This document shows, one piece after another, positions 1 to 64,000 of a stretch of DNA of 64,000 nucleotides. A model generated the notes under the pieces. That model was given only the letters and a program-made list of their open reading frames with translations. It was not told where the DNA came from and made no database searches. How positions within the stretch are numbered: position 1 is the stretch's first letter; the number at the start of each line of letters is the position of its first letter. Made by a program: the position numbers and the translations under genes. Source of the DNA: Sphingobacterium daejeonense (GTDB lineage Bacteria > Bacteroidota > Bacteroidia > Sphingobacteriales > Sphingobacteriaceae); contig NZ_LR590470.1 of the NCBI RefSeq assembly GCF_901472535.1, positions 1,240,001 through 1,304,000 on the forward strand, written 5' to 3'.

Positions 1-181
1 AAAATATTATTAATATTAATACCAATCTATATATTATGTTTTTTCTTTATATCATTTAATGACAAACAATAAGATAGAGAGGAATCAAAAAATTGTTTGG
101 GTTTTAGTAATCTTTTTATTTAACATAATTGGCAGTATCATTTATTTGTTAATTCACAACAGAAAGATAAAAACAAATTAA
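1..181 (+). pseudogene. PLDc_N-like two-helix membrane protein, 5' cut by window edge and frameshifted
   Basis: The first frame reads a hydrophobic segment (ILLILIPIYILCFFF) ending in a stop after about 23 codons. The next frame carries a second helix (KIVWVLVIFLFNIIGSIIYL) and a basic tail, and stops at 179-181. Two short helices with W-V-L-V then G-S-I-I-Y-L are typical of the PLDc_N family (phospholipase D/nuclease N-terminal), small inner-membrane proteins. Removing one A from the AAA at 64-66 joins the frames smoothly (F-N-D-N-N-K-I-E-R). The true start lies left of the window. Family assignment is from pattern only; the frameshift may be a sequencing error. Confidence 0.5.
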
Positions 182-282
182 TGTGCTAATATGATAACCT
201 AAATCTATAAAATAACGTAATTTATTTACTTAGGAAATTGAGTGTTATTAATTAATGGCTTAAACAATAAATAATAACAGTT

Positions 283-720
283 ATGAAAAATCTAACATTA
301 CTTCTATTTATTTTTCTAAGTTCAAAATTATGCGCTCAAATTGATACCAATCTAATTTACCATAAAGCTGAGAATATAATAAAGTTGATAGAGGGTGAAA
401 AAATTGATTCTTTGTTGATCAATAGTACAGATTCAATTAGATGTATACCATGTAATGAATTTGGTAAAAATAAGTATATTCCTAAAAAAGTATTTTTCTC
501 CGAAAGGATGAAGGGAATATTTACCTCAGAATTGATATCTAGACTTAAGCGTTCTAAAAAGATGGTTGTTTTACAAAGCTCACCTTATCCAGCTTATGTA
601 GTATTTTATGAGATTTTTGAGAAAGGCGAAATTGCACCTCAACACGAAGGTGTATCTTTTGGGATATGGCTAAGATCAGATGAAAATTTAAAATTTACAG
701 CTATTGAAACCATTCCTTAA
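283..720 (+). CDS. hypothetical exported protein
   Basis: This 145-residue protein has an N-terminal signal peptide (K at residue 2, hydrophobic core, cleavage after A-Q near residue 19), so it is exported to the periplasm or beyond. No family is recognised. The mature part contains a C-x-x-C (residues about 54-57) followed by a lysine-rich stretch and a C-terminal half of alternating hydrophobic and charged residues, consistent with a small beta-rich fold. ATG is the first start after an AT-rich leader and no Shine-Dalgarno sequence is evident. It stands alone and ends just before the terminator of the opposite-strand tRNA-Arg. Confidence 0.7.
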   Translation: MKNLTLLLFIFLSSKLCAQIDTNLIYHKAENIIKLIEGEKIDSLLINSTDSIRCIPCNEFGKNKYIPKKVFFSERMKGIFTSELISRLKRSKKMVVLQSSPYPAYVVFYEIFEKGEIAPQHEGVSFGIWLRSDENLKFTAIETIP

Positions 721-786
721 AAGCTGCTGATCTTCTCCTACTTTACCTTAAAATAGATCCTTTTTTGTTTAGGTTTGCCGATACGG

Positions 787-824
787 AAATAAAAAAACCC
801 GCCTTAAATAATTAGTGCGGGTTT
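787..824 (-). terminator. Rho-independent terminator of tRNA-Arg
   Basis: The arms ACCCGC and GCGGGT form a GC-rich hairpin. On the minus strand it is followed by a run of T, directly downstream of the tRNA-Arg gene. It may also end transcripts of the gene at 283-720 from the other side. Confidence 0.75.
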
Positions 825-828
825 TATG

Positions 829-902
829 TACGCCAATTAGGGTTCGAACCTAAGACCTACGGTTTAGAAAACCGTTGCTCTATCCAGCTGAGCTATTGGC
901 GC
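829..902 (-). tRNA. tRNA-Arg (anticodon TCT)
   Basis: The minus strand folds as a full cloverleaf: acceptor GCGCCAA with TTGGCGT, D arm GCTC/GAGC, anticodon stem ACGGT/ACCGT, loop TTTCTAA giving anticodon TCT (reads AGA), and T arm TTAGG-TTCGAAC-CCTAA. No CCA is encoded. First-base pairing is G-T. Confidence 0.95.
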
Positions 903-915
903 TTATTTTGTGAAG

Positions 916-947
916 CAAAAGTAGGTATTTGGTTGATAAATGCAAAA
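916..947 (-). promoter_or_regulatory. promoter of tRNA-Arg
   Basis: On the minus strand TTTTG (943-947) and TACTTTTG (916-923) are separated by 19 nt, matching the Bacteroidota TTTG / TAnnTTTG sigma-A promoter. The -7 box lies about 14 nt before the tRNA 5' end. Confidence 0.75.
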
Positions 948-1153
948 TAAAATATGTTTTTTTGGTACAATAATCATTAACTGATTGCCTTTCAAACACA
1001 TATTTTTCAGGGTGGTGCGGTTTGCAGCTTATTAACAGCTTGTGGAATTCTAAAAGATCTTTTGGATAAAATTTTTTTGAGGTTTAATGTGTTAAAAATC
1101 AGCTTCATTGGGCATAGGAGGGGTTTTTCAATTGGTTTTATTTTCACTTTTTA

Positions 1154-1184
1154 TTTGGAGATCAAGTCAGAATTTGTACTTTTG
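1154..1184 (+). promoter_or_regulatory. promoter of tRNA-Ser
   Basis: TTTG (1154-1157) and TACTTTTG (1177-1184) are separated by 19 nt, the Bacteroidota sigma-A consensus. It sits immediately before the tRNA-Ser 5' end, with the same -7 octamer as the other two tRNA promoters here. Confidence 0.75.
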
Positions 1185-1188
1185 TCGC

Positions 1189-1276
1189 GGAGAGTTGGCA
1201 GAGTGGTCGAATGCGGCGGTCTTGAAAACCGTTAACTGTCACAGGTTCGGGGGTTCGAATCCCTCACTCTCCGCCA
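1189..1276 (+). tRNA. tRNA-Ser (anticodon TGA)
   Basis: This is a class II tRNA with a long variable arm. Acceptor GGAGAGT pairs with ACTCTCC, the anticodon stem GCGGT/ACCGT holds loop CTTGAAA (anticodon TGA, reads TCA), and the T arm contains GGTTCGAATCC. Discriminator G and an encoded CCA follow (1273-1276). Confidence 0.96.
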
Positions 1277-1287
1277 AATAATTCAAA

Positions 1288-1310
1288 GCCCGACGTCAGT
1301 CGGGTTTTGT
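1288..1310 (+). terminator. terminator of tRNA-Ser
   Basis: Stem CCCGAC (1289-1294) pairs with GTCGGG (1299-1304) around GTCA, followed by TTTT. It lies 12 nt after the tRNA CCA. Confidence 0.85.
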
Positions 1311-1456
1311 TGTTTCTGGGGTTTTTCTCAATTAGTTTTAGTAAAAGCAATAGCGCTACGAACGTCTGAATTTCTACTCAATAGTAAACTTCAAAAAGCT
1401 TTTATTTTTAGTGTATTTAGTATTTGGATTTATGTAGTCAAATAATTCTTGTTTGA

Positions 1457-1773
1457 TTTTTTTTATCATCTCATCCTAGAAATTCTTATCCTAAACAACC
1501 TGAAACAACGCAACCGAAAGCGCCACAAACTGAGTTTATTTATTTAAAGCTGTCCTCAGAAAGGGATGGTTCATGGTTTGGGTACGGAGGCTCTACGACC
1601 GAAAGAAATTTATTCGTATTTAAATTGTAATTTAACTCTGAAAAATTAGTTTTGGCTAGTTCGGGAGCAACAATGAGTTATTTTGCCCCGATTTATCATC
1701 TTCGGGAAAATATCAATAATGTATTTTATGAGTATAATTCAATTCATGGCTATATAGAACTAATTATAATTTA
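1457..1773 (+). pseudogene. decayed coding remnant with an internal TAA
   Basis: One frame stays open from about 1457 to a TAG at 1771-1773 except for a single TAA near 1628. It reads protein-like text (for example ERDGSWFGYGGSTTERN, then SGATMSYFAPIYHLRENIN) but has no plausible start codon; a stop lies just upstream. The rest of the 480-nt gap between tRNA-Ser and the next gene shows nothing else. The family is not recognised. I read it as a gene fragment, with low certainty. Confidence 0.35.
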
Positions 1774-1788
1774 GAAATTTGAATATTG

Positions 1789-2418
1789 ATGACATTACAA
1801 AATATTTTATCACAAATAAGCGACAAGAATACAAAACTTGGCGACATTCGGGAAATTGCAAAACAGATTAATAAAGATCATCTATTGGCAATGGAACTTT
1901 GGTCAACCAAGCAGTTTTTTGCTCGACAATTGGCAATCCTAATATTTGACAAAAAACATCTTACAGAAGACTTGATTGATAAATTGGTAGCAGACATTAA
2001 TCAACATAACGAAAAAGAAAAGCTTCAACTTATTGATTGGTTAATGGCAAATCAACTCACCAAAGACAAAAAAACAATTTCATTGTTAGATAGTTGGGAA
2101 AATAGTACTTTTTCACTTCAAAGAAGGGTTTTTTGGTATCATAAAGCTAGGTTACGCTGGATGGGACAAATTCAGCCAGATAGCGAAAAACTACTTTCTA
2201 CCATTGAAAAACAAATCGAGCATGAAGAACCGGAAGTGCAGTGGGCAATGAATTTTACAGCAGCTTGGATAGGTGTATTTGAAGGATTATTACGCAATCG
2301 ATGTATTGCTCTTGGTGAGAGAACGGAGCTTTATAAAGGGCAAATGGTTTCAAAAGGTTGTACCCCTGATTATTTGCCAGAATTTATTGCCATTGAAAGC
2401 AAAAAAAGAAATTTATAA
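1789..2418 (+). CDS. DNA alkylation repair (AlkD-like) protein
   Basis: This 209-residue helical protein resembles the AlkD family of HEAT-like-repeat DNA glycosylases that remove alkylated purines. The family pattern of paired helices is visible: an N-terminal region with G-D-I-R, an A-x-x-L-W-S-T-x-x-F-x-A-R-Q-L-A segment near residue 35-50, then L-L-D-S-W and R-R-V-F-W-Y-H-K-A-R-L-R-W. ATG at 1789 is preferred over the TTG just before it. A short C-terminal tail with C-I-A-L and K-G-C-T-P-D-Y-L-P occurs in many annotated AlkD relatives. It is monocistronic. The family match is moderate; enzymatic activity is inferred. Confidence 0.7.
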   Translation: MTLQNILSQISDKNTKLGDIREIAKQINKDHLLAMELWSTKQFFARQLAILIFDKKHLTEDLIDKLVADINQHNEKEKLQLIDWLMANQLTKDKKTISLLDSWENSTFSLQRRVFWYHKARLRWMGQIQPDSEKLLSTIEKQIEHEEPEVQWAMNFTAAWIGVFEGLLRNRCIALGERTELYKGQMVSKGCTPDYLPEFIAIESKKRNL

Positions 2419-2549
2419 ATCAATTATTTGATTATGAATGATTTATTTACAGATTCTTGTTGAATTGGAAGGTTTTTAAAATTTAGTCTTGAACATTCAA
2501 TAAAATATTCTAAATCTTATTAGCTCATAGGAATTAAAGATTTTTAAGT

Positions 2550-3314
2550 TTATAATTTTGCATTATTAAAGATGTTAAATTTTAATATTCTGATAAGTGA
2601 TATTGTTTGAAGATCAAAATCGTTATTCGCATAAATGTGTTTAAATTTATTAGAATCACTATTAAATAACAAAAATATCTTTGTTTTAAATGAGGTACTC
2701 CAATCAAGAGATATACTTTCATATATTTCTAAAAATTTTTTTAAAGTATCGAATCCGTGTAACCCGATAGTTAAAATGTCTTTAAAATTTATTATCCAAG
2801 TATAAACCCTAGTTAGATTTTTTTCTGGAATATTCAAAGGGATACCTAGTTCTATGTACCTATTAATAAGATTAAAAAACTCTTCGTCAAAAAAATGCTC
2901 GTGAACAGGAAGATTTAAATAGGGAATGTTCAAAAATTTGGCAATATGAATTCTATTATTTCCTCCTCCTATAATATATTTGTTTCCAAATTTGTATAAA
3001 TATATTCCGAGACCTTGATTAATATTTGAATTAAAATAATCTAAAAACGACTTTTTAGTATACCATTTTTTAAATTTTTTAAGATTTCCTAAATTTTCTA
3101 ACCAGGTATAACCCTTTCCATAGGAAATATGGTCAGTTCCAATTACGTTTTTTAAAGGGACTTCAACAATCCCTAAATCTTTAGTTGGCAAAATATTCCA
3201 ATACATTAAATCAGGAAAATTATCTATATATATTGGAAATTCATCATACCAATTCTCATAATTATTAATCCCTAATTGTCTTAAATTCAATAATCCCAGT
3301 TCTTTTAAATCCAT
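2550..3314 (-). CDS. hypothetical protein with ParB/sulfiredoxin-like fold
   Basis: The protein has 254 residues and no signal peptide. The middle resembles a ParB-like nuclease/sulfiredoxin fold: I-V-E-V-P-L-K-N-V-I-G near residue 50, then about 60 residues later Y-I-I-G-G-G-N-N-R-I-H-I-A-K-F-L, like the G-x-H/N-R-x-x-A box of that fold, followed by a strand ending in V-H-E-H. The C-terminal third is rich in Asn, Phe and Ile, with no recognised domain. Very AT-rich codon use and an isolated position suggest an acquired gene. It is not a chromosome-partitioning ParB, since the DNA-binding part is missing. A DNA-modification, phosphorylation or defence role would be a guess. Confidence 0.6.
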   Translation of the reverse strand: MDLKELGLLNLRQLGINNYENWYDEFPIYIDNFPDLMYWNILPTKDLGIVEVPLKNVIGTDHISYGKGYTWLENLGNLKKFKKWYTKKSFLDYFNSNINQGLGIYLYKFGNKYIIGGGNNRIHIAKFLNIPYLNLPVHEHFFDEEFFNLINRYIELGIPLNIPEKNLTRVYTWIINFKDILTIGLHGFDTLKKFLEIYESISLDWSTSFKTKIFLLFNSDSNKFKHIYANNDFDLQTISLIRILKFNIFNNAKL

Positions 3315-3377
3315 ATTTACTTATAATCTTATTAAGGTGTTTTTATGAAATTTATTTTTTATAAGATACTCAAAACA

Positions 3378-3770
3378 CTACATATTATCCATCAAAAGCA
3401 CATTAAATCTATGTCCATCAGGGTCTGAGAACACAAATCCAAAATAACCTTCTTTGTCTCTAATAAGTTCTTTAATAATTATTCCTCCAGCATCAACGAC
3501 TTTTTTATACCATTCCTCAACCTCATTTTGTGTCTCTGCTGACAGGGTAAATATTATCTCATTATTGGAATTTTCCCAAGGAGGGAGATATTCTTTAATT
3601 GATTCTTCTTGGAAAAAGTGGATTACAAAATTGTCCTTTCCAAATTTGAAACTAGCTAAGTTAGGGTTGTTATTTGGTCCATTTGGCGTAAGACCTAGTT
3701 TATAGTAAAATTCCCTCGAGCGGTCGGCGTTTTTAACGCTGAAGTTTGCCCATATCACTGAAGATTTCAT
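3378..3770 (-). CDS. VOC family protein (glyoxalase/bleomycin-resistance fold)
   Basis: This 130-residue protein has the vicinal oxygen chelate pattern: W-A-N-F-S-V-K-N-A-D-R-S at the start, F-Y-Y-K-L-G-L near residue 22, and the C-terminal box G-Y-F-G-F-V-F-S-D-P-D-G-H-R-F-N-V. Members bind a metal and act on varied small substrates, so the substrate cannot be told. It follows the SnoaL-like gene on the same strand after a hairpin at 3799-3836, so the two may be separately terminated. Confidence 0.85.
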   Translation of the reverse strand: MKSSVIWANFSVKNADRSREFYYKLGLTPNGPNNNPNLASFKFGKDNFVIHFFQEESIKEYLPPWENSNNEIIFTLSAETQNEVEEWYKKVVDAGGIIIKELIRDKEGYFGFVFSDPDGHRFNVLLMDNM

Positions 3771-3798
3771 GATGTTTGTTTTTCAAAGCAACAAACAG

Positions 3799-3836
3799 AA
3801 CTGGCATATTGTTCAATCTAATACAATATGCCAGTT
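3799..3836 (-). terminator. 13-bp hairpin between two same-strand genes
   Basis: AACTGGCATATTG (3799-3811) and CAATATGCCAGTT (3824-3836) form a perfect 13-bp stem just after the SnoaL-like stop. The following minus-strand bases are only weakly T-rich, so it is a probable terminator or mRNA-stabilising end. Confidence 0.6.
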
Positions 3837-3845
3837 TAACTTTAA

Positions 3846-4247
3846 TTATTTGGAGGCAAAGTTCCAGAATTCATCTTCTTCATCAATTCTTTCAGAAAAC
3901 AACCAAACTTCTTTGATTTTATCATCTACAATCCTAAGTAGGTCTATTCCATTCATGGATAATGACTTTCCGTCTTTTTCAGCTTTGAAATGTATGGATA
4001 CAGCAACCAAATCCTGATTTTCTGAAATGAATTTTATTTCATCCATAGCAAAGGTTCCGTCGCTCCATTTTCCGAAATTTCCCAGATGACCAAATAATTC
4101 CATCTTTCCGTTATAGGTGCCAGATTGGACTCCTTTACCTGGTTGATGCCAGACCGCATCATCTGCAAATAGATTTCCTACGGTTTCAAAATCTCCAATA
4201 GCTACTGCATTAAAATAATCCTGAACAATCTTTAAGTTTTTTGACAT
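3846..4247 (-). CDS. SnoaL-like / NTF2-fold protein
   Basis: The 133-residue protein starts with Q-D-Y-F-N-A-V-A-I-G-D-F-E-T-V-G and continues F-A-D-D-A-V-W-H-Q-P-G, the usual opening of SnoaL-like NTF2-fold proteins. A central G-T-Y-N-G-K and a closing R-I-V-D-D-K-I-K-E-V-W-L-F complete the cone-shaped fold. Such proteins are polyketide cyclases, isomerases or stand-alone ligand binders. It is divergent from the HxlR gene at 4374 (about 126 bp between the starts), which suggests that the regulator controls it. Confidence 0.85.
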   Translation of the reverse strand: MSKNLKIVQDYFNAVAIGDFETVGNLFADDAVWHQPGKGVQSGTYNGKMELFGHLGNFGKWSDGTFAMDEIKFISENQDLVAVSIHFKAEKDGKSLSMNGIDLLRIVDDKIKEVWLFSERIDEEDEFWNFASK

Positions 4248-4373
4248 ATCTTATTTTTTTAATTATCAATTGTTTAATACAAATGTCTATCTTTACTATA
4301 CTATTGTCAAGTACCTACCTAAAAGTATGGTACTTACATAAAGTAAATAAATATTGATATTCAGGTTATTAAA

Positions 4374-4691
4374 ATGGAAATAAATATTTCGGATGAAAAC
4401 TGCCCATTAAGAAAATCTCTGGAAGTGATTGGAGGGAAGTGGACCATGCTTATCATATATCAAATAAATGAGCGTACCATAAGATACGGAGAACTTAAAA
4501 GGAGTGTTGTTGGAATCAGCGAGAAAATGTTGATCAGCCAGTTGAAGTTTTTAACGGAAAAAGGAATTGTTAACAAAAAATCTTACCCTGAAATACCTCC
4601 ACGTGTGGAGTATACATTAACAGAAATGGGGAAGAAATTACTTCCGATAATTAATAAAATTATTGAATTTGGACTTAACAACAATATTTAG
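4374..4691 (+). CDS. HxlR-family transcriptional regulator
   Basis: The 105-residue winged-helix protein shows the HxlR signature: C-P-L-R-K-S-L-E-V-I-G-G-K-W-T near residues 10-24, L-I-I-Y-Q-I, R-Y-G-E-L-K-R, I-S-E-K-M-L-I-S-Q-L-K and the wing Y-P-E-I-P-P-R-V-E-Y-x-L-T. The conserved Cys10 is present and is used for redox or electrophile sensing in relatives such as HypR and QorR. It lies divergent to the SnoaL/VOC pair and 3 nt before an alpha/beta hydrolase, so it probably controls both sides in response to a reactive small molecule (inference). Confidence 0.9.
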   Translation: MEINISDENCPLRKSLEVIGGKWTMLIIYQINERTIRYGELKRSVVGISEKMLISQLKFLTEKGIVNKKSYPEIPPRVEYTLTEMGKKLLPIINKIIEFGLNNNI

Positions 4692-4694
4692 TTT

Positions 4695-5639
4695 ATGGCA
4701 ATCAAGAATTCAAGCTTTCATCAAGTAAAATTTGATAATACATCGTTAGATATTTTCTACAATTTATATCTACCAGATTCTGATTACCTAAGGGGTACTA
4801 TTATTATTCTTCATGGAATGCAGGAGCATAGTGGTAGATATCATAAGTTTGCGGATTTTCTTTCTAATTCTGGCTTTGCGGTTCTGACCTATGATCATCC
4901 TGGGCATGGAAAAACTGCAAAGGAAAAGGACGATCTAGGTTTTTTCCATGCGAATCAACCAGGCGAATTAATGATTCACACAGGTATTGTGATGTCAGAA
5001 TTTTTGAATGGAAAGCATCCTGAATTACCACATTTTATTATTGGTCATTCTTTGGGATCCTTTGTTACAAGGAATGTTGTTCAGCGGATAGGGGAACAAT
5101 TCCATGGTGTAGTATTGATCGGTACGGGACATGCTATGAAAGGGAGTGCTTTGGGAACAATGTTTTTGGGATTGCTGAATAAGGTTGTTCCTAAAACAAG
5201 ATCTAGGTTTATGAATGATAAATTTGGTGAGATTAATAATAGAAAATTCAAAGATGAGGCAAATCACGAAAACCTGAATTGGTTAAGTTTGAGCAAGGAG
5301 AATCGCGACTCTTACCTTTCTGATGAATTGAGTGGGATTGATTTCACGGATAATGCATTTTATGGAGCGGCACAATTGATGCTGTGGGGTAGTGGGAGTG
5401 GGTGGTATAAGAAAGTTCCTAATAAGTTGCCTTTTTTATTGATAAGTGGCGAAGATGATCCAATTGGAGATTTTGGAAAAGGAGTAATAACATCGGCAGA
5501 AGAGTTGATAAAACATGGGAACAAGGATATAAAATATCACTTATACCCAAAACTTAGGCATGAAATATTGAATGAGGACATTAAAGAAGAAGTTTACAAA
5601 GAAATATTAAAGTGGATTGAAGATCGGATGGGTCGATAA
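4695..5639 (+). CDS. alpha/beta hydrolase, monoacylglycerol-lipase type
   Basis: This 314-residue serine hydrolase carries the Hydrolase_4 (S33-like) signature H-G-M-Q-E-H-S-G-R-Y (residues 40-49), the nucleophile elbow G-H-S-L-G (Ser119), an acid in L-I-S-G-E-D-D-P-I-G and a late His (R-H-E-I). These features fit monoacylglycerol lipase or lysophospholipase activity in the cytoplasm. The start lies 3 nt after the HxlR stop, so the two are one operon. The real substrate is unknown. Confidence 0.88.
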   Translation: MAIKNSSFHQVKFDNTSLDIFYNLYLPDSDYLRGTIIILHGMQEHSGRYHKFADFLSNSGFAVLTYDHPGHGKTAKEKDDLGFFHANQPGELMIHTGIVMSEFLNGKHPELPHFIIGHSLGSFVTRNVVQRIGEQFHGVVLIGTGHAMKGSALGTMFLGLLNKVVPKTRSRFMNDKFGEINNRKFKDEANHENLNWLSLSKENRDSYLSDELSGIDFTDNAFYGAAQLMLWGSGSGWYKKVPNKLPFLLISGEDDPIGDFGKGVITSAEELIKHGNKDIKYHLYPKLRHEILNEDIKEEVYKEILKWIEDRMGR

Positions 5640-5703
5640 ATTCTTGTTGACAATAGGCTGTCAAAAAACTTTTTTTCTTTGCTTAAAATAATAATTCAAC
5701 CAG

Positions 5704-6159
5704 ATGAAAGAATTCATTGAATCATTTAATGTAATTGGTATTTCAGTAAAAACTTGTAATACCGATGGCAGTGCCGCGAAGGATATTCCAGCATTATGGG
5801 AAAAATTTGCTGGAGAAAGATTAGATGAAAAGATCCCAAATAGGATGGATGATGCCGTGTATTGCATTTATACTGATTATGAAGGAGATTTTCAGCATCC
5901 CTATGTTACTATTTTAGGTTGTAAGGTGAGTTCTTTTGATGAAGTTCCAGAAGGGATGATTTCTAAATTTATTCCAACATCAAAATATGAGAAGATTAAA
6001 TTGGAAGGTAATATCTCTGGCGATGTTATTTATGACGCTTGGACAAAAATATGGGCATCTGATTTGAATAGAAGTTATTTGGCGGATTTTGAAGTGTATT
6101 CTGCAGAACAATGCCAATCTGAAAATCCTTCTGTTGATATTTATGTGTCTGTAAAATAA
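5704..6159 (+). CDS. GyrI-like effector-binding domain protein
   Basis: The 151-residue protein is a stand-alone GyrI-like (Cass2/AraC effector-binding) domain: I-G-I-S-V-K-T-x-N near residue 11, I-P-A-L-W-E-K-F, Y-C-I-Y-T-D-Y-E-G-D-F near residue 53, Y-V-T-I-L-G-C and a closing W-A-S-D-L-N-R-S-Y-x-A-D-F-E-V-Y. These domains bind amphipathic or cationic compounds. No DNA-binding part is present, so it is probably a ligand sponge or hydrolase-like relative rather than a regulator. Confidence 0.85.
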   Translation: MKEFIESFNVIGISVKTCNTDGSAAKDIPALWEKFAGERLDEKIPNRMDDAVYCIYTDYEGDFQHPYVTILGCKVSSFDEVPEGMISKFIPTSKYEKIKLEGNISGDVIYDAWTKIWASDLNRSYLADFEVYSAEQCQSENPSVDIYVSVK

Positions 6160-6213
6160 TACTTGATATAGCACTGATAATAAACCTAAATATTATTCCA
6201 AAAACTGTGGTTT

Positions 6214-6978
6214 TTAATAATCTTTTGTAATTATGTTTTTGGAATAATCGCCCGGAAATTGAATTTTAAATCCGACTTCTTTTTGCTGGTCAAATAGGTT
6301 AATCGATAATCGAGTTATGTGATTTTCTTTAAAATTCACATTGCTAACGACTTTAGATGCGATTAATTTATGGTTGAAATCATAGGCTCGAATTTCAAAA
6401 TCTTGACTTATATTGTTGTCCGCATAGATTACAGATTTCAAAATATTGCCAGATTTCTTTGTGAAGCTTAGCGCTTTGAACATAAGAAATTTTGGGCTGC
6501 TGTAATCAAGAGAATAAGTAGTTTTAAATGGATATATTTTTGAAGGGAGATTGCCTCCAAAAAGAATATAACCAATATTATTTGGTATTTTATCTTTGAT
6601 TAAAATCTCTATTGAAGAGTTTAGTCTGGTTAGTTTCAATGGTAATATACCATCATCTTCCTCAAAATCTATAAAGCTCAATCTATGAATAAATGATTCT
6701 TGATTATTAATGATTTCCAAGCCGTTGAAATAGTAATTGTTGGAGTTTAAATCTAAATATTGGTTCTCGATATGAAATGAATCTGAAACTAAACCTCCCC
6801 AATGAGATATAATGCCGATTTTTATTTTTCCCTGAGGTGCATTGTGGTTGAAAATTCGAGATTTAAGAATTGGATTACCATATCCATCTTTTATCTTTTC
6901 AGATTTTATCTCCAGTTTATTAGATTCTAGATAATATATAAAATAATCTAATGAGGTTTGTTTAAGTAAATTACGCAT
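6214..6978 (-). CDS. hypothetical protein
   Basis: The 254-residue protein has no signal peptide, no membrane segment and no recognised motif. Many short beta-strand-like segments alternate with Asn-rich turns (for example L-D-L-N-S-N-N-Y-Y-F-N-G), and it looks like an all-beta protein. AT-rich codon use and its place between unrelated genes suggest an accessory gene. Start ATG is the only early one. I cannot assign a function. Confidence 0.6.
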   Translation of the reverse strand: MRNLLKQTSLDYFIYYLESNKLEIKSEKIKDGYGNPILKSRIFNHNAPQGKIKIGIISHWGGLVSDSFHIENQYLDLNSNNYYFNGLEIINNQESFIHRLSFIDFEEDDGILPLKLTRLNSSIEILIKDKIPNNIGYILFGGNLPSKIYPFKTTYSLDYSSPKFLMFKALSFTKKSGNILKSVIYADNNISQDFEIRAYDFNHKLIASKVVSNVNFKENHITRLSINLFDQQKEVGFKIQFPGDYSKNIITKDY

Positions 6979-7187
6979 TTATTTATGATATGTCAGCTTG
7001 CAGCTACACAAAATTATCAATTTTAGTAAAGATTTTATAATTACAGATTAAAAAAATAAACCAATAGTGTCTTTTAATAATTGTTGGATATATTGATTTT
7101 TAGAAAAATTCGTCACTTTTTTATTTCTGTTTAATCAAAAGGAGTAATTTTCACCTATAAATACCGTTCTAACAGCCTTTTTATTGG

Positions 7188-7195
7188 TATCTTTG
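7188..7195 (+). promoter_or_regulatory. -7 box of gpsA operon promoter
   Basis: TATCTTTG matches the Bacteroidota TAnnTTTG -7 element, 29 nt before the TTG start of gpsA. No clear TTTG was seen at the -33 position. Confidence 0.5.
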
Positions 7196-7223
7196 AAGAT
7201 TAATTAAACAAAGGAGGAGAGCA

Positions 7224-8219
7224 TTGGCAAATATTGGAGTGATAGGTAGCGGAAGTTGGGCAACTGCAATGATCAAAATGTTGACTGACAATCAGCAAAG
7301 TAAACATGTAAATTGGTGGGTTCGCAGGCAAGAAGATATTGACTACATTGAACAGTATCACCACAACCCATCGTATCTAAGTGCTGTGGAAGTCAAATTG
7401 GACCATATTAGTTTGTACCATGATCCAAAGGAAGTTATAAAAAATTCAGATATTATTATTTTAAATACTCCGGCTGCATATCTAGAAGACGCGTTAAAGG
7501 ATCTACAACAATCTGATTTTAAAAACAAACTCTTAGTATCGGCTATCAAAGGTATTGTTCCATCGATTAAATTAATCGTTGGTGAATTCTTAAACACTAA
7601 GTTTGACGTTCCTTTTGAGGATATTGTTGTTGTAGGCGGTCCATGTCATGCTGAAGAGGTTTCTTTGGAGAAACTTTCTTATTTGACATTTGCTTCCAAG
7701 AATACTGCTAATGCGGCGATCGTAGCTCAATATTTCCAAACTCATTATATAAAAACAGTAGTTTCCAATGATATTCTTGGAGTAGAGTATGGAGCAGTAT
7801 TGAAAAATATCTACGCCTTAGCTTGTGGCATCTGCCATGGACTAGGGTATGGTGATAATTTTCAGGCAGTATTAATTTCGAATGCAATTCGCGAAATGGA
7901 ATATTTTGTGAATGCCATAGATCCTCAACCTAGAGAAATCAATCAATCTGCATATTTAGGTGATTTATTGGTAACTGCTTATTCTCAGTTTAGTAGGAAC
8001 CGTACATTTGGAAACATGATAGGCAAAGGCTACAGCGTGAAATCTGCACAATTGGAAATGAATATGGTTGCCGAAGGTTACTTTGCATCAGATTGTATTC
8101 AGGATATAATTCTTGATCATCAATTAGAAATGCCAATCTGTAATACTGTTTACAATATTTTATATAAAAATCAAATAGCTACTGTGGCTGTCAAAAACTT
8201 AGCAGATAAATTAACATAA
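7224..8219 (+). CDS. gpsA: NAD(P)H-dependent glycerol-3-phosphate dehydrogenase
   Basis: This enzyme reduces dihydroxyacetone phosphate to sn-glycerol-3-phosphate for phospholipid synthesis. The 331-residue protein has the N-terminal Rossmann motif G-V-I-G-S-G-S-W-A-T-A, a central V-V-G-G-P-C-H-A-E-E-V segment, and the catalytic region V-L-K-N-I-Y-A-L-A-C-G. The start codon is TTG, supported by a strong AAGGAGGAG at 7211-7219, unusual in a phylum that mostly does not use Shine-Dalgarno pairing. The stop overlaps the hemF start by one base, so the two are co-translated. Confidence 0.95.
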   Translation: MANIGVIGSGSWATAMIKMLTDNQQSKHVNWWVRRQEDIDYIEQYHHNPSYLSAVEVKLDHISLYHDPKEVIKNSDIIILNTPAAYLEDALKDLQQSDFKNKLLVSAIKGIVPSIKLIVGEFLNTKFDVPFEDIVVVGGPCHAEEVSLEKLSYLTFASKNTANAAIVAQYFQTHYIKTVVSNDILGVEYGAVLKNIYALACGICHGLGYGDNFQAVLISNAIREMEYFVNAIDPQPREINQSAYLGDLLVTAYSQFSRNRTFGNMIGKGYSVKSAQLEMNMVAEGYFASDCIQDIILDHQLEMPICNTVYNILYKNQIATVAVKNLADKLT

Positions 8220-9115
8220 TGATTAGTAAAGAAGAGATTGCCGAAAAATATAAAGAAATTCAGGACGAGATCACCCAAGCCTTGGAGGCATTAGATGGTA
8301 AGGCTCGTTTTGAGGAAGAATTGTGGGAACGAGATGGTGGCGGTGGCGGCCGTACTCGAGTTATCCAACATGGTGATATTCTTGAAAAGGGTGGAGTTAA
8401 TTTTTCTGCAGTCCATGGCAAACTTCCAGAGCAGATAAAAAAGGCTTTTGGTGTTGATGAGGATGAGTTCTTCGCAACAGGAGTTTCAATTGTAATCCAT
8501 CCGAACAATCCGTGGGTTCCTATTATCCACATGAATATCAGATATTTTGAATTAAATGAGAAAATTCGTTGGTTCGGTGGAGGAATAGATCTAACTCCGC
8601 ACTATGTAGATGAAGATGATGCTCAATATTTCCATGGTGAATTAAAAAAAGTTTGCGATCAATATTCTGAAGCATTTTATCCAAAATTCAAGGAATGGGC
8701 AGACAATTATTTCTTCATTAAGCATAGAGATGAAACACGAGGTATCGGAGGTATTTTCTATGATAAGTTAACTCCTGAAAAAGCAGGTGTTTCGGATCAG
8801 GAAATCTTTGATTTTTCGTGCGATTTAGGGCATTTATTTCCGAAGGTATATAGTGAGTTGGTGAATAGGAGCAGGCATAAACAATTTACTGAAGCTGAAA
8901 AGAACTGGCAATTACTGCGTCGTGGACGTTATGTAGAGTTTAATTTGGTATATGATGCAGGAACGAAATTCGGATTGGAAACCAATGGAAGAATTGAGTC
9001 TATCCTGATGAGCCTACCAGAGCAGGCTAATTGGTTTTATAATTTTCAGACAGAAGCTGATTCTAAGGAAGAGAGAACTTTGTCATTATTGAAAAAAGGT
9101 ATAAACTGGGTATAA
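8219..9115 (+). CDS. hemF: oxygen-dependent coproporphyrinogen III oxidase
   Basis: HemF converts coproporphyrinogen III to protoporphyrinogen IX by two O2-dependent decarboxylations in haem synthesis. The 298-residue length is typical. The signature is clear: W-E-R-D-G-G-G-G-G-R-T-R-V near residue 37, a V-S-I-V-I-H-P-x-N-P segment, W-F-G-G-G-I-D-L-T-P-H-Y, F-F-I-K-H-R-x-E-T-R-G-I-G-G-I-F-Y-D, and R-G-R-Y-V-E-F-N-L-V-Y-D-x-G-T-K-F-G-L. It overlaps gpsA by one base (TAATG) and precedes the M16 peptidase pair after 13 nt. Confidence 0.97.
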   Translation: MISKEEIAEKYKEIQDEITQALEALDGKARFEEELWERDGGGGGRTRVIQHGDILEKGGVNFSAVHGKLPEQIKKAFGVDEDEFFATGVSIVIHPNNPWVPIIHMNIRYFELNEKIRWFGGGIDLTPHYVDEDDAQYFHGELKKVCDQYSEAFYPKFKEWADNYFFIKHRDETRGIGGIFYDKLTPEKAGVSDQEIFDFSCDLGHLFPKVYSELVNRSRHKQFTEAEKNWQLLRRGRYVEFNLVYDAGTKFGLETNGRIESILMSLPEQANWFYNFQTEADSKEERTLSLLKKGINWV

Positions 9116-9128
9116 AGTAATATAATCA

Positions 9129-10388
9129 ATGATAAAATTCGAGAGATTCACTCTTAAAAACGGGTTGAAAGTACTTGTTCATGAGGATCCACATAGTCCG
9201 ATGGCATGTATGAATATCCTATATAATGTTGGTGCTAGAGATGAGCAGGAGGACAAAACGGGCTTTGCGCATCTTTTTGAGCATTTGATGTTCAGTGGTT
9301 CGGTCAATATTCCGAACTATGATCAGCCTTTGCAAAGGGTTGGGGGCGAAAACAATGCTTTTACATCCAACGATATCACTAATTATTATATCACATTACC
9401 AGCAAATAATATTGAAACTGCATTCTGGTTAGAGTCTGACCGAATGATGGGTCTTGCTTTTAATGAGCAGGGATTAGAAGTTCAACGAAATGTGGTGATA
9501 GAAGAGTTTAAACAAAGGTATCTTAATCAACCTTATGGAGATGTTTGGTTGAAGTTGAGAGATCTTGCTTACAAAGTTCATCCTTATAAATGGGCAACTA
9601 TTGGAAAAGAGATCAAACATATTGAAGATGCTAAAATGGAGGATGTAAAAGCTTTCTTTAAAAAATTCTATACTCCCAATAATGCTATTGTTGCTATAAC
9701 TGGAAATGTAAAACTTGATGAAATAAAAAGACTTTCTGAGAAATGGTTTGCGGACATTCCAGTTGGAGAACCAAATCTTCGCAATCTTCCTGAAGAACCT
9801 GCTCAATTTGAAGCTAGGGTTGAGGAAGTAACTGCTGATGTTCCTGTAAGTAGTATTTATATTGCATTTCATTCCGTAGACCGCTTAGATCCAAATTATC
9901 AAGTTATAGATCTTATCACTGATATCCTAGCCAGAGGTACGTCTTCAAGACTATATAGAAGATTGGTGAAAGACAGGAAACTATTCAGTGAAATCAATGC
10001 TTATGTCTTGGGAAGTTTAGACAGCAATTTAGTGGTTGTTGAAGGTAAGCCTATTGAGGAAATAAGTCTGCAGGATGCTGAAAAAGCAATATGGGAAGAA
10101 TTGAATAAACTGAAAAATGAACCCGTATCGATAGAAGAGCTCACAAAGGTAAAGAATAAGATAGAATCTACATTGGTATTTGCAGAGTTGTCTATATTGG
10201 ACAAAGCAATGAATTTATCTTATTATGAATTGTTGGGAAATGCAGAATTATATAATCAGGAAGTAGATAAATATTTGAGAATTACTGCAGAGGATATCAT
10301 CAGAGTTTCTCAAGAGACTTTTAGAAAAGAAAATTCATCTACGTTGTTGTATAATGCAAGAAAAAAGGAGGTTGCTCATGCTGAATAG
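9129..10388 (+). CDS. M16 family zinc metallopeptidase, catalytic subunit
   Basis: The 419-residue M16B-type peptidase carries the inverted zinc motif H-x-x-E-H (H48-L-F-E-H52) and a downstream Glu-rich helix (V-I-E-E-F-K-Q-R). It also has the family R/Y region late in the chain (S-S-R-L-Y-R-R-L). No signal peptide is seen, so it is probably cytoplasmic. It overlaps the next M16 gene by 11 nt. In many bacteria such pairs form heterodimers of a zinc-binding and a non-catalytic subunit. Substrates are probably short peptides. Confidence 0.93.
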   Translation: MIKFERFTLKNGLKVLVHEDPHSPMACMNILYNVGARDEQEDKTGFAHLFEHLMFSGSVNIPNYDQPLQRVGGENNAFTSNDITNYYITLPANNIETAFWLESDRMMGLAFNEQGLEVQRNVVIEEFKQRYLNQPYGDVWLKLRDLAYKVHPYKWATIGKEIKHIEDAKMEDVKAFFKKFYTPNNAIVAITGNVKLDEIKRLSEKWFADIPVGEPNLRNLPEEPAQFEARVEEVTADVPVSSIYIAFHSVDRLDPNYQVIDLITDILARGTSSRLYRRLVKDRKLFSEINAYVLGSLDSNLVVVEGKPIEEISLQDAEKAIWEELNKLKNEPVSIEELTKVKNKIESTLVFAELSILDKAMNLSYYELLGNAELYNQEVDKYLRITAEDIIRVSQETFRKENSSTLLYNARKKEVAHAE

Positions 10389-11668
10389 ATTAGACGCCCC
10401 ATCGATTAATGGGATTGGTAACATCAGTCTTGAAAAGCCTGAAGAAATCAATTTTTCCAATGGATTGAAAGTTTTTGTTTTCAATGCCCCTGAACAAGAA
10501 TTGATTAAAGCAGAATTTGTTTTTAACAATATATTTGAGGGTGCTGAAAACCCTGTACGCAATACTGCTTTGAGTTCAATGTTGAAGGAAGGTACCTCGA
10601 CTCTCAATAGTGCGCAGATAGCTGAGAACATTGATTTTTTATGGTGCATATCTGGTACCGGAATTTAGTTTTGATCAAAATGCACTTACCTTATACACTT
10701 TAGGAAAGCATATAGACGCGGTATTACCTATTGTCAACGACATACTAAACAATTCCATATTTCCTCAACAGGAACTTGATACTTATATCAGGAATAATAA
10801 GCAGAGTTTACAGATCTCTATGGAGAAGACAGATTTTGTAGCTCGCAGAAGATTCTATAAACAATTATTCGGTGATACTCGGTATGGTAACGCGGTTACT
10901 GAACAGCTCTTGCAGGATTTGGATAGAGCAGATTTAATTCGTTTATACAAACAGCAAATCCAGCCTAAGAATGCAACTTTGTTTCTGTCAGGTAACATCA
11001 CCACTGAGGTTTTGAAGAGTTTTAGGAACTATTTTGAAGAGCAATGGACAGGAGATGTGCAAATAGAGAAACTACCATTTGTTCAAAAGTTAGACCATTC
11101 GCCAGAAATCCTACAGATTGAAAAGAAGGGAGCATTGCAGTCCTCAATCAGACTAGGGAAAATCGGAATCCAGAGAGCACATGCTGATTATCCAGCACTT
11201 CAATTTGTGAATACTTTGTTTGGTGGATTCTTTGGATCGAGGTTAATGAGTAATATCCGTGAGGATAAAGGCTATACCTATAGCATCGGTTCTATGGTTG
11301 CAAACCTGAATCATGCTGGTTTTATTTCTATTGCCACGGATGTAGGCTCAGAATATACTGAAGATACCCTTAAACAAATAGGACTGGAGTCAAAAAGATT
11401 GCAAGATGAAAAGGTTAACGAAGAAGAATTGGAATTAGTTAGAAACTATATGTTAGGCTCTATGCTTGGCAGTTTAGAGTCCATTTTTTCTCACGTTGAT
11501 AAATTCAAATCGGTATACTATTCGGGGTTGAATTTAGATTACTATACATATTACAGCAATGTGGTGAGGGGCATAACTGCTGACCAGGTGCAGGATATTG
11601 CACAGAAATATTTAGGAATGGATGAAATGGTGAAGGTAGTCGTGGGGAATTCTTTTAATAAAATTTAA
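10378..11668 (+). pseudogene. M16 peptidase, non-catalytic partner, +1 frameshift
   Basis: The ATG at 10378 follows AAAAGGAGG and overlaps the upstream peptidase stop. The first frame runs about 97 codons and stops at 10668. The second frame resumes in the middle of the family text. Removing one T from the six-T run at 10635-10640 gives the continuous I-D-F-Y-G-A-Y-L-V-P-E-F-S-F-D-Q. The joined product is about 429 residues, lacks H-x-x-E-H and keeps the R-Y half-site (G-S-R-L-M-S-N-I-R-E-D-K-G-Y-T-Y). It is therefore the non-catalytic M16 subunit. The frameshift may be a base-calling error; the gene is probably functional. Confidence 0.88.
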
Positions 11669-11690
11669 ATTTAAATAAGAGCTTAACTTT

Positions 11691-11727
11691 AAAAAGTTCC
11701 ATTTGTTAATTAGATGGAACTTTTTTT
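11691..11727 (+). terminator. terminator after the gpsA-hemF-M16 operon
   Basis: GTTCCAT and ATGGAAC form the core stem, extended by AAAA/TTTT pairs and followed by seven T at 11721-11727. It lies about 25 nt after the second M16 stop. Confidence 0.9.
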
Positions 11728-11856
11728 ATGCTTTGAATTTGAGGTTTTATTTAAATAAATTTTATTTGTATTTTTATTTAAGTGAAAGTTTGTTAACAGC
11801 ACCGCCAATTAATTAAATTAGGATATTTTATTGAACTAATTTTAAACACCTAAAGG

Positions 11857-12144
11857 ATGAAAAAGCTCGCAGTTTTAGTTACTATGTTCGTGCTCTCGAT
11901 CTCTTGTTCAAAAGATGAATTAGATCTCTCTGATCCAACGGTTTATAAGTGGAAAATAGAAACCTTTAGTAGAGAAGCTCCTCCTAATTTTGAGGGTCAA
12001 AATATTAATGGAAAGTGGCTGGTAAGTGTTGAATTTGTTGAACTTACCAACGCACAAATTGCTGAACTAAAAAGAAAAACCAGTGAGGTTCAATCAGTCA
12101 TTGTTTATGAGACTGTTTATACGAATTTGGGACCTGTAGATTAA
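11857..12144 (+). CDS. small hypothetical lipoprotein
   Basis: The 95-residue protein has a lipoprotein signal (basic start, hydrophobic core, lipobox L-S-I-S-C at about residue 17). After the lipidated Cys comes S-K-D-E, as in many Bacteroidota surface lipoproteins where acidic residues after Cys favour export to the cell surface. The mature part is about 78 residues with no recognised family. It is monocistronic and faces the convergent tcdA gene 29 nt away. Confidence 0.75.
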   Translation: MKKLAVLVTMFVLSISCSKDELDLSDPTVYKWKIETFSREAPPNFEGQNINGKWLVSVEFVELTNAQIAELKRKTSEVQSVIVYETVYTNLGPVD

Positions 12145-12173
12145 GGCGTTGGTTAATGCTGCTTCAGACCTAA

Positions 12174-12893
12174 TTATTCCATCAAATCTCTGATTACCAC
12201 TGAAGCCAATGTTCCACCAAATGCTGCTGGAAGATATGACATGGTCCCATAAGCCGATTTCTTAAAGTTACTACCATCAGTATATAGCAAAGAATCTTTG
12301 TCAGGTAGTTCAGTTGAGAATACGACTTTTACACCTTTTTTGATTCCATGTTTTTTAAGTTTCTTACGGATATGTTGAGCCAGTTTACAGTTAAATGTTT
12401 TTCCGATGTCAGCTACCTTGATTTTAGTAGGGTCAACTTTACCTCCAGCTCCCATTGAACTTACAAATGGAATTTTAGCATCAAGTGCTAATCGAATAAA
12501 AAACAATTTAGGGGTGATACTATCAATAGCTTCCACACAATAGTCAGGTTTCAATTCAAGTAAACCAGGAATAGTTTGAGGAAGAATAAATTCTTGGATA
12601 ACATTTAGCTCAAGTTCAGGGTTTATTGCCAATAGACGTTCTTTCATAATCTGTGCCTTTGGTTCGCCATGGTTGGTGGCTAATGCTGGTAACTGTCTGT
12701 TCCTATTGCTTGGATCAACGGTGTCACCATCAATAATTGTCATTTTACCAACTCCTGACCTTGCAATAAACTCAGCTGCGAAGGATCCAACACCTCCTAA
12801 ACCCAGAACCATCACGTGCGAGTTTGCTAATTTTTCCAGTGCTTCTCTACCGACAAGAGCTTCGGTGCGTGAGAGCCATGATATATCCATCAT
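12174..12893 (-). CDS. tcdA: tRNA threonylcarbamoyladenosine dehydratase (TcdA/CsdL)
   Basis: TcdA is an E1-like enzyme that uses ATP to cyclise t6A37 to ct6A in ANN-decoding tRNAs. The 239-residue protein shows the start S-R-T-E-A-L-V-G, the nucleotide-binding loop G-L-G-G-V-G-S-F-A-A-E (residues 32-42), D-G-D-T-V-D-P-S-N-R-N-R-Q, and S-M-G-A-G-G-K-V-D-P-T-K. The later C-K-L-A-Q-H-I-R-K-K-L-K-K region is also typical. It starts 2 nt after the TatD-family gene stop, so the two are translated from one transcript. Confidence 0.93.
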   Translation of the reverse strand: MMDISWLSRTEALVGREALEKLANSHVMVLGLGGVGSFAAEFIARSGVGKMTIIDGDTVDPSNRNRQLPALATNHGEPKAQIMKERLLAINPELELNVIQEFILPQTIPGLLELKPDYCVEAIDSITPKLFFIRLALDAKIPFVSSMGAGGKVDPTKIKVADIGKTFNCKLAQHIRKKLKKHGIKKGVKVVFSTELPDKDSLLYTDGSNFKKSAYGTMSYLPAAFGGTLASVVIRDLME

Positions 12894-12895
12894 TC

Positions 12896-13543
12896 CTATA
12901 TTGTATAATTAAAAACCTTCTTGAAATTCAGCATGATCTGCTGCTCCAGTTGCTCCAAAGGCAATTTTCTGGCGCGGCAAAAATAAGCATAAATTTCAGA
13001 GATTTTTGTATCCTTATCGTCAGTTTCTAAGAAAAGACGGTCTAGTGGAATGTTTTGAATAACTTCAGTCATAGCACCTTTTAAAATATTAGGTCCTAAG
13101 GAAAAGTAGTAACCATGTTTTAGAAGTGTTTTGGCTAACTCCCAGTTTTTGGCAAAACCATGGATTAGTACAGGAACTTTATTTTGTTTGGCTGTTAAGG
13201 AAGTGAAAACCTCAGAATATGCTCTTACACAATGTATTATCAATGGCTTGTTGACCTGGTTAGCTAATTCAATTTGCTTTTCAAATGCATATACTTGTTT
13301 TTCCCAAGGAGTAGAAGTCATCTTGTCTAATCCACATTCTCCAACGGCAATAACTCCATCCTTTGATTGGTATTGTCTGAGTGTTTCAAACTGTAGATCA
13401 AAATCCGAATCGATATACCAAGGATGAATTCCGGCGCTACAAGGAGTTCTGTAAACGGAGTCTTTAGAAACTATTACATTCGGGATTGCCAAAGAGCCTT
13501 GGTCCGATTCTGCATGTTTGTGGGTATGAATATCAATTAGCAT
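12896..13543 (-). CDS. TatD-family metal-dependent hydrolase
   Basis: The 215-residue TIM-barrel hydrolase has the metal-binding opening I-D-I-H-T-H-K-H, a central A-V-G-E-C-G-L-D-K (metal Glu), H-C-V-R-A-Y and the closing F-L-E-T-D-D-K-D. TatD proteins act as 3'-5' exonucleases and D-aminoacyl-tRNA deacylase-like enzymes. This is a short member, common in Bacteroidota. It is translationally linked to tcdA. Confidence 0.88.
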   Translation of the reverse strand: MLIDIHTHKHAESDQGSLAIPNVIVSKDSVYRTPCSAGIHPWYIDSDFDLQFETLRQYQSKDGVIAVGECGLDKMTSTPWEKQVYAFEKQIELANQVNKPLIIHCVRAYSEVFTSLTAKQNKVPVLIHGFAKNWELAKTLLKHGYYFSLGPNILKGAMTEVIQNIPLDRLFLETDDKDTKISEIYAYFCRARKLPLEQLEQQIMLNFKKVFNYTI

Positions 13544-13586
13544 TTCGTAGATATTTTTACTAAACTAATGATATTTTTTACAAAAA

Positions 13587-13913
13587 TTAATTTACGAATT
13601 CACAGCTTTCGAATTCAAGAATAATAATTCCTGAGGTGGTGTCGATTTTAAATCTTTTTCGAGAGTGGTCATTGTCAAATGTCTTTTCAATTTCTGGCAC
13701 AGTTTCAGAAATTTCAAGGATGACAGGATACCCTTCATGAGCGATTTCTGAGCGCGAATAATGGGTTACCTGATCAAACCGCATAACCTTTTCAAATTCA
13801 TGCTGATCAGATTCTCCATCCAACAATAGAGTTACCAGAAGAGTTTGGGTTTTGGAATCTTCCTCTGTTTTTACAATTTCTGCGCCTAAAAGGGAATCAA
13901 TGTCAATTACCAT
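13587..13913 (-). CDS. hypothetical protein
   Basis: The 108-residue acidic cytoplasmic protein has no recognised family. It is rich in Asp and Glu, with alternating strands such as T-L-L-V-T-L-L-L-D-G-E and the closing G-I-I-I-L-E-F-E-S-C-E-F. It sits 43 nt upstream of the TatD gene and 67 nt downstream of a 56-residue gene on the same strand, so it may be the second gene of a four-gene operon ending in tcdA. Confidence 0.65.
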   Translation of the reverse strand: MVIDIDSLLGAEIVKTEEDSKTQTLLVTLLLDGESDQHEFEKVMRFDQVTHYSRSEIAHEGYPVILEISETVPEIEKTFDNDHSRKRFKIDTTSGIIILEFESCEFVN

Positions 13914-13980
13914 AATGCTAAAATATCTAGGTATAACTACCTTAATAACAGCAATAAGGATATTTCGTTTTTAAAATATT

Positions 13981-14151
13981 TTAATTGTTGCTGAAAACAT
14001 AGTTTTTGGATTTCAAATCCTCCATGATAAGTTTCATATAATTCTTAGAATTGTCAGCAATTAATTTGTCTTTGATTTTTCTAATAAATGGGTGCTGTTT
14101 CCCTGGATTCTGTGAATCTTCCTTAGAGGTGTTGTTTTTTTTGTTGAACAT
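13981..14151 (-). CDS. small basic hypothetical protein, 56 residues
   Basis: The minus strand reads AAGGAGG, five bases, then ATG at 14151, and stays open for 56 codons to TAA at 13981. The product starts M-F-N-K-K-N-N-T-S-K, is Lys- and Asn-rich, and has a predicted amphipathic helix (L-I-A-D-N-S-K-N-Y-M-K-L-I-M-E-D-L-K). The strong ribosome site supports translation. It is the first gene of a possible operon with the 108-residue protein, TatD and TcdA. Function is unknown. Confidence 0.55.
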   Translation of the reverse strand: MFNKKNNTSKEDSQNPGKQHPFIRKIKDKLIADNSKNYMKLIMEDLKSKNYVFSNN

Positions 14152-14329
14152 TTTGCCTCCTTTATTTCGTTTATATTGGTTACATCCGTCTAATCTTGTA
14201 GGTACTAGATCATTAGGACTTATACTAAAGTTAACTCAATGCAATGAGATTGTCAAGAGCTGAGAAGATTTTTAGACAAGGATTCCGATTTGATTTTGGA
14301 TTCCATATCTTCGTTACAAATTTTAAGAA

Positions 14330-15236
14330 TTGCTGAAAATCGCCCATCATACTGCTTATATCCATCCTTTGCCCGAGGGGCATCGTTTTCCAATGATGAA
14401 ATATGAGCTGATTCCAGAACAATTATTATATGAGGGATTGGTGAAGATTGACAATTTTTTCGAGCCTGAATTGGTCGATAGACAAATTGTCTATTTGGCT
14501 CATGATAAACAGTATACGGATGATCTCTTAAACCTTCGTTTAGACCCTAAAATGATCAGGAGGATAGGATTTCCTATGTCAGAATCTCTGGTAAACCGTG
14601 AGCTGTATTTGATTGATGGTAGCATCAAATCATCCTTAGAAGCAATAAAGACCGGAGTTTCATTTAATACCGCCGGTGGCACACATCATGCTGGTAAAGA
14701 CTTTGGAGAAGGTTTTTGTTTGCTTAATGACCAAGCAGTTGCTTCTGCATATTTATTTCATGAAAAATTAGCAAAAAAAATATTGATAATTGACCTTGAT
14801 GTGCACCAAGGAAACGGAACTGCCCATATCTTTGAGGATCATGACCAGATCATCACCTTTTCTATTCATGGCGAGAAGAATTTCCCTTTTAAAAAGGAGA
14901 AATCTCATTTCGATATTGCCCTGCATGATGGTATTGAAGATGAAGAGTATTTGAATATCTTGAATGATACCCTTCCAAAGTTATTGGATAGAGTTGAGCC
15001 TGAATTTGTGTATTTTCAATCCGGCGTTGATGTCCTAGGGACCGATAAACTTGGAAAATTCAATATGACCCTTGAGGGTTGTCGGTTAAGAGACTCAATA
15101 GTTTTCCAAAATTGCAAAAAAATATAAAGTACCTGTAGAAGTAAGTATGGGTGGCGGATATTCTTACCATATAAAGGATATAGTTAATGCGCATGTGAAC
15201 ACTTACAGAACAGCAATAGACATTTACGATTTATAA
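14330..15236 (+). pseudogene. histone deacetylase family protein, +1 frameshift near the end
   Basis: The protein belongs to the HDAC/acetylpolyamine amidohydrolase fold: H-P-L-P-E-G-H-R-F-P, G-G-T-H-H-A-G-K-D-F-G-E-G-F-C, I-D-L-D-V-H-Q-G-N-G-T-A (zinc ligands) and a closing S-M-G-G-G-Y-S. It probably deacetylates small acetylated compounds such as polyamines or acetoin. The start is TTG at 14330, supported by alignment of the N-terminal pattern; no earlier ATG is in frame. The frame breaks at the AAAA run 15108-15111. Dropping one A restores F-Q-I-A-K-K-Y-K-V-P-V-E and the usual C-terminus to the TAA at 15236. This is probably a sequencing error. Confidence 0.87.
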
Positions 15237-15243
15237 AAAATAT

Positions 15244-16300
15244 ATGTTTTTTCACCAAGATGCTAGTTTTCTGAATTTGATTATCCATCATGTAGGAAAC
15301 AAAAAGCCAAGACGAGTATTTTACATTATCTGAAGAAGAAGTTGACGTGAGATCTGATGAAACCTTGGCAGATTTACTGATGCAATACTTTATGAAGCCT
15401 TTTGCAAAGGCAAATGAAGTATATAGATTTTATCATCCCAATTATACTCTTGAATTAAATGAAGTATTTTACTTCTCTAGGCAATATTTTAAAGGGGAAT
15501 TACCGTTCTTGGAATTCTCTAAATCCATTGCCAAGTTTTTATATGAGGTTACCGAACATCCGAAAATCAAATCTGGTGAACTTTATGTAGTGGCTTTGGA
15601 TAATGTGCAATTGGAAGGGGAAGAACATAAAGCCATTGGGATTTTTAAATCTGAAAACAAAGAAGCTTACTTAAAAGTATATACTGAAGCATCAGGATTA
15701 GGCGTAAACTACGAGGAGAAAGCGATCAATATCAATAAGCTGGATAAAGGCGTCGTGATTGTGAACGTCGAAGAGGAGCAAGGCTACAAAGTACTATGTG
15801 TAGACCAAACAAATGGTTCAGAAGCAGTTTATTGGAAGGATGATTTCTTGAAGCTTAAAACTCGAAACGACAATTTCCAACAAACTGGAAACCTGATGAA
15901 GGTATACAAAAACTTTGTTGCTGAAAAGATCGATGAAGTTTTTGAAATGGATAAAGCCGACAAAATTGACCTGATGAATAGGTCAATGAATTATTTCAAA
16001 ACTAAAGAGACCTTTGATGAAAATGAATTTAATGAAGAGGTAATTGGTAACCCTGATGCTATTTCATTGTTCAAAGATTATAAAAGTAATTTTGAAGATG
16101 AGTTTGAAACTCCATTCCAGTCTAATTTTGATATCGCTGCTCCGGCAGTAAAAAAAATGGCTAGTAGCTATAAGTCAGTGTTAAAGCTTGATAAAAATTT
16201 CCATATCTATGTACATGGGAAACGTGAGCTTTTGGAGAAAGGATATGATGAGGATAAAGGAATGAACTATTATAAGTTATATTTCGAGAACGAAGAATAA
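15244..16300 (+). pseudogene. NdpA/YejK-like nucleoid-associated protein, +1 frameshift near the start
   Basis: The body from 15347 is a clear nucleoid-associated NdpA/YejK-family protein. Its true start is further up: ATG at 15244 opens M-F-F-H-Q-D-A-S-F and runs to H-H-V-G-N-K, where the five-A run at 15301-15305 shifts the frame. Dropping one A gives H-H-V-G-N-K-S-Q-D-E-Y-F-T-L-S-E-E-E-V-D, the usual opening of the family, and a product of about 351 residues. It follows the HDAC-like gene after 7 nt and precedes the DUF3810 gene by 1 nt, so it is in an operon. Function in Bacteroidota is not settled. Confidence 0.82.
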
Positions 16301-16301
16301 T

Positions 16302-17375
16302 ATGGCCAAGAAGTCTAAAAATTGGTATTTCAAATGGATTGGCATATGTATATTGCTAATTATTGGGCTTCAGGTTTTCCAATCGAACCCTCAATGGGTA
16401 GAGCACTTTTATAGTAGGGGATTCTACCCAATCTACGCTTACCTACCGAAACTACTTTTTGGATGGTTACCATTTAGCATAGGTGACATATTGTATGCTG
16501 TTATTTTTGTTGTACTGGGGTATATCCTGATAAAGTCATTCATTTTACTTTTTAAAAAGCAGTTTAGAAAATCTGGAATTCAAGTATTACGTTTCATAGG
16601 TTTTTTGTTGACTGTGTATATTTTCTTCTATGCAGCTTGGGCAATGAATTATTTTCGTATTCCTATCAGCAAGCAGATGGAACTTAAAGTAGATACTATC
16701 TTGCTGGAGGACCATCTGGCTGTTTTAGATGAACATATACAAAAAGCAAATACGCTTAGGGAAGGTTTGATTTTTACAGACAAAAATAGGAGTGAGGCAG
16801 ACCACAGGATTGAGAAATTGATGAAATCCGACAGCCTCTTTCAGATGCTTTCAAAAACCCAAGTAAAGATTAAGACACCAATAATAGGGTCCATGGCATC
16901 TTATTTTGGAGTATCGGGTTATTTTAATCCCTTCAGCAATGAAGCCCATGTCAATGGACAGATGCCATTAACAAGCTATCCTTTTACAGTAGCACATGAG
17001 TTGTCCCACCAAATGGGAATAGGCTTTGAGGATGAATGTAATTTTATTGCTTTCGTGAAATTAAAGGAAAATGAGGATCCCTGGTTTCAATATTCAGCAT
17101 ATTATGAAAGCACCACCTATCTTTTAAGGACTTTGTATTTGGTGGATAGCACAGCATTTGAAACCTATAAATCGAAGCTTTCTCCTAAAGTAATAATGGA
17201 TATAAAAACTGACCAAGAATACTGGAAGAGATATACTGGTTGGTTAGCAGATGCGTCCGGATTGTTCTACAACCAATATTTGAAGCATAATAATCAAGCC
17301 GAAGGAATGGCAAGATATGGCATGGTAAGCCGATTGATTATCGCTTGGGAACAAAAAAATAGGCAACCTAAATAG
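16302..17375 (+). CDS. DUF3810 family membrane metalloprotease-like protein
   Basis: The 357-residue protein has three N-terminal membrane segments (residues about 11-26, 62-88 and 97-118), then a soluble domain with A-H-E-L-S-H-Q-M-G and, further on, G-F-E-D-E-C-N-F-I-A-F. H-E-x-x-H with a downstream Glu is a zinc-peptidase arrangement and is the core of DUF3810. The catalytic domain probably faces the periplasm. Substrate is unknown. It is the last gene of the run with NdpA-like, 1 nt apart. Confidence 0.85.
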   Translation: MAKKSKNWYFKWIGICILLIIGLQVFQSNPQWVEHFYSRGFYPIYAYLPKLLFGWLPFSIGDILYAVIFVVLGYILIKSFILLFKKQFRKSGIQVLRFIGFLLTVYIFFYAAWAMNYFRIPISKQMELKVDTILLEDHLAVLDEHIQKANTLREGLIFTDKNRSEADHRIEKLMKSDSLFQMLSKTQVKIKTPIIGSMASYFGVSGYFNPFSNEAHVNGQMPLTSYPFTVAHELSHQMGIGFEDECNFIAFVKLKENEDPWFQYSAYYESTTYLLRTLYLVDSTAFETYKSKLSPKVIMDIKTDQEYWKRYTGWLADASGLFYNQYLKHNNQAEGMARYGMVSRLIIAWEQKNRQPK

Positions 17376-17385
17376 ATTGCCTATT
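17353..17385 (-). terminator. bidirectional hairpin at convergent gene ends
   Basis: AATAGGCAA (17358-17366) and TTGCCTATT (17377-17385) form a 9-bp stem with the DUF3810 stop codon in the loop. On the minus strand it is followed by seven T, so it terminates iscA transcripts inside the 3' end of the opposite gene. Confidence 0.8.
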
Positions 17386-17403
17386 GTATGTATTCAATTA
17401 TCT

Positions 17404-17730
17404 TTAAACGGAGAAACTTTCTCCACAAGCACAAGTTCTTGAAGCATTCGGATTATGGAATTCAAAACCTTTACCATTTAATCCGTCAGAATAATCTAAT
17501 TCAGTACCTGCCAAATAAAGGTATGACTTGATATCTAAACAGATTTTAACGCCTTTATCTTCAAAAAACTGATCGCCTTTTTTCTCTTCGTTGTCAAAAT
17601 TCAATTTATAAGAAAGACCTGAACAACCTCCACTTTCAACAGCTACGCGCACGAAATAAGTGTCATCGTAATTCTCATCCTTCATTATCGAATCTATACG
17701 TTGTTTTGCTTTATCTGTTATGGTAACCAT
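17404..17730 (-). CDS. iron-sulfur cluster carrier, IscA/ErpA/HesB type
   Basis: The 108-residue A-type carrier has the three conserved cysteines: G-G-C-S-G-L-S-Y near residue 36 and the closing R-T-C-A-C-G-E-S-F. It accepts Fe or an Fe-S cluster and passes it to apoproteins. It lies 73 nt downstream of a cysteine desulfurase on the same strand, which supplies the sulfur, so the pair forms a small Fe-S assembly unit. Confidence 0.93.
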   Translation of the reverse strand: MVTITDKAKQRIDSIMKDENYDDTYFVRVAVESGGCSGLSYKLNFDNEEKKGDQFFEDKGVKICLDIKSYLYLAGTELDYSDGLNGKGFEFHNPNASRTCACGESFSV

Positions 17731-17803
17731 GATTTCCTTCTTTAATTATTTACAAAATTACATAAAACTAAATTCATAAATGAACTTAATCATCTGACTT
17801 CTG

Positions 17804-18973
17804 TCATATTAATCCTTCCTTATACATCTCCCAGATTGGAGAGTTCTTTCTGATTTGATCTACTGCAGATTTAATTTGGCCGATAGCATAATCTATTTCT
17901 TCTTTGCTATTGTATTTGCTGAAGCTGAACCTCAAGCTACAGAAAGCCTCATCATCTGAATATCCCATGGCTTTTAATACATGGGAGGGGTCCCTATCAC
18001 CTGATACACATGCAGATCCAGAGGAAACCGCAATATTAGGCAATTTGGTCATTAATTCGGAACCTTTTACATGTTTGAAATGAATGTTACTTGTGTTTGG
18101 TAACCTGTCTGCAGATTGAGTTTTGATTTCTACTTCTTCAATAGTTTCCAAAAGTATTTTTTCAAAATAATTTCTTAAATCTTCTAGGGCTTGGTCATAT
18201 TCAATTTGGGCAGCAGCTTCACCTAAACCTGCAATTTGATGAACAGCATACGTTCCACCTCTGAATCCGCCTTCTTGTTTACCACCAACTATAAATGCTG
18301 GTATCTGAATAGGTTTGGATTTACGGCGAATGTACAAGGCTCCAACACCCTTTGGGCCATGGATTTTATGTGCACTCACACATAATATATCAATAGGGAT
18401 TTTTTGAACGTCCAATGGAAGTTTTCCATACCATTGGGTAGCATCGCAGAAGAATAAAACGTCTTTCTCCTGGCAGATTCTAGCTATCTCTTCGATTGGC
18501 TGGAGCACACCAGTTTCATTGTTAGCAGCCATAATGCTTACCAGGACAGTTTTGTCATTGATTTCATTCTTCAACTTTTCCAAATCAATTAAACCAAACT
18601 TATTGACAGGTAAGTATGTTGTAGTCATGCCTTCCTTTTCAACAGATTCACAAGCATTGATCACAGCTTTATGCTCTGAAGATGAGGTTATGATATGGTT
18701 ACCTTTTGATTTATAAGTTTTGCTAACTCCTTTGATAACTGTATTTATAGCCTCAGTGGAGCCTGATGTGAAATAAATCTCCTTTGGATTTGCATTTAAT
18801 GATTCTGCAACCTGGATTCGCGCCTTTTCGATGGCATGGCTAGATTGCCTACCAAGTTTATGTTGGATACTGGAAGCATTGCCATAATGTTCTTTTAGAT
18901 ATGGCAGCATGATTTCTAAGACCTTTTCGTCTATTTTTGTCGTGGCATTGTTGTCGAAATAGCAGTAATCCAT
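17804..18973 (-). CDS. iscS: cysteine desulfurase (IscS/NifS type)
   Basis: This PLP enzyme takes sulfur from cysteine as a persulfide for Fe-S clusters and thio-modified tRNA. The 389-residue protein shows the start Y-F-D-N-N-A-T-T-K, A-A-N-N-E-T-G-V-L-Q-P-I, the PLP lysine in S-A-H-K-I-H-G-P-K-G-V-G-A-L, and the catalytic Cys in S-S-G-S-A-C-V-S-G. It is followed by an IscA-type carrier. Whether it serves an ISC or a general role cannot be told, so the symbol is tentative. Confidence 0.88.
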   Translation of the reverse strand: MDYCYFDNNATTKIDEKVLEIMLPYLKEHYGNASSIQHKLGRQSSHAIEKARIQVAESLNANPKEIYFTSGSTEAINTVIKGVSKTYKSKGNHIITSSSEHKAVINACESVEKEGMTTTYLPVNKFGLIDLEKLKNEINDKTVLVSIMAANNETGVLQPIEEIARICQEKDVLFFCDATQWYGKLPLDVQKIPIDILCVSAHKIHGPKGVGALYIRRKSKPIQIPAFIVGGKQEGGFRGGTYAVHQIAGLGEAAAQIEYDQALEDLRNYFEKILLETIEEVEIKTQSADRLPNTSNIHFKHVKGSELMTKLPNIAVSSGSACVSGDRDPSHVLKAMGYSDDEAFCSLRFSFSKYNSKEEIDYAIGQIKSAVDQIRKNSPIWEMYKEGLI

Positions 18974-19006
18974 TTGTTAAAGTTATTTAAAATAATAGTC
19001 CTTTCG

Positions 19007-19035
19007 TTGTTTAGATAAGTATTTTTTTAAATTTG
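19007..19035 (+). promoter_or_regulatory. promoter of the MscS gene
   Basis: TTG (19007-19009) and TAAATTTG (19028-19035) are 18 nt apart, the Bacteroidota sigma-A pattern, 25 nt before the ATG at 19060. Confidence 0.6.
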
Positions 19036-19059
19036 CGCTAATTTTAATCACATCGACTA

Positions 19060-19914
19060 ATGAGCTTTGCAAACATTGAAACCAGTTTAGAAAAGTTATT
19101 TGATCTTGTTTTATTAAAGATCCCAAGTATTGCAGTAGGATTTGCAATATTGTTTATTGGCAGATTTGTAATCAAATATGTCCTGAAATTTGTTGACAAA
19201 AGGTTTATTAAAAGGGATGTGGATGTTTCCATTCGTTCATTTGTCAAGAGCCTTTTGAAATTTGCAATGTACGCATTGTTGATTTTGACAGTGGCAAATA
19301 CAATGGGTATCGAAACCACTTCATTTATTGCTGCATTATCAGCATTTGGTTTGGCTGTAGGTATGGCTTTGCAAGGAAGTTTGTCAAACTTTGCGGGAGG
19401 TGTACTGATTTTAGTTTTCAGACCTTTTGATGTTGGCGACTATATCTCAAGTGCAAATGGTTCCTCTGGTTCTGTAGAAAGAATAGACTTACTATATACT
19501 ACAATCATTGATGATGATGGAATCCGTGTATTTAGTCCTAACGGCACGTTGGCAAACTCTGTAATCAAGAACTTTTCCAAAATCACCGCAAGACGAATGC
19601 AATTTTCTTTTACTATTTCTTATGATACCAATATAAAACAGGCTAGGGAAGCAATATTAGCCATTTTGAATGCTGATCAAAGAATTTTGGATACACCGAA
19701 AAAAGAAGTCATTGTGAGCGATTTAAAATAAGCTGGAATTACATTGGTTGTTCGTGCCTGGGCTAACAGAGAAGTGTTTTGGGCAACAAAAAATGAAATA
19801 GGTGAGGAAATGAAAAATGTATTGTCTGGAAATAATGTTGTTTTCCCTTCAAACATTGTTAAGATCATTGATGAAACTCCAGAATCAGGCGAGCCTGAAA
19901 AGACTCAAGCCTAA
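19060..19914 (+). pseudogene. small-conductance mechanosensitive channel (MscS), in-frame stop
   Basis: The protein opens on hypo-osmotic shock to release solutes. Three membrane helices lie in residues about 20-115, followed by the MscS pore-to-beta region G-M-A-L-Q-G-S-L-S-N-F-A-G-G-V and F-R-P-F-D-V-G-D-Y-I. A TAA at 19729-19731 interrupts the frame after V-S-D-L-K, but the same frame continues with A-G-I-T-L-V-V-R-A-W-A and stops at 19914, the normal MscS C-terminal domain. The whole length is about 284 codons. One substitution (for example GAA or AAA to TAA) explains it. Truncation would remove the last beta strand and the cytoplasmic vestibule end. Confidence 0.85.
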
Positions 19915-20057
19915 TCCAGAGAATTCTTTAAAACGAAATATCGGTAAGCTACAACGGCCTGTTGTAGCTTACTTAGTTTTGAAGGGTCTTCCTTACTGTA
20001 TTTAGGTAGTATTTTCTGATTAATCTTATTGAGTAATTTAAAAAATCCCTTTTTCAT
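19911..20057 (-). CDS. small basic protein in the glycerol operon, 48 residues
   Basis: The frame from ATG at 20057 encodes 48 residues starting M-K-K-G-F-F-K-L-L-N-K-I-N, then P-K-Y-S-K-E-D-P-S-K-L-S-K and the closing A-Y-R-Y-F-V-L-K-N-S-L-D. I believe very similar 48-50 residue proteins are widespread in Bacteroidota, with no secure function. It starts 5 nt after the glpF stop, so it is co-transcribed with glpDKF. Its last codons overlap the mscS stop on the other strand by 4 nt and contain a perfect 12-bp hairpin. Confidence 0.7.
   Translation of the reverse strand: MKKGFFKLLNKINQKILPKYSKEDPSKLSKLQQAVVAYRYFVLKNSLD
19944..19980 (+). terminator. 12-bp perfect hairpin, likely terminator of mscS
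   Basis: GTAAGCTACAAC (19944-19955) and GTTGTAGCTTAC (19961-19972) flank GGCCT, followed on the plus strand by TTAGTTTT. It lies 30 nt after the mscS stop, inside the coding sequence of the opposite 48-residue gene. Confidence 0.65.
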
Positions 20058-20062
20058 ATTGT

Positions 20063-20788
20063 TTAATGTATTAACAAATTCAGTCCTACGGCTAATAAAG
20101 CCCCAATAATTGGACCAAGAACAGGTACCCAAGCATAGCCAGCATCAAATCCTGCTTTATTTTTAATTGGAAGAATTGAATGCATGATTCGCGGTCCCAA
20201 ATCTCTGGCAGGGTTGATAGCATAGCCAGTAGTTCCACCAAGAGATAGACCAATTGCCCAAACTAGAAATGCAACAGGTATAGCACCAATCGATCCCAAT
20301 CCTACGATGCCTTCATCAGGAAGCTTTGCATCTGTAAAATGTAGGATTGTAAAAATCAATACAAATGTTCCTACGACTTCAGAAATCAAGTTTATAGGAA
20401 GATCTCTAATGGCAGGTTCAGTACAAAAAACTGCGCGCTTTGCATTTGGATCTTCTGTCGCATCAAAATGGTTCTTGTAAACCAACCAAACTACCGTGGC
20501 CCCAATCATCGCACCCAAGAATTGAGCTGAGATATAAGATAGGGAAGTGGCCAGGTCCATTTTTCCTAAAGCGAGGTTTGCAATAGTAACCGCACAGTTC
20601 AAGTGAGCACCACTGTAAGGTGCCGCAATATTAACTCCAACAAATACGGCTAAAGCCCAAGCTGTTGATATTACAATCCATCCTGAATCATTTCCTTTAG
20701 TTTTATTAAGTACAACATTGGCAACTACTCCTCCTCCCAGAAGGATCATAACTGCAGTGCCGACAAGTTCTGCTATAAATGGCGTCAT
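20063..20788 (-). CDS. glpF: glycerol uptake facilitator (MIP/aquaporin family)
   Basis: The 241-residue protein has six membrane helices and two half-helix loops, as in GlpF, which lets glycerol diffuse across the inner membrane. The second NPA box is intact (I-N-P-A-R-D-L-G-P-R, with the glycerol-type Asp after Arg). The first reads G-A-H-L-N-C-A-V-T, that is N-C-A where nearly all members have N-P-A; the codon is TGT. It lies 26 nt downstream of glpK in the same operon, which supports glycerol as substrate. Confidence 0.92.
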   Translation of the reverse strand: MTPFIAELVGTAVMILLGGGVVANVVLNKTKGNDSGWIVISTAWALAVFVGVNIAAPYSGAHLNCAVTIANLALGKMDLATSLSYISAQFLGAMIGATVVWLVYKNHFDATEDPNAKRAVFCTEPAIRDLPINLISEVVGTFVLIFTILHFTDAKLPDEGIVGLGSIGAIPVAFLVWAIGLSLGGTTGYAINPARDLGPRIMHSILPIKNKAGFDAGYAWVPVLGPIIGALLAVGLNLLIH

Positions 20789-20814
20789 ATTAGGTTTATG
20801 TTTTTATAAATAGG

Positions 20815-22308
20815 TTATTTGTTATTTGCCCAGTAGATAACAGCTTTTACTGCTCGATTCCACTCCTCAAGGTTTTTACTCAGTTTTAATGTTTTGCTAG
20901 GTGCTATTTGTTTATCTTCTTGCCAAATGGCTTGTAGTTCATTTAAGTCTTTCCAAAATCCAACTGCCAATCCTGCGAGAAATGCTGCACCCATTGCTGT
21001 TGTTTCAGTAACTTTAGGCTTTACAACTGTAGATTTCAACATATCTGCCTGAAATTGCAACAGGAATTGATTTTCTGTCGCTCCTCCATCAACACGTAAT
21101 TCCTTGATTTTTGTCTTCGAATCAGCTTCCATTGCCTTTAAAATATCATGGGTCTGATAAGCAATGCTCTCCAGAGCTGCTCTTGCAATATGTGCGTCTG
21201 TAGTTCCTCTTGAAATACCAAACAGCGTACCTCTAGCATTTGGATCCCAATGCGGCGCTCCCAAGCCAGCAAAAGCAGGAACTAAATAAACGCCATCAGT
21301 AGTGTCTACGCTAGTTGCCAAAGCCTCTACTTCGCTAGATTTCTTAATGATTTTCAATTCATCGCGTAACCATTGCACAACTGCACCACCTATGAAAATA
21401 CTGCCTTCAAGGGCATAAACCACTTCTTTACCAATCTGCCATCCGATTGTAGTAACTAATTTGTTTTCAGATTTAACAGGTTTATTTCCAATGTTCATCA
21501 GTAAGAAACATCCAGTACCATACGTGTTTTTAGCCATACCCTTTTTGGTACACATCTGTCCAAAAAGTGCTGCTTGCTGATCGCCAGCAATTCCCGCAAT
21601 TGGGATTCTTCGGCTACCCAATTCTGTAGAGGTTTCCCCATAAACCTCCGAGCTACTCTTAACCTCTGGCAACATAGATTCTGGAATATCAAATAATTCC
21701 AACAGATCTTTGTCCCATTTCAGATCATTGATATTGTAAAGCATGGTTCTTGATGCATTGGTTACATCGGTAACATGCTTTTCGCCGTTCGTTAAGTTCC
21801 AGATTAACCACGAGTCAATGGTACCAAAAGCTAATTCCCCTCGTTCAGCCAATTTTCTTGAACCTTTTACATTATCCAAGATCCACTTGATCTTTGTCGC
21901 AGAAAAGTAAGAATCTATCAACAAGCCTGTTTTTTGCTGCACTTTTTCCAAATGACCATCCTTGATTAGTTTTGCACAATAATCAGCAGTTCGACGATCT
22001 TGCCATACAATTGCATTATAAATTGGTTCACCAGTTCTTCGGTTCCATACTACTGTAGTTTCCCTTTGGTTGGTAATTCCGATACCTTTAATGGATTCAA
22101 GCTTTGTTTTTGACTTCGCTAATACCTCAGTGAAAACTGCTAATTGGCTAGACCAAATCTCCTGGGGATCATGTTCAACCCAGCCAGATTTAGGATAGAT
22201 TTGTTGAAATTCCTTCTGCGCAATATTAACGATGTCACCTTTTTTATTGAACAAGATTGCTCTTGAACTTGTCGTACCCTGATCTAATGCAATAATATAT
22301 TCCTTCAT
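20815..22308 (-). CDS. glpK: glycerol kinase
   Basis: GlpK phosphorylates glycerol to glycerol-3-phosphate and traps it in the cell. The 497-residue length is normal. Motifs: D-Q-G-T-T-S-S-R-A near the start, [30 protein letters not shown] and [10 protein letters not shown]. It is the middle gene of glpD-glpK-glpF, with 26-nt spacers on both sides. Confidence 0.97.
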
Positions 22309-22334
22309 TCTAAATAGTTTTATAATTTATTGAA

Positions 22335-23903
22335 TTACAAAGTGTAGCGTTTTGCTAATTCAATGTATTGGTTAACTTCATTTTGAGCCCATTCATCTGT
22401 TTTACCGAGCTCTTTTGCCATTATTTGTGCAACTTTAGGAGCTGCAGCCATCGATGCTTTAGCATCTAGAAGCAAAATTCGACAACGCCTAGCCAGAAAG
22501 TCCTCTACCTTTCTAACCATTTCGTAACGACATGCCCATACAACTTCTGCAGCATTATATTCATATCCTTCAACAAGCAATTCTCTTAAAGACTCATCCT
22601 CTTGAATCAATTGCTGAATTGCTTGGTAATCTTTTCCATATAAATTCCAATGTGCATGGTATACATCTGGAGTAGATCCGTGAATAGCCAATGTTTTTGT
22701 CTTACAAGGGACATCCTTCAACCCACCGATTCTTATGGCCATATTAACGGTATCCTCAGCCATTTTGCGATAGGTAGTCCACTTGCCACCGGTAATTGTG
22801 ATTAAATCGGATTCACTATGAATAAGCTTATGGTCCCTGGAAATTTCTTTGGTGCTCTCATCGTTGTCCTTTGGAGCAGCTAATGGCCTCAATCCAGCAT
22901 AAATAGCCAAGATGTCCTCACGCTTAGGAGCAGGATTTAAATAACTGTCAGCAGTCTTTAGAATAAATTCGATTTCATCCTCCATTGGACGAGGCTCAAT
23001 CATATGCTCATTGATAGGAATATCAGTCGTTCCCAATAAAACTTTCCCATGCCAAGGAACACCAAACAACACACGTCCATCGCTTGTTTCAGGAATCATC
23101 AATGCATCTATTCCATCCAAGAATTTCTGATCAATCACTATATGAGAACCCTGGCTAGGTCTAACTAGATTTTTATGAGTAGGAGAGTCTAATTTCAAAA
23201 TATCATCAACAAAGACTCCTGTTGCATTGATAACAGTCTTAGCTTTAATTTTATAGGTCTCTTGAGTTTCAGTATCTCTTATGCTAATGCCGTTGACTTT
23301 CCCTGCTTCATTTTTATGAAAACCTATAGCTTCCATGTAATTCAATACGGTTGCTCCATATTCGACCGCCGTCTGTCCAAGGTTAACAGCTAGCCTTGCA
23401 TCGTCGAATTGACCGTCATAATATAATATCCCACCTTTTAATCCTTTAGGATTGATGTGCGGGAGTTTTTCGATTACTTCAGCTTTTGATAAAGATTGAG
23501 AATTACCTATCCGTAGGCTTCCTGCTAGCCAATCGTACATTTTAAGCCCGACCAAATATTTTATCTTATCAAATAGAGTATAAACCGGAATGATAAAGGA
23601 TTGGACTGAAGAAACGTGTGGAGCATTTTTAAATATCAATCCTCTTTCACGCAAGGCACCCATCACTAGTTTGATGTCGCCATTGGCTAAATACCGGACC
23701 CCACCATGCACTAATTTGGTACTCTTGCTGGAGGTTCCTTTGGCAAAATCATATTTTTCTATTAATAGGACTTTAAAGCCCCGGCTTGCAGCATCAACTG
23801 CAGTTCCTAGACCCGTAGCGCCACCTCCGATGACAACCATGTCCCAAATAATAGATTCACGAAGTTTATTGAGTTGATCTGATCTGTTGATTTCAGTGAG
23901 CAT
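22335..23903 (-). CDS. glpD: FAD-dependent glycerol-3-phosphate dehydrogenase
   Basis: GlpD oxidises glycerol-3-phosphate to dihydroxyacetone phosphate at the inner membrane and feeds electrons to the quinone pool. The FAD loop V-I-G-G-G-A-T-G-L-G-T-A-V-D-A-A lies near residue 25, followed by K-G-T-S-S-K-S-T-K-L-V-H-G-G-V-R-Y-L, and later the family C-terminal helical domain. The ATG at 23903 gives 522 residues and a natural N-terminus; an upstream ATG at 23933 is possible. It is the first gene of the glp operon. Confidence 0.95.
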   Translation of the reverse strand: MLTEINRSDQLNKLRESIIWDMVVIGGGATGLGTAVDAASRGFKVLLIEKYDFAKGTSSKSTKLVHGGVRYLANGDIKLVMGALRERGLIFKNAPHVSSVQSFIIPVYTLFDKIKYLVGLKMYDWLAGSLRIGNSQSLSKAEVIEKLPHINPKGLKGGILYYDGQFDDARLAVNLGQTAVEYGATVLNYMEAIGFHKNEAGKVNGISIRDTETQETYKIKAKTVINATGVFVDDILKLDSPTHKNLVRPSQGSHIVIDQKFLDGIDALMIPETSDGRVLFGVPWHGKVLLGTTDIPINEHMIEPRPMEDEIEFILKTADSYLNPAPKREDILAIYAGLRPLAAPKDNDESTKEISRDHKLIHSESDLITITGGKWTTYRKMAEDTVNMAIRIGGLKDVPCKTKTLAIHGSTPDVYHAHWNLYGKDYQAIQQLIQEDESLRELLVEGYEYNAAEVVWACRYEMVRKVEDFLARRCRILLLDAKASMAAAPKVAQIMAKELGKTDEWAQNEVNQYIELAKRYTL

Positions 23904-24412
23904 GTAAATGTGTTTTATGCTAAATGTAAGCATAATTAAGTAGAAAATAAATTGATTTGGTATAATTCATCTTAATTTAAAACCTCGTTATTGATACCTA
24001 GGAGAACATAATCAACTCATTTTTACCCAATAATTCATAATCTTTTACATACATTAATAATTATATTATTGGAGTAATTTGACATTAAACTTTATTTTCC
24101 TTAAATTTTCTTTAATATTGTTTTCCAAAGAATATGTATTAAATCATACATATTCATTAGGTAATAATTCATTTACGCAAACGATTGATTTGGTTCTATT
24201 TGGTAAAAATGGCTTTAGATGGCTTAAAATAATAAAGATATGACCGAATGTAATAACCTAAAAATGAAAAGATTTCCTACACTTGTGAAACTAAATCTAT
24301 TTATACAATTTTTATGATACAATAATCTAATGCTTGCTATAATACCCCACCTTTCAGAAGGTGAATATTCGCAATCAATTAGTTTGTTATATCCTGTTGA
24401 ATCATAAATTTT
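23904..24412. other. 509-bp divergent intergenic region
   Basis: AT-rich spacer between divergent glpD and the sugar oxidoreductase gene. A small hairpin CACCTT-TCAG-AAGGTG lies at 24348-24363, about 50 nt before the oxidoreductase ATG. No gene, tRNA or long repeat is seen. Both promoters and a control site for one or both operons are expected here. Confidence 0.4.
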
Positions 24413-25681
24413 ATGAAAGAAAATAATAATAATTCTAGGCGCGATTTCATCAAGAAATCGTTGATTGGGGCAGCCGCTTTCACGATTGTTCCTCGTTTTG
24501 TACTTGGAAAGGGCTATCTAGCACCTAGTGACCATTTGACCAAAGGTGTCATTGGTGTTGGGTCTATGGGTAGAGGTCACTTCGGATATGCAGGTACGAA
24601 AACTGTTGCCATCTGTGATGTCGATACCAGACATTTGGCATTGGCTCAAAAAGCATTGGGTGGTGGTGTTAAAGAGCACCATGACTTCCGTGATTTGATC
24701 AACAATCCTGAAGTGGATATAGTACATATTGCCACGCCTCCACATTGGCATGGTCTTATGGCTGTAGAAGCTGCTCGCTCTGGAAAAGATATCTGGTGTG
24801 AAAAACCAATGACTAGAACTATTGGTGAAGGTAAAAAAGTAAAAGAAGCTGTAAAACAGCATGGTAATATTTTTAGATTGAATACCTGGTTCCGCTTTGA
24901 TGCCAATTTTTACGGCATGAATGTACCGGTTAAAAAAATCAAAAAATTAGTCGATACGGGTATGTTAGGATGGCCTTTGAAAGTGACTATCAGTAAACAT
25001 ACAGGATTCGACTGGAAGTTCTATTGGGTAGGAAAAACTAATCTACCTGTTCAAGAAGTTCCAAAAGAACTTGATTATGAAATGTGGTTAGGTCCAGCTC
25101 CCCACAAACCTTATAGTGCTCACCGTACTCATTTAACCTTTAGAGGATACTGGGATTATGATGGTGGTGGATTAGGAGATATGGGACAGCATTACATGGA
25201 TCCAGTTCAATATTTCTTAGGCAAAGACAACGAGAGCCCAATCAAGATTGAAGTGGATGCTCCGCAACAACATTCTGATGCGGTAGGTACCTGGAGAAAA
25301 ATCACATATACCTATGCTGATGGTTGCCAAATCATCTTAGATGGTGAAGGAACGGAAGAAGGTAAGGCTTATATCGAAGGTCCTAACGGAAAATTATACA
25401 AAGGTTTTGTTTCTGATATTCCAGACTTGGAGCGCAAATTAGCGCAATATCCAGAACCTGCACCTCAGGTAACTGATTTCGTAGATGCAGTTCGTACGCG
25501 TCAGAAATTCGCCTTGAATGAGGAAAATGGTTATTACTCTTGTACTTTGGTTAACCTAGGGTTAGCGGCGCTTCGCCTAAACAGAACCCTTCATTACGAT
25601 TCCGCAAAACAAGAGTTCGTCAATGATGAAGCAGCTAACAGATTAATTAACCAGCCGATGAGAGGCCCTTGGTCTTTCTAA
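24413..25681 (+). CDS. Tat-exported Gfo/Idh/MocA family oxidoreductase
   Basis: The 422-residue protein begins with a twin-arginine signal (S-R-R-D-F-I-K-K-S-L-I-G-A-A-A-F) and then a Rossmann fold (K-G-V-I-G-V-G-S-M-G-R-G), C-E-K-P-M-T-R-T (catalytic Lys box) and G-G-L-G-D-M-G-Q-H. Such enzymes oxidise or reduce sugar hydroxyls with tightly bound NAD, often at C3. Export folded with cofactor through Tat points to the periplasm. The next gene, 11 nt on, is a DUF1080 protein of the 3-keto-disaccharide hydrolase kind, so the pair probably handles 3-keto-sugars. Confidence 0.92.
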   Translation: MKENNNNSRRDFIKKSLIGAAAFTIVPRFVLGKGYLAPSDHLTKGVIGVGSMGRGHFGYAGTKTVAICDVDTRHLALAQKALGGGVKEHHDFRDLINNPEVDIVHIATPPHWHGLMAVEAARSGKDIWCEKPMTRTIGEGKKVKEAVKQHGNIFRLNTWFRFDANFYGMNVPVKKIKKLVDTGMLGWPLKVTISKHTGFDWKFYWVGKTNLPVQEVPKELDYEMWLGPAPHKPYSAHRTHLTFRGYWDYDGGGLGDMGQHYMDPVQYFLGKDNESPIKIEVDAPQQHSDAVGTWRKITYTYADGCQIILDGEGTEEGKAYIEGPNGKLYKGFVSDIPDLERKLAQYPEPAPQVTDFVDAVRTRQKFALNEENGYYSCTLVNLGLAALRLNRTLHYDSAKQEFVNDEAANRLINQPMRGPWSF

Positions 25682-25692
25682 AACCCCGAGAA

Positions 25693-28600
25693 ATGAAAAA
25701 AGTATTTAACACCATAGCCGCATTATTATTTTTACAAGTTGCTGCTTATGCTCAACAACCTACTGGCCGTACAACGGCGACTAAGATTGCTGATGTGTTA
25801 GCTCAACAACCTGCTGAAGAGCAAGCCAAATTCCTAATGGCAATGAAAGAATTGGAAGGATTCACTTCCGAAGATGTTTCTGCTCTTTTACTAGGATTAA
25901 AACCTCAAGGTGGAAATAATGCACCGGGTAGAGTATGCAACTAATTCTTATGCATTTTTTGTTATGCAACCCAATATGGAAGCTCAAAGAGCTACATATG
26001 TAAAAGGCCTATTAGATGCATTGGATAAATTGACAGATAAAAACAACAAAGGATATGTTTTTGAAGTGTTGAAATTCTGTGCTAAGAATGATGCCATCGA
26101 GAAAGTTGCTCCTTACTTAGCAGATGAAGAACTTGCTGAAAAAGCAGCTCGCGTATTGAACGCTATTCATACTCCAGAAGCAGCAACAGCTCTTAACAAT
26201 GCTTTGAACAGTTCATCAACTGAAAAAACTGCAACAGCTATCGTTACTGCGTTAGGAGAAATTGAATCTGCGGAAGCCGAAGCAAAAATTATTGAACTGA
26301 TCGGAAAATATACTTCCGATAACTTCCAGTTAGCAGGTCTTACAGCATTGGAGTAAAATTGCCGGACCTAATTCAGCTGAATTGTTCTTGACTAAAGCTG
26401 AGGAGAAAAGCTACCAATATGATAGAACAAATGCAGCTAGTTTAGCCGTAGATTATGCTGAAGGATTAGCTAAGAAAGATAAAGATGCCGAAGCAACAAG
26501 ATTTGCTACAACTCTTTACAAAAACGCTGCTGCCTTCAAAGCACCAACTATCCAAGCAGGGGCCATTTCGGTCTTAACCTCAATAAACCCTGCCAAACAA
26601 AAGAAACAATTAATCAAATTGGCTTCTAATGAAGATAAATTACTTCGTAATGTAGCTTTAGGATTATTGGCTGAAGATGCTAAGGCGGGAGATCTTGTGA
26701 AATTGGCTGGTTCTATTAGGAAATTAGACGGTGATGCTCAGGAAAGCATTTTGAACTTTTTAGCAACTGAAGATGCTACAGGTTCAGTAAAGGCTATCGA
26801 GAAAAGTTTCCCGGCATTGAAAGATGAAGAAGCTAAAATAGCAGCTTTAAATGCTCTTTCAGTACTTACCAAAGGTCAAAACGCAGATTTCTTAATCAAG
26901 CAAATCCCTACAGCTTCAGAAAAAGAACTAGCAGTTATAAAAACTCTTTTACTTTCATCAAAAGATACTGGTACTATTGATGCTGTGAATGCAGCATTGG
27001 CGAATGCAGACGTTAAAACGCAAGTAGCATTATTGGAGGTCTTGTCACAACGTACAAATGCGGCTTCTGCAGCTGCGGTTTTACCTTTGACAGCTTCTGC
27101 TGATGCAGCTGTGAGATTGGCAGCTTTTAAGGCTTTGCCGACAACAGTAAATCCTGACAATCTTGAAGCGATCATACAATTATTAGACAAAGCTACAGGT
27201 GAAGAGGCTGCTTATGCTCAACAAGCTGCAATTCTTGCTATCAATGCTAGCCCAGACAAAGATGCTAAAATCCAACGTTTGGCTGCGAATATCTCACGTT
27301 CGGCAGCTCCTTCGGCAGGGAAGTATTTCCCTATATTTGCCGGAGTGGGTGGATCAGACGCTCTAAAAGCCGTTGAAAACTATGTGGGAAGCGATGGCCC
27401 ATTAAAGGCAGAAGCAATTCAAGCATTGGCAAATTGGTCAAATGCAGAATCTCTTCCAATCTTAATTAGACTTTCAAAAACTGAAAAAGACCCAGCTGTT
27501 TTTAATACAGTTTTCAATGGATTGATCAAACAATTGAACGCTAGTGATGTAAATCCTGAGCAAAAAAACCTTGTATCTAAAAGATGCTTTTGCTTTAGCT
27601 CAAGATGCTAAACAAAAAAAATCAGCACTTAATAATCTTCAATCCACAGGTACTTACCAAGCTTTGATGTTTGCTGCTAAATATATGAACGACCAAGAAT
27701 TGGGCGGAACAGCAAGCAACGTAGCGATGAATATTGCTATGGACAACAAAGAATTCGTTGGTGAAGATGTTCGCAATATCTTAAATGCAGCTGCTGGTAA
27801 ATTGTCAGGCAGTGAAAGTTCGTATTTGAAAGAAGCTATCGTACGCCATTTAGCAGAAATGCCGAATGAACAAGGTTTTGTTTCCATGTTCAATGGTAAA
27901 GATCTTTCAGGTTGGCAAGGTCTAGTTGAAAACCCAATCAAACGTGCTAAAATGTCTAAAGCTGAACTTGCTAAAAAACAAGTAGAAGCTGATAAGAAAA
28001 TGCGTGAAAGTTGGTCTGCACAAGATGGAGATTTAGTATTCAGTGGACATGGTGATAACATCGCAACCATCAAGAAATATGGTGACTTTGAGATGTTAGT
28101 AGATTGGAAGTTAGACCCTAATGGTAAAGAACCTGATGCAGGTATTTATTTAAGAGGAACGCCTCAAGTTCAAATTTGGGATATCTCACGTGTTGATGTT
28201 GGTGCTCAAGTAGGTTCTGGTGGACTTTACAATAATGCTAAAAATCCGAAAGACCCGTCTAAAGTAGCTGATAATGCTCTTGGAGAATGGAACTCATTCA
28301 AAATAAAAATGATCGGTGAGAATGTATCCGTTTGGTTAAATGGCGAATTAGTGGTTGACAACATTCCTTTGGAAAACTATTGGGACCGCAATCAATCTAT
28401 TTTCCCAACGGAACAAATCGAACTTCAAGCTCATGGATCAAGAGTATGGTACCGTGATTTGTATATCAAAGAAATCCCTCGTAAGGAAGTCTTCCAATTG
28501 AGCAATCAAGAGAAACAAGAAGGTTTCGAAGTGTTGTTTGATGGTACAAACCTAGATAAGTGGACTAATACTCCGGCATATGAAATCACCCAAGAAGGTT

Positions 28601-29094
28601 ATATCCGTTCTAATCCAGATGCTAAATTTGGTAAGAACCTTTATACAAAAGAAGAATATGGAGATTTTGTATACCGTTTTGATTTCAAACTAACTCCTGG
28701 CGCTAACAATGGCGTAGGAATCCGTACACCATTAGAAGGGGATGCTGCATATGCAGGTATGGAAATCCAAGTATTGGATGATGGTGCAGATGTGTACAAA
28801 GATTTGAAACCTTATCAGTACCATGGATCAGTTTATGGTATCATCGCTGCAAAGCGTGGTTCATTAAATCCTGTAGGAGAGTGGAATACCGAGGAAATCC
28901 GTGTTCAAGGTGATAAAATCAAGATCACTGTCAATGGAAAAGTTATTGTTGACGGCGATTTGAAACAAGCCACTAAAAATGGTGCTGCTGATGGCAAGAA
29001 TCATCCTGGATTAGACAACAAATCAGGTCATATCGGTTTCTTAGGACATGGAACAGAAGTGTTCTTCAGAAATATCAGAGTGAAAAGATTGTAA
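25693..29094 (+). pseudogene. exported HEAT-repeat and double DUF1080 protein, three +1 frameshifts
   Basis: Joined, the product is about 1130 residues: a signal peptide (M-K-K-V-F-N-T-I-A-A ending A-Y-A-Q), a long helical HEAT-like region rich in Ala and Leu, then two DUF1080 (3-keto-disaccharide hydrolase) domains, the first from G-F-V-S-M-F-N-G-K-D-L-S-G-W and the second from G-F-E-V-L-F-D-G-T-N-L-D-K-W. Breaks lie at GGG 25926-25928, GG 26350-26351 and the seven-A run 27562-27568. Removing one base at each restores continuous text (for example N-A-P-V-E-Y-A-T-N and L-T-A-L-S-K-I-A-G-P). All are +1, so base-calling error is likely. It probably cleaves 3-keto-glycosides made by the upstream oxidoreductase. 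Confidence 0.85.
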
Positions 29095-29112
29095 TTAATT
29101 CTATAAATAGTA

Positions 29113-29141
29113 GAAGCGCCGGTTTTACTGGCGCTTTTTTT
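29113..29141 (+). terminator. terminator after the DUF1080 gene
   Basis: AAGCGCC (29114-29120) pairs with GGCGCTT (29130-29136), followed by T to 29141. It lies 20 nt after the stop codon. Confidence 0.92.
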
Positions 29142-29229
29142 ATGCCTAAATCGTAAAAAATAACTGACATAAACCTTTATTCTTATGGATTCTCGTATAC
29201 TTGCTGTTATAATCAAAAATCTATTTTCC

Positions 29230-31563
29230 ATGCGTAAGATTAACCTTCTTATCTCTTTTTTATGTATTGCACCGATAGGTACTAGCTTTGCCCAATTGTC
29301 GCCTTTGACAGTTGAGAAAATCATGCGGGACCCAAAGTGGATGGGTACATCTCCTTCCAATTATAGGTGGTCTGCCGACAGTAAATCCTTGTTCTTTGAT
29401 TGGACTCTGGATAGCAACGATAAACCATTGGTGTATCAACTGGACATCAATACCAAAAAATATAAGCTGAGTACAGATAGCATCGCGAAATTGGAAGAAA
29501 CTCCAGATTATATCTTTAACAATGACAAGTCATTGACAGTATACGAAAGAGAAGGTGATCTTTATTTGAAAAACAAACAAAACAAAATCATTCGACTGAC
29601 AGAAACTGTTGAAAGGGAAAATCCGCTTTCATTTTTGATCAACAATGAATTGGTTTTTCAAAGAAATGAAAATGTATATAGCCTGGATTTAAATAACAAT
29701 TCATTACGTCAATTGACAAATTTCCAAAAAGGATCTGCTCCAAAGGATCCAGCTAAATTGAGTCAACAAGATGAATGGTTGAAAAAGGATCAAGAAGAAC
29801 TCTTTGAGGTTTTCAAGGAAGAAGACCGTAAAAAAGAAAAACCCAAAAATGAAAAGAAGAATAAAGCGATTTATTTAGAAGATGCTTTTTTAGGAGGGGT
29901 ATCGGTGAGTCCAGATGGAAAATATGTGAGCTACAGATTAATTTATCCTGCCAAAGGCAATAGAAACACCATAGTGCCAGATTTTATTACTCGTTCTGGA
30001 TATGTTGAAGATCTAAATATGCGAACAAAAGTAGGAAATGCCCTGATGCAGTTCAAATCTTATATCTACCATGTTCAAGCGGATACGGCACTAGAGTTAA
30101 AAGCGGCTACTATACCTGGAATCAAAGATCTTCCAGCATATTTAAGTGATTATCCCGAAAGGTTGGAAGAAAAGAAAAAGGAAAATAAAGATAGGAATGT
30201 GAATTGGGGAATTGCGTCATGGTCTCCGGATGGTAAAACATCGGTAATCACTGCGAAATCTCAAGACAACAAGGATTTTTGGATTTTAAAAATAAATCCT
30301 GAAGATGCTAGTTTAGTTCAATTGGATAGGCAACATGATGATGCGTGGATATCTGGTCCAGGGATAGGTAGAGATGTGAAGTGGCTAGATGACCAAACAT
30401 TCTATTTCCAAAGTGAAGCCAGTGGGTACTCTCATCTTTATACTTATAATATCAGGGAAAACAGTAAAAAACAGCTTACAGAAGGTAATTGGGAGGTTCA
30501 ATCGGTTCAATTAGCCAAGGATGGGAAGAATTTCTATATTTCAGGGAATAAAGAACACCCTGGAATTACACATTTTTATTCACTACCTGTAAAAGGAGGT
30601 AGCCTTCAACAGATTACTTCTATGAAGGGGGGAAATGAAGTTACATTGTCCCCAGATGAACAATGGTTAGCCATCAATCATTCAACCATGAATACGCCTT
30701 GGGAGCTTTATCTACAGAACAATAAAGCTAATGCGAAGGCTAATCAAATTACAGAATCTGTAAGTGAAGAGTTTAAGAGCTACGATTGGCGCGAACCTGA
30801 TATGATCAAATTCCAAAATAGACATGGAGATGATGTCTATGCTAGAGTTTATCCTGCAAAAAATCCTCACCCGAATAAACCAGCTGTAGTTTTTGTCCAT
30901 GGTGCTGGATATCTTCAAAATGTACACTTTTGGTGGAGTCAATATTTCAGGGAGTACATGTTCAATAATATGTTGGCCGATAATGGTTATACGGTAATAG
31001 ATATTGATTATACGGCAAGTTCTGGCTATGGAAGAAACCATAGAACTGGAATATATCGCCATATGGGTGGAAAGGATTTAACGGACCAAGTTGATGGTGT
31101 AAAATATTTAGTAGATCATTATGGAGTCAACCCTGCCAATGTGGGTATCTACGGTGGCTCATATGGAGGTTTTATTACCTTAATGGGATTGTTTACCGAA
31201 CCAGATGTATTTAAATCAGGTGCTGCGTTACGTTCTGTGACAGATTGGGCACATTATAACCATGGTTATACTGCCAATATTCTAAATACACCAGTAGAAG
31301 ATCCTATCGCATTCAAAAGAAGTTCACCAATTTATTTTGCTGATAAGCTCAAAGGGAATTTATTGATGTTGCATGGAATGGTAGATGTCAACGTTCAATT
31401 CCAGGATATCGTACGATTAAACCAACGTTTGATTGAGTTAGGAAAAGAAAATTGGGAACTTGCAGTCTACCCAGTGGAAGATCATGGTTTCGTACAGCCA
31501 AGCAGTTGGACAGATGAATATAAAAGGATATTTAAGCTTTTTGAAAATACACTAAAGAAATAA
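29230..31563 (+). CDS. S9 family (DPP IV-like) serine peptidase, exported
   Basis: The 777-residue protein has a signal peptide (M-R-K-I-N-L-L-I-S-F, cleavage after F-A-Q), an N-terminal beta-propeller with repeated S-P-D-G-K / S-P-D-E-Q blades, and a C-terminal alpha/beta hydrolase. The nucleophile elbow is G-G-S-Y-G-G-F, the Asp is in G-M-V-D-V-N-V-Q, and the His in V-E-D-H-G-F. The ATG at 29230 gives a proper signal peptide, so it is preferred over 29185. It probably removes dipeptides from peptides in the periplasm. Confidence 0.92.
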   Translation: MRKINLLISFLCIAPIGTSFAQLSPLTVEKIMRDPKWMGTSPSNYRWSADSKSLFFDWTLDSNDKPLVYQLDINTKKYKLSTDSIAKLEETPDYIFNNDKSLTVYEREGDLYLKNKQNKIIRLTETVERENPLSFLINNELVFQRNENVYSLDLNNNSLRQLTNFQKGSAPKDPAKLSQQDEWLKKDQEELFEVFKEEDRKKEKPKNEKKNKAIYLEDAFLGGVSVSPDGKYVSYRLIYPAKGNRNTIVPDFITRSGYVEDLNMRTKVGNALMQFKSYIYHVQADTALELKAATIPGIKDLPAYLSDYPERLEEKKKENKDRNVNWGIASWSPDGKTSVITAKSQDNKDFWILKINPEDASLVQLDRQHDDAWISGPGIGRDVKWLDDQTFYFQSEASGYSHLYTYNIRENSKKQLTEGNWEVQSVQLAKDGKNFYISGNKEHPGITHFYSLPVKGGSLQQITSMKGGNEVTLSPDEQWLAINHSTMNTPWELYLQNNKANAKANQITESVSEEFKSYDWREPDMIKFQNRHGDDVYARVYPAKNPHPNKPAVVFVHGAGYLQNVHFWWSQYFREYMFNNMLADNGYTVIDIDYTASSGYGRNHRTGIYRHMGGKDLTDQVDGVKYLVDHYGVNPANVGIYGGSYGGFITLMGLFTEPDVFKSGAALRSVTDWAHYNHGYTANILNTPVEDPIAFKRSSPIYFADKLKGNLLMLHGMVDVNVQFQDIVRLNQRLIELGKENWELAVYPVEDHGFVQPSSWTDEYKRIFKLFENTLKK

Positions 31564-31620
31564 ATTCATGAAAATTAATTCGTAACTTAATAAGGTTATT
31601 CACCAATTAACCAACTTGTT

Positions 31621-31794
31621 ATGAATTATAATCGACTCCTGCTGTTGATTATATCAATCGCAGCATGCATCACCATGTTCTATTTCCTCTTTGGCCCAGA
31701 CCAACAAAACAAAGCCATTGGTTATCTCGCCATGCTTATTTTAATAGGAACAAATGCTATCTATTTCCTGTATTCAAAAGATTGGATGAGGTAG
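31621..31794 (+). CDS. small two-helix membrane protein, 57 residues
   Basis: ATG at 31621 opens a 57-codon frame ending TAG at 31792-31794. It encodes two membrane helices (residues about 6-24 and 33-50) joined by G-P-D-Q-Q-N-K. The stop codon abuts the heptamer repeat array. It lies 57 nt downstream of the S9 peptidase on the same strand. Short double-helix proteins of this kind are common in Sphingobacteriaceae; the function is unknown. Confidence 0.6.
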   Translation: MNYNRLLLLIISIAACITMFYFLFGPDQQNKAIGYLAMLILIGTNAIYFLYSKDWMR

Positions 31795-31831
31795 GTATGA
31801 GATATGAGATTTGAGATGTGAGATTTGAGAC
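31795..31831 (+). repeat. heptamer array (TATGAGA)n, left bracket
   Basis: About five head-to-tail heptamers of the type TATGAGA/TTTGAGA/TGTGAGA start one base after the stop of the 57-residue gene. The same heptamer appears inverted at 32630-32664 and directly at 54942-54984. Confidence 0.85.
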
Positions 31832-31842
31832 AGCACCATACC

Positions 31843-32042
31843 ACCCCAGTGTGGTGCAACTATTATAGCAAAATGTTATCCGGTTATTCAACCCCAGTGT
31901 GGTGCAACTATTATAGCAAAATGTTATCCGGTTATTCAACCCCAGAGGGGTGAAACTATTATAGCAAAATGTTTATACGGCGCCATGTAACCCTGTAGGG
32001 GTGTCACTATTATAGAAAAAAAATACGGCCATACACGCAAAA
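31843..32042 (+). repeat. tandem palindromic repeat units, block 1
   Basis: Four units start at 31843, 31891, 31939 and 31990 (period 48-51). Each begins with a small palindrome such as ACCCC-AGA-GGGGT or ACCCT-GT-AGGGGT, then a conserved AACTATTATAG and a 15-20 nt tail. Units 1 and 2 are identical over 48 nt. Confidence 0.85.
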
Positions 32043-32160
32043 ACCCCATCGGGGTAAAATGCCGTAGGCATGAAATATCTCTTAAATGCCATCGGCATGT
32101 AATATCTATAGAAATGTATATCGCCTCAAAAACCAACGCCGTAGGTGTGGCATGTTTGTT
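32041..32160 (+). repeat. left copy of a palindrome-rich inverted repeat
   Basis: It contains ACCCC-ATC-GGGGT, TGCC-GTA-GGCA, TGCC-ATC-GGCA and CGCC-GTA-GGTG palindromes and ends in a GGCATGTTTGTTAA tail. The same series, in reverse orientation and with changed palindrome centres, occupies about 32478-32612. Confidence 0.8.
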
Positions 32161-32161
32161 A

Positions 32162-32290
32162 ACCCCAGAGGGGTGAAACTATTCTAGAAAGGGTTATTTG
32201 GCGTCATCCAACCCCAGAGGGGTGAAACTATTCTAGAAAAGGTTATACGACGCCATGCAACCCTGTAGGGGTGTCACTATAAATTACTAT
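32162..32290 (+). repeat. tandem palindromic repeat units, block 2
   Basis: Three more units of the block 1 type start at 32162, 32211 and 32260 (period 49). They have AACTATTCTAG in place of AACTATTATAG in the first two, and the last unit is truncated. A related piece, CTCTC-GTAA-GAGAGG followed by GAAACTATT, lies at 32343-32370. Confidence 0.8.
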
Positions 32291-32417
32291 TAAATAATAA
32301 TCACTATCCAAACCTCTTCACTAAACGAACGATTTTGTCATTCTCTCTCGTAAGAGAGGGAAACTATTTAGTGAACTAATCACGGCTTATTTGAATAAGC
32401 GAAGATTACTTGTCGCC

Positions 32418-32441
32418 ATGGTTGGTGTCCTCACCAACCAT
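32418..32441. repeat. perfect 10-bp hairpin in the repeat block
   Basis: ATGGTTGGTG (32418-32427) and CACCAACCAT (32432-32441) are perfect inverted arms around TCCT. It lies between the two halves of the composite element and is not followed by a T run. Confidence 0.8.
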
Positions 32442-32477
32442 CACTTAAGGTGGCTTGTTTTGGTTGCTTTGCATCCG

Positions 32478-32612
32478 CTTAACAAACATGCCACGCCGAT
32501 GGCGTTGGTTTTTGTGATTATTTCAATATCTATAGATATGGCATGCCTACGGCATTTAAGAGATATTTCATGCCTACGGCATTTTACCCCGATGGGGCTT
32601 TTTGAGATTTCT
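32478..32612 (-). repeat. right, inverted copy of the palindrome-rich repeat
   Basis: Read on the minus strand this repeats 32041-32160: CCCC-ATC-GGGG, TGCC-GTA-GGCA twice, then ATATCTATAG, AAAACCAACGCC and GGCATGTTTGTTAA. Differences fall in palindrome centres and in matching arm pairs. Confidence 0.8.
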
Positions 32613-32629
32613 GTTTTGAAATTTGATAG

Positions 32630-32664
32630 GCTCTCACATCTCACATCTCATATCTCATATCTCC
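32630..32664 (-). repeat. heptamer array (TATGAGA)n, right bracket
   Basis: Four to five heptamers of the TATGAGA/TGTGAGA type on the minus strand, inverted relative to 31795-31831. The first units supply the last codons and the stop of smc. Confidence 0.85.
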
Positions 32665-35600
32665 CTACGCTACATCCCTCAAAATCCACTGCTACTACTC
32701 TAGAAACTCCTTGCTCAACCATCGTTACGCCATAGATAATATCTGTGCTGGCAATCGTACGTTTATTATGTGATACAACAATAAACTGCGATTGATTAGA
32801 GAACTCACGGATAATATTGTTGAATTTATCGATGTTGGTATCATCCAATGGAGCATCTACCTCATCGAAAATACAGAATGGTGCTGGCTTCAATAGGTAT
32901 AATGAGAACAGTAGGGCAGTAGAAGTCAAAGTTTTCTCTCCACCTGATAGTTGATTGATGGATAATGGTCGTTTCCCTTTAGGACGTGCAATAATATCTA
33001 TATCGGATTCCAATGGATTGTTTGGATCACTCAATACGATGTCACAAGAATCTTCTTCATTGAATAATGAACGGAATACCTTGATAAAGTTTTCACGAAC
33101 AGTCGTGAAGGCATACATAAACTTATCATTGGCAGACTGATCGATTTCTTGAATAGTGCTTAGCAATGAAGCCTTGGCTTCCATCAAATCAGTTTTCTCT
33201 TTCTGAATAAATCCATGACGTTCATCCATTTCATCATAAGCTTCTTTTGCCATCGGGTTAATGCTGCCATAGTCATCCAATTGCTTTTTAAGTTTCCGGC
33301 AGGAAGTCTCCAGATCAGCCATAGCAGGACGTTCCTCCGGAATTTCAGACTCTAATAAATCTTGAAGTTCAATATTGAATTCTACAGAAAGACGCTCCTT
33401 GAGCGCATTTAAATCAATCTGCAAAGTCGTTTTCTTGTCCTTTAATTCTGAAATTAGGGAATCAGAAATATCTTTCGATTTTCTCAATTGATTGATTTCG
33501 TCTTCCAAGTCATTGATTACTTTCCTTGATTTAAAGAAATCTTCTTCAACTTCCTGTAAACCCTTCTCCAGCAGCTCCTTTTGTTCATACATGCCACTCA
33601 AGTCGGTGTCGTTATGGTCAACATAACTCAAAGCCTCTTTCAAGTCTTCCTTCACCTTTTCAAATTCAGCATTGAATTTCTCGATTCTTTCCTCGAAATT
33701 CTCACGTTGAGTCTCACGGAATTCTAAATCCCTTTGGATGGTATTAACCTTATTTTGTTGTTGGTGAAATTTAATGTTTTCTTGATTGTAGACATTTGAT
33801 TTTTCACTCAAAATCTCGGTCAAATCGTGGTAAGCATCTTCCAGTTCGCTAAGAACAGTTTGATTTTCCTTAGCAGTTTCCTTAAAATTGATCAATTCTG
33901 GTTCTGATTTTTCCAATTGAATCAGAATATTTGATACCTTTTCGGCAATATCAAGCCTTCTAGTTTGACTGTTATTGATGAAAGTTTGGTATTGTTCCTG
34001 TTTAGTTTTTACAGAAATCAACTCATTGCTCAATCTATTGAGCTGCAGTCGCTGCTCATCAATGAATTCTTTTTGCGAGCTACCTTTCAACCCAATCAAT
34101 TGACCATTTAGTTCTTCTTGGTTCTCTTGGATTAAGTCAATTTGTAGGTTTAGTTCTTTAATTTCTTTGGCTAAGATTTCCAGGTTTTTTGCACGACCAA
34201 TTCTTTTTCCTTCAAATAACCCTACTGAACCTCCACTGATTCCCAATTTATTTTTGGCATATTTTCCTCCTTTTTGGAGTATAACCATATTTTCGGATGG
34301 CAGATCAGCATCTAAATCAACGTCAGATTCTGAATCCAATAGGTAAACATCTTTTAATAGGATTTGACAAAGAGTCTTGTATTTTTCATCAACGGTAATG
34401 ATATCCATGGCAGGAATCAAACCGGATTGAACTTGATTGGATAATTCCGGTTGATTATCCTTAACAGCTTCAAGAACAAAGAAATTAGCCCTTCCTCGTG
34501 AAGAATCACTTAACAATTTTATCGCTTGAACGGCGTCCTCTTTTGACTCAACCACATAATGGTTCATGATAGGTTCCAAGAAATTTTCTACAGCTACTCG
34601 ATAATCCTCTTTACAGAAAAGTATATCTGAGAATAGGGGTGGGTTCTTCTTCCAACCGGCATGCTTTCTTAAGAACTTGATAGATTCTGGAAATCCTTCA
34701 AGATTATCAACTAATGATTTCGTTAAGTTATATTCATTTTGTTTAGCATCAACAATACGAGCTTTCTTGCTCAGGTCTTCAGAGGCATCTCGCAATTTTT
34801 GCTCACATTGCTGTATCTGGCGCTGAATTTCCTCTTCAGTCCGTAATGCTTCATCAAATTGTTCTTGTTGGATATTAACCCGTTCCTCAAGCTCTGCAAC
34901 AACTTGATTGAATTCCCCCAATTCTTGTTCCTTAGATGCAGTGTCATTACTAGTTCTTAAAGATTCCTGCTCTAATGCTTCTTTTTGAATTCCCAAGACG
35001 GCCAATTCCTTTTCCAAAGCATAGATTTGGCTTTGAAGTGCTTGACTGTTTTTAGAGAATTCATCTAGTTTTGCTTTCGCAGATAACTGCTGTGCTCTAA
35101 GTTCCTCAACCTCCGTCTTATTGCCATCCAAATCATGCTTTACAGCGTCAAGAGTATTTTGTTCTTCAAATAACTCCTCATTGAGCCTCTTTATTTGATA
35201 TTCAACGTGGTTTAATTGCTGCTTATCATTTTGAAGATCATTGGTCAAACGAGTTTCCTTCTCTTGAAGATGAAGTAACTGAGCATTCTTAATCTTTTTC
35301 TCAGATTCATAAGACCTGATCTTGTTGATATATTCATTTGTCGCTTTCTGTTGTGCAGAAAGGTTTTGTTCCTTAGATAAAATCTCGGTTTTTGACTCCT
35401 GAAGAGTCTTTTCCTTTTGTTCCATCTTCGAAAGAACATCTCTCAATCGAGATTGTTGTTCCTCTTCTTGATCAGTGATTCGCTCTAAATCCGTTTGAAA
35501 ACCCTCAAGTTTATAATAAGCTAGTCCAATACTTGCCTCTTTATATTCATCCTTAAGTTTAAAGTATTTATCAGCTTTCTTAGCTTGGTTTTCAAGAGAT

Positions 35601-36208
35601 TTAAGGTTCTTGTTGATTTCAAATAGAAGGTCATCTACCCTTGAAAGGTCAGCCTCGGTATCTTTTAATTTAGACAGGGTTTGTTTCTTACGAACCTTAT
35701 ATTTGGAAATTCCAGATGCTTCTTCAAATAAGTTTCTTCTGGAGTTGTCTTTATTTGCAATGATCTCATCGATCATCTTTAATTCGATAATAGAGTAGGT
35801 GTCCGAACCGATTCCAGTGTCAAGGAAAAGATCTGTAATATCTTTTAGCCTACATTTTACATCATTTAAACGATATTCGCTTTCGCCAGTTCTGAAAAGT
35901 TTCCTGGTGATGGTAACGGTAGCAAATTCAGTCGGCAGGATATTTTTGGTATTGTCGAAAGTCAAAGATACCTCAGCTAGGTTCGCGGCTTTACGATTTT
36001 TAGTGCCATTGAAGATAATGTTCTCCATTTTGTCAGAACGTAGGTTCTTGGTGCTCTGTTCTCCCAATACCCAGCGCATGGCATCAACAACATTAGATTT
36101 TCCACAACCATTGGGACCCACAATTGCGGTGACTCCCTCATTAAAATTGATCGTTACTTTATCGCCAAAACTTTTAAATCCTTTGATCTCTAACTTTGTT
36201 AACTGCAT
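32648..36208 (-). CDS. smc: chromosome segregation protein SMC
   Basis: The 1186-residue condensin ATPase organises and helps segregate the chromosome. Walker A is G-P-N-G-C-G-K-S-N-V-V near residue 32, followed by two long coiled coils around a hinge (about residues 500-680). The C-terminal head has the signature L-S-G-G-E-K-T-L-T and Walker B F-C-I-F-D-E-V-D-A-P-L-D. The ATG at 36208 (M-Q-L-T-K-L-E-I-K-G-F-K-S-F) is the normal start; the in-frame ATG 45 nt up is less likely. The normal end V-A-V-D-F-E-G is followed by C-S-V-G-R-Y-E-I and a stop encoded by the heptamer array, so the repeat has rewritten the 3' end. Confidence 0.96.
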   Translation of the reverse strand: MQLTKLEIKGFKSFGDKVTINFNEGVTAIVGPNGCGKSNVVDAMRWVLGEQSTKNLRSDKMENIIFNGTKNRKAANLAEVSLTFDNTKNILPTEFATVTITRKLFRTGESEYRLNDVKCRLKDITDLFLDTGIGSDTYSIIELKMIDEIIANKDNSRRNLFEEASGISKYKVRKKQTLSKLKDTEADLSRVDDLLFEINKNLKSLENQAKKADKYFKLKDEYKEASIGLAYYKLEGFQTDLERITDQEEEQQSRLRDVLSKMEQKEKTLQESKTEILSKEQNLSAQQKATNEYINKIRSYESEKKIKNAQLLHLQEKETRLTNDLQNDKQQLNHVEYQIKRLNEELFEEQNTLDAVKHDLDGNKTEVEELRAQQLSAKAKLDEFSKNSQALQSQIYALEKELAVLGIQKEALEQESLRTSNDTASKEQELGEFNQVVAELEERVNIQQEQFDEALRTEEEIQRQIQQCEQKLRDASEDLSKKARIVDAKQNEYNLTKSLVDNLEGFPESIKFLRKHAGWKKNPPLFSDILFCKEDYRVAVENFLEPIMNHYVVESKEDAVQAIKLLSDSSRGRANFFVLEAVKDNQPELSNQVQSGLIPAMDIITVDEKYKTLCQILLKDVYLLDSESDVDLDADLPSENMVILQKGGKYAKNKLGISGGSVGLFEGKRIGRAKNLEILAKEIKELNLQIDLIQENQEELNGQLIGLKGSSQKEFIDEQRLQLNRLSNELISVKTKQEQYQTFINNSQTRRLDIAEKVSNILIQLEKSEPELINFKETAKENQTVLSELEDAYHDLTEILSEKSNVYNQENIKFHQQQNKVNTIQRDLEFRETQRENFEERIEKFNAEFEKVKEDLKEALSYVDHNDTDLSGMYEQKELLEKGLQEVEEDFFKSRKVINDLEDEINQLRKSKDISDSLISELKDKKTTLQIDLNALKERLSVEFNIELQDLLESEIPEERPAMADLETSCRKLKKQLDDYGSINPMAKEAYDEMDERHGFIQKEKTDLMEAKASLLSTIQEIDQSANDKFMYAFTTVRENFIKVFRSLFNEEDSCDIVLSDPNNPLESDIDIIARPKGKRPLSINQLSGGEKTLTSTALLFSLYLLKPAPFCIFDEVDAPLDDTNIDKFNNIIREFSNQSQFIVVSHNKRTIASTDIIYGVTMVEQGVSRVVAVDFEGCSVGRYEI

Positions 36209-36303
36209 TAGCTTGAATTCGTAAAAAATGTGTGCGAAATTAAGGATTTTCATCTATGAATGAAATACCTTAAAATGATGGTGCTCGTTTTGAGTAAGAT
36301 AGC

Positions 36304-36777
36304 CTAAGTCAGTACTTCCTTAAAGTACACAAAATGTGCATTTGTATCTTGTTGGATCCTGAAAATACCCTTAGATATCCGTAGATATCCAGATATGGCA
36401 GTGAGTGCCCATGCTATTGGAGTGGTTACCTCAAGCGAAGGGATCGTCAGATAACTGAAATCATAAAAGTCACCATAGTTCTTAATAATCTCTAGTTCTT
36501 CACGTTCTTCAGCACTAATGGAAGGGTCATTCCATTTCCAAGACCATTTTGAGGTATCTGTTTCCAAAGTTCCTACTACTTGGAACGTCATTTTTAGACT
36601 CGAATTGTCTTCATTGTGAAAGGTAATCGAAGATTCATCCCAATCCACGCTGTAATTTGAAAATTGACCAAATCCAAAATCATCCTCCAATGTTTCCTGT
36701 TGGTCTGTAATATATTCATGCGCCTTTTCATGCAGAACACGAAAAGAATCATCTATCTTGGGTTTTTCAAGGCTCAT
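36304..36777 (-). CDS. hypothetical protein, DUF6882-like
   Basis: The 157-residue cytoplasmic protein has the pattern seen in DUF6882-like proteins: an early helix, S-V-D-W-D-E-S-S-I-T-F, then F-Q-V-V-G-T-L-x-x-x-x-S-K-W-S-W-K-W-N-D-P-S and W-A-L-T-A-I-S-G-Y. The family call is from memory of its layout and is tentative. It lies 95 nt upstream of smc on the same strand. No function is known. Confidence 0.6.
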   Translation of the reverse strand: MSLEKPKIDDSFRVLHEKAHEYITDQQETLEDDFGFGQFSNYSVDWDESSITFHNEDNSSLKMTFQVVGTLETDTSKWSWKWNDPSISAEEREELEIIKNYGDFYDFSYLTIPSLEVTTPIAWALTAISGYLRISKGIFRIQQDTNAHFVYFKEVLT

Positions 36778-36811
36778 AAGGTCATAAATATAGCAAAACC
36801 CTTAAAATAAG

Positions 36812-36836
36812 AAAAGCCCAAATAAATCGGGCCTTT
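36812..36836 (-). terminator. weak terminator after the DUF4397 lipoprotein gene
   Basis: GCCC and GGGC with flanking AAA/TTT pairs and one bulge form a short stem, followed on the minus strand by TTTTCTTATTTT. It lies about 40 nt after the stop of the gene at 36879. Confidence 0.45.
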
Positions 36837-36878
36837 CTGTTTTTATGGATGTATTGTAAAGCTGCCTATGTTGAAATA

Positions 36879-37580
36879 TTAATCTGTAATGGTATAAATG
36901 CTGTACCTCAATTGCAAAGGATATTCTGAATCTCCTTTTGTTCCGATTAACATAAAATTATAATGTTCTGTATTTTTTAGTTCAACCTCATCAATCTTGC
37001 CCAAAACTGTACCTTTGTCATCAGTAACTGTAACAGAGGTTTTGCCACTATTTGCAGGTCTGAAAATCTGAGTTTGTGCCAATGTGGATGGATTCTCTTT
37101 CGAACGATTTGTCGATCCTGTGATTTCTTGATCGCCAATTTTAAAATTTACCTTTCCAACACCGTTCGCTAAGTGAAAAAATCTTACTCCAGTCTTTGTT
37201 CCTGCGTTTTCGATCTCAACATCAGGTACACGGATAAATTCCGGTTCAGTGGCAGTGCCATAAACCATACAACTGTAAACAACACTGTCAGCAAAGGTTA
37301 AGGTCGTGTCAATTATGGCATTATTGTTCGATCGGTCAATCACTTGCAGTTTCTTGTTCCCAGGAATAGCATAGAAGAAGGAAACCCCTCCATACGCAGG
37401 ATTAATACGATTCAGGAGATTACCATTCACCGCATATAAAACCCCTGTATTTTTTGGATAAAAATTAAATAAGGATACTGCAGGGTAGTTTAAATCTGGA
37501 TAATCATCATTATCCTTCAAACAACTACTTAAGGTAAATAAACTTAGTGCAATGACTAATAATAAGCTAAATTTTTTCAT
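36879..37580 (-). CDS. DUF4397 domain lipoprotein
   Basis: The 233-residue protein has a lipobox (L-S-S-C at residue about 20) followed by L-K-D-N-D-D, an acidic stretch that in Bacteroidota favours surface exposure. The mature part repeats the DUF4397 pattern: V-S-L-F-N-F-Y-P, L-Y-A-V-N-G, Y-G-G-V-S-F-F-Y-A-I-P-G-N-K-K-L-Q-V and later V-R-F-F-H-L-A-N-G. DUF4397 is a beta-sandwich of unknown role on the cell surface. Confidence 0.85.
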   Translation of the reverse strand: MKKFSLLLVIALSLFTLSSCLKDNDDYPDLNYPAVSLFNFYPKNTGVLYAVNGNLLNRINPAYGGVSFFYAIPGNKKLQVIDRSNNNAIIDTTLTFADSVVYSCMVYGTATEPEFIRVPDVEIENAGTKTGVRFFHLANGVGKVNFKIGDQEITGSTNRSKENPSTLAQTQIFRPANSGKTSVTVTDDKGTVLGKIDEVELKNTEHYNFMLIGTKGDSEYPLQLRYSIYTITD

Positions 37581-37673
37581 TTGTCCAGTAAATTCTATTG
37601 AATATCAAATTTTGAACGTTCAATACAAAAAACGGTGATGTTAACACTATCGCTACAGCTATATTGAAAAAAT

Positions 37674-38243
37674 TTAAATTTTCTCCCTGAAAGGATTTAA
37701 CTTATTGGGTTTTAAACGATTTATAAATTCCGCCAATCCTAACCTTTGGATGGTCAAAACTTCCTCCTCATAAATCGGAAGCAGTTCTACCAATTGGATT
37801 CCATTGGACTTCCGACCATCTTTTATGCGTTCCTGTAAAATGGTAGAATCTGGATTAATGACAACAAATGCATTTAAAGAAGATTCCGAACTGATCTTTT
37901 GTCCTATTCTAATGATTTCTCCCGTATTAAAAGGGCAATCCCCACGCAATTGATTAGATAAATATCCAACAATATGCGCCCATGCCATATCTTCAGAATT
38001 CATCTGGAGGAATAATTCAATTTTATTGTGTTGGTCTGGATGTGGAGCAAAGGATAAACCATAGGAAAAACTCAGTAATGGTCGTCCCTCAGTCTTAGGA
38101 AAAACTATAGTGTAGACAAATGGAAGCTTTTTCTTGACACTTTTCTCCCGGAAAACCGAGGATTTATCCTGAAATATCTCTTCCAAGTGAGACCTATAAT
38201 GTTCCAAGGGTGACTTAAGAAAATCTGGTTTTTTTAAAATCAT
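37674..38243 (-). CDS. suppressor-of-fused (SUFU) domain protein
   Basis: The 189-residue cytoplasmic protein resembles bacterial SUFU-domain proteins: L-S-F-S-Y-G-L-S near residue 58, K-I-E-L-F-L-Q-M (strand before the conserved polar cluster), a central W-A-H-I-V-G-Y-L helix, a N-T-G-E-I-I-R-I-G strand and the typical ending V-E-L-L-P-I-Y-E-E-E. Bacterial SUFU proteins often act as immunity proteins against polymorphic toxins, but no toxin gene is adjacent here. The family call is fairly confident; the role is open. Confidence 0.65.
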   Translation of the reverse strand: MILKKPDFLKSPLEHYRSHLEEIFQDKSSVFREKSVKKKLPFVYTIVFPKTEGRPLLSFSYGLSFAPHPDQHNKIELFLQMNSEDMAWAHIVGYLSNQLRGDCPFNTGEIIRIGQKISSESSLNAFVVINPDSTILQERIKDGRKSNGIQLVELLPIYEEEVLTIQRLGLAEFINRLKPNKLNPFREKI

Positions 38244-38391
38244 CTGAAGAATTATCCTGTTTTATAAGGCTAAAGTAGGTAATTATGTAAAATTTTCAGC
38301 GAAAGCTGTCAAATTGACTTAAATATAACATTGGAATATTAGTTGATAAACTGTTAACGTATAAAATCTTAAAAATTATAAATTCAAACAT

Positions 38392-40281
38392 ATGCAAGAA
38401 GAGAAAGGTACTATTTCAATCCACACCGAGAATATCTTCCCGGTGATTAAGAAGTTCTTATACTCAGACAACGAAATATTTTTACGCGAATTGGTATCCA
38501 ATGCCGTTGATGCTTCACAAAAAATCAAAAGATTAGCATCTCTTGGCCAGTACAATGGCGAGGTTGGAGATCTGACCATTCAAGTAAAAGTCGATGAAGC
38601 TGTGAAGACAATTACCATTTCTGATAATGGTATTGGTATGACAGCTGAAGAGATCAAAAAATACATCAACCTGATCGCATTCTCAGGAGCTACCGAATTC
38701 ATGGAAAAATTCAAGGAAGCAAATGATGCAAATGAAATTATCGGCCGCTTTGGATTAGGATTCTATTCTGCATTTATGGTAGCAGACCAGGTTGAGATCG
38801 ATTCTTTATCATACCAAGAAGGTGCAGAACCTGCTCATTGGGTATGTGATGGATCTACTTCTTATGAAATCTCAGCAGGACAAAGAACAACTAGAGGAAC
38901 TGATGTAATCCTTCATATCAATGAAGAATCATTGGAATTCCTTCAAAAACAAAGAATCCAACAAATCCTGAACAAATACTGTAAGTTCTTACCAATTCCA
39001 ATTCAATTTGGAACGAAATCAGAATCTGAACCTGATGGGGAAGATGCAGACGGTAAACCGAAATATAAAACAATTGAAGTCCCTAATATTATCAACATCA
39101 CGCATCCAGCTTGGACGAAATCTCCATCTGAATTAACTGATGAAGATTATATTAAATTCTACCATGAGCTATATCCACATACTATGGATGAGCCATTGTT
39201 CTGGATCCACTTAAATGTAGATTATCCATTTAATCTAACTGGTATTCTATACTTCCCGAAAGTGAAGAACGAGTTAGAAATCCAACGCAACAAAATCCAA
39301 CTTTACTCACGTCAGGTATTTATTACGGATGAAGTAAAGGATATTGTTCCTGAATTCCTGATGTTGCTTCAAGGGGTTATTGATTCACCAGATATTCCAT
39401 TGAACGTCTCAAGATCTTTCCTTCAAGCGGACAGCAACGTGAAGAAGATCAACAACTATATCACCAAAAAAGTGGCTGATAAGTTGAATGAAATCTTCAA
39501 GTCTGACCGTAAAGGATTTGAAGAAAAATGGCCAGACATCAGCTTATTCATTAAATATGGAATGCTGAGCGATGAGAAATTCGCAGAAAAAGCAAATGAC
39601 TTCTGTTTATTACAGAATGTAAATAAAGAATACTATACATTCAAGGAGTACTACGAAAAGGTAAAAGACATCCAAGTAGACAAAGACGGAAATATTGTCT
39701 ACCTATATACCCAAGACAAATCTTTACAAGACGGATATATTTCAGCTGCCTTGGCAAAAGGATATGATGTTTTAAACTTTGATGGACCTTTGGATACCCA
39801 CTTCGCAGGCTATGTAGAACAACACGGCGGCGAGAAAATCCAAATGAAACGCGTAGACTCTGATGTTATCGATAAGTTGATCCCTAAAGACGAACAAATC
39901 GAGCAAACATTGTCAGAAGACGAAAGCAAAAAAGCCACAGAAGTATTCGAAAAAGCAATTTCACGTCCTGACATGAAGGTCGAAGTAGACGCATTGAACG
40001 CTTCAGACTTACCTGTATCCGTTACAATCGACGAATTTATGCGTCGCATGAAAGATATGGCCAAAACTGGCGGCGGCATGGGCTTCTATGGAACATTACC
40101 AGACAACTACAAAGTAACAGTCAACGGTAATCACCCATTAATCAAACGCATCGTAGAATCCCCAGAAGAAGACGGCGAAAAACTTGCAAAACAAGCATTC
40201 GACCTTGCACTACTTTCTAGAGGCCTTCTGACTGGCGCAGAACTAACTGCCTTCGTAAAAAGAAGCGTAGATTTGATCTAA
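38392..40281 (+). CDS. htpG: molecular chaperone HtpG (Hsp90)
   Basis: HtpG is the bacterial Hsp90, an ATP-driven cytosolic chaperone dimer. The 629-residue length is normal. The GHKL ATP site is clear: R-E-L-V-S-N-A-V-D-A-S near residue 30, D-N-G-I-G-M, and G-R-F-G-L-G-F-Y-S-A-F-M-V-A. The middle domain (L-N-V-S-R-S-F-L-Q) and the C-terminal dimer domain follow. It is monocistronic, with a strong terminator. Confidence 0.97.
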   Translation: MQEEKGTISIHTENIFPVIKKFLYSDNEIFLRELVSNAVDASQKIKRLASLGQYNGEVGDLTIQVKVDEAVKTITISDNGIGMTAEEIKKYINLIAFSGATEFMEKFKEANDANEIIGRFGLGFYSAFMVADQVEIDSLSYQEGAEPAHWVCDGSTSYEISAGQRTTRGTDVILHINEESLEFLQKQRIQQILNKYCKFLPIPIQFGTKSESEPDGEDADGKPKYKTIEVPNIINITHPAWTKSPSELTDEDYIKFYHELYPHTMDEPLFWIHLNVDYPFNLTGILYFPKVKNELEIQRNKIQLYSRQVFITDEVKDIVPEFLMLLQGVIDSPDIPLNVSRSFLQADSNVKKINNYITKKVADKLNEIFKSDRKGFEEKWPDISLFIKYGMLSDEKFAEKANDFCLLQNVNKEYYTFKEYYEKVKDIQVDKDGNIVYLYTQDKSLQDGYISAALAKGYDVLNFDGPLDTHFAGYVEQHGGEKIQMKRVDSDVIDKLIPKDEQIEQTLSEDESKKATEVFEKAISRPDMKVEVDALNASDLPVSVTIDEFMRRMKDMAKTGGGMGFYGTLPDNYKVTVNGNHPLIKRIVESPEEDGEKLAKQAFDLALLSRGLLTGAELTAFVKRSVDLI

Positions 40282-40309
40282 TAAATACATTATCAAATAT
40301 CATATATCA

Positions 40310-40343
40310 AAAAAAGAGTTGCATTTTGCAACTCTTTTTTATT
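40310..40343 (+). terminator. terminator of htpG
   Basis: AAAAAGAGTTGCA and TGCAACTCTTTTT form a 13-bp stem with a TTT loop, flanked by A and T runs. It starts 29 nt after the htpG stop and may work in both directions. Confidence 0.9.
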
Positions 40344-40445
40344 TTCAATATTCTTCAAAGCAATTTTTCAGCCTACCATCCAGTTTTATTTCTGCCTTCT
40401 ATCCAATTTACCTTTCCATCATTAAAATCATAGTTCATCATGTAA

Positions 40446-40492
40446 ATCAGATTAATCACAGTTTAAGACTGATAATCAGTTTAATCACAGTT
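40446..40492. repeat. 18-bp direct repeat pair
   Basis: ATCAGATTAATCACAGTT (40446-40463) recurs at 40475-40492 with one mismatch and an 11-nt gap, just after the stop of the gene on the minus strand. The role is unknown. Confidence 0.7.
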
Positions 40493-40493
40493 A

Positions 40494-41135
40494 TTAATTA
40501 AGGCCCAGTTGTTTATCATCCATATATTTCAACATCTTCTTCAATTCCGGGTCATTGAAATAAGCTAAGCTCTCGCTAGCAATTTTTCGAGCTGTCCTGA
40601 ATTCTTTCTTTTCCAGTTGGTCTGCAGCTAAATTAACAGCCATAGAAATCAAGTCTTTGTTATCCTTTAACCCCAAACCCTCATTTTTCGAAAGCTCTTC
40701 GATAACCAGGTCATGGTATGCTAAAGACTTTTCGATATTCTTCTCTTGGAAACTTAAGAATGCCAATTGATTCGCATTGATCGTGTAAATTTTACGAACT
40801 TGCTTATCATCCTGTAAAAATGGAAATTTAGCAGTCCAAGAATCAATGGTATCTAATGAACCCTGAAGGTTATTCTTGTCCGATACTAATGAAATCAACG
40901 ATGCAGAAATCATAGTTTGAACTTCCTTGTCATCCATGTTTTTAGCATAGCATGAAGTCAATAGGGGAAGGGCCTCGGTCACATTTTTATTAACAGCTAA
41001 TTTAATAGCCTTTTCTTTTGTCTCTTTATATTCTACTGAATCAGATTCCTGTGCGAATGCTGTTGTTGTCAAGCTTAATCCTAATAATACGGCAGATAAT
41101 TTTAAATACATATGTCTTTTTATCATGTTAATCAT
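40494..41135 (-). CDS. exported TPR-like hypothetical protein
   Basis: The 213-residue protein has a signal peptide (K-R-H-M-Y-L-K-L then a hydrophobic core, cleavage after A-F-A-Q). The mature part is all helical, with repeating A-x-x-L/A-x-x-Y pairs (for example A-V-N-K-N-V-T-E-A-L-P-L-L and E-K-N-I-E-K-S-L-A-Y-H), suggesting tetratricopeptide-like repeats. The true start may be one of three close Met codons. It probably acts in the periplasm as a protein-binding scaffold; the function is unknown. Confidence 0.7.
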   Translation of the reverse strand: MINMIKRHMYLKLSAVLLGLSLTTTAFAQESDSVEYKETKEKAIKLAVNKNVTEALPLLTSCYAKNMDDKEVQTMISASLISLVSDKNNLQGSLDTIDSWTAKFPFLQDDKQVRKIYTINANQLAFLSFQEKNIEKSLAYHDLVIEELSKNEGLGLKDNKDLISMAVNLAADQLEKKEFRTARKIASESLAYFNDPELKKMLKYMDDKQLGLN

Positions 41136-41402
41136 TGTAACAAAACTATAACATTAACAAACAAAAACCATACTCTTAACTTTTCTTAACATGTTCAACT
41201 GTGTTGAGAATCAATAAAAGTCGATTTCAACCAGATATTTGTAACAAACTCAATATAATTTATGATTTTAAAAATTCCTTAGATAAAAAACATGCCCTGG
41301 GATGCTTTTATATGATGTTTTTAAGCATTGGAAGGAATGCTGAGGCGATGAGGTTCTTGGCAATACTTTGATTGCTAGGAACATCAGGCTAAGATGAGGG
41401 TA

Positions 41403-41651
41403 TTATATTACATTTTTCCTGATTTCAAATTCTTCTTTAATTTCATTCATAGTTTTGAAATTAAGGATGAGAATAGGAAAGGAGATGATTGTGAATAACC
41501 AGACGTACATATGGTCAACTACAATCCCCATTGCTATTGATGAAACCCAATAAAGACCTAGTGCAAAAACATGAATTACGGTTAAGGTCCTTAATCTGCT
41601 CAGCTTCTTTATCAATTCGGCCTCGCTTAATTCTTGAATCTTATTTGTCAT
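41403..41651 (-). CDS. small two-helix membrane protein A
   Basis: This 82-residue protein has an N-terminal amphipathic helix (L-S-E-A-E-L-I-K-K-L-S-R), two membrane helices (residues about 25-43 and 49-64) and a charged C-terminal helix (M-N-E-I-K-E-E-F-E-I-R). Its layout matches the protein encoded at 41755-42006, so the two may be paralogues. No function is known. Confidence 0.65.
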   Translation of the reverse strand: MTNKIQELSEAELIKKLSRLRTLTVIHVFALGLYWVSSIAMGIVVDHMYVWLFTIISFPILILNFKTMNEIKEEFEIRKNVI

Positions 41652-41754
41652 GTGATGATCGTATCTATTTGATTACTAGTGTAAATTTATCAATAGATTG
41701 TCAACAATTTCTGCCGTATTCAAAACTTAATAGAACCTTAATGATTGGATAATA

Positions 41755-42006
41755 TTAGCGGTCTGCTAATTTCCTTTCCACCTCTTCCAATCTTGTTTTT
41801 ATCCCTTTTTGATTCTTGAAGTTCATGTATAAAGACCCTCCGATAATAGCGATCACCACCCAGTTATTGAAGCTGTACCAACCCATGGCTACATTCACAG
41901 CTACCACAATTATAAATGCTATCAATTGAACAATCCATAGCGCTCTTAAGGTTTTGTAACTTCTGTTTAACTTTTCTCGTTGTAGAATTTCGTATGCTTT
42001 TTCCAT
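41755..42006 (-). CDS. small two-helix membrane protein B
   Basis: The 83-residue protein has an N-terminal charged helix, two membrane helices (residues about 24-41 and 47-62) and a C-terminal coiled helix (T-R-L-E-E-V-E-R-K-L-A). The order of parts and the L-R-x-L then F-K motifs are the same as in the 82-residue neighbour. It lies 103 nt upstream of that gene, so the two may be a duplicated pair. Confidence 0.65.
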   Translation of the reverse strand: MEKAYEILQREKLNRSYKTLRALWIVQLIAFIIVVAVNVAMGWYSFNNWVVIAIIGGSLYMNFKNQKGIKTRLEEVERKLADR

Positions 42007-42135
42007 GGGTTGTCATTTTGTTCTTACAGCATTCAATTTAAAGTTTTTTATTGACACCGTCTGTATTTGAACATCAACAATAGGTAAACCATACATTTTT
42101 AGTATATTAATACATTCACATAAAATAACCTTGAC

Positions 42136-43110
42136 ATGAAAATTTTTATCAATAAATTGATTCCAAAAGCAGGGATGGAAATATTGGAACATCCAGACAT
42201 TGATCTCTTAATGCCTGAAAATCCTGAAATTCCTTATGATGAATGGATCTCTTATTGTCAACAGTGTGACGCTATATTAAATATTGGTGCCTATAAAATA
42301 GATGCTAAATTTTTTGATTTGTGTCCTTCTGTAAAAGCGGTATGTCTGTTTTCAGTTGGATATGATCAGGTTGATCTGGAGGAAGCTACTAAAAGAGGAA
42401 TCCCGGTCTCCAATACACCAGACGTACTCAGCAAGGCAACATCGGATATTTCATTTATGCTGATGCTAATGGTTTCTAGGTTAGCATCTTTCAATACAAA
42501 TCAGATTCGATTAGGAGTGCGGTTTAAGTATTTCAATCCTGTTGCCAATCTCGGGCAGGAACTATATGGCAAAACCTTGGGCATATTTGGTTTGGGTAGG
42601 ATAGGTTATGAAATGGCAATAAAATGTCAGGCAGCATATCAGATGCCGATAATTTATCATAATAGGAACCGAAATGAAGAAATGGAGGAAAAATTAAATG
42701 CTAAATATGTGAGCTTTGAGGAATTGCTTGCCCAATCGGATGTCCTATCTATCCATGCTAACTATTCCCCCGAATATTTAGGGCATTTTGATGCCAAGGC
42801 ATTCAATCAGATGAAACCAAATTCTATCCTTATCAATACAGCAAGGGGAGGATTTATCGATGAAGATGATTTGAACCAAGCATTAAGTGATGGCATGGTT
42901 TGGGGCGCCGGATTAGATGTGACCAATCCAGAACCTATGCTGCCCGATAACCCATTATTGAAACATGAAAGGGTTTGTGTTTTGCCACATATCGGATCGG
43001 CAACCATTGAAGCTAGGTCTGGAATGGCAAGGATAGCTGCAGAAAATGTGGTAGCCTTTGTGGAAGGTAAACAATTAAAAACCTGTTTGAACCCTGAGGT
43101 TTATAAATAA
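42136..43110 (+). CDS. D-2-hydroxyacid dehydrogenase (glyoxylate/hydroxypyruvate reductase type)
   Basis: The 324-residue NAD(P)-dependent enzyme has the Rossmann loop G-I-F-G-L-G-R-I-G near residue 153, the substrate Arg in T-A-R-G-G-F-I-D-E, and the catalytic His in V-L-P-H-I-G-S-A-T. The family reduces glyoxylate, hydroxypyruvate or 2-keto-gluconate. The next gene overlaps by one base and encodes glycerate kinase, so hydroxypyruvate or glyoxylate reduction to glycerate is the best reading. Confidence 0.92.
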   Translation: MKIFINKLIPKAGMEILEHPDIDLLMPENPEIPYDEWISYCQQCDAILNIGAYKIDAKFFDLCPSVKAVCLFSVGYDQVDLEEATKRGIPVSNTPDVLSKATSDISFMLMLMVSRLASFNTNQIRLGVRFKYFNPVANLGQELYGKTLGIFGLGRIGYEMAIKCQAAYQMPIIYHNRNRNEEMEEKLNAKYVSFEELLAQSDVLSIHANYSPEYLGHFDAKAFNQMKPNSILINTARGGFIDEDDLNQALSDGMVWGAGLDVTNPEPMLPDNPLLKHERVCVLPHIGSATIEARSGMARIAAENVVAFVEGKQLKTCLNPEVYK

Positions 43111-44267
43111 TGTTGAATATTCTCATCGCACCAAATAGCTTTAAGAATAGCTTGACTGCCGAAGAGGTTGCTGATGCAATAGCGCAGGGAATTCAAAATA
43201 GCGGCATCAAGGCGAAAGTCTTAATGCATCCCATAGCTGATGGAGGTGACCATACCTCTTTTTTGCTCACCAAATTACGGAATGGGGCTATGCATACCGC
43301 CAAGGTTAAAGGTGCTTATTTAAAACCTACCCAAGCCTCTTATGGATTGATCAACAATGGAAAAACTGCCATCATCGAAGTTGCAGAAACATCCGGCTTT
43401 AAATCCATAAAACAGAAATTGAAAAGTCCCCTCGAATCAAGTACCAAAGGGTTGGGGGAACTTATCAATACATGCATTATATCAGGAATCGCAGATTTTA
43501 TCATCTGTCTAGGTGGATCCGTAACTGTAGACGGTGGAATTGGGATGCTCCAAGAATTAGGGTTAGAATTTTTTGATGGTAATAAAAAATTAGTCCGGCC
43601 ATTGCCTAAAGATTTTGACAAGGTAGATGCTATGGACCTAGGTAAACTGAAAGAGCAAACATCAAAATGTAAGTTTACGGTTTTATGTGATGTTAATAAT
43701 CCGTTGTTGGGAAAAGAAGGTGCTGCTCATGTTTTTGGTCCGCAAAAAGGAGCTTCTCCAGATGACATCAGAAACCTTGAGGAATTTTTGCAACATTTTG
43801 AATCATTGACCTTCAATTGTTCTAAAAAATCATTAAACAAGGTGCTGGGGGGCGGTGCAGCAGGAGGACTTGCAGCAGCTTTTTCTGTTTTTTTGAATGC
43901 GGATCTAAAGAAAGGCGCTGAATATTTCTGTGAAATTACTGATTTTGAAAAATCGCTTCAAAAGGCCGATATTTTGATTACGGGCGAAGGAAGCATGGAT
44001 AGTCAATCGTTAGAAGGAAAGGCTCCAATCACAGTTGCAAAATTAGCTATACAGAAAAAGATCTCTTGCATAGGCATCGCTGGAAAAATACCTCTGGAAA
44101 TACCGGATGAATTGCAACAATATTTTACGATGCTCATGCCTATTGGTAACCAACCTGAAGAAATAAAGGAAGCAATGGCTAATACCAAAAATAATATCGT
44201 TCGAACCATTGTACAAATCAGTAAACTAATTCATTCCTTTCATAACAAAGGTCAAAACAAAGACTAA
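43110..44267 (+). CDS. glycerate kinase, GarK/GlxK type
   Basis: The 385-residue kinase makes phosphoglycerate from D-glycerate, feeding glycolysis. The start I-A-P-N-S-F-K-N-S-L-T-A-E-E-V, then A-D-G-G-D-H-T, L-G-G-S-V-T-V-D-G-G-I-G-M-L and G-G-G-A-A-G-G-L-A-A are signatures of this fold. The ATG overlaps the dehydrogenase stop (TAATG), showing co-translation. With its partner it salvages glyoxylate or hydroxypyruvate. Confidence 0.95.
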   Translation: MLNILIAPNSFKNSLTAEEVADAIAQGIQNSGIKAKVLMHPIADGGDHTSFLLTKLRNGAMHTAKVKGAYLKPTQASYGLINNGKTAIIEVAETSGFKSIKQKLKSPLESSTKGLGELINTCIISGIADFIICLGGSVTVDGGIGMLQELGLEFFDGNKKLVRPLPKDFDKVDAMDLGKLKEQTSKCKFTVLCDVNNPLLGKEGAAHVFGPQKGASPDDIRNLEEFLQHFESLTFNCSKKSLNKVLGGGAAGGLAAAFSVFLNADLKKGAEYFCEITDFEKSLQKADILITGEGSMDSQSLEGKAPITVAKLAIQKKISCIGIAGKIPLEIPDELQQYFTMLMPIGNQPEEIKEAMANTKNNIVRTIVQISKLIHSFHNKGQNKD

Positions 44268-44282
44268 TTAGGAAAATAGTTT

Positions 44283-45833
44283 TTAATGTCCATGGTACAG
44301 ATACAAAGCTCCATAAGTCCATTGTGGGCCTTGTATGCCAGGGTAATTGATTCTATCCATCATCAATGCAATATATTTGGCGGGGTACCCATCAGGTAAC
44401 TCCACTACATTTGGCCATACCCTCGTATTTGCCTGTTTGTCCCATGGCGGTAAATCCATCTTCATGGTTCCCAATTCTTTCAAATCTGGGTAGGAATAGA
44501 TATATATCTCCCGCTCAGAACTCCCCGAAAAGCAGTATAATTTACCGTCTATTCTTTGAATAGAAGTGCCTGTGGAATTCTGCTTCACCGGTCCTGCAAT
44601 CTTTTTATAACCCTGGTCCCAATCTTCAGATTCCAAAATAATAGCTTTATATCCATCTGAATTTTCACAGGTTAAGATTCTGTATTTTCCATCTTTTTCA
44701 TCAAAAATAATATGTGGATCTTCAATATCTCCAACTTGACCCATAGGTCTGGCTTTCATTATTGAAAATCCAAACCTTGGATCCTTTTTGCTCTCAACAG
44801 CTAAAAGTTGTTTCTTTTCGCCTTTTTTAGCGTAAGCACTGAAACCCGTCGTGATCCCTTTCCAAGTCGAATCCCTGCGATCGTAAAAAATATGGGAAGC
44901 GACTTCATTGTGCCAAAGTCCATCTTCACGGTCAAACACAATAATCCCTTCGAATTTTATATCAAATACCGAAGGATTCATACTGAATACTCCCTGTAAT
45001 GGGTTTGGAAGTCCACGACCTCGAATACTCATCGTATACCATATTCGACCGCCATCCAGTATAGGCTCCCCATTTTCATAAGTCATCGCTCGAATATCTG
45101 CCAATCCCATCCCTGCATTGATATCAACGGAAATGTCCTTAATTTTTATGGTCCCAAGTTCTGCCTCCGTATACAATAAAGACTGAAACTTTTGAATCCT
45201 TTTGGTTTCTCTTAAATCAAGAAGTTCACTGAATTCAAATTGTCCTATAACCTTGGGATATTCTTTATCTTGCAAAAATAGATTCAATCCGCTCCCTAAC
45301 ATTTGAAAAATTAATTTGCCTTGAAGGAATGGTTTGCCAATTCCTTGAATCATCATAGACTGTTTGGAAACATTTTCCCCATCAATTATCAAATTGTATT
45401 CAGCATCTACCAATACTGCATTCTCGTAAGAAACTGTTACCAAAACTACTTCCTTTCTATTTGGATCAGAAAATTGAAACCCCAGTTTCCCTTTGCCACT
45501 GATTTCGCCCAGGTCAATGCTATAGGTTGCAAATGGATTAAATCCTGCAAGCCACATCAATGCTGCTGCATTATTTTTAGAGTCTATTTGCAATGTTCCT
45601 TCATGAATCTTAAAGTCAACTGAGTCCTTACCAAGTTGAGTAATAGGATTCATAATAGGCATTCCAATTGTTTGTGAAGGGGAAAAAGAAGCTAAAGGAA
45701 TACTTTGATTGGAATCAAAAATAATACGCTTGGAGGCTTGACGCACGAATTGGATATCTGTTGGCAAAGTTTGGCCACAACATAAAGAGGAGCAAAGCAC
45801 AATTACTAAGGTGATCAAGAAATTCTTTGTCAT
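44283..45833 (-). CDS. exported beta-propeller (glycosidase-like) protein
   Basis: The 516-residue protein has a signal peptide, an N-terminal beta-sandwich region of about 200 residues, and a C-terminal domain with blades like G-D-I-E-D-P-H-I-I-F-D-E-K-D-G-K-Y and the closing W-P-N-V-V-E-L-P-D-G. This pattern fits five-bladed propeller glycosidases (GH43 or GH32-like), but catalytic residues cannot be fixed by eye. It converges on the glycerate genes with a 15-nt gap. It may act on a polysaccharide or sugar acid outside the cell. Confidence 0.6.
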   Translation of the reverse strand: MTKNFLITLVIVLCSSLCCGQTLPTDIQFVRQASKRIIFDSNQSIPLASFSPSQTIGMPIMNPITQLGKDSVDFKIHEGTLQIDSKNNAAALMWLAGFNPFATYSIDLGEISGKGKLGFQFSDPNRKEVVLVTVSYENAVLVDAEYNLIIDGENVSKQSMMIQGIGKPFLQGKLIFQMLGSGLNLFLQDKEYPKVIGQFEFSELLDLRETKRIQKFQSLLYTEAELGTIKIKDISVDINAGMGLADIRAMTYENGEPILDGGRIWYTMSIRGRGLPNPLQGVFSMNPSVFDIKFEGIIVFDREDGLWHNEVASHIFYDRRDSTWKGITTGFSAYAKKGEKKQLLAVESKKDPRFGFSIMKARPMGQVGDIEDPHIIFDEKDGKYRILTCENSDGYKAIILESEDWDQGYKKIAGPVKQNSTGTSIQRIDGKLYCFSGSSEREIYIYSYPDLKELGTMKMDLPPWDKQANTRVWPNVVELPDGYPAKYIALMMDRINYPGIQGPQWTYGALYLYHGH

Positions 45834-45873
45834 AGGTTAGGTTTACATTGAAACCCCAAAATACAAATAATTC

Positions 45874-46476
45874 CTAATTGATGTTAAATCTCTTTACTAA
45901 CCAATGGTCAGCATGATTTTGAACAATATCTTCCTTTAAATTCTCATCTTTGGTCGACATATATTGATATACTTTTAAAGGTATGGCATCTGGGTATAGT
46001 TGCCTTGATTCTTCCAATACCAATGCTGCTTGATCAATTTGTTTTGATGCATTATAAGCTTCAATCAGATAGATGTATATTAAGACTGGAACACTATTGT
46101 ATATTGCTTTGTATTCATTAGCCAAGGTTTCCATCAATTTCACCTGTAAATTTGGAATTGTTTTTCCAGTTTCAATAGATTCAGAAATATGTTTTTGATA
46201 GATCGCAAATAAACCTAATAAATGGTGATTTTTAGATTTCTCATTCATTAATAAACTCTGGAATTTTTTGATGGTATTTTCGCTTAAAGTGGGATTGTTG
46301 GTTTGTAAGTTTTCATTAAAAAAATCATCCATCAAAGAATAAATCTGTTTATCTGTACTATCTATAATACTTTCTGATTTAAGGGTTTTTGTCAGTTCGG
46401 CGATATAGTCAAGTTCTTGAGAAAAGCCAATGACAGGAATGATAAAAAACAATAGGATCGTGAGGAGTGATTTCAT
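45874..46476 (-). CDS. exported hypothetical protein
   Basis: The 200-residue protein has a signal peptide (K at residue 2, hydrophobic stretch, cleavage near F-S-Q). The mature part is helical, with TPR-like periodicity (Y-I-Y-L-I-E-A-Y-N-A-S-K-Q-I-D-Q-A-A-L). It lies 41 nt upstream of the propeller gene on the same strand. No function can be assigned. Confidence 0.65.
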   Translation of the reverse strand: MKSLLTILLFFIIPVIGFSQELDYIAELTKTLKSESIIDSTDKQIYSLMDDFFNENLQTNNPTLSENTIKKFQSLLMNEKSKNHHLLGLFAIYQKHISESIETGKTIPNLQVKLMETLANEYKAIYNSVPVLIYIYLIEAYNASKQIDQAALVLEESRQLYPDAIPLKVYQYMSTKDENLKEDIVQNHADHWLVKRFNIN

Positions 46477-46633
46477 ATTTGGATTAATTAATTGTCCTAA
46501 ATATACTTTATTTTCTCTACTATTAAGCGCTGTATCAATAAATTACATTTGGCATTATAGTTTCTTTTTTTAAGACTGCTTTTTTGTGGTAAAATTGTAT
46601 TACTTTCGTACACGTTAACAGTTTAAACATTTT

Positions 46634-47368
46634 ATGAAAAAAATATTATTAATTCTTCTTGGCCTAGGCATATTCTCAGGTTGCACAAAACATGAGTTGA
46701 CTTTAATAGATAGTAATGATTGTAAAGTTATTGAAAGAAGAGAAAATGAAACTTTAGACAATGGTAAAGAAGGAAAAATAGTAGAACATTTCAAATACGA
46801 TAACTTAGAAAGAATTTCTAAAGTTGAAACGATAACTGAGGATAAAACTTTAGTGACCACTTATAGTTATTCTGAAAATCAAATCAATGTTGCTGCACCA
46901 GGATTAAAAATAGTATATAATCTTAACAAGGATAAATTGATCGAAAGTGCTGTAGTAAATGAAGTCAAAAAGCTTCAATTTGTTTATAATTCCAACAAGC
47001 AATTGGTTTCGGCTCACAATCTCACCAATAACCGTAAATTCAACCTTGAGTATATTGAAGGTAACCTTACAAAAGCATCCGTTAATGAAACGAGGTATTC
47101 CTTTAAATATGATGAGTATATCGATTTCCCATCTTTTGGAACAATTTCAATAGAGCCATTTAATGAAATGTTCAGTGAAAATGGTATTGAAACAGCTCAT
47201 GTTTTGTATACCTCTGGCTTTTTAGGAGAGAAAATAAAATATGCCATTTCTACTGTCATACAAATGGGAACAGATACAAAACTTGCATATGTACATACGA
47301 ATCGTAAAGCAACGAATTATATCATTGGTAACAATAAGTCTATTGAACTGCTATACAAATGTAAGTAG
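46634..47368 (+). CDS. hypothetical lipoprotein with YD-like repeats
   Basis: The 244-residue lipoprotein has the lipobox F-S-G-C at residue about 17. The mature part is a ladder of beta strands with F-K-Y-D-N-L-E-R-I-S-K-V-E, resembling YD/DUF4595-like repeats in Bacteroidota surface proteins. A weak promoter (TTTTTG then TACTTTCG) precedes it. It ends with a terminator and probably stands alone. Confidence 0.65.
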   Translation: MKKILLILLGLGIFSGCTKHELTLIDSNDCKVIERRENETLDNGKEGKIVEHFKYDNLERISKVETITEDKTLVTTYSYSENQINVAAPGLKIVYNLNKDKLIESAVVNEVKKLQFVYNSNKQLVSAHNLTNNRKFNLEYIEGNLTKASVNETRYSFKYDEYIDFPSFGTISIEPFNEMFSENGIETAHVLYTSGFLGEKIKYAISTVIQMGTDTKLAYVHTNRKATNYIIGNNKSIELLYKCK

Positions 47369-47423
47369 AAAATGAATGTCGATTTTGCAAACAATTAAAT
47401 AATAATAGATTAGGTTTAACCTG

Positions 47424-47456
47424 GAGAGAGAATCGTGAGATTCTCTCTTTTTTTGT
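47424..47456 (+). terminator. terminator after the YD-like lipoprotein
   Basis: GAGAGAATC and GATTCTCTC form a 9-bp stem with a short loop, followed by seven T. It lies about 57 nt after the stop. Confidence 0.9.
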
Positions 47457-47601
47457 TTTTCTCTTTCACTTACCGAATACAGATACTTGTTTGTTTCAAA
47501 ATAAAATGAATTATTAGTTAACTTTGACCACACAACAACTAACTAGTAATAAATTTTATTCCAAAAGGTATAAATAGGGATACTATTTCAAAAATTTTAT
47601 C

Positions 47602-47838
47602 ATGAATTCCACAGTGTTTATAAAAGCAGGTAATCATTCAAAATATATCGTTAGAACATCCGAATTTGGGCCATTTTTGGTTTCAGTAGTTGAGGATAGG
47701 ATTTTGAGGATAAGTGGTGAGAATTTATTTCAAGCTATAATTGAATCCTTGATCAATTTAAGAGGAGTAGACCATAATTTAATAGTCTTGAAGGAATTTG
47801 AGGACTGGAAAGAGGGGATGAGCTGGTTGATGGAATAA
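47602..47838 (+). CDS. small hypothetical protein, 78 residues
   Basis: ATG at 47602 opens a 78-codon frame of protein-like composition (V-F-I-K-A-G-N-H-S-K-Y-I-V-R-T-S, then alternating hydrophobics). It has no signal peptide or motif. It lies in a sparse AT-rich accessory region. It is probably translated, but this is not certain. Confidence 0.45.
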   Translation: MNSTVFIKAGNHSKYIVRTSEFGPFLVSVVEDRILRISGENLFQAIIESLINLRGVDHNLIVLKEFEDWKEGMSWLME

Positions 47839-47887
47839 CAATCAACAGGAATTAGAAATGCTAACCGTAACCTTTCAATTATAAAAA

Positions 47888-48112
47888 ATGCAGACTGCAT
47901 TAAAAATATATGGACAATGTTATCTCGTCATTACGACAAAGACGAAACATTTGGTATATGTTTCAATATTTAAGACCGACCAAAATTTTGTTGGTACCAA
48001 GTTGCTCGAACGTGGAGTGGTATTTAAAAGTGAAGAGAAATTTCATTTAGGACTGCGAAGGAATGCCATCAAAAAGAATCACTTTATAAAGGAGAAATCT
48101 ACAGAGATTTAG
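47888..48112 (+). CDS. possible small protein, 74 residues
   Basis: The frame encodes 74 residues ending in a basic tail (L-R-R-N-A-I-K-K-N-H-F-I-K). There is no ribosome site and no family match. It follows the 78-residue gene by 49 nt. Composition is acceptable but it could be chance. Confidence 0.3.
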   Translation: MQTALKIYGQCYLVITTKTKHLVYVSIFKTDQNFVGTKLLERGVVFKSEEKFHLGLRRNAIKKNHFIKEKSTEI

Positions 48113-49266
48113 TTTATTTACAGTTACTTTAAAAGAGCCCTAAGCTTATTCTTTAAAAATAATGCTTAGGGCGAAAACCCCTGTGTCAGCAGAGTATAGT
48201 AGTGTGAATTGGGCAATGGGAAGTTTTCCAGAACTGTACATATTGATTTTGTCGCTTAATGGAGCTCAATTAGGGTGCTATTTATTAAATTATTTAAGAG
48301 CTGCATGGCATCTTGAATTGGAAGATTTTGTTTATTTCTAAATTTTAATTGTGTAAAATTTAGAGTTAAAGTAATTGGGGTCCATTAACAATAATCGGTT
48401 CTGAAAGGGACTTGACTTTTTGTACAGAAGGAAATGGTGGATCTTAAAAATATGGGGTATGGATCTTTAGTATCAATCTAATTTGATTATCCTTTGGATT
48501 TATACTTTTAGCTGAAATAATAGTTTCCAAAATCTTTCAATTAATGAGTTAATAAATGAAATCAAGGTCCTATAATTCTATTCAATTTCTTTGTTAACTT
48601 AATTGGATTGCCTGAAATAATAAATATTGCGCCTTACCTCAGATAATTAAATATATTTTAAATTAACATTTATTACACCAAGGTAAATATATTTAATTAA
48701 AATATAAAACAATTTGTAAAAAAATTTTAATAAAAATTTAATTGAAAATAGTGGACCTTAGTATGTCGAATGGTAGATGCATTCATGGGTTTCCAAAATT
48801 CTTCATATTCCTCCGCGGGGTAGATGCAGAGGAATTTGGTATCTAACTCAGTGTTGAAATTAGTACTCGTGCGTCACTTTTCAATAATTGATTTTAGGAT
48901 CAGAATTTTCGATTTTAGTGCAAAAAAGTGCGTCAGTGCGTCAGCTAAAAATGCGTCAGTTTTGAGCCGTAAAAGCCGTTTCTAGGTTTGTTGCTTCTGT
49001 GGGCGTTTTAAAAGTGCGTCAGTTTTAGAGACAAATTTGGAAGGATTTGAAGGAGTGTTTCACAGGGGGGGTTATTACTCTGGTCAATAATCGCCCTCTA
49101 AGCCTTTTTCAGACCATTTTTTCGGCACAATAAAAGGAGGGTGTGGTGAAACTCAAGGTTAAACATGGTTCTACTACTTTGTTAATGGTGTTTTATCAGA
49201 ATTAAACGAAGGACAGAGACGTAACGATATTATTATTAAATACAGATATTAACCTAAATATCTTTA
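48113..49266. other. 1.15-kb region without a convincing gene
   Basis: It holds a 9-bp hairpin (GCCCTAAGC 48137-48145 with GCTTAGGGC 48164-48172), an AT-rich 14-bp inverted repeat (48645-48658 with 48685-48698), five TGCGTCA copies between 48870 and 49022, and a run of seven G at 49065-49071. Short open frames look like decayed coding sequence. I see no intact gene. Confidence 0.5.
48870..49022 (+). repeat. five copies of TGCGTCA(G)
   Basis: Copies start at 48870, 48929, 48937, 48952 and 49015. Copies 2 and 3 are adjacent, the rest irregularly spaced. All are in one orientation. The meaning is unknown. Confidence 0.6.
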
Positions 49267-49608
49267 ATGATGTTAACATTTAAATATTTGACCTTATCAA
49301 CATTATTTGGCATTTCACATTTAGGGAGTTCAGAAGCACATACTATTTTACCAGATAACCCAAAGAAATATTTGCTAAATGAAAGTAATTTATATTTAAC
49401 TATCAGAGATGGAGTAATAATACTTTCGAACAGATATACTAAAACTAGGGTAATCAAGACAACCAAAAGGGAAAATACAGATTTGGAAGTAAAATATTAT
49501 ACTGAAAATGGTACGATATTCTCTTTATTGGCGACATCGGATGTAATTATGTTTTTCCTTGAATCGTATGCTTTAGGAGGTACATTTATAGGAAATAGAA
49601 TAAAATAA
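49267..49608 (+). CDS. small hypothetical exported protein
   Basis: The 113-residue protein has a possible signal peptide (hydrophobic start with cleavage near E-A-H) and then an Asn- and Thr-rich mature part with a hydrophobic C-terminal stretch (S-D-V-I-M-F-F-L-E-S). No motif is recognised. Very AT-rich codons point to acquired DNA. Confidence 0.45.
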   Translation: MMLTFKYLTLSTLFGISHLGSSEAHTILPDNPKKYLLNESNLYLTIRDGVIILSNRYTKTRVIKTTKRENTDLEVKYYTENGTIFSLLATSDVIMFFLESYALGGTFIGNRIK

Positions 49609-49705
49609 GTTCTAGTTCTATTATTTCACGGCAATACGTTAAATAACAGATTGATTAGAATCTCAATCAATCTGTTATAGTTTATTTTTTAATTAAACTA
49701 TCATT

Positions 49706-49978
49706 ATGTATACTTAAGATTTTGATTACCATACATCTGGCTATGACTTAATAAGTAAGCCAGAAGATGAATTTTTATTCAATAGAAAATCATACGATTG
49801 TATAGCAGGTCTTCCTACAATAAAATTACCAAGGTATAAATTCGTAAAATTTAATGGATTATTTCTATTTTTGTTTACCATGCATCATACAAGTGAAATT
49901 GGCAAACTCTATTTAGCCACGCTTAGCAATGCAATTGTTTTTAAACAATTTTTTCATTTAACCATATTAAAATCCTAA
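49706..49978 (+). pseudogene. remnant frame with early stop
   Basis: ATG at 49706 is followed by a TAA three codons later, after which the same frame stays open for 86 codons to TAA at 49976-49978, with protein-like text (S-G-Y-D-L-I-S-K-P-E-D-E-F-L-F-N-R-K). No family was recognised. It fills most of the 420-nt gap before the defence operon. Confidence 0.3.
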
Positions 49979-50027
49979 GTAACATTGATTAAAAAATTAA
50001 CTGAAAATTTAATAAAAATTCAATAAT

Positions 50028-50375
50028 TTAAAATGGCTCACCACCTCCAACTGAAGAATTTGGTTTTCTCAACTGTTCTAGTAAATTTTCTAAAGTGTCT
50101 GTGATATTATAATAAGAATCTTTAGCAATATTATATAAGTTTTCAATCTCATAATACTCTTCAGTATCAGAGGATATTATTACTTCACCCCTTAGATTTA
50201 ATATCTCTAAGCGATATAAGTCATCACCAAATGGATTTAAAATTTTTTTTACAATAACATAGTTTTGACCGAAGTCAATTCTAAAAGTTACATCATCTAG
50301 CTTATCCCATTCCGCCAACTTATCCTCACTTTTACTGACCAATAAGTCAATTATTTCAATTAATTTTTCGTTCAT
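50028..50375 (-). CDS. third gene of AbiL-like operon, unknown
   Basis: The 115-residue acidic protein starts two nucleotides after the RloB-like stop, so it is translated from the same mRNA. An N-terminal helix (L-I-E-I-I-D-L-L-V-S-K) is followed by several strands (V-T-F-R-I-D-F, N-Y-V-I-V-K-K-I-L, Y-R-L-E-I-L-N-L-R-G-E-V-I-I-S-S) and a helix ending in S-S-V-G-G-G-E-P-F. No family is recognised. Its position is that of an antitoxin, immunity or sensor gene in defence operons, but this is inference only. Confidence 0.7.
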   Translation of the reverse strand: MNEKLIEIIDLLVSKSEDKLAEWDKLDDVTFRIDFGQNYVIVKKILNPFGDDLYRLEILNLRGEVIISSDTEEYYEIENLYNIAKDSYYNITDTLENLLEQLRKPNSSVGGGEPF

Positions 50376-50377
50376 TT

Positions 50378-51115
50378 TTATGGTAACTCTTTCTGACCTA
50401 AAGATAACAATTTTTTAACCAACTCAAATACTGTGGTACATGGATTAATCTCTGAAAATGATTTCTTTTCTTCAAACTTAGAAAATAACCTCTCTGCCCT
50501 GTTTATCGCTAACTCTGTATTTGGCAAAATATTAAATCTAACAATATTGATAAACCTTACCTGCTTTTTAAAATATTCGTTATACCTAAAAGATTCTAAA
50601 GGGATTTCTTTATTTTCTCTATATTCAAAAAATATTTTTGATAATTCATCATAAATTTGATCTCTATGCATTAAATCAAGAACATTCTCCTCATCAAAAA
50701 AGTGCAATAATATCCATAATTCAAAGCAGTCATTACTCCAAGCAACATTAAATCCTGATTTTATTGCATAATCTATTGCTATATTATAGCTAATATCAGA
50801 GTCGCGATTTGGACTTTCTCTATACGAATCCTTATCAAATACACTCCAAATTTCAAAACCATCTTTAATTTTATAACTGCCATTACGACTAGACTTATAA
50901 ATAATTTCCTCCTTTTCACAATGACTAATTATATTGATAATGTTTTTAATTCCTGATTTTTGGTTTGGAAAAACAGTAACTTTTAAATCATTGTTTTGAA
51001 ACCATTCAAAATAATACTTTTCACTAACCTCATCTTCAGTGAAAATTAAAACATTTATTAAATTATTTAATGGTCTTGAATCAGTCTCTTTTATTTCCCA
51101 CGGTTTAATTTTCAT
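50378..51115 (-). CDS. RloB-like (AbiLii-like) protein
   Basis: The 245-residue protein has the RloB layout: L-I-F-T-E-D-E-V-S-E-K-Y-Y-F (acidic residues of a Toprim-like strand) near residue 24-37, then I-W-S-V-F-D-K-D near residue 88 (D-x-D metal pair), and F-N-V-A-W-S-N-D-C-F-E-L-W-I-L-L-H-F near residue 119. RloB-type proteins are proposed Toprim-like nucleases. In AbiL-type abortive infection a RloB-domain protein works with an AAA ATPase. It overlaps the upstream ATPase gene by 11 nt. Confidence 0.82.
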   Translation of the reverse strand: MKIKPWEIKETDSRPLNNLINVLIFTEDEVSEKYYFEWFQNNDLKVTVFPNQKSGIKNIINIISHCEKEEIIYKSSRNGSYKIKDGFEIWSVFDKDSYRESPNRDSDISYNIAIDYAIKSGFNVAWSNDCFELWILLHFFDEENVLDLMHRDQIYDELSKIFFEYRENKEIPLESFRYNEYFKKQVRFINIVRFNILPNTELAINRAERLFSKFEEKKSFSEINPCTTVFELVKKLLSLGQKELP

Positions 51116-52307
51116 CTGAAGAATTTCTTAAAAATGGTAAGCCTCCAAATAACCCTAATAAATATTTTCTTGTAAAATCACCGTAATCCTTTATTCCCTT
51201 AAATGCGCCAAGGGAATAATATTTTGTGGAATATGTGTAATTATTTTTTTCAGTTAAATAGAATTGATATTTTGACATTTTTCCTTCAGTCATTATGTGA
51301 GTCTCATGACTGCTAAATAAAATTTGTGAATTAGTTTTATTAAGATGAGGTGAATTGAACATGTTGATGAATTTTAAAACTAAAAATGGATGAAAATCAT
51401 TATCAATCTCATCCAAAATTAACAAGGAAGATTCTTCTTTATTATTGAAAATTTTATATAAAACACCAATAATGTCAAACAACCTGATTGTTCCAGAAGA
51501 TTCATTGTTTTCAAGATTCATTTTAACAATTCGATTTGAAAGCTTTTGTATGGTTTCAATTTTACTTGCTGGATATATTTGATTATAAACTAATGGGGTA
51601 TCTCTATCTAAATCAATATCATGAAAGTTTATTCCAAAGTCTTCTAACATATTTAAAACACCCAACTTTTCGCCTTTCTCAATTAACTGAAGCGTAAAAA
51701 TTCTTAAATTTTCATTTGTAGTGGCATCATTATAATAAGTATTTGAATTAAAATATTTTAAAATTCGATAACAAATTGAACTTTTATCATATGCTGAAAC
51801 ATGGCTTAAATATAAGATATGTTCGTGCGCAATAGGGGGATAATTGTTAGAGTTAAGATTGTTGTATGTTTTAAGAATATTATTTTCCCGAAGAAAAATA
51901 GGATATGATTTATCATTGTCATAAAAAAACAACCATTCTTCTTGAATTTTCTGCATTTGTACAGAATCATTCATATAATTTTTTACAGTAAATCCATACC
52001 TATATTTTACCTTATCTATGATGAAAATTATTTGAAAAAACGAAGGTTCATTCCAACTATTTTCTGAAAAAGCGAATGGTTGATGTAATTCAAAAAGAGA
52101 GGGAAATGTTTTAGGCTCTTGTCTCATAGCTTGAAGAAATAAATTAAACGCCTTCATAATGTTAGTTTTTCCAGAGCCGTTGGGTCCAAAAATTCCTACA
52201 GAAGTAAAAATTGAATTTTTATTTCTGACTTTTAATTTATCACTAAAACTAATCGTTTGTATTTCATTTATGGACCTAAAATTTTGAACACTAAAGTCAA
52301 TAACCAT
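51105..52307 (-). CDS. AAA family ATPase (RloA/AbiLi-like)
   Basis: The 400-residue ABC/SMC-like ATPase has Walker A G-P-N-G-S-G-K-T-N-I-M near residue 42, an S-S-G-T-I-R-L signature-like segment, Walker B S-L-L-I-L-D-E-I-D-N, and a switch His in I-L-F-S-S-H-E-T-H. Overall it is like the AAA15/OLD-like ATPases found in AbiL, PARIS and retron systems. The start follows an AT-rich leader. The operon order is ATPase, RloB-like, unknown third gene. The ATPase probably senses phage infection and controls the nuclease partner. Confidence 0.85.
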   Translation of the reverse strand: MVIDFSVQNFRSINEIQTISFSDKLKVRNKNSIFTSVGIFGPNGSGKTNIMKAFNLFLQAMRQEPKTFPSLFELHQPFAFSENSWNEPSFFQIIFIIDKVKYRYGFTVKNYMNDSVQMQKIQEEWLFFYDNDKSYPIFLRENNILKTYNNLNSNNYPPIAHEHILYLSHVSAYDKSSICYRILKYFNSNTYYNDATTNENLRIFTLQLIEKGEKLGVLNMLEDFGINFHDIDLDRDTPLVYNQIYPASKIETIQKLSNRIVKMNLENNESSGTIRLFDIIGVLYKIFNNKEESSLLILDEIDNDFHPFLVLKFINMFNSPHLNKTNSQILFSSHETHIMTEGKMSKYQFYLTEKNNYTYSTKYYSLGAFKGIKDYGDFTRKYLLGLFGGLPFLRNSSDEN

Positions 52308-52871
52308 TTTTTGTTTTTTCTTGTAAATATAATGATTTATATCAATGATCCTTCATTTTTGGATAGTAAGGAAAATGTTAGTAAAGTGGAAATAAGGCAT
52401 TCCACTCACCATTATAGGGGAATAAGATGCGCCAAACCAAGATATAAATAAATTGTGTACTTACACAATCTATTTATTTTGCTTCGCAGTTTGTCATACT
52501 TATTACTTCTATAATAATTCGTTTCATAAAAGTTTCTTTGTCATTTAACTAGGTTTTGCATACCTGGTAAAATCCAACAACTTTTCAAGTTTGGCTCGCC
52601 TGCGGATCATTCAGGCTTCATTATTGTCACTATTCTTGATATTTCAATCTCACAATCTTTTTCAAAAATACAGCCTACGGTCTTCGTCTATTTCATAGAT
52701 ATAATTGAATCATGCTTGCGCATTTCTCTTAAGCGAACTTCGTTCAACTCGCAGTTGGCGAACAAATAAATATACCTGGTATGAAATTCAATGCTATTGA
52801 ATATTATGTTTTAAGAGAATTTTGAATTTGCCCAGTTGGATGATGGACGTGCCGTAAAGAATTAACCGCAC
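52308..52871. other. 564-bp gap between defence operon and tRNA-His
   Basis: It holds an 8-bp hairpin (ATTGTGTA 52452-52459 with TACACAAT 52462-52469) and a possible 39-codon frame from about 52335 with no support. Mixed composition, with more G and C than its left neighbour, suggests a junction. No repeat of the tRNA 3' end was found, so no attachment site can be named. Confidence 0.4.
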
Positions 52872-52900
52872 AAAAAAAGGAGGTCAAAATGACCTCCTTT
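52872..52900 (-). terminator. terminator of tRNA-His
   Basis: AAAGGAGGTC and GACCTCCTTT form a 10-bp stem with an AAAAT loop. On the minus strand it is followed by a T run and lies just after the tRNA 3' end. Confidence 0.9.
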
Positions 52901-52905
52901 AACCG

Positions 52906-52980
52906 GGTAAGTAATGGGGCTCGAACCCACGACCCCTAGAACCACAATCTAGTGCTCTAACCAACTGAGCTATACCTACC
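52906..52980 (-). tRNA. tRNA-His (anticodon GTG)
   Basis: The minus strand gives acceptor GTAGGTA with TACTTAC, plus the extra G at -1 opposite C73 that marks histidine tRNAs. The anticodon stem CTAGA/TCTAG holds TTGTGGT (anticodon GTG), and the T arm has GGTTCGAGCC. No CCA is encoded. Confidence 0.95.
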
Positions 52981-52994
52981 GTGATTTTGTGATA

Positions 52995-53026
52995 CAAAAG
53001 TATAACTATTCTAGTTATACTCCAAA
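52995..53026 (-). promoter_or_regulatory. promoter of tRNA-His with palindromic spacer
   Basis: On the minus strand TTTG (53023-53026) and TACTTTTG (52995-53002) are 20 nt apart. The spacer contains a perfect inverted repeat: AGTATAACTA (52999-53008), TTC, TAGTTATACT (53012-53021). Confidence 0.75.
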
Positions 53027-53140
53027 TATTTTTGATGTATTGGAGGTTTTAATTAGCGAAAAAGCTCATTTCTAACAAGATATTTTTATACGTTAACGGA
53101 AAAGCGTGGTTTCTGCCTGCAAATTACGTTCACCACAGGG

Positions 53141-54703
53141 TTATTCCTCTTGCTCTTTTACTCTTTTCAGGTCCAAATCATGGAAATCAAAAGAAAAATC
53201 CGTCAATGGGGATACTGCTTTCATTTTGATACTATTTGCTTTTCCTTGTTCATCCAAACTGAAGTTTACATAAGAGTCTGCATTCATGCTTCGGTCATTC
53301 CAGGCAGCGACAAATGTATTGCCCTCTAAATAATGCATCTTTCCCTGCAGCTGCGGTGATCTCGCAGATTTAAAATATAATTGCCCAGTTCTTTCCATTA
53401 CCTCAATTTCGCCAAACCATGGGTCTTTATATTTTCCCAAGTATGGAGAGAAGTCAATTTTTTGCTTTTGATTTTTAATTTTTGCCCAAACCTTGTCAGT
53501 AACCTCATCACCTTCTCCTTGGTTGGATTTTTCCATCGCAGAATATTCTTTTAGCCTGTCAGTTCCCTTGATTCCAAAATAAGAATCCTTGAGCTGGTTG
53601 GTGATCGTTGTAAATGCATACCCGCTTTGTTGGTTTGTCAATACGATTATGCCAATTTTCATCTCTGGGATCATTGTTACCTGTGTTACCATTCCTCCCA
53701 AACCACCCGTGTGCTCGGCTACAAAATATCCTTTCTGATCGCTGAGAAAAAATCCTAGTCCATAACCAAAAAAATGTGTGTTATAGGGTGTTGAGCCTTT
53801 TATAACTGTTTGTAGAGTCATCAATTCTCTTAAGGTCTTCTTGGATATGAGTTGTTTCTCCAAATTGTCGACGTATTTTCCTTCGTTTAATATCATGGTT
53901 ACCCATTTGCTCATATCTTCCACACTGCTGTTTATGCCTCCCGCTGCATTTGTTGTTTCGCTGAGGCTCCTGGCGATAGTCTGCAATTTTCCGTCTACAG
54001 GAACATGTGCGTCAATAATATTCTCCTTGGATTTCAATCTGCTCAATGATGCAGCAGAGTTGGTCATGCCCAAAACATTCATTATTTTTTGTTCGATAAA
54101 TTCTTCCCAAGACATTCCTGAGGCTCTCTTCAAAACCTCGCCAGCAACAATGTATAGTAAGTTGTCATAGTCAAATTTTGTTCTGAAGCTGGAAACGGGC
54201 TTTAGATACCTAAGATTATGGATTACTTCCACTGTACTGAAATTGGCTGAATCCGGCCAAAACATCAGATCTCCAGCGCCCAATCCAAGTCCTGATCGGT
54301 GAGTCAACAAGTCGCGAACAGTAAATTCTGATGTGACATAAGGGTCATACATCCTGAACTCAGGTATGAAATCAACGACTTTGCTATCCCATGTTAACTT
54401 TCCTTCATCCACCAACATACCTAGCGCAAATGCAGTGAATGCTTTGCTATTAGAAGCAATGGCAAATGAAGTGTTTGAATCAACAGGTTTTTCTGTGTTG
54501 ATTGATCTTATTCCATAACCTTTTGAATGGATTACTTTTCCATCTTTTATAATTCCAACTGCAATTCCAGGAACATTAAATGCTGTCATTGTTTTTTGAA
54601 CCAAATCGTCAATTTCTTTTGTGGTAGGATCTTGAGCAAAGGTCGTAAGAGCAATTCCTATCGCTAAAAACAATGAAATTATTTCTTTATAGTGCTTATT
54701 CAT
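53141..54703 (-). CDS. serine hydrolase, class C beta-lactamase family
   Basis: The 520-residue exported protein has a signal peptide ending F-A-Q, then the penicillin-binding fold motifs: S-x-x-K (S-N-S-K, after A-I-A), Y-x-N (F-D-Y-D-N) and H-T-G-G near residue 330. The C-terminal 100 residues form a DUF3471-like beta domain. Most relatives are esterases or D-aminopeptidases, not resistance enzymes, and there is no evidence of antibiotic hydrolysis here. It is monocistronic. Confidence 0.9.
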   Translation of the reverse strand: MNKHYKEIISLFLAIGIALTTFAQDPTTKEIDDLVQKTMTAFNVPGIAVGIIKDGKVIHSKGYGIRSINTEKPVDSNTSFAIASNSKAFTAFALGMLVDEGKLTWDSKVVDFIPEFRMYDPYVTSEFTVRDLLTHRSGLGLGAGDLMFWPDSANFSTVEVIHNLRYLKPVSSFRTKFDYDNLLYIVAGEVLKRASGMSWEEFIEQKIMNVLGMTNSAASLSRLKSKENIIDAHVPVDGKLQTIARSLSETTNAAGGINSSVEDMSKWVTMILNEGKYVDNLEKQLISKKTLRELMTLQTVIKGSTPYNTHFFGYGLGFFLSDQKGYFVAEHTGGLGGMVTQVTMIPEMKIGIIVLTNQQSGYAFTTITNQLKDSYFGIKGTDRLKEYSAMEKSNQGEGDEVTDKVWAKIKNQKQKIDFSPYLGKYKDPWFGEIEVMERTGQLYFKSARSPQLQGKMHYLEGNTFVAAWNDRSMNADSYVNFSLDEQGKANSIKMKAVSPLTDFSFDFHDLDLKRVKEQEE

Positions 54704-54812
54704 AATGGATTAATATTGGGTAATTACAATATAAATGTAATGGAAAAAATTTATTTATGGAGAAGTCGATTTGTCTTCGTTCGTAATACTTTCTACTTGG
54801 GCAGGTAGGGGA

Positions 54813-54936
54813 CTTGTTCCACTCTCCGTCCTCTTTCGTTCGGACCTCGTTCGGACCTTGTTCGGATGTTTTCCGAACAAGGTCCGAACGAGGTCCGAAG
54901 AAGGTGCGAAGAAAAGACGAATGAGAGTGGAACAAG
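54813..54936. repeat. large nested inverted repeat with 28-bp perfect arms
   Basis: The inner arms, 28 bp, are 54839-54866 and 54872-54899 (perfect), around a 5-nt loop. Each arm holds an 11-nt direct repeat (CGGACCTCGTT, then CGGACCTTGTT). Outer arms CTTGTTCCACTCTC (54813-54826) and GAGAGTGGAACAAG (54923-54936) are also perfect, 14 bp. There is no coding sense in either strand. Confidence 0.9.
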
Positions 54937-54941
54937 AGTTG

Positions 54942-54984
54942 GATATGAGATATGAGATATGAGAAATGAGATGTGAGAAATGAA
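54942..54984 (+). repeat. heptamer array (TATGAGA)n next to the large hairpin
   Basis: About six heptamers of the TATGAGA/AATGAGA/TGTGAGA type directly follow the outer arm of the hairpin. This is the same family as the arrays at 31795 and 32630. Confidence 0.85.
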
Positions 54985-55274
54985 TTCTCTTCAAAAAAAA
55001 TAGGAAAAAAGTTAATGGGATTGATTTATTTTTAAATCTTAAAAGTTTCTTGATGGTTATTTAATTTAAAAAATATGTTTAAACTTTTAATGTTTGTTCT
55101 AATTCTTGGAAAAAGTTTGTTATGATATGTAATTTTGTTAATACAAAAACCAATTATTTTTAAAATTTAAATAAAGTTCGCACGATTTACTCTTCTATTT
55201 GTTATTTTAATAGTGAATCACGAAAAGCCGTTTTTTCACTTTATTGTTTAACCATTAATAGAAAGGAGAATCTG

Positions 55275-55616
55275 ATGAATCAAGACTCATTAGTAAAGGC
55301 ATGTATTGATGAAACCCAGAAATGTGCAGTTGCATGTTTGGAATGTGCACAGACATGTTTAAACGAAAAAGATTTAGAGATGCTACGCGAATGTATCAAG
55401 ACCGATTTAGAATGCGCTGAAATTTGCGAGGCGACGTCTAAACTTTTAATTATGGATAGTAGCTCCAGTAAAGAACTTGTTAAAATATGCTTATCCATTT
55501 GTGAAGCATGTGCTGCTGAATGCGAAAAACATGCTGAACATGGAATGGAGCATTGTAGAAAATGTGCTGAAGCGTGTAGAAAATGTGCCGATGCTTGTAG
55601 GAAATTAGTCGCTTAA
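55275..55616 (+). CDS. four-helix-bundle copper-binding protein (DUF326/Csp-like)
   Basis: The 113-residue protein has 15 cysteines in helical C-x-x-C and C-x-x-x-C spacing (for example C-A-V-A-C-L-E-C, C-L-S-I-C-E-A-C-A-A-E-C and C-R-K-C-A-E-A-C-R-K-C). This is the pattern of the copper storage proteins that bind many Cu(I) ions inside a four-helix bundle. There is no signal peptide, so it is cytosolic. A ribosome site AAAGGAG precedes the ATG. It is single, with its own terminator. Confidence 0.92.
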   Translation: MNQDSLVKACIDETQKCAVACLECAQTCLNEKDLEMLRECIKTDLECAEICEATSKLLIMDSSSSKELVKICLSICEACAAECEKHAEHGMEHCRKCAEACRKCADACRKLVA

Positions 55617-55637
55617 AACTGTTTTCAACATATTTTC

Positions 55638-55692
55638 AAGAGTTAGTATTATATTTAATAATTAATTAATATTGATGTTACTAACTCTTTTT
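55638..55692 (+). terminator. terminator of the copper-binding gene
   Basis: AAGAGTTAGTA (55638-55648) pairs with TACTAACTCTT (55679-55689), 11 bp, with an AT-rich loop and TTT after it. It lies 21 nt after the stop codon. Confidence 0.75.
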
Positions 55693-55790
55693 AACCTAAT
55701 TATTATATTAAGCCAATTATAAATAAATAATTATTCCTTAGTTTTGGTTAATTATTGATTAATATCGTGAATGTCGTAAATTGTGAAATT

Positions 55791-56210
55791 ATGATTACTA
55801 AGAACATACTAGTTGATTCTGCCTTAATTGGAACTGTCCACTTTTATGCCTATGTATTCAATACTGATGATGGTGTTATAGGTTTTGGATTATTTCCCAA
55901 TGATGGGGCACGTCCCATTTGTTATCTTTTGAATAGACAAGGAAATAAAGTTACGCTTCATTTTGATGAAGACATTATTTTATATATCTGTCAGCAAAGC
56001 CGGTTCTCCACTATGGAGAAAAGGACGCTCTTCAAAGAATTTCTTGATTATGCCACCAAAATGGAAAAGAAAGCTGCACGTTTGGTATTTAGGGATGTCA
56101 AGGTAAACTTTTTAGCTGATTCAAGAGAAATGGTCAAATATAAGAGATTGTATATTCACTATACTGACCAATTTTCTTCCTCTAAAAATAGTACATTATT
56201 TGCCGATTAA
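55791..56210 (+). CDS. hypothetical protein
   Basis: The protein has about 139 residues from the ATG at 55791 (a TTG 36 nt up is in frame but weaker). Strands V-D-S-A-L-I-G-T-V-H-F-Y-A-Y-V-F and G-V-I-G-F-G-L-F-P-N-D-G-A-R-P lead into a helical C-terminal half with K-R-T-L-F-K-E-F-L-D-Y. No family is recognised. The stop overlaps the MocR stop by 4 nt, convergent. Confidence 0.55.
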   Translation: MITKNILVDSALIGTVHFYAYVFNTDDGVIGFGLFPNDGARPICYLLNRQGNKVTLHFDEDIILYICQQSRFSTMEKRTLFKEFLDYATKMEKKAARLVFRDVKVNFLADSREMVKYKRLYIHYTDQFSSSKNSTLFAD

Positions 56211-57691
56211 GCCTGTATTTGTTCTGCTGATAATTTAAGAATCTTTATTATTTTTTCTATCTCCATTAGATTTAGATTACCAAAGCCAATTCGCATGGCC
56301 TGAATGTTCTTGTGCTGGTAAAGTAAGGTTTTTGGTATAAAGAGGTTGTTTCTTGCAGCTTGTTGACTCAATCTGAAGAGGTTTATCTTATTGCGCCAGC
56401 GAATCCAAAATGCTAGACCTCCATTTGGTATTTGGAAATCGATCACGTTGCCCAATTCTTTGCTCAGCTGAACAGCCATAAAGTCTCTTCTTTCTTTGTA
56501 TACCTTCAATGATTTTTTTAAATGCCTGTGAATTGCGCCTTCTTCGATCATTTCTCCTAATGCTTGCTCCATTAAAACATCTCCTTGTCGATCTATTATT
56601 CCCAATAATTTTCTCATTTCAATCATGAGGTTTTCAGGAGCGACTATAAAACCCGTCCGGAACCCTGGAGCTAAAGATTTGCCGAATGATCCTACATAAA
56701 TTACCATTCCATTCCGGTCAGCAGTTGCCAATGGGAGCAAGGGTTGTTTGTCAAATTGAAAGTCATAATCATGGTCATCTTCTACGATAACAAATCCGTA
56801 TCGCTGTGCTAATTGCAAAAGACGCATTCGTTTTTGTGCACTCAGGCTAACGGTAGTTGGATAATGTTGCTGGGCGGTGATGTAGACCATTCGGATGGGT
56901 CTTGATTTGCAGAGCATTTCCAAGGCATCAAGGTCAATGCCATCATCTTCAATAGGTACTGTGAGAATTTTACTTCCTGATTTTTGGAAAATCATATTTG
57001 CAGCGAAATAACTCAGGTCAGCCACAACAACATAGTCATTCTCAGAAAGCAAAATCTCCGAAATTATAAAGAGACTCATCTCAATGCTTCTACTGATGAG
57101 GAGATTGTTTTTGTTGATTTTGAGTGCTCTTGATCCATGTAGATAATCTACCATCTGCTCTTTGAAAAACTCCGATCCTTCTTGGTTGTAATACCCCATT
57201 TTTTCCCTATTGCTCTTTCTTCTCACATTGGTCCTATAGAATCTGGAATGGTCTTCAATTTGCGTCAGCCAAATATCAGGTGAGCCATCATTCAGGATAT
57301 ATTCGCAATCGGTATGTTCAAAAGGGCTGTCTAAAAGAATTGATTTCTTGAATTCATACCCGGTTTTAATAGGGTAGGACGAATTTGAAGCTTCCAAGTT
57401 TTTTAAGCTCGGTAATTCGGAAGTAACGTATGTTCCTTTATTGGGTTTTACTTCAACCCACCCTTGAGCAAATAGTTCCTCGTATGCTGCAGTAATAGTG
57501 TTTCTGTGTACTTGTAGCAATTCTCCTAAAGCTCTGCTTCCCAGTAGTTTTGTTCCAGGTGAAAGATTTCCCTTCGAAATGGCTTGAACAAATTGATTAA
57601 CTATCTGAAGATAGATAGGCGATGTATTTTCCCTGTCTATTTCAATAAAACTTTTAAATGGTATTTCAACCGGACTATTCATATTCTTCAA
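56207..57691 (-). CDS. MocR-type regulator (GntR helix-turn-helix plus aminotransferase domain)
   Basis: The 494-residue PLP-dependent regulator has an N-terminal GntR winged helix (I-Y-L-Q-I-V-N-Q-F-V-Q-A-I-S-K-G, V-H-R-N-T-I-T-A-A-Y-E-E-L) and a fold-type I aminotransferase domain with E-D-D-H-D-Y-D-F-Q-F and the PLP lysine in G-S-F-G-K-S-L-A-P-G-F-R-T-G. Its start is 55 bp from a divergent biotin operon, whose enzymes BioF and BioA are also PLP enzymes. Local control of that operon is likely; no biotin-sensing MocR is known to me. Confidence 0.9.
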   Translation of the reverse strand: MKNMNSPVEIPFKSFIEIDRENTSPIYLQIVNQFVQAISKGNLSPGTKLLGSRALGELLQVHRNTITAAYEELFAQGWVEVKPNKGTYVTSELPSLKNLEASNSSYPIKTGYEFKKSILLDSPFEHTDCEYILNDGSPDIWLTQIEDHSRFYRTNVRRKSNREKMGYYNQEGSEFFKEQMVDYLHGSRALKINKNNLLISRSIEMSLFIISEILLSENDYVVVADLSYFAANMIFQKSGSKILTVPIEDDGIDLDALEMLCKSRPIRMVYITAQQHYPTTVSLSAQKRMRLLQLAQRYGFVIVEDDHDYDFQFDKQPLLPLATADRNGMVIYVGSFGKSLAPGFRTGFIVAPENLMIEMRKLLGIIDRQGDVLMEQALGEMIEEGAIHRHLKKSLKVYKERRDFMAVQLSKELGNVIDFQIPNGGLAFWIRWRNKINLFRLSQQAARNNLFIPKTLLYQHKNIQAMRIGFGNLNLMEIEKIIKILKLSAEQIQA

Positions 57692-57701
57692 TCTGGCACC
57701 C

Positions 57702-57730
57702 TTGTACCTGCCGGCAAGGTAGTATTTTTG
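57702..57730 (+). promoter_or_regulatory. biotin operon promoter with palindromic operator
   Basis: TTG (57702-57704) and TATTTTTG (57723-57730) are 18 nt apart, a good Bacteroidota promoter. The spacer is nearly filled by TACCTGCCGGCAAGGTA (57705-57721), a GCCGGC-centred near-palindrome, and CCTTG (57700-57704) mirrors CAAGG (57715-57719). It is a likely repressor site for the divergent MocR protein. Confidence 0.6.
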
Positions 57731-57746
57731 GGCGAAAGTAGAAAAG

Positions 57747-58379
57747 ATGAAAACAATTCTAAATAAAATTGTAGCAGATCAAATTACACACTGCAAATGG
57801 CTAAACACTTTATCCTTTATGGAGAATGCTGGTGCAAGAAAGATTTCAGCATGCGAGGACAAGGTGAAAACAGGCATTATACAATTGAAGCATGCCGCAG
57901 AGGAACATCGTCATGCCTATTATCTGAAGAAACAAATTGCTAAACTGGACTGTTCTGGATTTGACTATTATGAACCTTCCAGTTTGATAGGAGGTCAATC
58001 CTCTCAACAATATTTACATCGACTAGATGTAAAAACATCCCGATATATAAAAGAACATTTCAATCTTTATGGACAGGAACTCAAGTATGCAGCGTATTTA
58101 TTTGTTACCTACGCAATTGAAGTGAGAGCAGATGAATTGTATCCTATTTATCAAGATGTATTAACTGAGCATGCTTCAAAGGTAGTTGTAAAATCTATTA
58201 TTCTGGAAGAAGAAGGTCATTTGGAGGAGATGATTAATCAATTGAATGATTTTGATCCATCATGGGAAAAGCATGCCAAAGAAATACTTTTAATAGAATC
58301 AGAATTATTTGATAATTGGCTGATTTCAATCGCCAAAGAACTTGGATTCAATGAATATTCTGCAATCCCGGCTTCGTGA
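57747..58379 (+). CDS. ferritin-like diiron protein heading the biotin operon
   Basis: The 210-residue all-helical protein has a full carboxylate-bridged diiron ligand set: E26 (F-M-E-N-A-G), E53-x-x-H56 (E-H-R-H), E125 (A-I-E-V-R) and E155-x-x-H158 (E-E-G-H), spaced as in ferritin-like oxygenases. There is no signal peptide. Its last 29 nt overlap bioF, so it is translated with it. No bioC or bioH is in the cluster. A role in making or oxidising the pimelate precursor, as BioI does in Bacillus by P450 chemistry, is a reasonable guess. Alternatives are a storage or auxiliary oxygenase. Confidence 0.8.
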   Translation: MKTILNKIVADQITHCKWLNTLSFMENAGARKISACEDKVKTGIIQLKHAAEEHRHAYYLKKQIAKLDCSGFDYYEPSSLIGGQSSQQYLHRLDVKTSRYIKEHFNLYGQELKYAAYLFVTYAIEVRADELYPIYQDVLTEHASKVVVKSIILEEEGHLEEMINQLNDFDPSWEKHAKEILLIESELFDNWLISIAKELGFNEYSAIPAS

Positions 58380-59465
58380 TAAATTAAATAAAAGGCAGGA
58401 GGAAGGAGGATTAAGACAGTTACAGAAAGAAAGGGATGGGATTGATATCTATTCAAATGATTATTTAGGATTTGCCACGAGCAAGGAGTTAAATTCTAGA
58501 ATACTGAATTTGCTGAATGGCCATGCGGAGTCCATTCAAGGATCCACGGGCTCAAGATTGATTTCAGGCAACTCAGATTTTACGATGGAGGTTGAAGGCT
58601 TTATTGCTGCAAAACACCAGGTTGAATCATCGTTATTATTTCCTTCCGGATATCTTGCCAACCAAACTCTTTTTTCTATTCTTCCCGCCAAGAATGATAC
58701 GATAATTCTGGATGAAAAGGTACATAGGTCTGTATATGACGGCTGTAGGTTGTCGCTTTCAAATCGGTGGAAATTCAGGCACAATGATTTGAACCATTTG
58801 GAAGATCTATTGAAAAAAAGCAACGGGCAGGTTTGGATTGGGGTTGAAAGTCTTTATTCGATGGATGGTGACTTTGCTCCACTTCCTGAAATCGCGGCAC
58901 TCTGTGAAAAATTCGCGGCAGCATTGATTGTAGATGAGGCACATGCTATTGGAACCTTTGGGGTAGGATTTGTGAATATGTTTGGCTTACAAAACAGGTG
59001 TTTGCAACCCTAGTTACTTATGGAAAGGCTATGGGTCAGTCTGGAGCAGCTGTTTTAGGTTCAAAAGTCCTTATAGATTACTTGATCAATTATGCGCCAG
59101 GATTTATATACAGTACAGGAATGCCAGATTTTCAAGCCCTTTGTGTTCAAGAATCATATCATTTCCTTGATGAAAACGACCTGATAGTTAATAAATTACA
59201 AGGTAATATTAAGAGGTTTGGTCGTGCGATGGGTTTATCTATGGAATCCTTTCAAAGTCCGATATTTCCTATTCGATTTAAAGATGTTGGCATCATGGAA
59301 AAAGCATTAAGGGACTTAACAAATAATGGTTTTTTAAGTTATGGTATTAAAACACCTACCGTACCTAAGGGTGAAGAAATGATACGTGTATGTGTTCATT
59401 CTTTTAATTCGGAAAAGGAAATTGATTTATTGGCTGATATTTTAAAAAGATATATGGATGAGTAA
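58351..59465 (+). pseudogene. bioF: 8-amino-7-oxononanoate synthase (BioF), -1 frameshift
   Basis: BioF joins pimeloyl-CoA/ACP and alanine to KAPA using PLP. The first frame holds D-I-Y-S-N-D-Y-L-G-F, G-S-T-G-S-R-L-I-S-G-N and D-E-A-H-A-I-G-T-F-G. It breaks in C-A-G-G-T-G near 58995-58998 and the next frame resumes V-F-A-T-L-V-T-Y-G-K-A-M-G (with the PLP lysine). One base is missing, probably an A or G. The full length is about 371 residues. The ATG at 58351 is favoured over a TTG 9 nt up. It is probably intact in life. Confidence 0.9.
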
Positions 59466-60081
59466 GAGATATTTTGTGACAGGCATTGGCACGTCAGTAG
59501 GCAAGACCATTGCTTGTGCTGCCCTGGTCAAGCTATGGGATGCGGCATATTGGAAACCAATTCAATCTGGTGATTTGGAAAGCAGTGACAGCATGATGAT
59601 GAGTTCTCTGCTAAATAATCAAGTATTGATATATCCTGAAAGATATAAATTAAATACTGCGGTATCTCCGCATTATTCTGCTGAAATAGATGAGGTGTCA
59701 ATAGAGTTGAACGATTTTAAATTGCCTGATGATATCGGAAATCTAATTGTTGAGGGAGCTGGGGGAATGTTTGTTCCGATAAATGACAAAGAATTTATCA
59801 TTGATTTAGCGGAGCATTTAGATCTCCCTATTATCCTCGTATGTTCTGATTACCTAGGTAGCATAAATCATAGTTTATTATCCTTTCATAGTTTAGAAGA
59901 ACGAGGTGTTGCTGTTGAATACATTTTTTTGAACGGGAGTTTCAAAGAATCAACTAAACGAATTTTAATCAAAAATAAACCAAAGGGAAGTAAAGTCATT
60001 GAATTCCCGGAGTTAGAGGACATAAGTTCAAATGGCTTGGAGAAGGCCATGAAAAATTTGAAAATACATGATGGAAATTAA
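59458..60081 (+). CDS. bioD: dethiobiotin synthetase
   Basis: BioD closes the ureido ring of dethiobiotin from DAPA, CO2 and ATP. The 207-residue protein has the P-loop [12 protein letters not shown] at residues 6-17, W-K-P-I-Q-S-G and [12 protein letters not shown]. The start overlaps bioF by 8 nt and the stop overlaps bioB, a tight operon. Confidence 0.95.
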
Positions 60082-61075
60082 AGACAAGAAAGCATTAAGG
60101 CACGACTGGACTAAAGAAGAGCTATTGGAAATTTACAATAAGCCATTATTGGAATTGGTTTATATGGCGGCAAGTGTTCATCGTGAATGGCACAATCCGG
60201 AGGAGGTTCAAATTTCGACCTTATTGTCTGTCAAGACTGGTGGCTGTCCGGAAGATTGTTCTTATTGTGGGCAGGCTGCACGGTATCATACAGATATTAA
60301 AGTTCAGGCCTTATTACCTACCGAGACTGTTTTGGCACATGCTCAAAAAGCTAAAGACAGTGGTTCTTCAAGGTTCTGTATGGCGGCAGCTTGGCGTGAA
60401 GTTCGTGATAACCGAGATTTTGACCGTATTATAGAGATGGTGAAAGGTGTGAACGAGATGGGTTTGGAAGTTTGCTGTACTTTGGGGATGCTCACTGAAA
60501 GTCAAGCGCAGCGTCTGCAAGAAGCAGGATTATATGCCTATAACCATAATTTAGATACTTCGGAGGAATTTTATGATGAGATCATTTCAACACGCAGATT
60601 TGATAATAGGATAGAAACCATAAAAAATGTACGCAAGGCTGGGATAACGGTTTGTTCTGGGGGAATAATCGGGCTAGGAGAGAAGCCTGAGGACCGGATA
60701 TCTATGTTGCGGACTTTGGCAAATATGGAGAAACACCCAGAATCTGTCCCTATTAATGCCTTGGCGCGAGTTGCGGGTACACCATTGGAGTTTTTGCCTA
60801 AGGTTGATGTTTGGGAGATGGTGAGGATGATTGCTACGGCAAGAATAGTTCTTCCGTCTTCAATGGTTCGGCTGAGTGCTGGAAGAATTGAAATGAGTGA
60901 GGTCGAACAGGCTTGGTGTTTTATGGCAGGTGCCAATTCAATTTTTACGGGTGAGCGGGAGACCTTGTTGGTTACTCCAAATCCAGGAGTGGATGAAGAT
61001 ATGTCGATGTTGAGTAATTTGGGTTTGAGGCCGATGGTTGTTAAGCGGGAGGCATTTTGCAACAGCAGCTTATAG
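60068..61075 (+). CDS. bioB: biotin synthase (radical SAM)
   Basis: BioB inserts sulfur into dethiobiotin. The 335-residue protein has the radical SAM cluster box [10 protein letters not shown], then [18 protein letters not shown] and G-G-I-I-G-L-G-E, and R-L-S-A-G-R at the [2Fe-2S] site. The start overlaps bioD by 14 nt. Sulfur and iron for its clusters come from general assembly proteins such as the iscS/iscA-type genes at 17-19 kb. Confidence 0.97.
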
Positions 61076-62331
61076 ATCGGGATTTAGCGGTCAATTGGCA
61101 TCCTTATTCACAGATGAAAACAAGTAATCACCTCCCAATTGCTAGAGGAGAGGGTGCTAATCTGTATGATTATCAAGGAAATCGGTATCTAGATATGGTA
61201 AGTTCATGGTGGGTTACCATTCATGGGCATGCAAATTCGTATATTGCGTCTAAAGTTTATGAGCAGCTAAGCACTTTAGAGCAAGTTATTTTTGCTGGTT
61301 TCACACATCTACCTGCGATTACCTTGTCAGAGCGTTTACTTCAGCTTTTGCCATTGAATCAAAAGAAGGCATTTTTTACCGATAATGGATCCACCGCCGT
61401 AGAGGTTGCCCTGAAAATGTGTATTCAGTTTGCATATAACAATGGAGTTCAGAAGACTAAAATCATAGCTTTTAAGAATGGTTACCACGGGGATACTTTT
61501 GGGGCCATGTCGGTTAGTGAGCGTGGACAGTGGACAGCAGCATTTGCTGATTTGTTATTTGAGGTAATATTTATTGATGCTCCCACCGCAGAGAATCTTG
61601 AATCTATTAAAAAGATAGTTCAGGAACACGCCGAACAAACGGCTTGTTTTATCTATGAACCGTTGGTTCAAGGCGCTGGCGGAATGTTAATGCATCGTGC
61701 AGAGGATTTATCCGAACTCATGTCGTTCTGCAAATCAAAAGGGATTTTATTGATTCAAGATGAAATCTTTGTTGGTTTTGGAAGAACAGGGACCTTGTTT
61801 GCTGCCGATCAGCTGGAGGAAAAACCTGATGTTATGTGTTTTTCAAAAGGGTTGACGGGTGGTACGATGCCATTAGGGATAACGACCTGTACAGAGGAAA
61901 TCTATCAGGCTTTTTATTCGGATGAAAAACGGAAGGCATTGTTTCATGGGCATTCATTTACAGCCAGTCCTATCGCCTGTGCAGCATCATTAGCAAGTTT
62001 GGATTTATTGCTGCAAGATGATTGCCGGTCAAATATCGAAAGAATTTGCAAGAGTCATGCAGCATTTGCGAAAAGATTGATGAAGTCAGAAAAGGTGAGA
62101 AATGTAAGGCAAACAGGGACTATTTTAGCTTTTGATTGGGTCACTGAAAATGAAACCTCATATTTTAATCAGATTCAGGAAAAGCTCTTTATTGTGTTTA
62201 TAAAGAAGGGGATTATATTAAGGCCAATGGGGAATGTACTGTATTTGCTTCCACCGTATTGTATTCAACAAGAAGATTTGGACTATACCTACGAAACGAT
62301 TTTGGAGGTATTGAACAACAACAATATTTAA
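61057..62331 (+). CDS. bioA: adenosylmethionine-8-amino-7-oxononanoate aminotransferase
   Basis: BioA transaminates KAPA to DAPA with S-adenosylmethionine as amino donor. The 424-residue fold-type I enzyme shows [39 protein letters not shown] and the PLP lysine in F-S-K-G-L-T-G-G. The start is TTG at 61057 with GGGAGG a few bases before, overlapping the bioB end by 19 nt. It is the last gene of the operon. Confidence 0.95.
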
Positions 62332-62365
62332 GAAACTATTTTGATAATAGTAGTGTGACTAAAAT

Positions 62366-62400
62366 GGCTTACCAGAGAAATTTGGTAAGCCTATTTTATT
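62366..62400 (+). terminator. terminator of the biotin operon
   Basis: GGCTTACCA and TGGTAAGCC form a 9-bp stem around an AT loop, followed by TATTTTATT. It sits between convergent gene ends and may serve both. Confidence 0.8.
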
Positions 62401-62413
62401 ACATCTTGCAATC

Positions 62414-63319
62414 TTAATTTTCTAATTCCTTCACCATTGTTTTTGCATATTCTTTACCATCCCATTTGTAAGTTTCTTCCTTTTTTTTGACGGTATATTT
62501 CAGTTCAGCCTCTGGGTCTGTTTCTTCATATTCTTGGGCTTCGCCTTCTTCACAGATTTTTAGGATAATATCTTTGCCGAGTTTATGTTTATTAGGTAGC
62601 AGCAATTCTTCGGAATAATAGAATACTCCCGCATCAGAAACTGCTATAGTTTTAGGTAGGGTAGTGAAGGTCGAACCGTCCCATGATAAGGAGTTCTGCT
62701 CTGAAGAGATTCCACAAGCTTCTCCATGGAAATTCACAGAGAAAATGTTTTTTGAATTGGGAATACCGCTGTCTTTAGTTAAGGATGCAGTGGTATATGA
62801 TTGTCCTCCAGGGTAATAGGGGAAACTTTTACTATTGATAAGATTGTTGTTTTTATCTAACATTTTAGCCTCTACCCAATAATATTCATTTTCCAGTTCA
62901 TTAGATTTCCAAGAGAAACCATAACAGAATGTATTTCCAGATTTTTGGTCAATTATTTTATCTAATGTTAGCAGACCTAACCAGATGTAACCGGATTTTT
63001 TTTGGTTGTTGGAGCTGTATTCTATTTTATGCCATGGTAAATACATTCCTCGGAGGGATGTAGGATTTAGTCCTTGTTCTTCAATAAATTTGACCTTAGT
63101 CCCCAAAGGAATAGAATCAAGGAGATTGCTTTTGGATGTAGGTTCCTCCCGAACATACGCCATATTCACAAAAACAAGCGCAATACTATCTTTTGATGTA
63201 TGGTATAAGTTATAATCATCATATACAACATAAGCTGCTGGTTCTTGTTCCTGAGCATTTATATCAATTGTTGTGAAGATAAATGCAAAAAATAACAACA
63301 GGTTTGGTACTATTCTCAT
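62414..63319 (-). CDS. exported protein with SH3-like domain
   Basis: The 301-residue protein has a signal peptide (cleavage near I-N-A-Q). An SH3b-like module follows (Y-V-R-E-E-P-T-S-K-S-N-L-L-D-S-I-P-L-G-T-K-V, then G-Y-I-W-L-G). The rest is a beta-rich domain with two Cys-containing strands and a charged C-terminus. Such proteins often bind peptidoglycan or the cell surface. No enzyme motif is seen. Confidence 0.7.
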   Translation of the reverse strand: MRIVPNLLLFFAFIFTTIDINAQEQEPAAYVVYDDYNLYHTSKDSIALVFVNMAYVREEPTSKSNLLDSIPLGTKVKFIEEQGLNPTSLRGMYLPWHKIEYSSNNQKKSGYIWLGLLTLDKIIDQKSGNTFCYGFSWKSNELENEYYWVEAKMLDKNNNLINSKSFPYYPGGQSYTTASLTKDSGIPNSKNIFSVNFHGEACGISSEQNSLSWDGSTFTTLPKTIAVSDAGVFYYSEELLLPNKHKLGKDIILKICEEGEAQEYEETDPEAELKYTVKKKEETYKWDGKEYAKTMVKELEN

Positions 63320-63532
63320 CTTTAATATTATTTCTTAAAACAAATCTATTAAGAAAATCGTTGTAAAATATAGCTGAATTCAGGTATTATTTTAGATTTA
63401 TATATTTTAAAAATTATTTTTTTGAAATTTAATTAATTTTTGTATATATTTAATAATCAATCAGATACTAACTATAACACACTTAAACCGAACAAAGTCT
63501 ACTAAAAAAGTATAGATTTTTTCACAAATGTA

Positions 63533-63563
63533 GTCTACTAATTAGGTAGATTTTATATATTTG
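63533..63563 (+). promoter_or_regulatory. operator-like repeats and -7 box of the TonB receptor promoter
   Basis: A GTCTACTA direct repeat starts at 63497 and 63533. The second copy faces AGGTAGA (63544-63550) in a near-palindrome, 6 nt before the -7 box TATATTTG (63556-63563). This is a plausible binding site for a transcription factor. Confidence 0.5.
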
Positions 63564-63624
63564 CACCAGATTTTCAAAAAAACATGAACGACAGAATAAA
63601 AAATCAAGCTATTCGAATGTGCAT

Positions 63625-63669
63625 AGGAGATAGGTAAAAGGAAAACTATCTCCAATAATCCGCTTTTCC
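63625..63669 (+). ncRNA. candidate H-type pseudoknot in the 5' leader of the TonB receptor
   Basis: Stem 1 is GGAGATAG (63625-63632) with CTATCTCC (63645-63652). The loop ends in GGAAAA (63639-63644), which can pair with TTTTCC (63664-63669) downstream, giving stem 2 directly stacked on stem 1. This layout resembles compact metabolite riboswitches, but the sequence matches none I know. It lies 31-75 nt before the ATG. Confidence 0.4.
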
Positions 63670-63699
63670 AAATTTATTAATCCATTTCAAATTACTTTC

Positions 63700-64000
63700 A
63701 TGAACAGAACGATATACTTTTATCTCGTAGGGCTCTTCTTTGCTTTGAGCATTGGAAATGTACAGGCCCAAAACATATTAAGGGGAAAGGTTTTAGATGA
63801 GCTTAACCAAGGTGTATCTGGAGCCACAATACTAGAGAAATCCACTCAAAAACAGACTCTGACCAATCAAGACGGAGAGTTTAGTTTAGACTCCCCAAAT
63901 CCGACAGCACAAATTACAGTAAGATTTTTAGGTTATCAAGACCAAACTGTAAGTGTGAATTCCACTGAATCCAAAACAATTATTTTAGTTCCGAGCAACG
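63700..64000 (+). CDS. TonB-dependent receptor / SusC-like protein, N-terminus only
   Basis: The frame from 63700 runs off the right edge. It has a signal peptide (cleavage after V-Q-A-Q) and then the carboxypeptidase-like CarboxypepD_reg domain: L-R-G-K-V-L-D-E-L-N-Q-G-V-S-G-A-T-I, T-N-Q-D-G-E-F-S-L and V-R-F-L-G-Y-Q-D-Q. In Bacteroidota this domain heads SusC-type outer-membrane receptors. A plug and barrel are expected right of the window. The preceding leader suggests regulated expression. Confidence 0.8.
   Translation, partial: MNRTIYFYLVGLFFALSIGNVQAQNILRGKVLDELNQGVSGATILEKSTQKQTLTNQDGEFSLDSPNPTAQITVRFLGYQDQTVSVNSTESKTIILVPSN

Follow-up and report, generated by a model that had tools for sequence, protein, structure and literature searches.

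The first gene of the biotin operon in the window (the whole stretch of 64,000 nucleotides which we have analysed, from Sphingobacterium daejeonense) is almost certainly bioE: judging by its sequence, it should code for an enzyme which cleaves the C7-C8 bond of long-chain acyl-ACP or acyl-CoA for the synthesis of biotin. BioE and the BioE-BioL pathway have been reported from Elizabethkingia meningoseptica and from Chryseobacterium (Xu et al., PNAS 2025, doi 10.1073/pnas.2501226122; Zhang et al., Adv Sci, December 2025, PMC12915131). According to the available part of the latter paper, BioE is a ferritin-like diiron oxygenase which cleaves long-chain acyl-ACP/CoA between C7 and C8 in an O2-dependent reaction, so that pimeloyl-ACP/CoA is formed; BioL is a MocR protein which acts as a repressor in this pathway. 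An earlier note on this DNA had proposed that the gene codes for a diiron oxygenase which cleaves an acyl chain to the C7 unit, and that this would be a new route to pimelate. The first part of the proposal is very probably right: it is supported by orthology to BioE and by an identical numbering of the diiron ligands. The second part does not stand, since the BioE-BioL pathway was published in 2025 and bioE was already mapped in families which include the Sphingobacteriaceae (PMC12915131, available part).

By analogy with its orthologues, we infer that this particular protein catalyses the BioE reaction. With O2 and electrons from a donor it would cleave a C14–C18 acyl-ACP or acyl-CoA between C7 and C8. 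The product would be pimeloyl-ACP/CoA, which BioF, BioA, BioD and BioB from the same operon would then convert to biotin.

All six ligands claimed in the earlier note are present in the 210-residue translation: E26, E53xxH56, E125 and E155xxH158. They coincide with those published for EmBioE, which are E26, E53, H56, E125, E155 and H158 (PMC12915131, available part). For comparison we have used 380 confirmed stretches in public genomes, with up to 6 kb on each side, and kept the best 80, so that our counts refer to the closest relatives. Outside these 80 are L010 and L011, which are apparent duplicates of L021 and L023, and L020, a fragment of bioE in genome G034. The six ligands are invariant in all the best 80 of 380 relatives, therefore their presence is more than a chance coincidence. 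The residues which form the lipid pocket in the published EmBioE (L22, Y117, I124 and L131) are also present here and equally invariant in the same 80. The CoA-facing patch of EmBioE (F24, R31, K32, K46, R87, Q88 and H91) is identical in five of its seven positions; K46 and R87 are replaced by Q. Among the best 80 of 380, position 46 is Q in 68 relatives, and position 87 is R in 52, K in 19 and Q in only two. Because of these two differences the substrate preference of the window BioE should not be assumed to be that of EmBioE. The closest named relative among the best 80 of 380 is Sphingobacterium mizutaii, with 74% identity in the tblastn segment and 72% over 206 aligned residues. With the protein at the equivalent locus position in Chryseobacterium indologenes the identity is 63%, based on 202 aligned residues. 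Scans with Pfam and NCBIfam gave no match above cut-off, thus the window protein is recognised by no model in these two collections; below threshold it weakly resembles encapsulated ferritins (TIGR04535, E 0.056) and a bacterioferritin (E 0.11). A search of the PDB by sequence gave no convincing match, and a search of plasmid records gave none.

Table 1 Features of the biotin locus, in positions of the window
Feature	Coordinates	Strand	Product or nature	Details
bioL	56207..57682	-	MocR-family (GntR HTH + PLP aminotransferase-like) predicted repressor	divergent to bioE
conserved bioL-bioE block	57670..57730	.	candidate regulatory block, 61 bp	CCGGACTA-N14-TCTGGCA-N12-CCGGCAA-N5-TATTTTTG
bioE	57747..58379	+	predicted pimeloyl-ACP/CoA-forming ferritin-like diiron oxygenase	ATG start, 210 aa
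bioF	58351..59465	+	8-amino-7-oxononanoate synthase	interrupted; pieces 58351-59013 and 58998-59465
bioD	59458..60081	+	dethiobiotin synthetase	TIGR00347 96.7 bits, cut-off 83.3
bioB	60068..61075	+	biotin synthase	TIGR00433 395 bits, cut-off 225
bioA	61057..62331	+	DAPA aminotransferase	TIGR00508 531 bits, cut-off 405

All the bio genes of the window form a single run, bioE-bioF-bioD-bioB-bioA (Table 1). This is the order given in the earlier note, and bioD, bioB and bioA pass their NCBIfam cut-offs. The overlap of 29 nt which had been reported between bioE and bioF is exact, counted from the ATG of bioF to the end of the bioE frame; bioD and bioB overlap by 14 nt. Such an overlap of bioE and bioF is found in 55 of the 62 relatives which have bioF behind bioE (first-ATG rule), with a length of mostly 8 nt. 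Two features were missed in the earlier note: the frameshift in bioF and the fact that the divergent MocR-family gene belongs to the unit. Further upstream the window has a serine hydrolase with a beta-lactamase fold (PF00144) and a DUF3471 domain (53141-54703), and a small cysteine-rich protein with DUF326 repeats (55275-55616), which we take to be reminiscent of copper-storage proteins.

The bioF gene is split into two frames, which correspond to positions 7–210 and 217–364 of TIGR00858. An alignment with the intact bioF of S. mizutaii shows that one base is lacking near 58995, where there is a short run of A. If the lesion were true, the isolate would be expected to be a biotin auxotroph. 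A second bioF was looked for in its genome. The cut-off of TIGR00858 (426) had to be dropped as a screen: an intact bioF of the BioE type (L021) reaches 298 bits and one of the bioC type (L131) reaches 391. The paralogues were therefore identified one by one. The best is a glycine C-acetyltransferase (TIGR01822, 703 bits, cut-off 493); the next is a serine palmitoyltransferase (contig 1, 3750763-3751838), itself split into frames; the remaining matches have 81 bits or less. No substitute bioF was seen among these bioF-like paralogues.

The gene could thus be an orthologue of bioE in an isolate whose biotin pathway is dead, with bioF truly frameshifted and the operon in decay. This would be compatible with the identity of BioE. 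Besides the one-base difference and the lack of a substitute among the paralogues, it would agree with the deletion in a congener (G034, see below) in which only a bioE-bioB scar is left. However bioE, bioD, bioB and bioA are intact, while the position of the lesion beside a short A run and the split serine palmitoyltransferase point to read errors. Since two long conserved genes, bioF and the serine palmitoyltransferase, are both split, the evidence leans toward an error of assembly or sequencing. We consider a dead pathway rather unlikely.

The link of bioE with biotin genes, on which the earlier note made its proposal depend, is very constant in relatives: another biotin gene is found within the stretch around bioE (up to 6 kb on each side) in 79 of the best 80 of 380, and bioE is linked to bioF in 62 of them. 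The whole unit bioL-bioE-bioF-bioD-bioB-bioA is found in 60 of the best 80. Another 11 have a bioA-bioE pair and six have bioL-bioE-bioB. The other three are single cases: bioL-bioE-bioF in a locus which ends at the contig end (L074), bioEFDBA without bioL (L096) and a bioE with no other bio gene nearby (L072). In Pedobacter and relatives bioE is found behind bioA and without bioL (L062, L045), or alone (L072).

The divergent gene which precedes bioE is, on the evidence of its sequence, the repressor BioL and part of the biotin unit. Its product is 56–63% identical to the BioL which adjoins bioE in Chryseobacterium loci; it has R50 at the published DNA-contact position and a lysine of the Schiff-base type at position 335, which is K340 in EmBioL. 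Its best NCBIfam match is a PdxR-type MocR, with 300 bits, below the model cut-off of 320. Deletion of bioL in Chryseobacterium indologenes leads to biotin auxotrophy, as reported in the available part of PMC12915131.

A block of 61 bp is conserved between bioL and bioE. Its consensus is CCGGAC(C/T)A-N14-A(A/C/G)TGG(C/T)(A/C)-N12-CCGG(A/C/T)(A/T)A-N5-TAnnTTTG, where the last element is the -7 motif of Bacteroidota. The block would be a candidate for the BioL operator together with the promoter of bioE. Of the best 80 of 380 relatives, 63 have the block with exactly these spacings, and one further relative has it with a single spacer off by one base. The copy in the window keeps the spacings and is one base off the search pattern, which is why the pattern search overlooked it. 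The 16 relatives without the block are the 11 bioA-bioE pairs, the lone bioE of L072 and four loci with a divergent bioL (L022, L066, L084 and L087); in L096 the block is present and bioL is absent from the locus. When simple palindromes were looked for between bioL and bioE, none recurred consistently; it is the direct pattern with fixed spacing which matched. Judged by eye, a similar sequence precedes lone bioB genes of congeners (e.g. L123, L124 and L127), and CCGGACTA is found near the start of a BioL-like gene in two clusters of the bioC type (L131 and L132). This BioL-like gene is 37% identical to BioL. The fixed-spacing pattern matched none of the ten regions before bioB in congeners, these examples included.

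We have studied the distribution of both C7 routes in 36 genomes of the genus, our own and 35 others; the counts take no account of kinship. An intact bioE is present in 10 of the 36 and a fragment in an eleventh. G003 is counted among the intact ones: the internal TAA listed for it is due to a match which runs past the stop of the gene itself. BioC is found at cut-off in nine of the 36 genomes, with 207–234 bits, and BioG is found in the same nine, as the neighbouring gene; two of these clusters were examined at gene level (L131 and L132), and one of the nine genomes (G005) is listed with 7% contamination. The two routes never occur together in the 36 genomes: none of the ten with bioE is among the nine with bioC-bioG. 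The earlier note had proposed to check whether genomes with the homologue lack bioC; all ten genomes with an intact bioE lack BioC at cut-off. In a sample of 198 genomes which covers the class evenly, bioE is present in seven and BioC in at least two, and none is shared among the matches listed. Such a pattern is what one would expect from a replacement of BioC-BioG by BioE.

The gene for biotin synthase, bioB, is found at cut-off in 27 of the 36 genomes: 10 of them have bioE, nine have bioC and eight have neither. In these eight (L123-L130) no bioF, bioD or bioA was found around bioB in stretches of 9–14 kb; such species may only convert dethiobiotin. Of 23 genomes of the same class, 13 have bioB at cut-off and neither bioE nor BioC at cut-off. 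In L134 and L136 bioB, bioF, bioD and bioA are clustered with no gene for the C7 step seen in the fetched stretch, while L135 ends at the contig end. In the eleventh genome (G034), which has the fragment, there is an open frame of 131 codons (L143, 1085-1477): it begins as bioE, up to residue 54 or so, and continues in the same frame with the last part of bioB (model positions 259–307). By its sequence it would be a scar left when most of the biotin operon was deleted.

Taken together, these features allow a wider reading for the genus, S. mizutaii included, to which we give an even chance. The first step of biotin synthesis would be a swappable cassette of two kinds, one with bioE and the other with bioG-bioC, and the bioF which goes with them would differ between the two. 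Next to either cassette there would be a MocR repressor similar to BioL and a site of the CCGGACTA type. Lone bioB genes would be preceded by sites of this kind as well, so that BioL-type regulators would control three alternative states of the pathway. In this scheme the bioC type is drawn from two clusters and the sites before bioB are those judged by eye.

The fold of the window BioE is predicted to be ferritin-like and related to that of the cyanobacterial aldehyde-deformylating oxygenases (cADO). A structure prediction and a comparison of the diiron site had been suggested in the earlier note, and the helical, ferritin-like character which it described agrees with the model. The AlphaFold2 model has a mean pLDDT of 92.3 and a pTM of 0.88. 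Its best match with VIA-align is chain C of 5ux1 (Z 17.1, 2.5 A over 176 residues, 14% identity), followed by 8fhc (Z 16.4); both have aldehyde-deformylating oxygenase (ADO) activity. Proteins of the MiaE type come next, with Z 15.8–15.9. Most cyanobacterial ADOs have Z 12.5–14.4, which is level with the heme-oxygenase-like CADD (14.2), and helical bundles can reach Z values of about 13–14 without close kinship. With Foldseek there was no match at E <= 0.001, and AetD, a heme-oxygenase-like enzyme, headed the list. The heme-oxygenase-like diiron (HDO) fold suggested by AetD was considered and rejected, as realignment ranks ADO-type and MiaE-type proteins first: a ferritin-like fold is preferred because the top VIA-align rows are about 3 Z units ahead of HDO proteins such as CADD and because of the ligand pattern.

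The weak resemblance to ferritins mentioned above might suggest that the diiron protein is linked to biotin in a supporting role, for instance by storing iron or scavenging oxygen for BioB, and does not form the C7 unit. However its orthologues can stand in for BioC-BioH in E. coli and form pimeloyl-ACP in vitro, and the six ligands are essential in CpBioE (PMC12915131, available part); furthermore none of the 36 genomes of the genus has both bioE and bioC-bioG. We consider such a role very improbable and keep the assignment as the C7-forming enzyme.

The earlier note had also claimed that bioC and bioH are absent from the operon. We find that this holds for the whole genome, a single contig of 4.73 Mb to which the family cut-offs were applied throughout. 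The best match for BioC (TIGR02072) has 56.1 bits, with a cut-off of 184.95, and the best for BioH has 49 bits, with a cut-off of 206.95. Two of the results which the note named as refuting, bioC and bioH elsewhere in the genome and homologues unlinked to biotin genes in relatives, were therefore not borne out. There is no match for BioG in the genome and none for BioW (TIGR01204), for which the controls from B. subtilis and M. jannaschii were positive. This search covered BioC, BioH, BioG and BioW; within the operon every gene falls into a family other than the KAS III type of BioZ or the P450 of BioI. The Pfam methyltransferase search of the genome was too general to be of use. That an unrecognised, divergent BioC and an esterase make pimelate while the diiron protein has another job is hardly credible after a search for BioC, BioH, BioG and BioW. 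The genome does have methyltransferases and alpha/beta hydrolases below cut-off, with at most 56 and 49 bits respectively, but the nine BioC of congeners show by their 207–234 bits what a BioC of this genus reaches, so that one of their kind would be detected, and each has an adjoining BioG, a pair which is not found in this genome.

A biotin route published in 2025 has thus been recovered independently from the raw sequence and the order of genes, which is also a check on the reasoning of the earlier note. What we add to the published work is modest: the swap of BioE and BioC-BioG within one genus and the scar of an operon deletion in one relative. The exclusion of the two routes, of which that of BioE depends on oxygen, within a single genus offers natural pairs for asking why lineages change from one to the other, and the block of 61 bp is a concrete candidate for the operator of BioL.

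If we compare the window with known systems, it shares with EmBioE the six ligands, with identical residue numbers, and the residues of the lipid pocket, both compared through the published positions; it differs by Q at residues 46 and 87, where EmBioE has K and R. It shares with the BioE-BioL systems the place of the gene before bioF, the divergent MocR gene bioL and the lack of BioC and BioH at cut-off. The organization is different: here there is one run bioE-F-D-B-A, whereas in the available part of PMC12915131 bioEFD and bioBA are regarded as separate transcription units. The bioF gene of the window is also frameshifted in the assembly. The published search for BioE used a cut of >40% identity and >85% coverage to EmBioE (PMC12915131, available part). 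As for other enzymes, cADO and ADO-type proteins have the solved folds which are closest to our model (Z 12.5–17.1), but their identity is only 13–16%. According to the same source cADO also has a ferritin-like diiron site and a substrate derived from an acyl chain; however it removes C1 from fatty aldehydes, whereas BioE cuts an acyl thioester between C7 and C8. BioI (CYP107H1) is a haem P450 and belongs to a distinct enzyme family (PMC12915131, available part).
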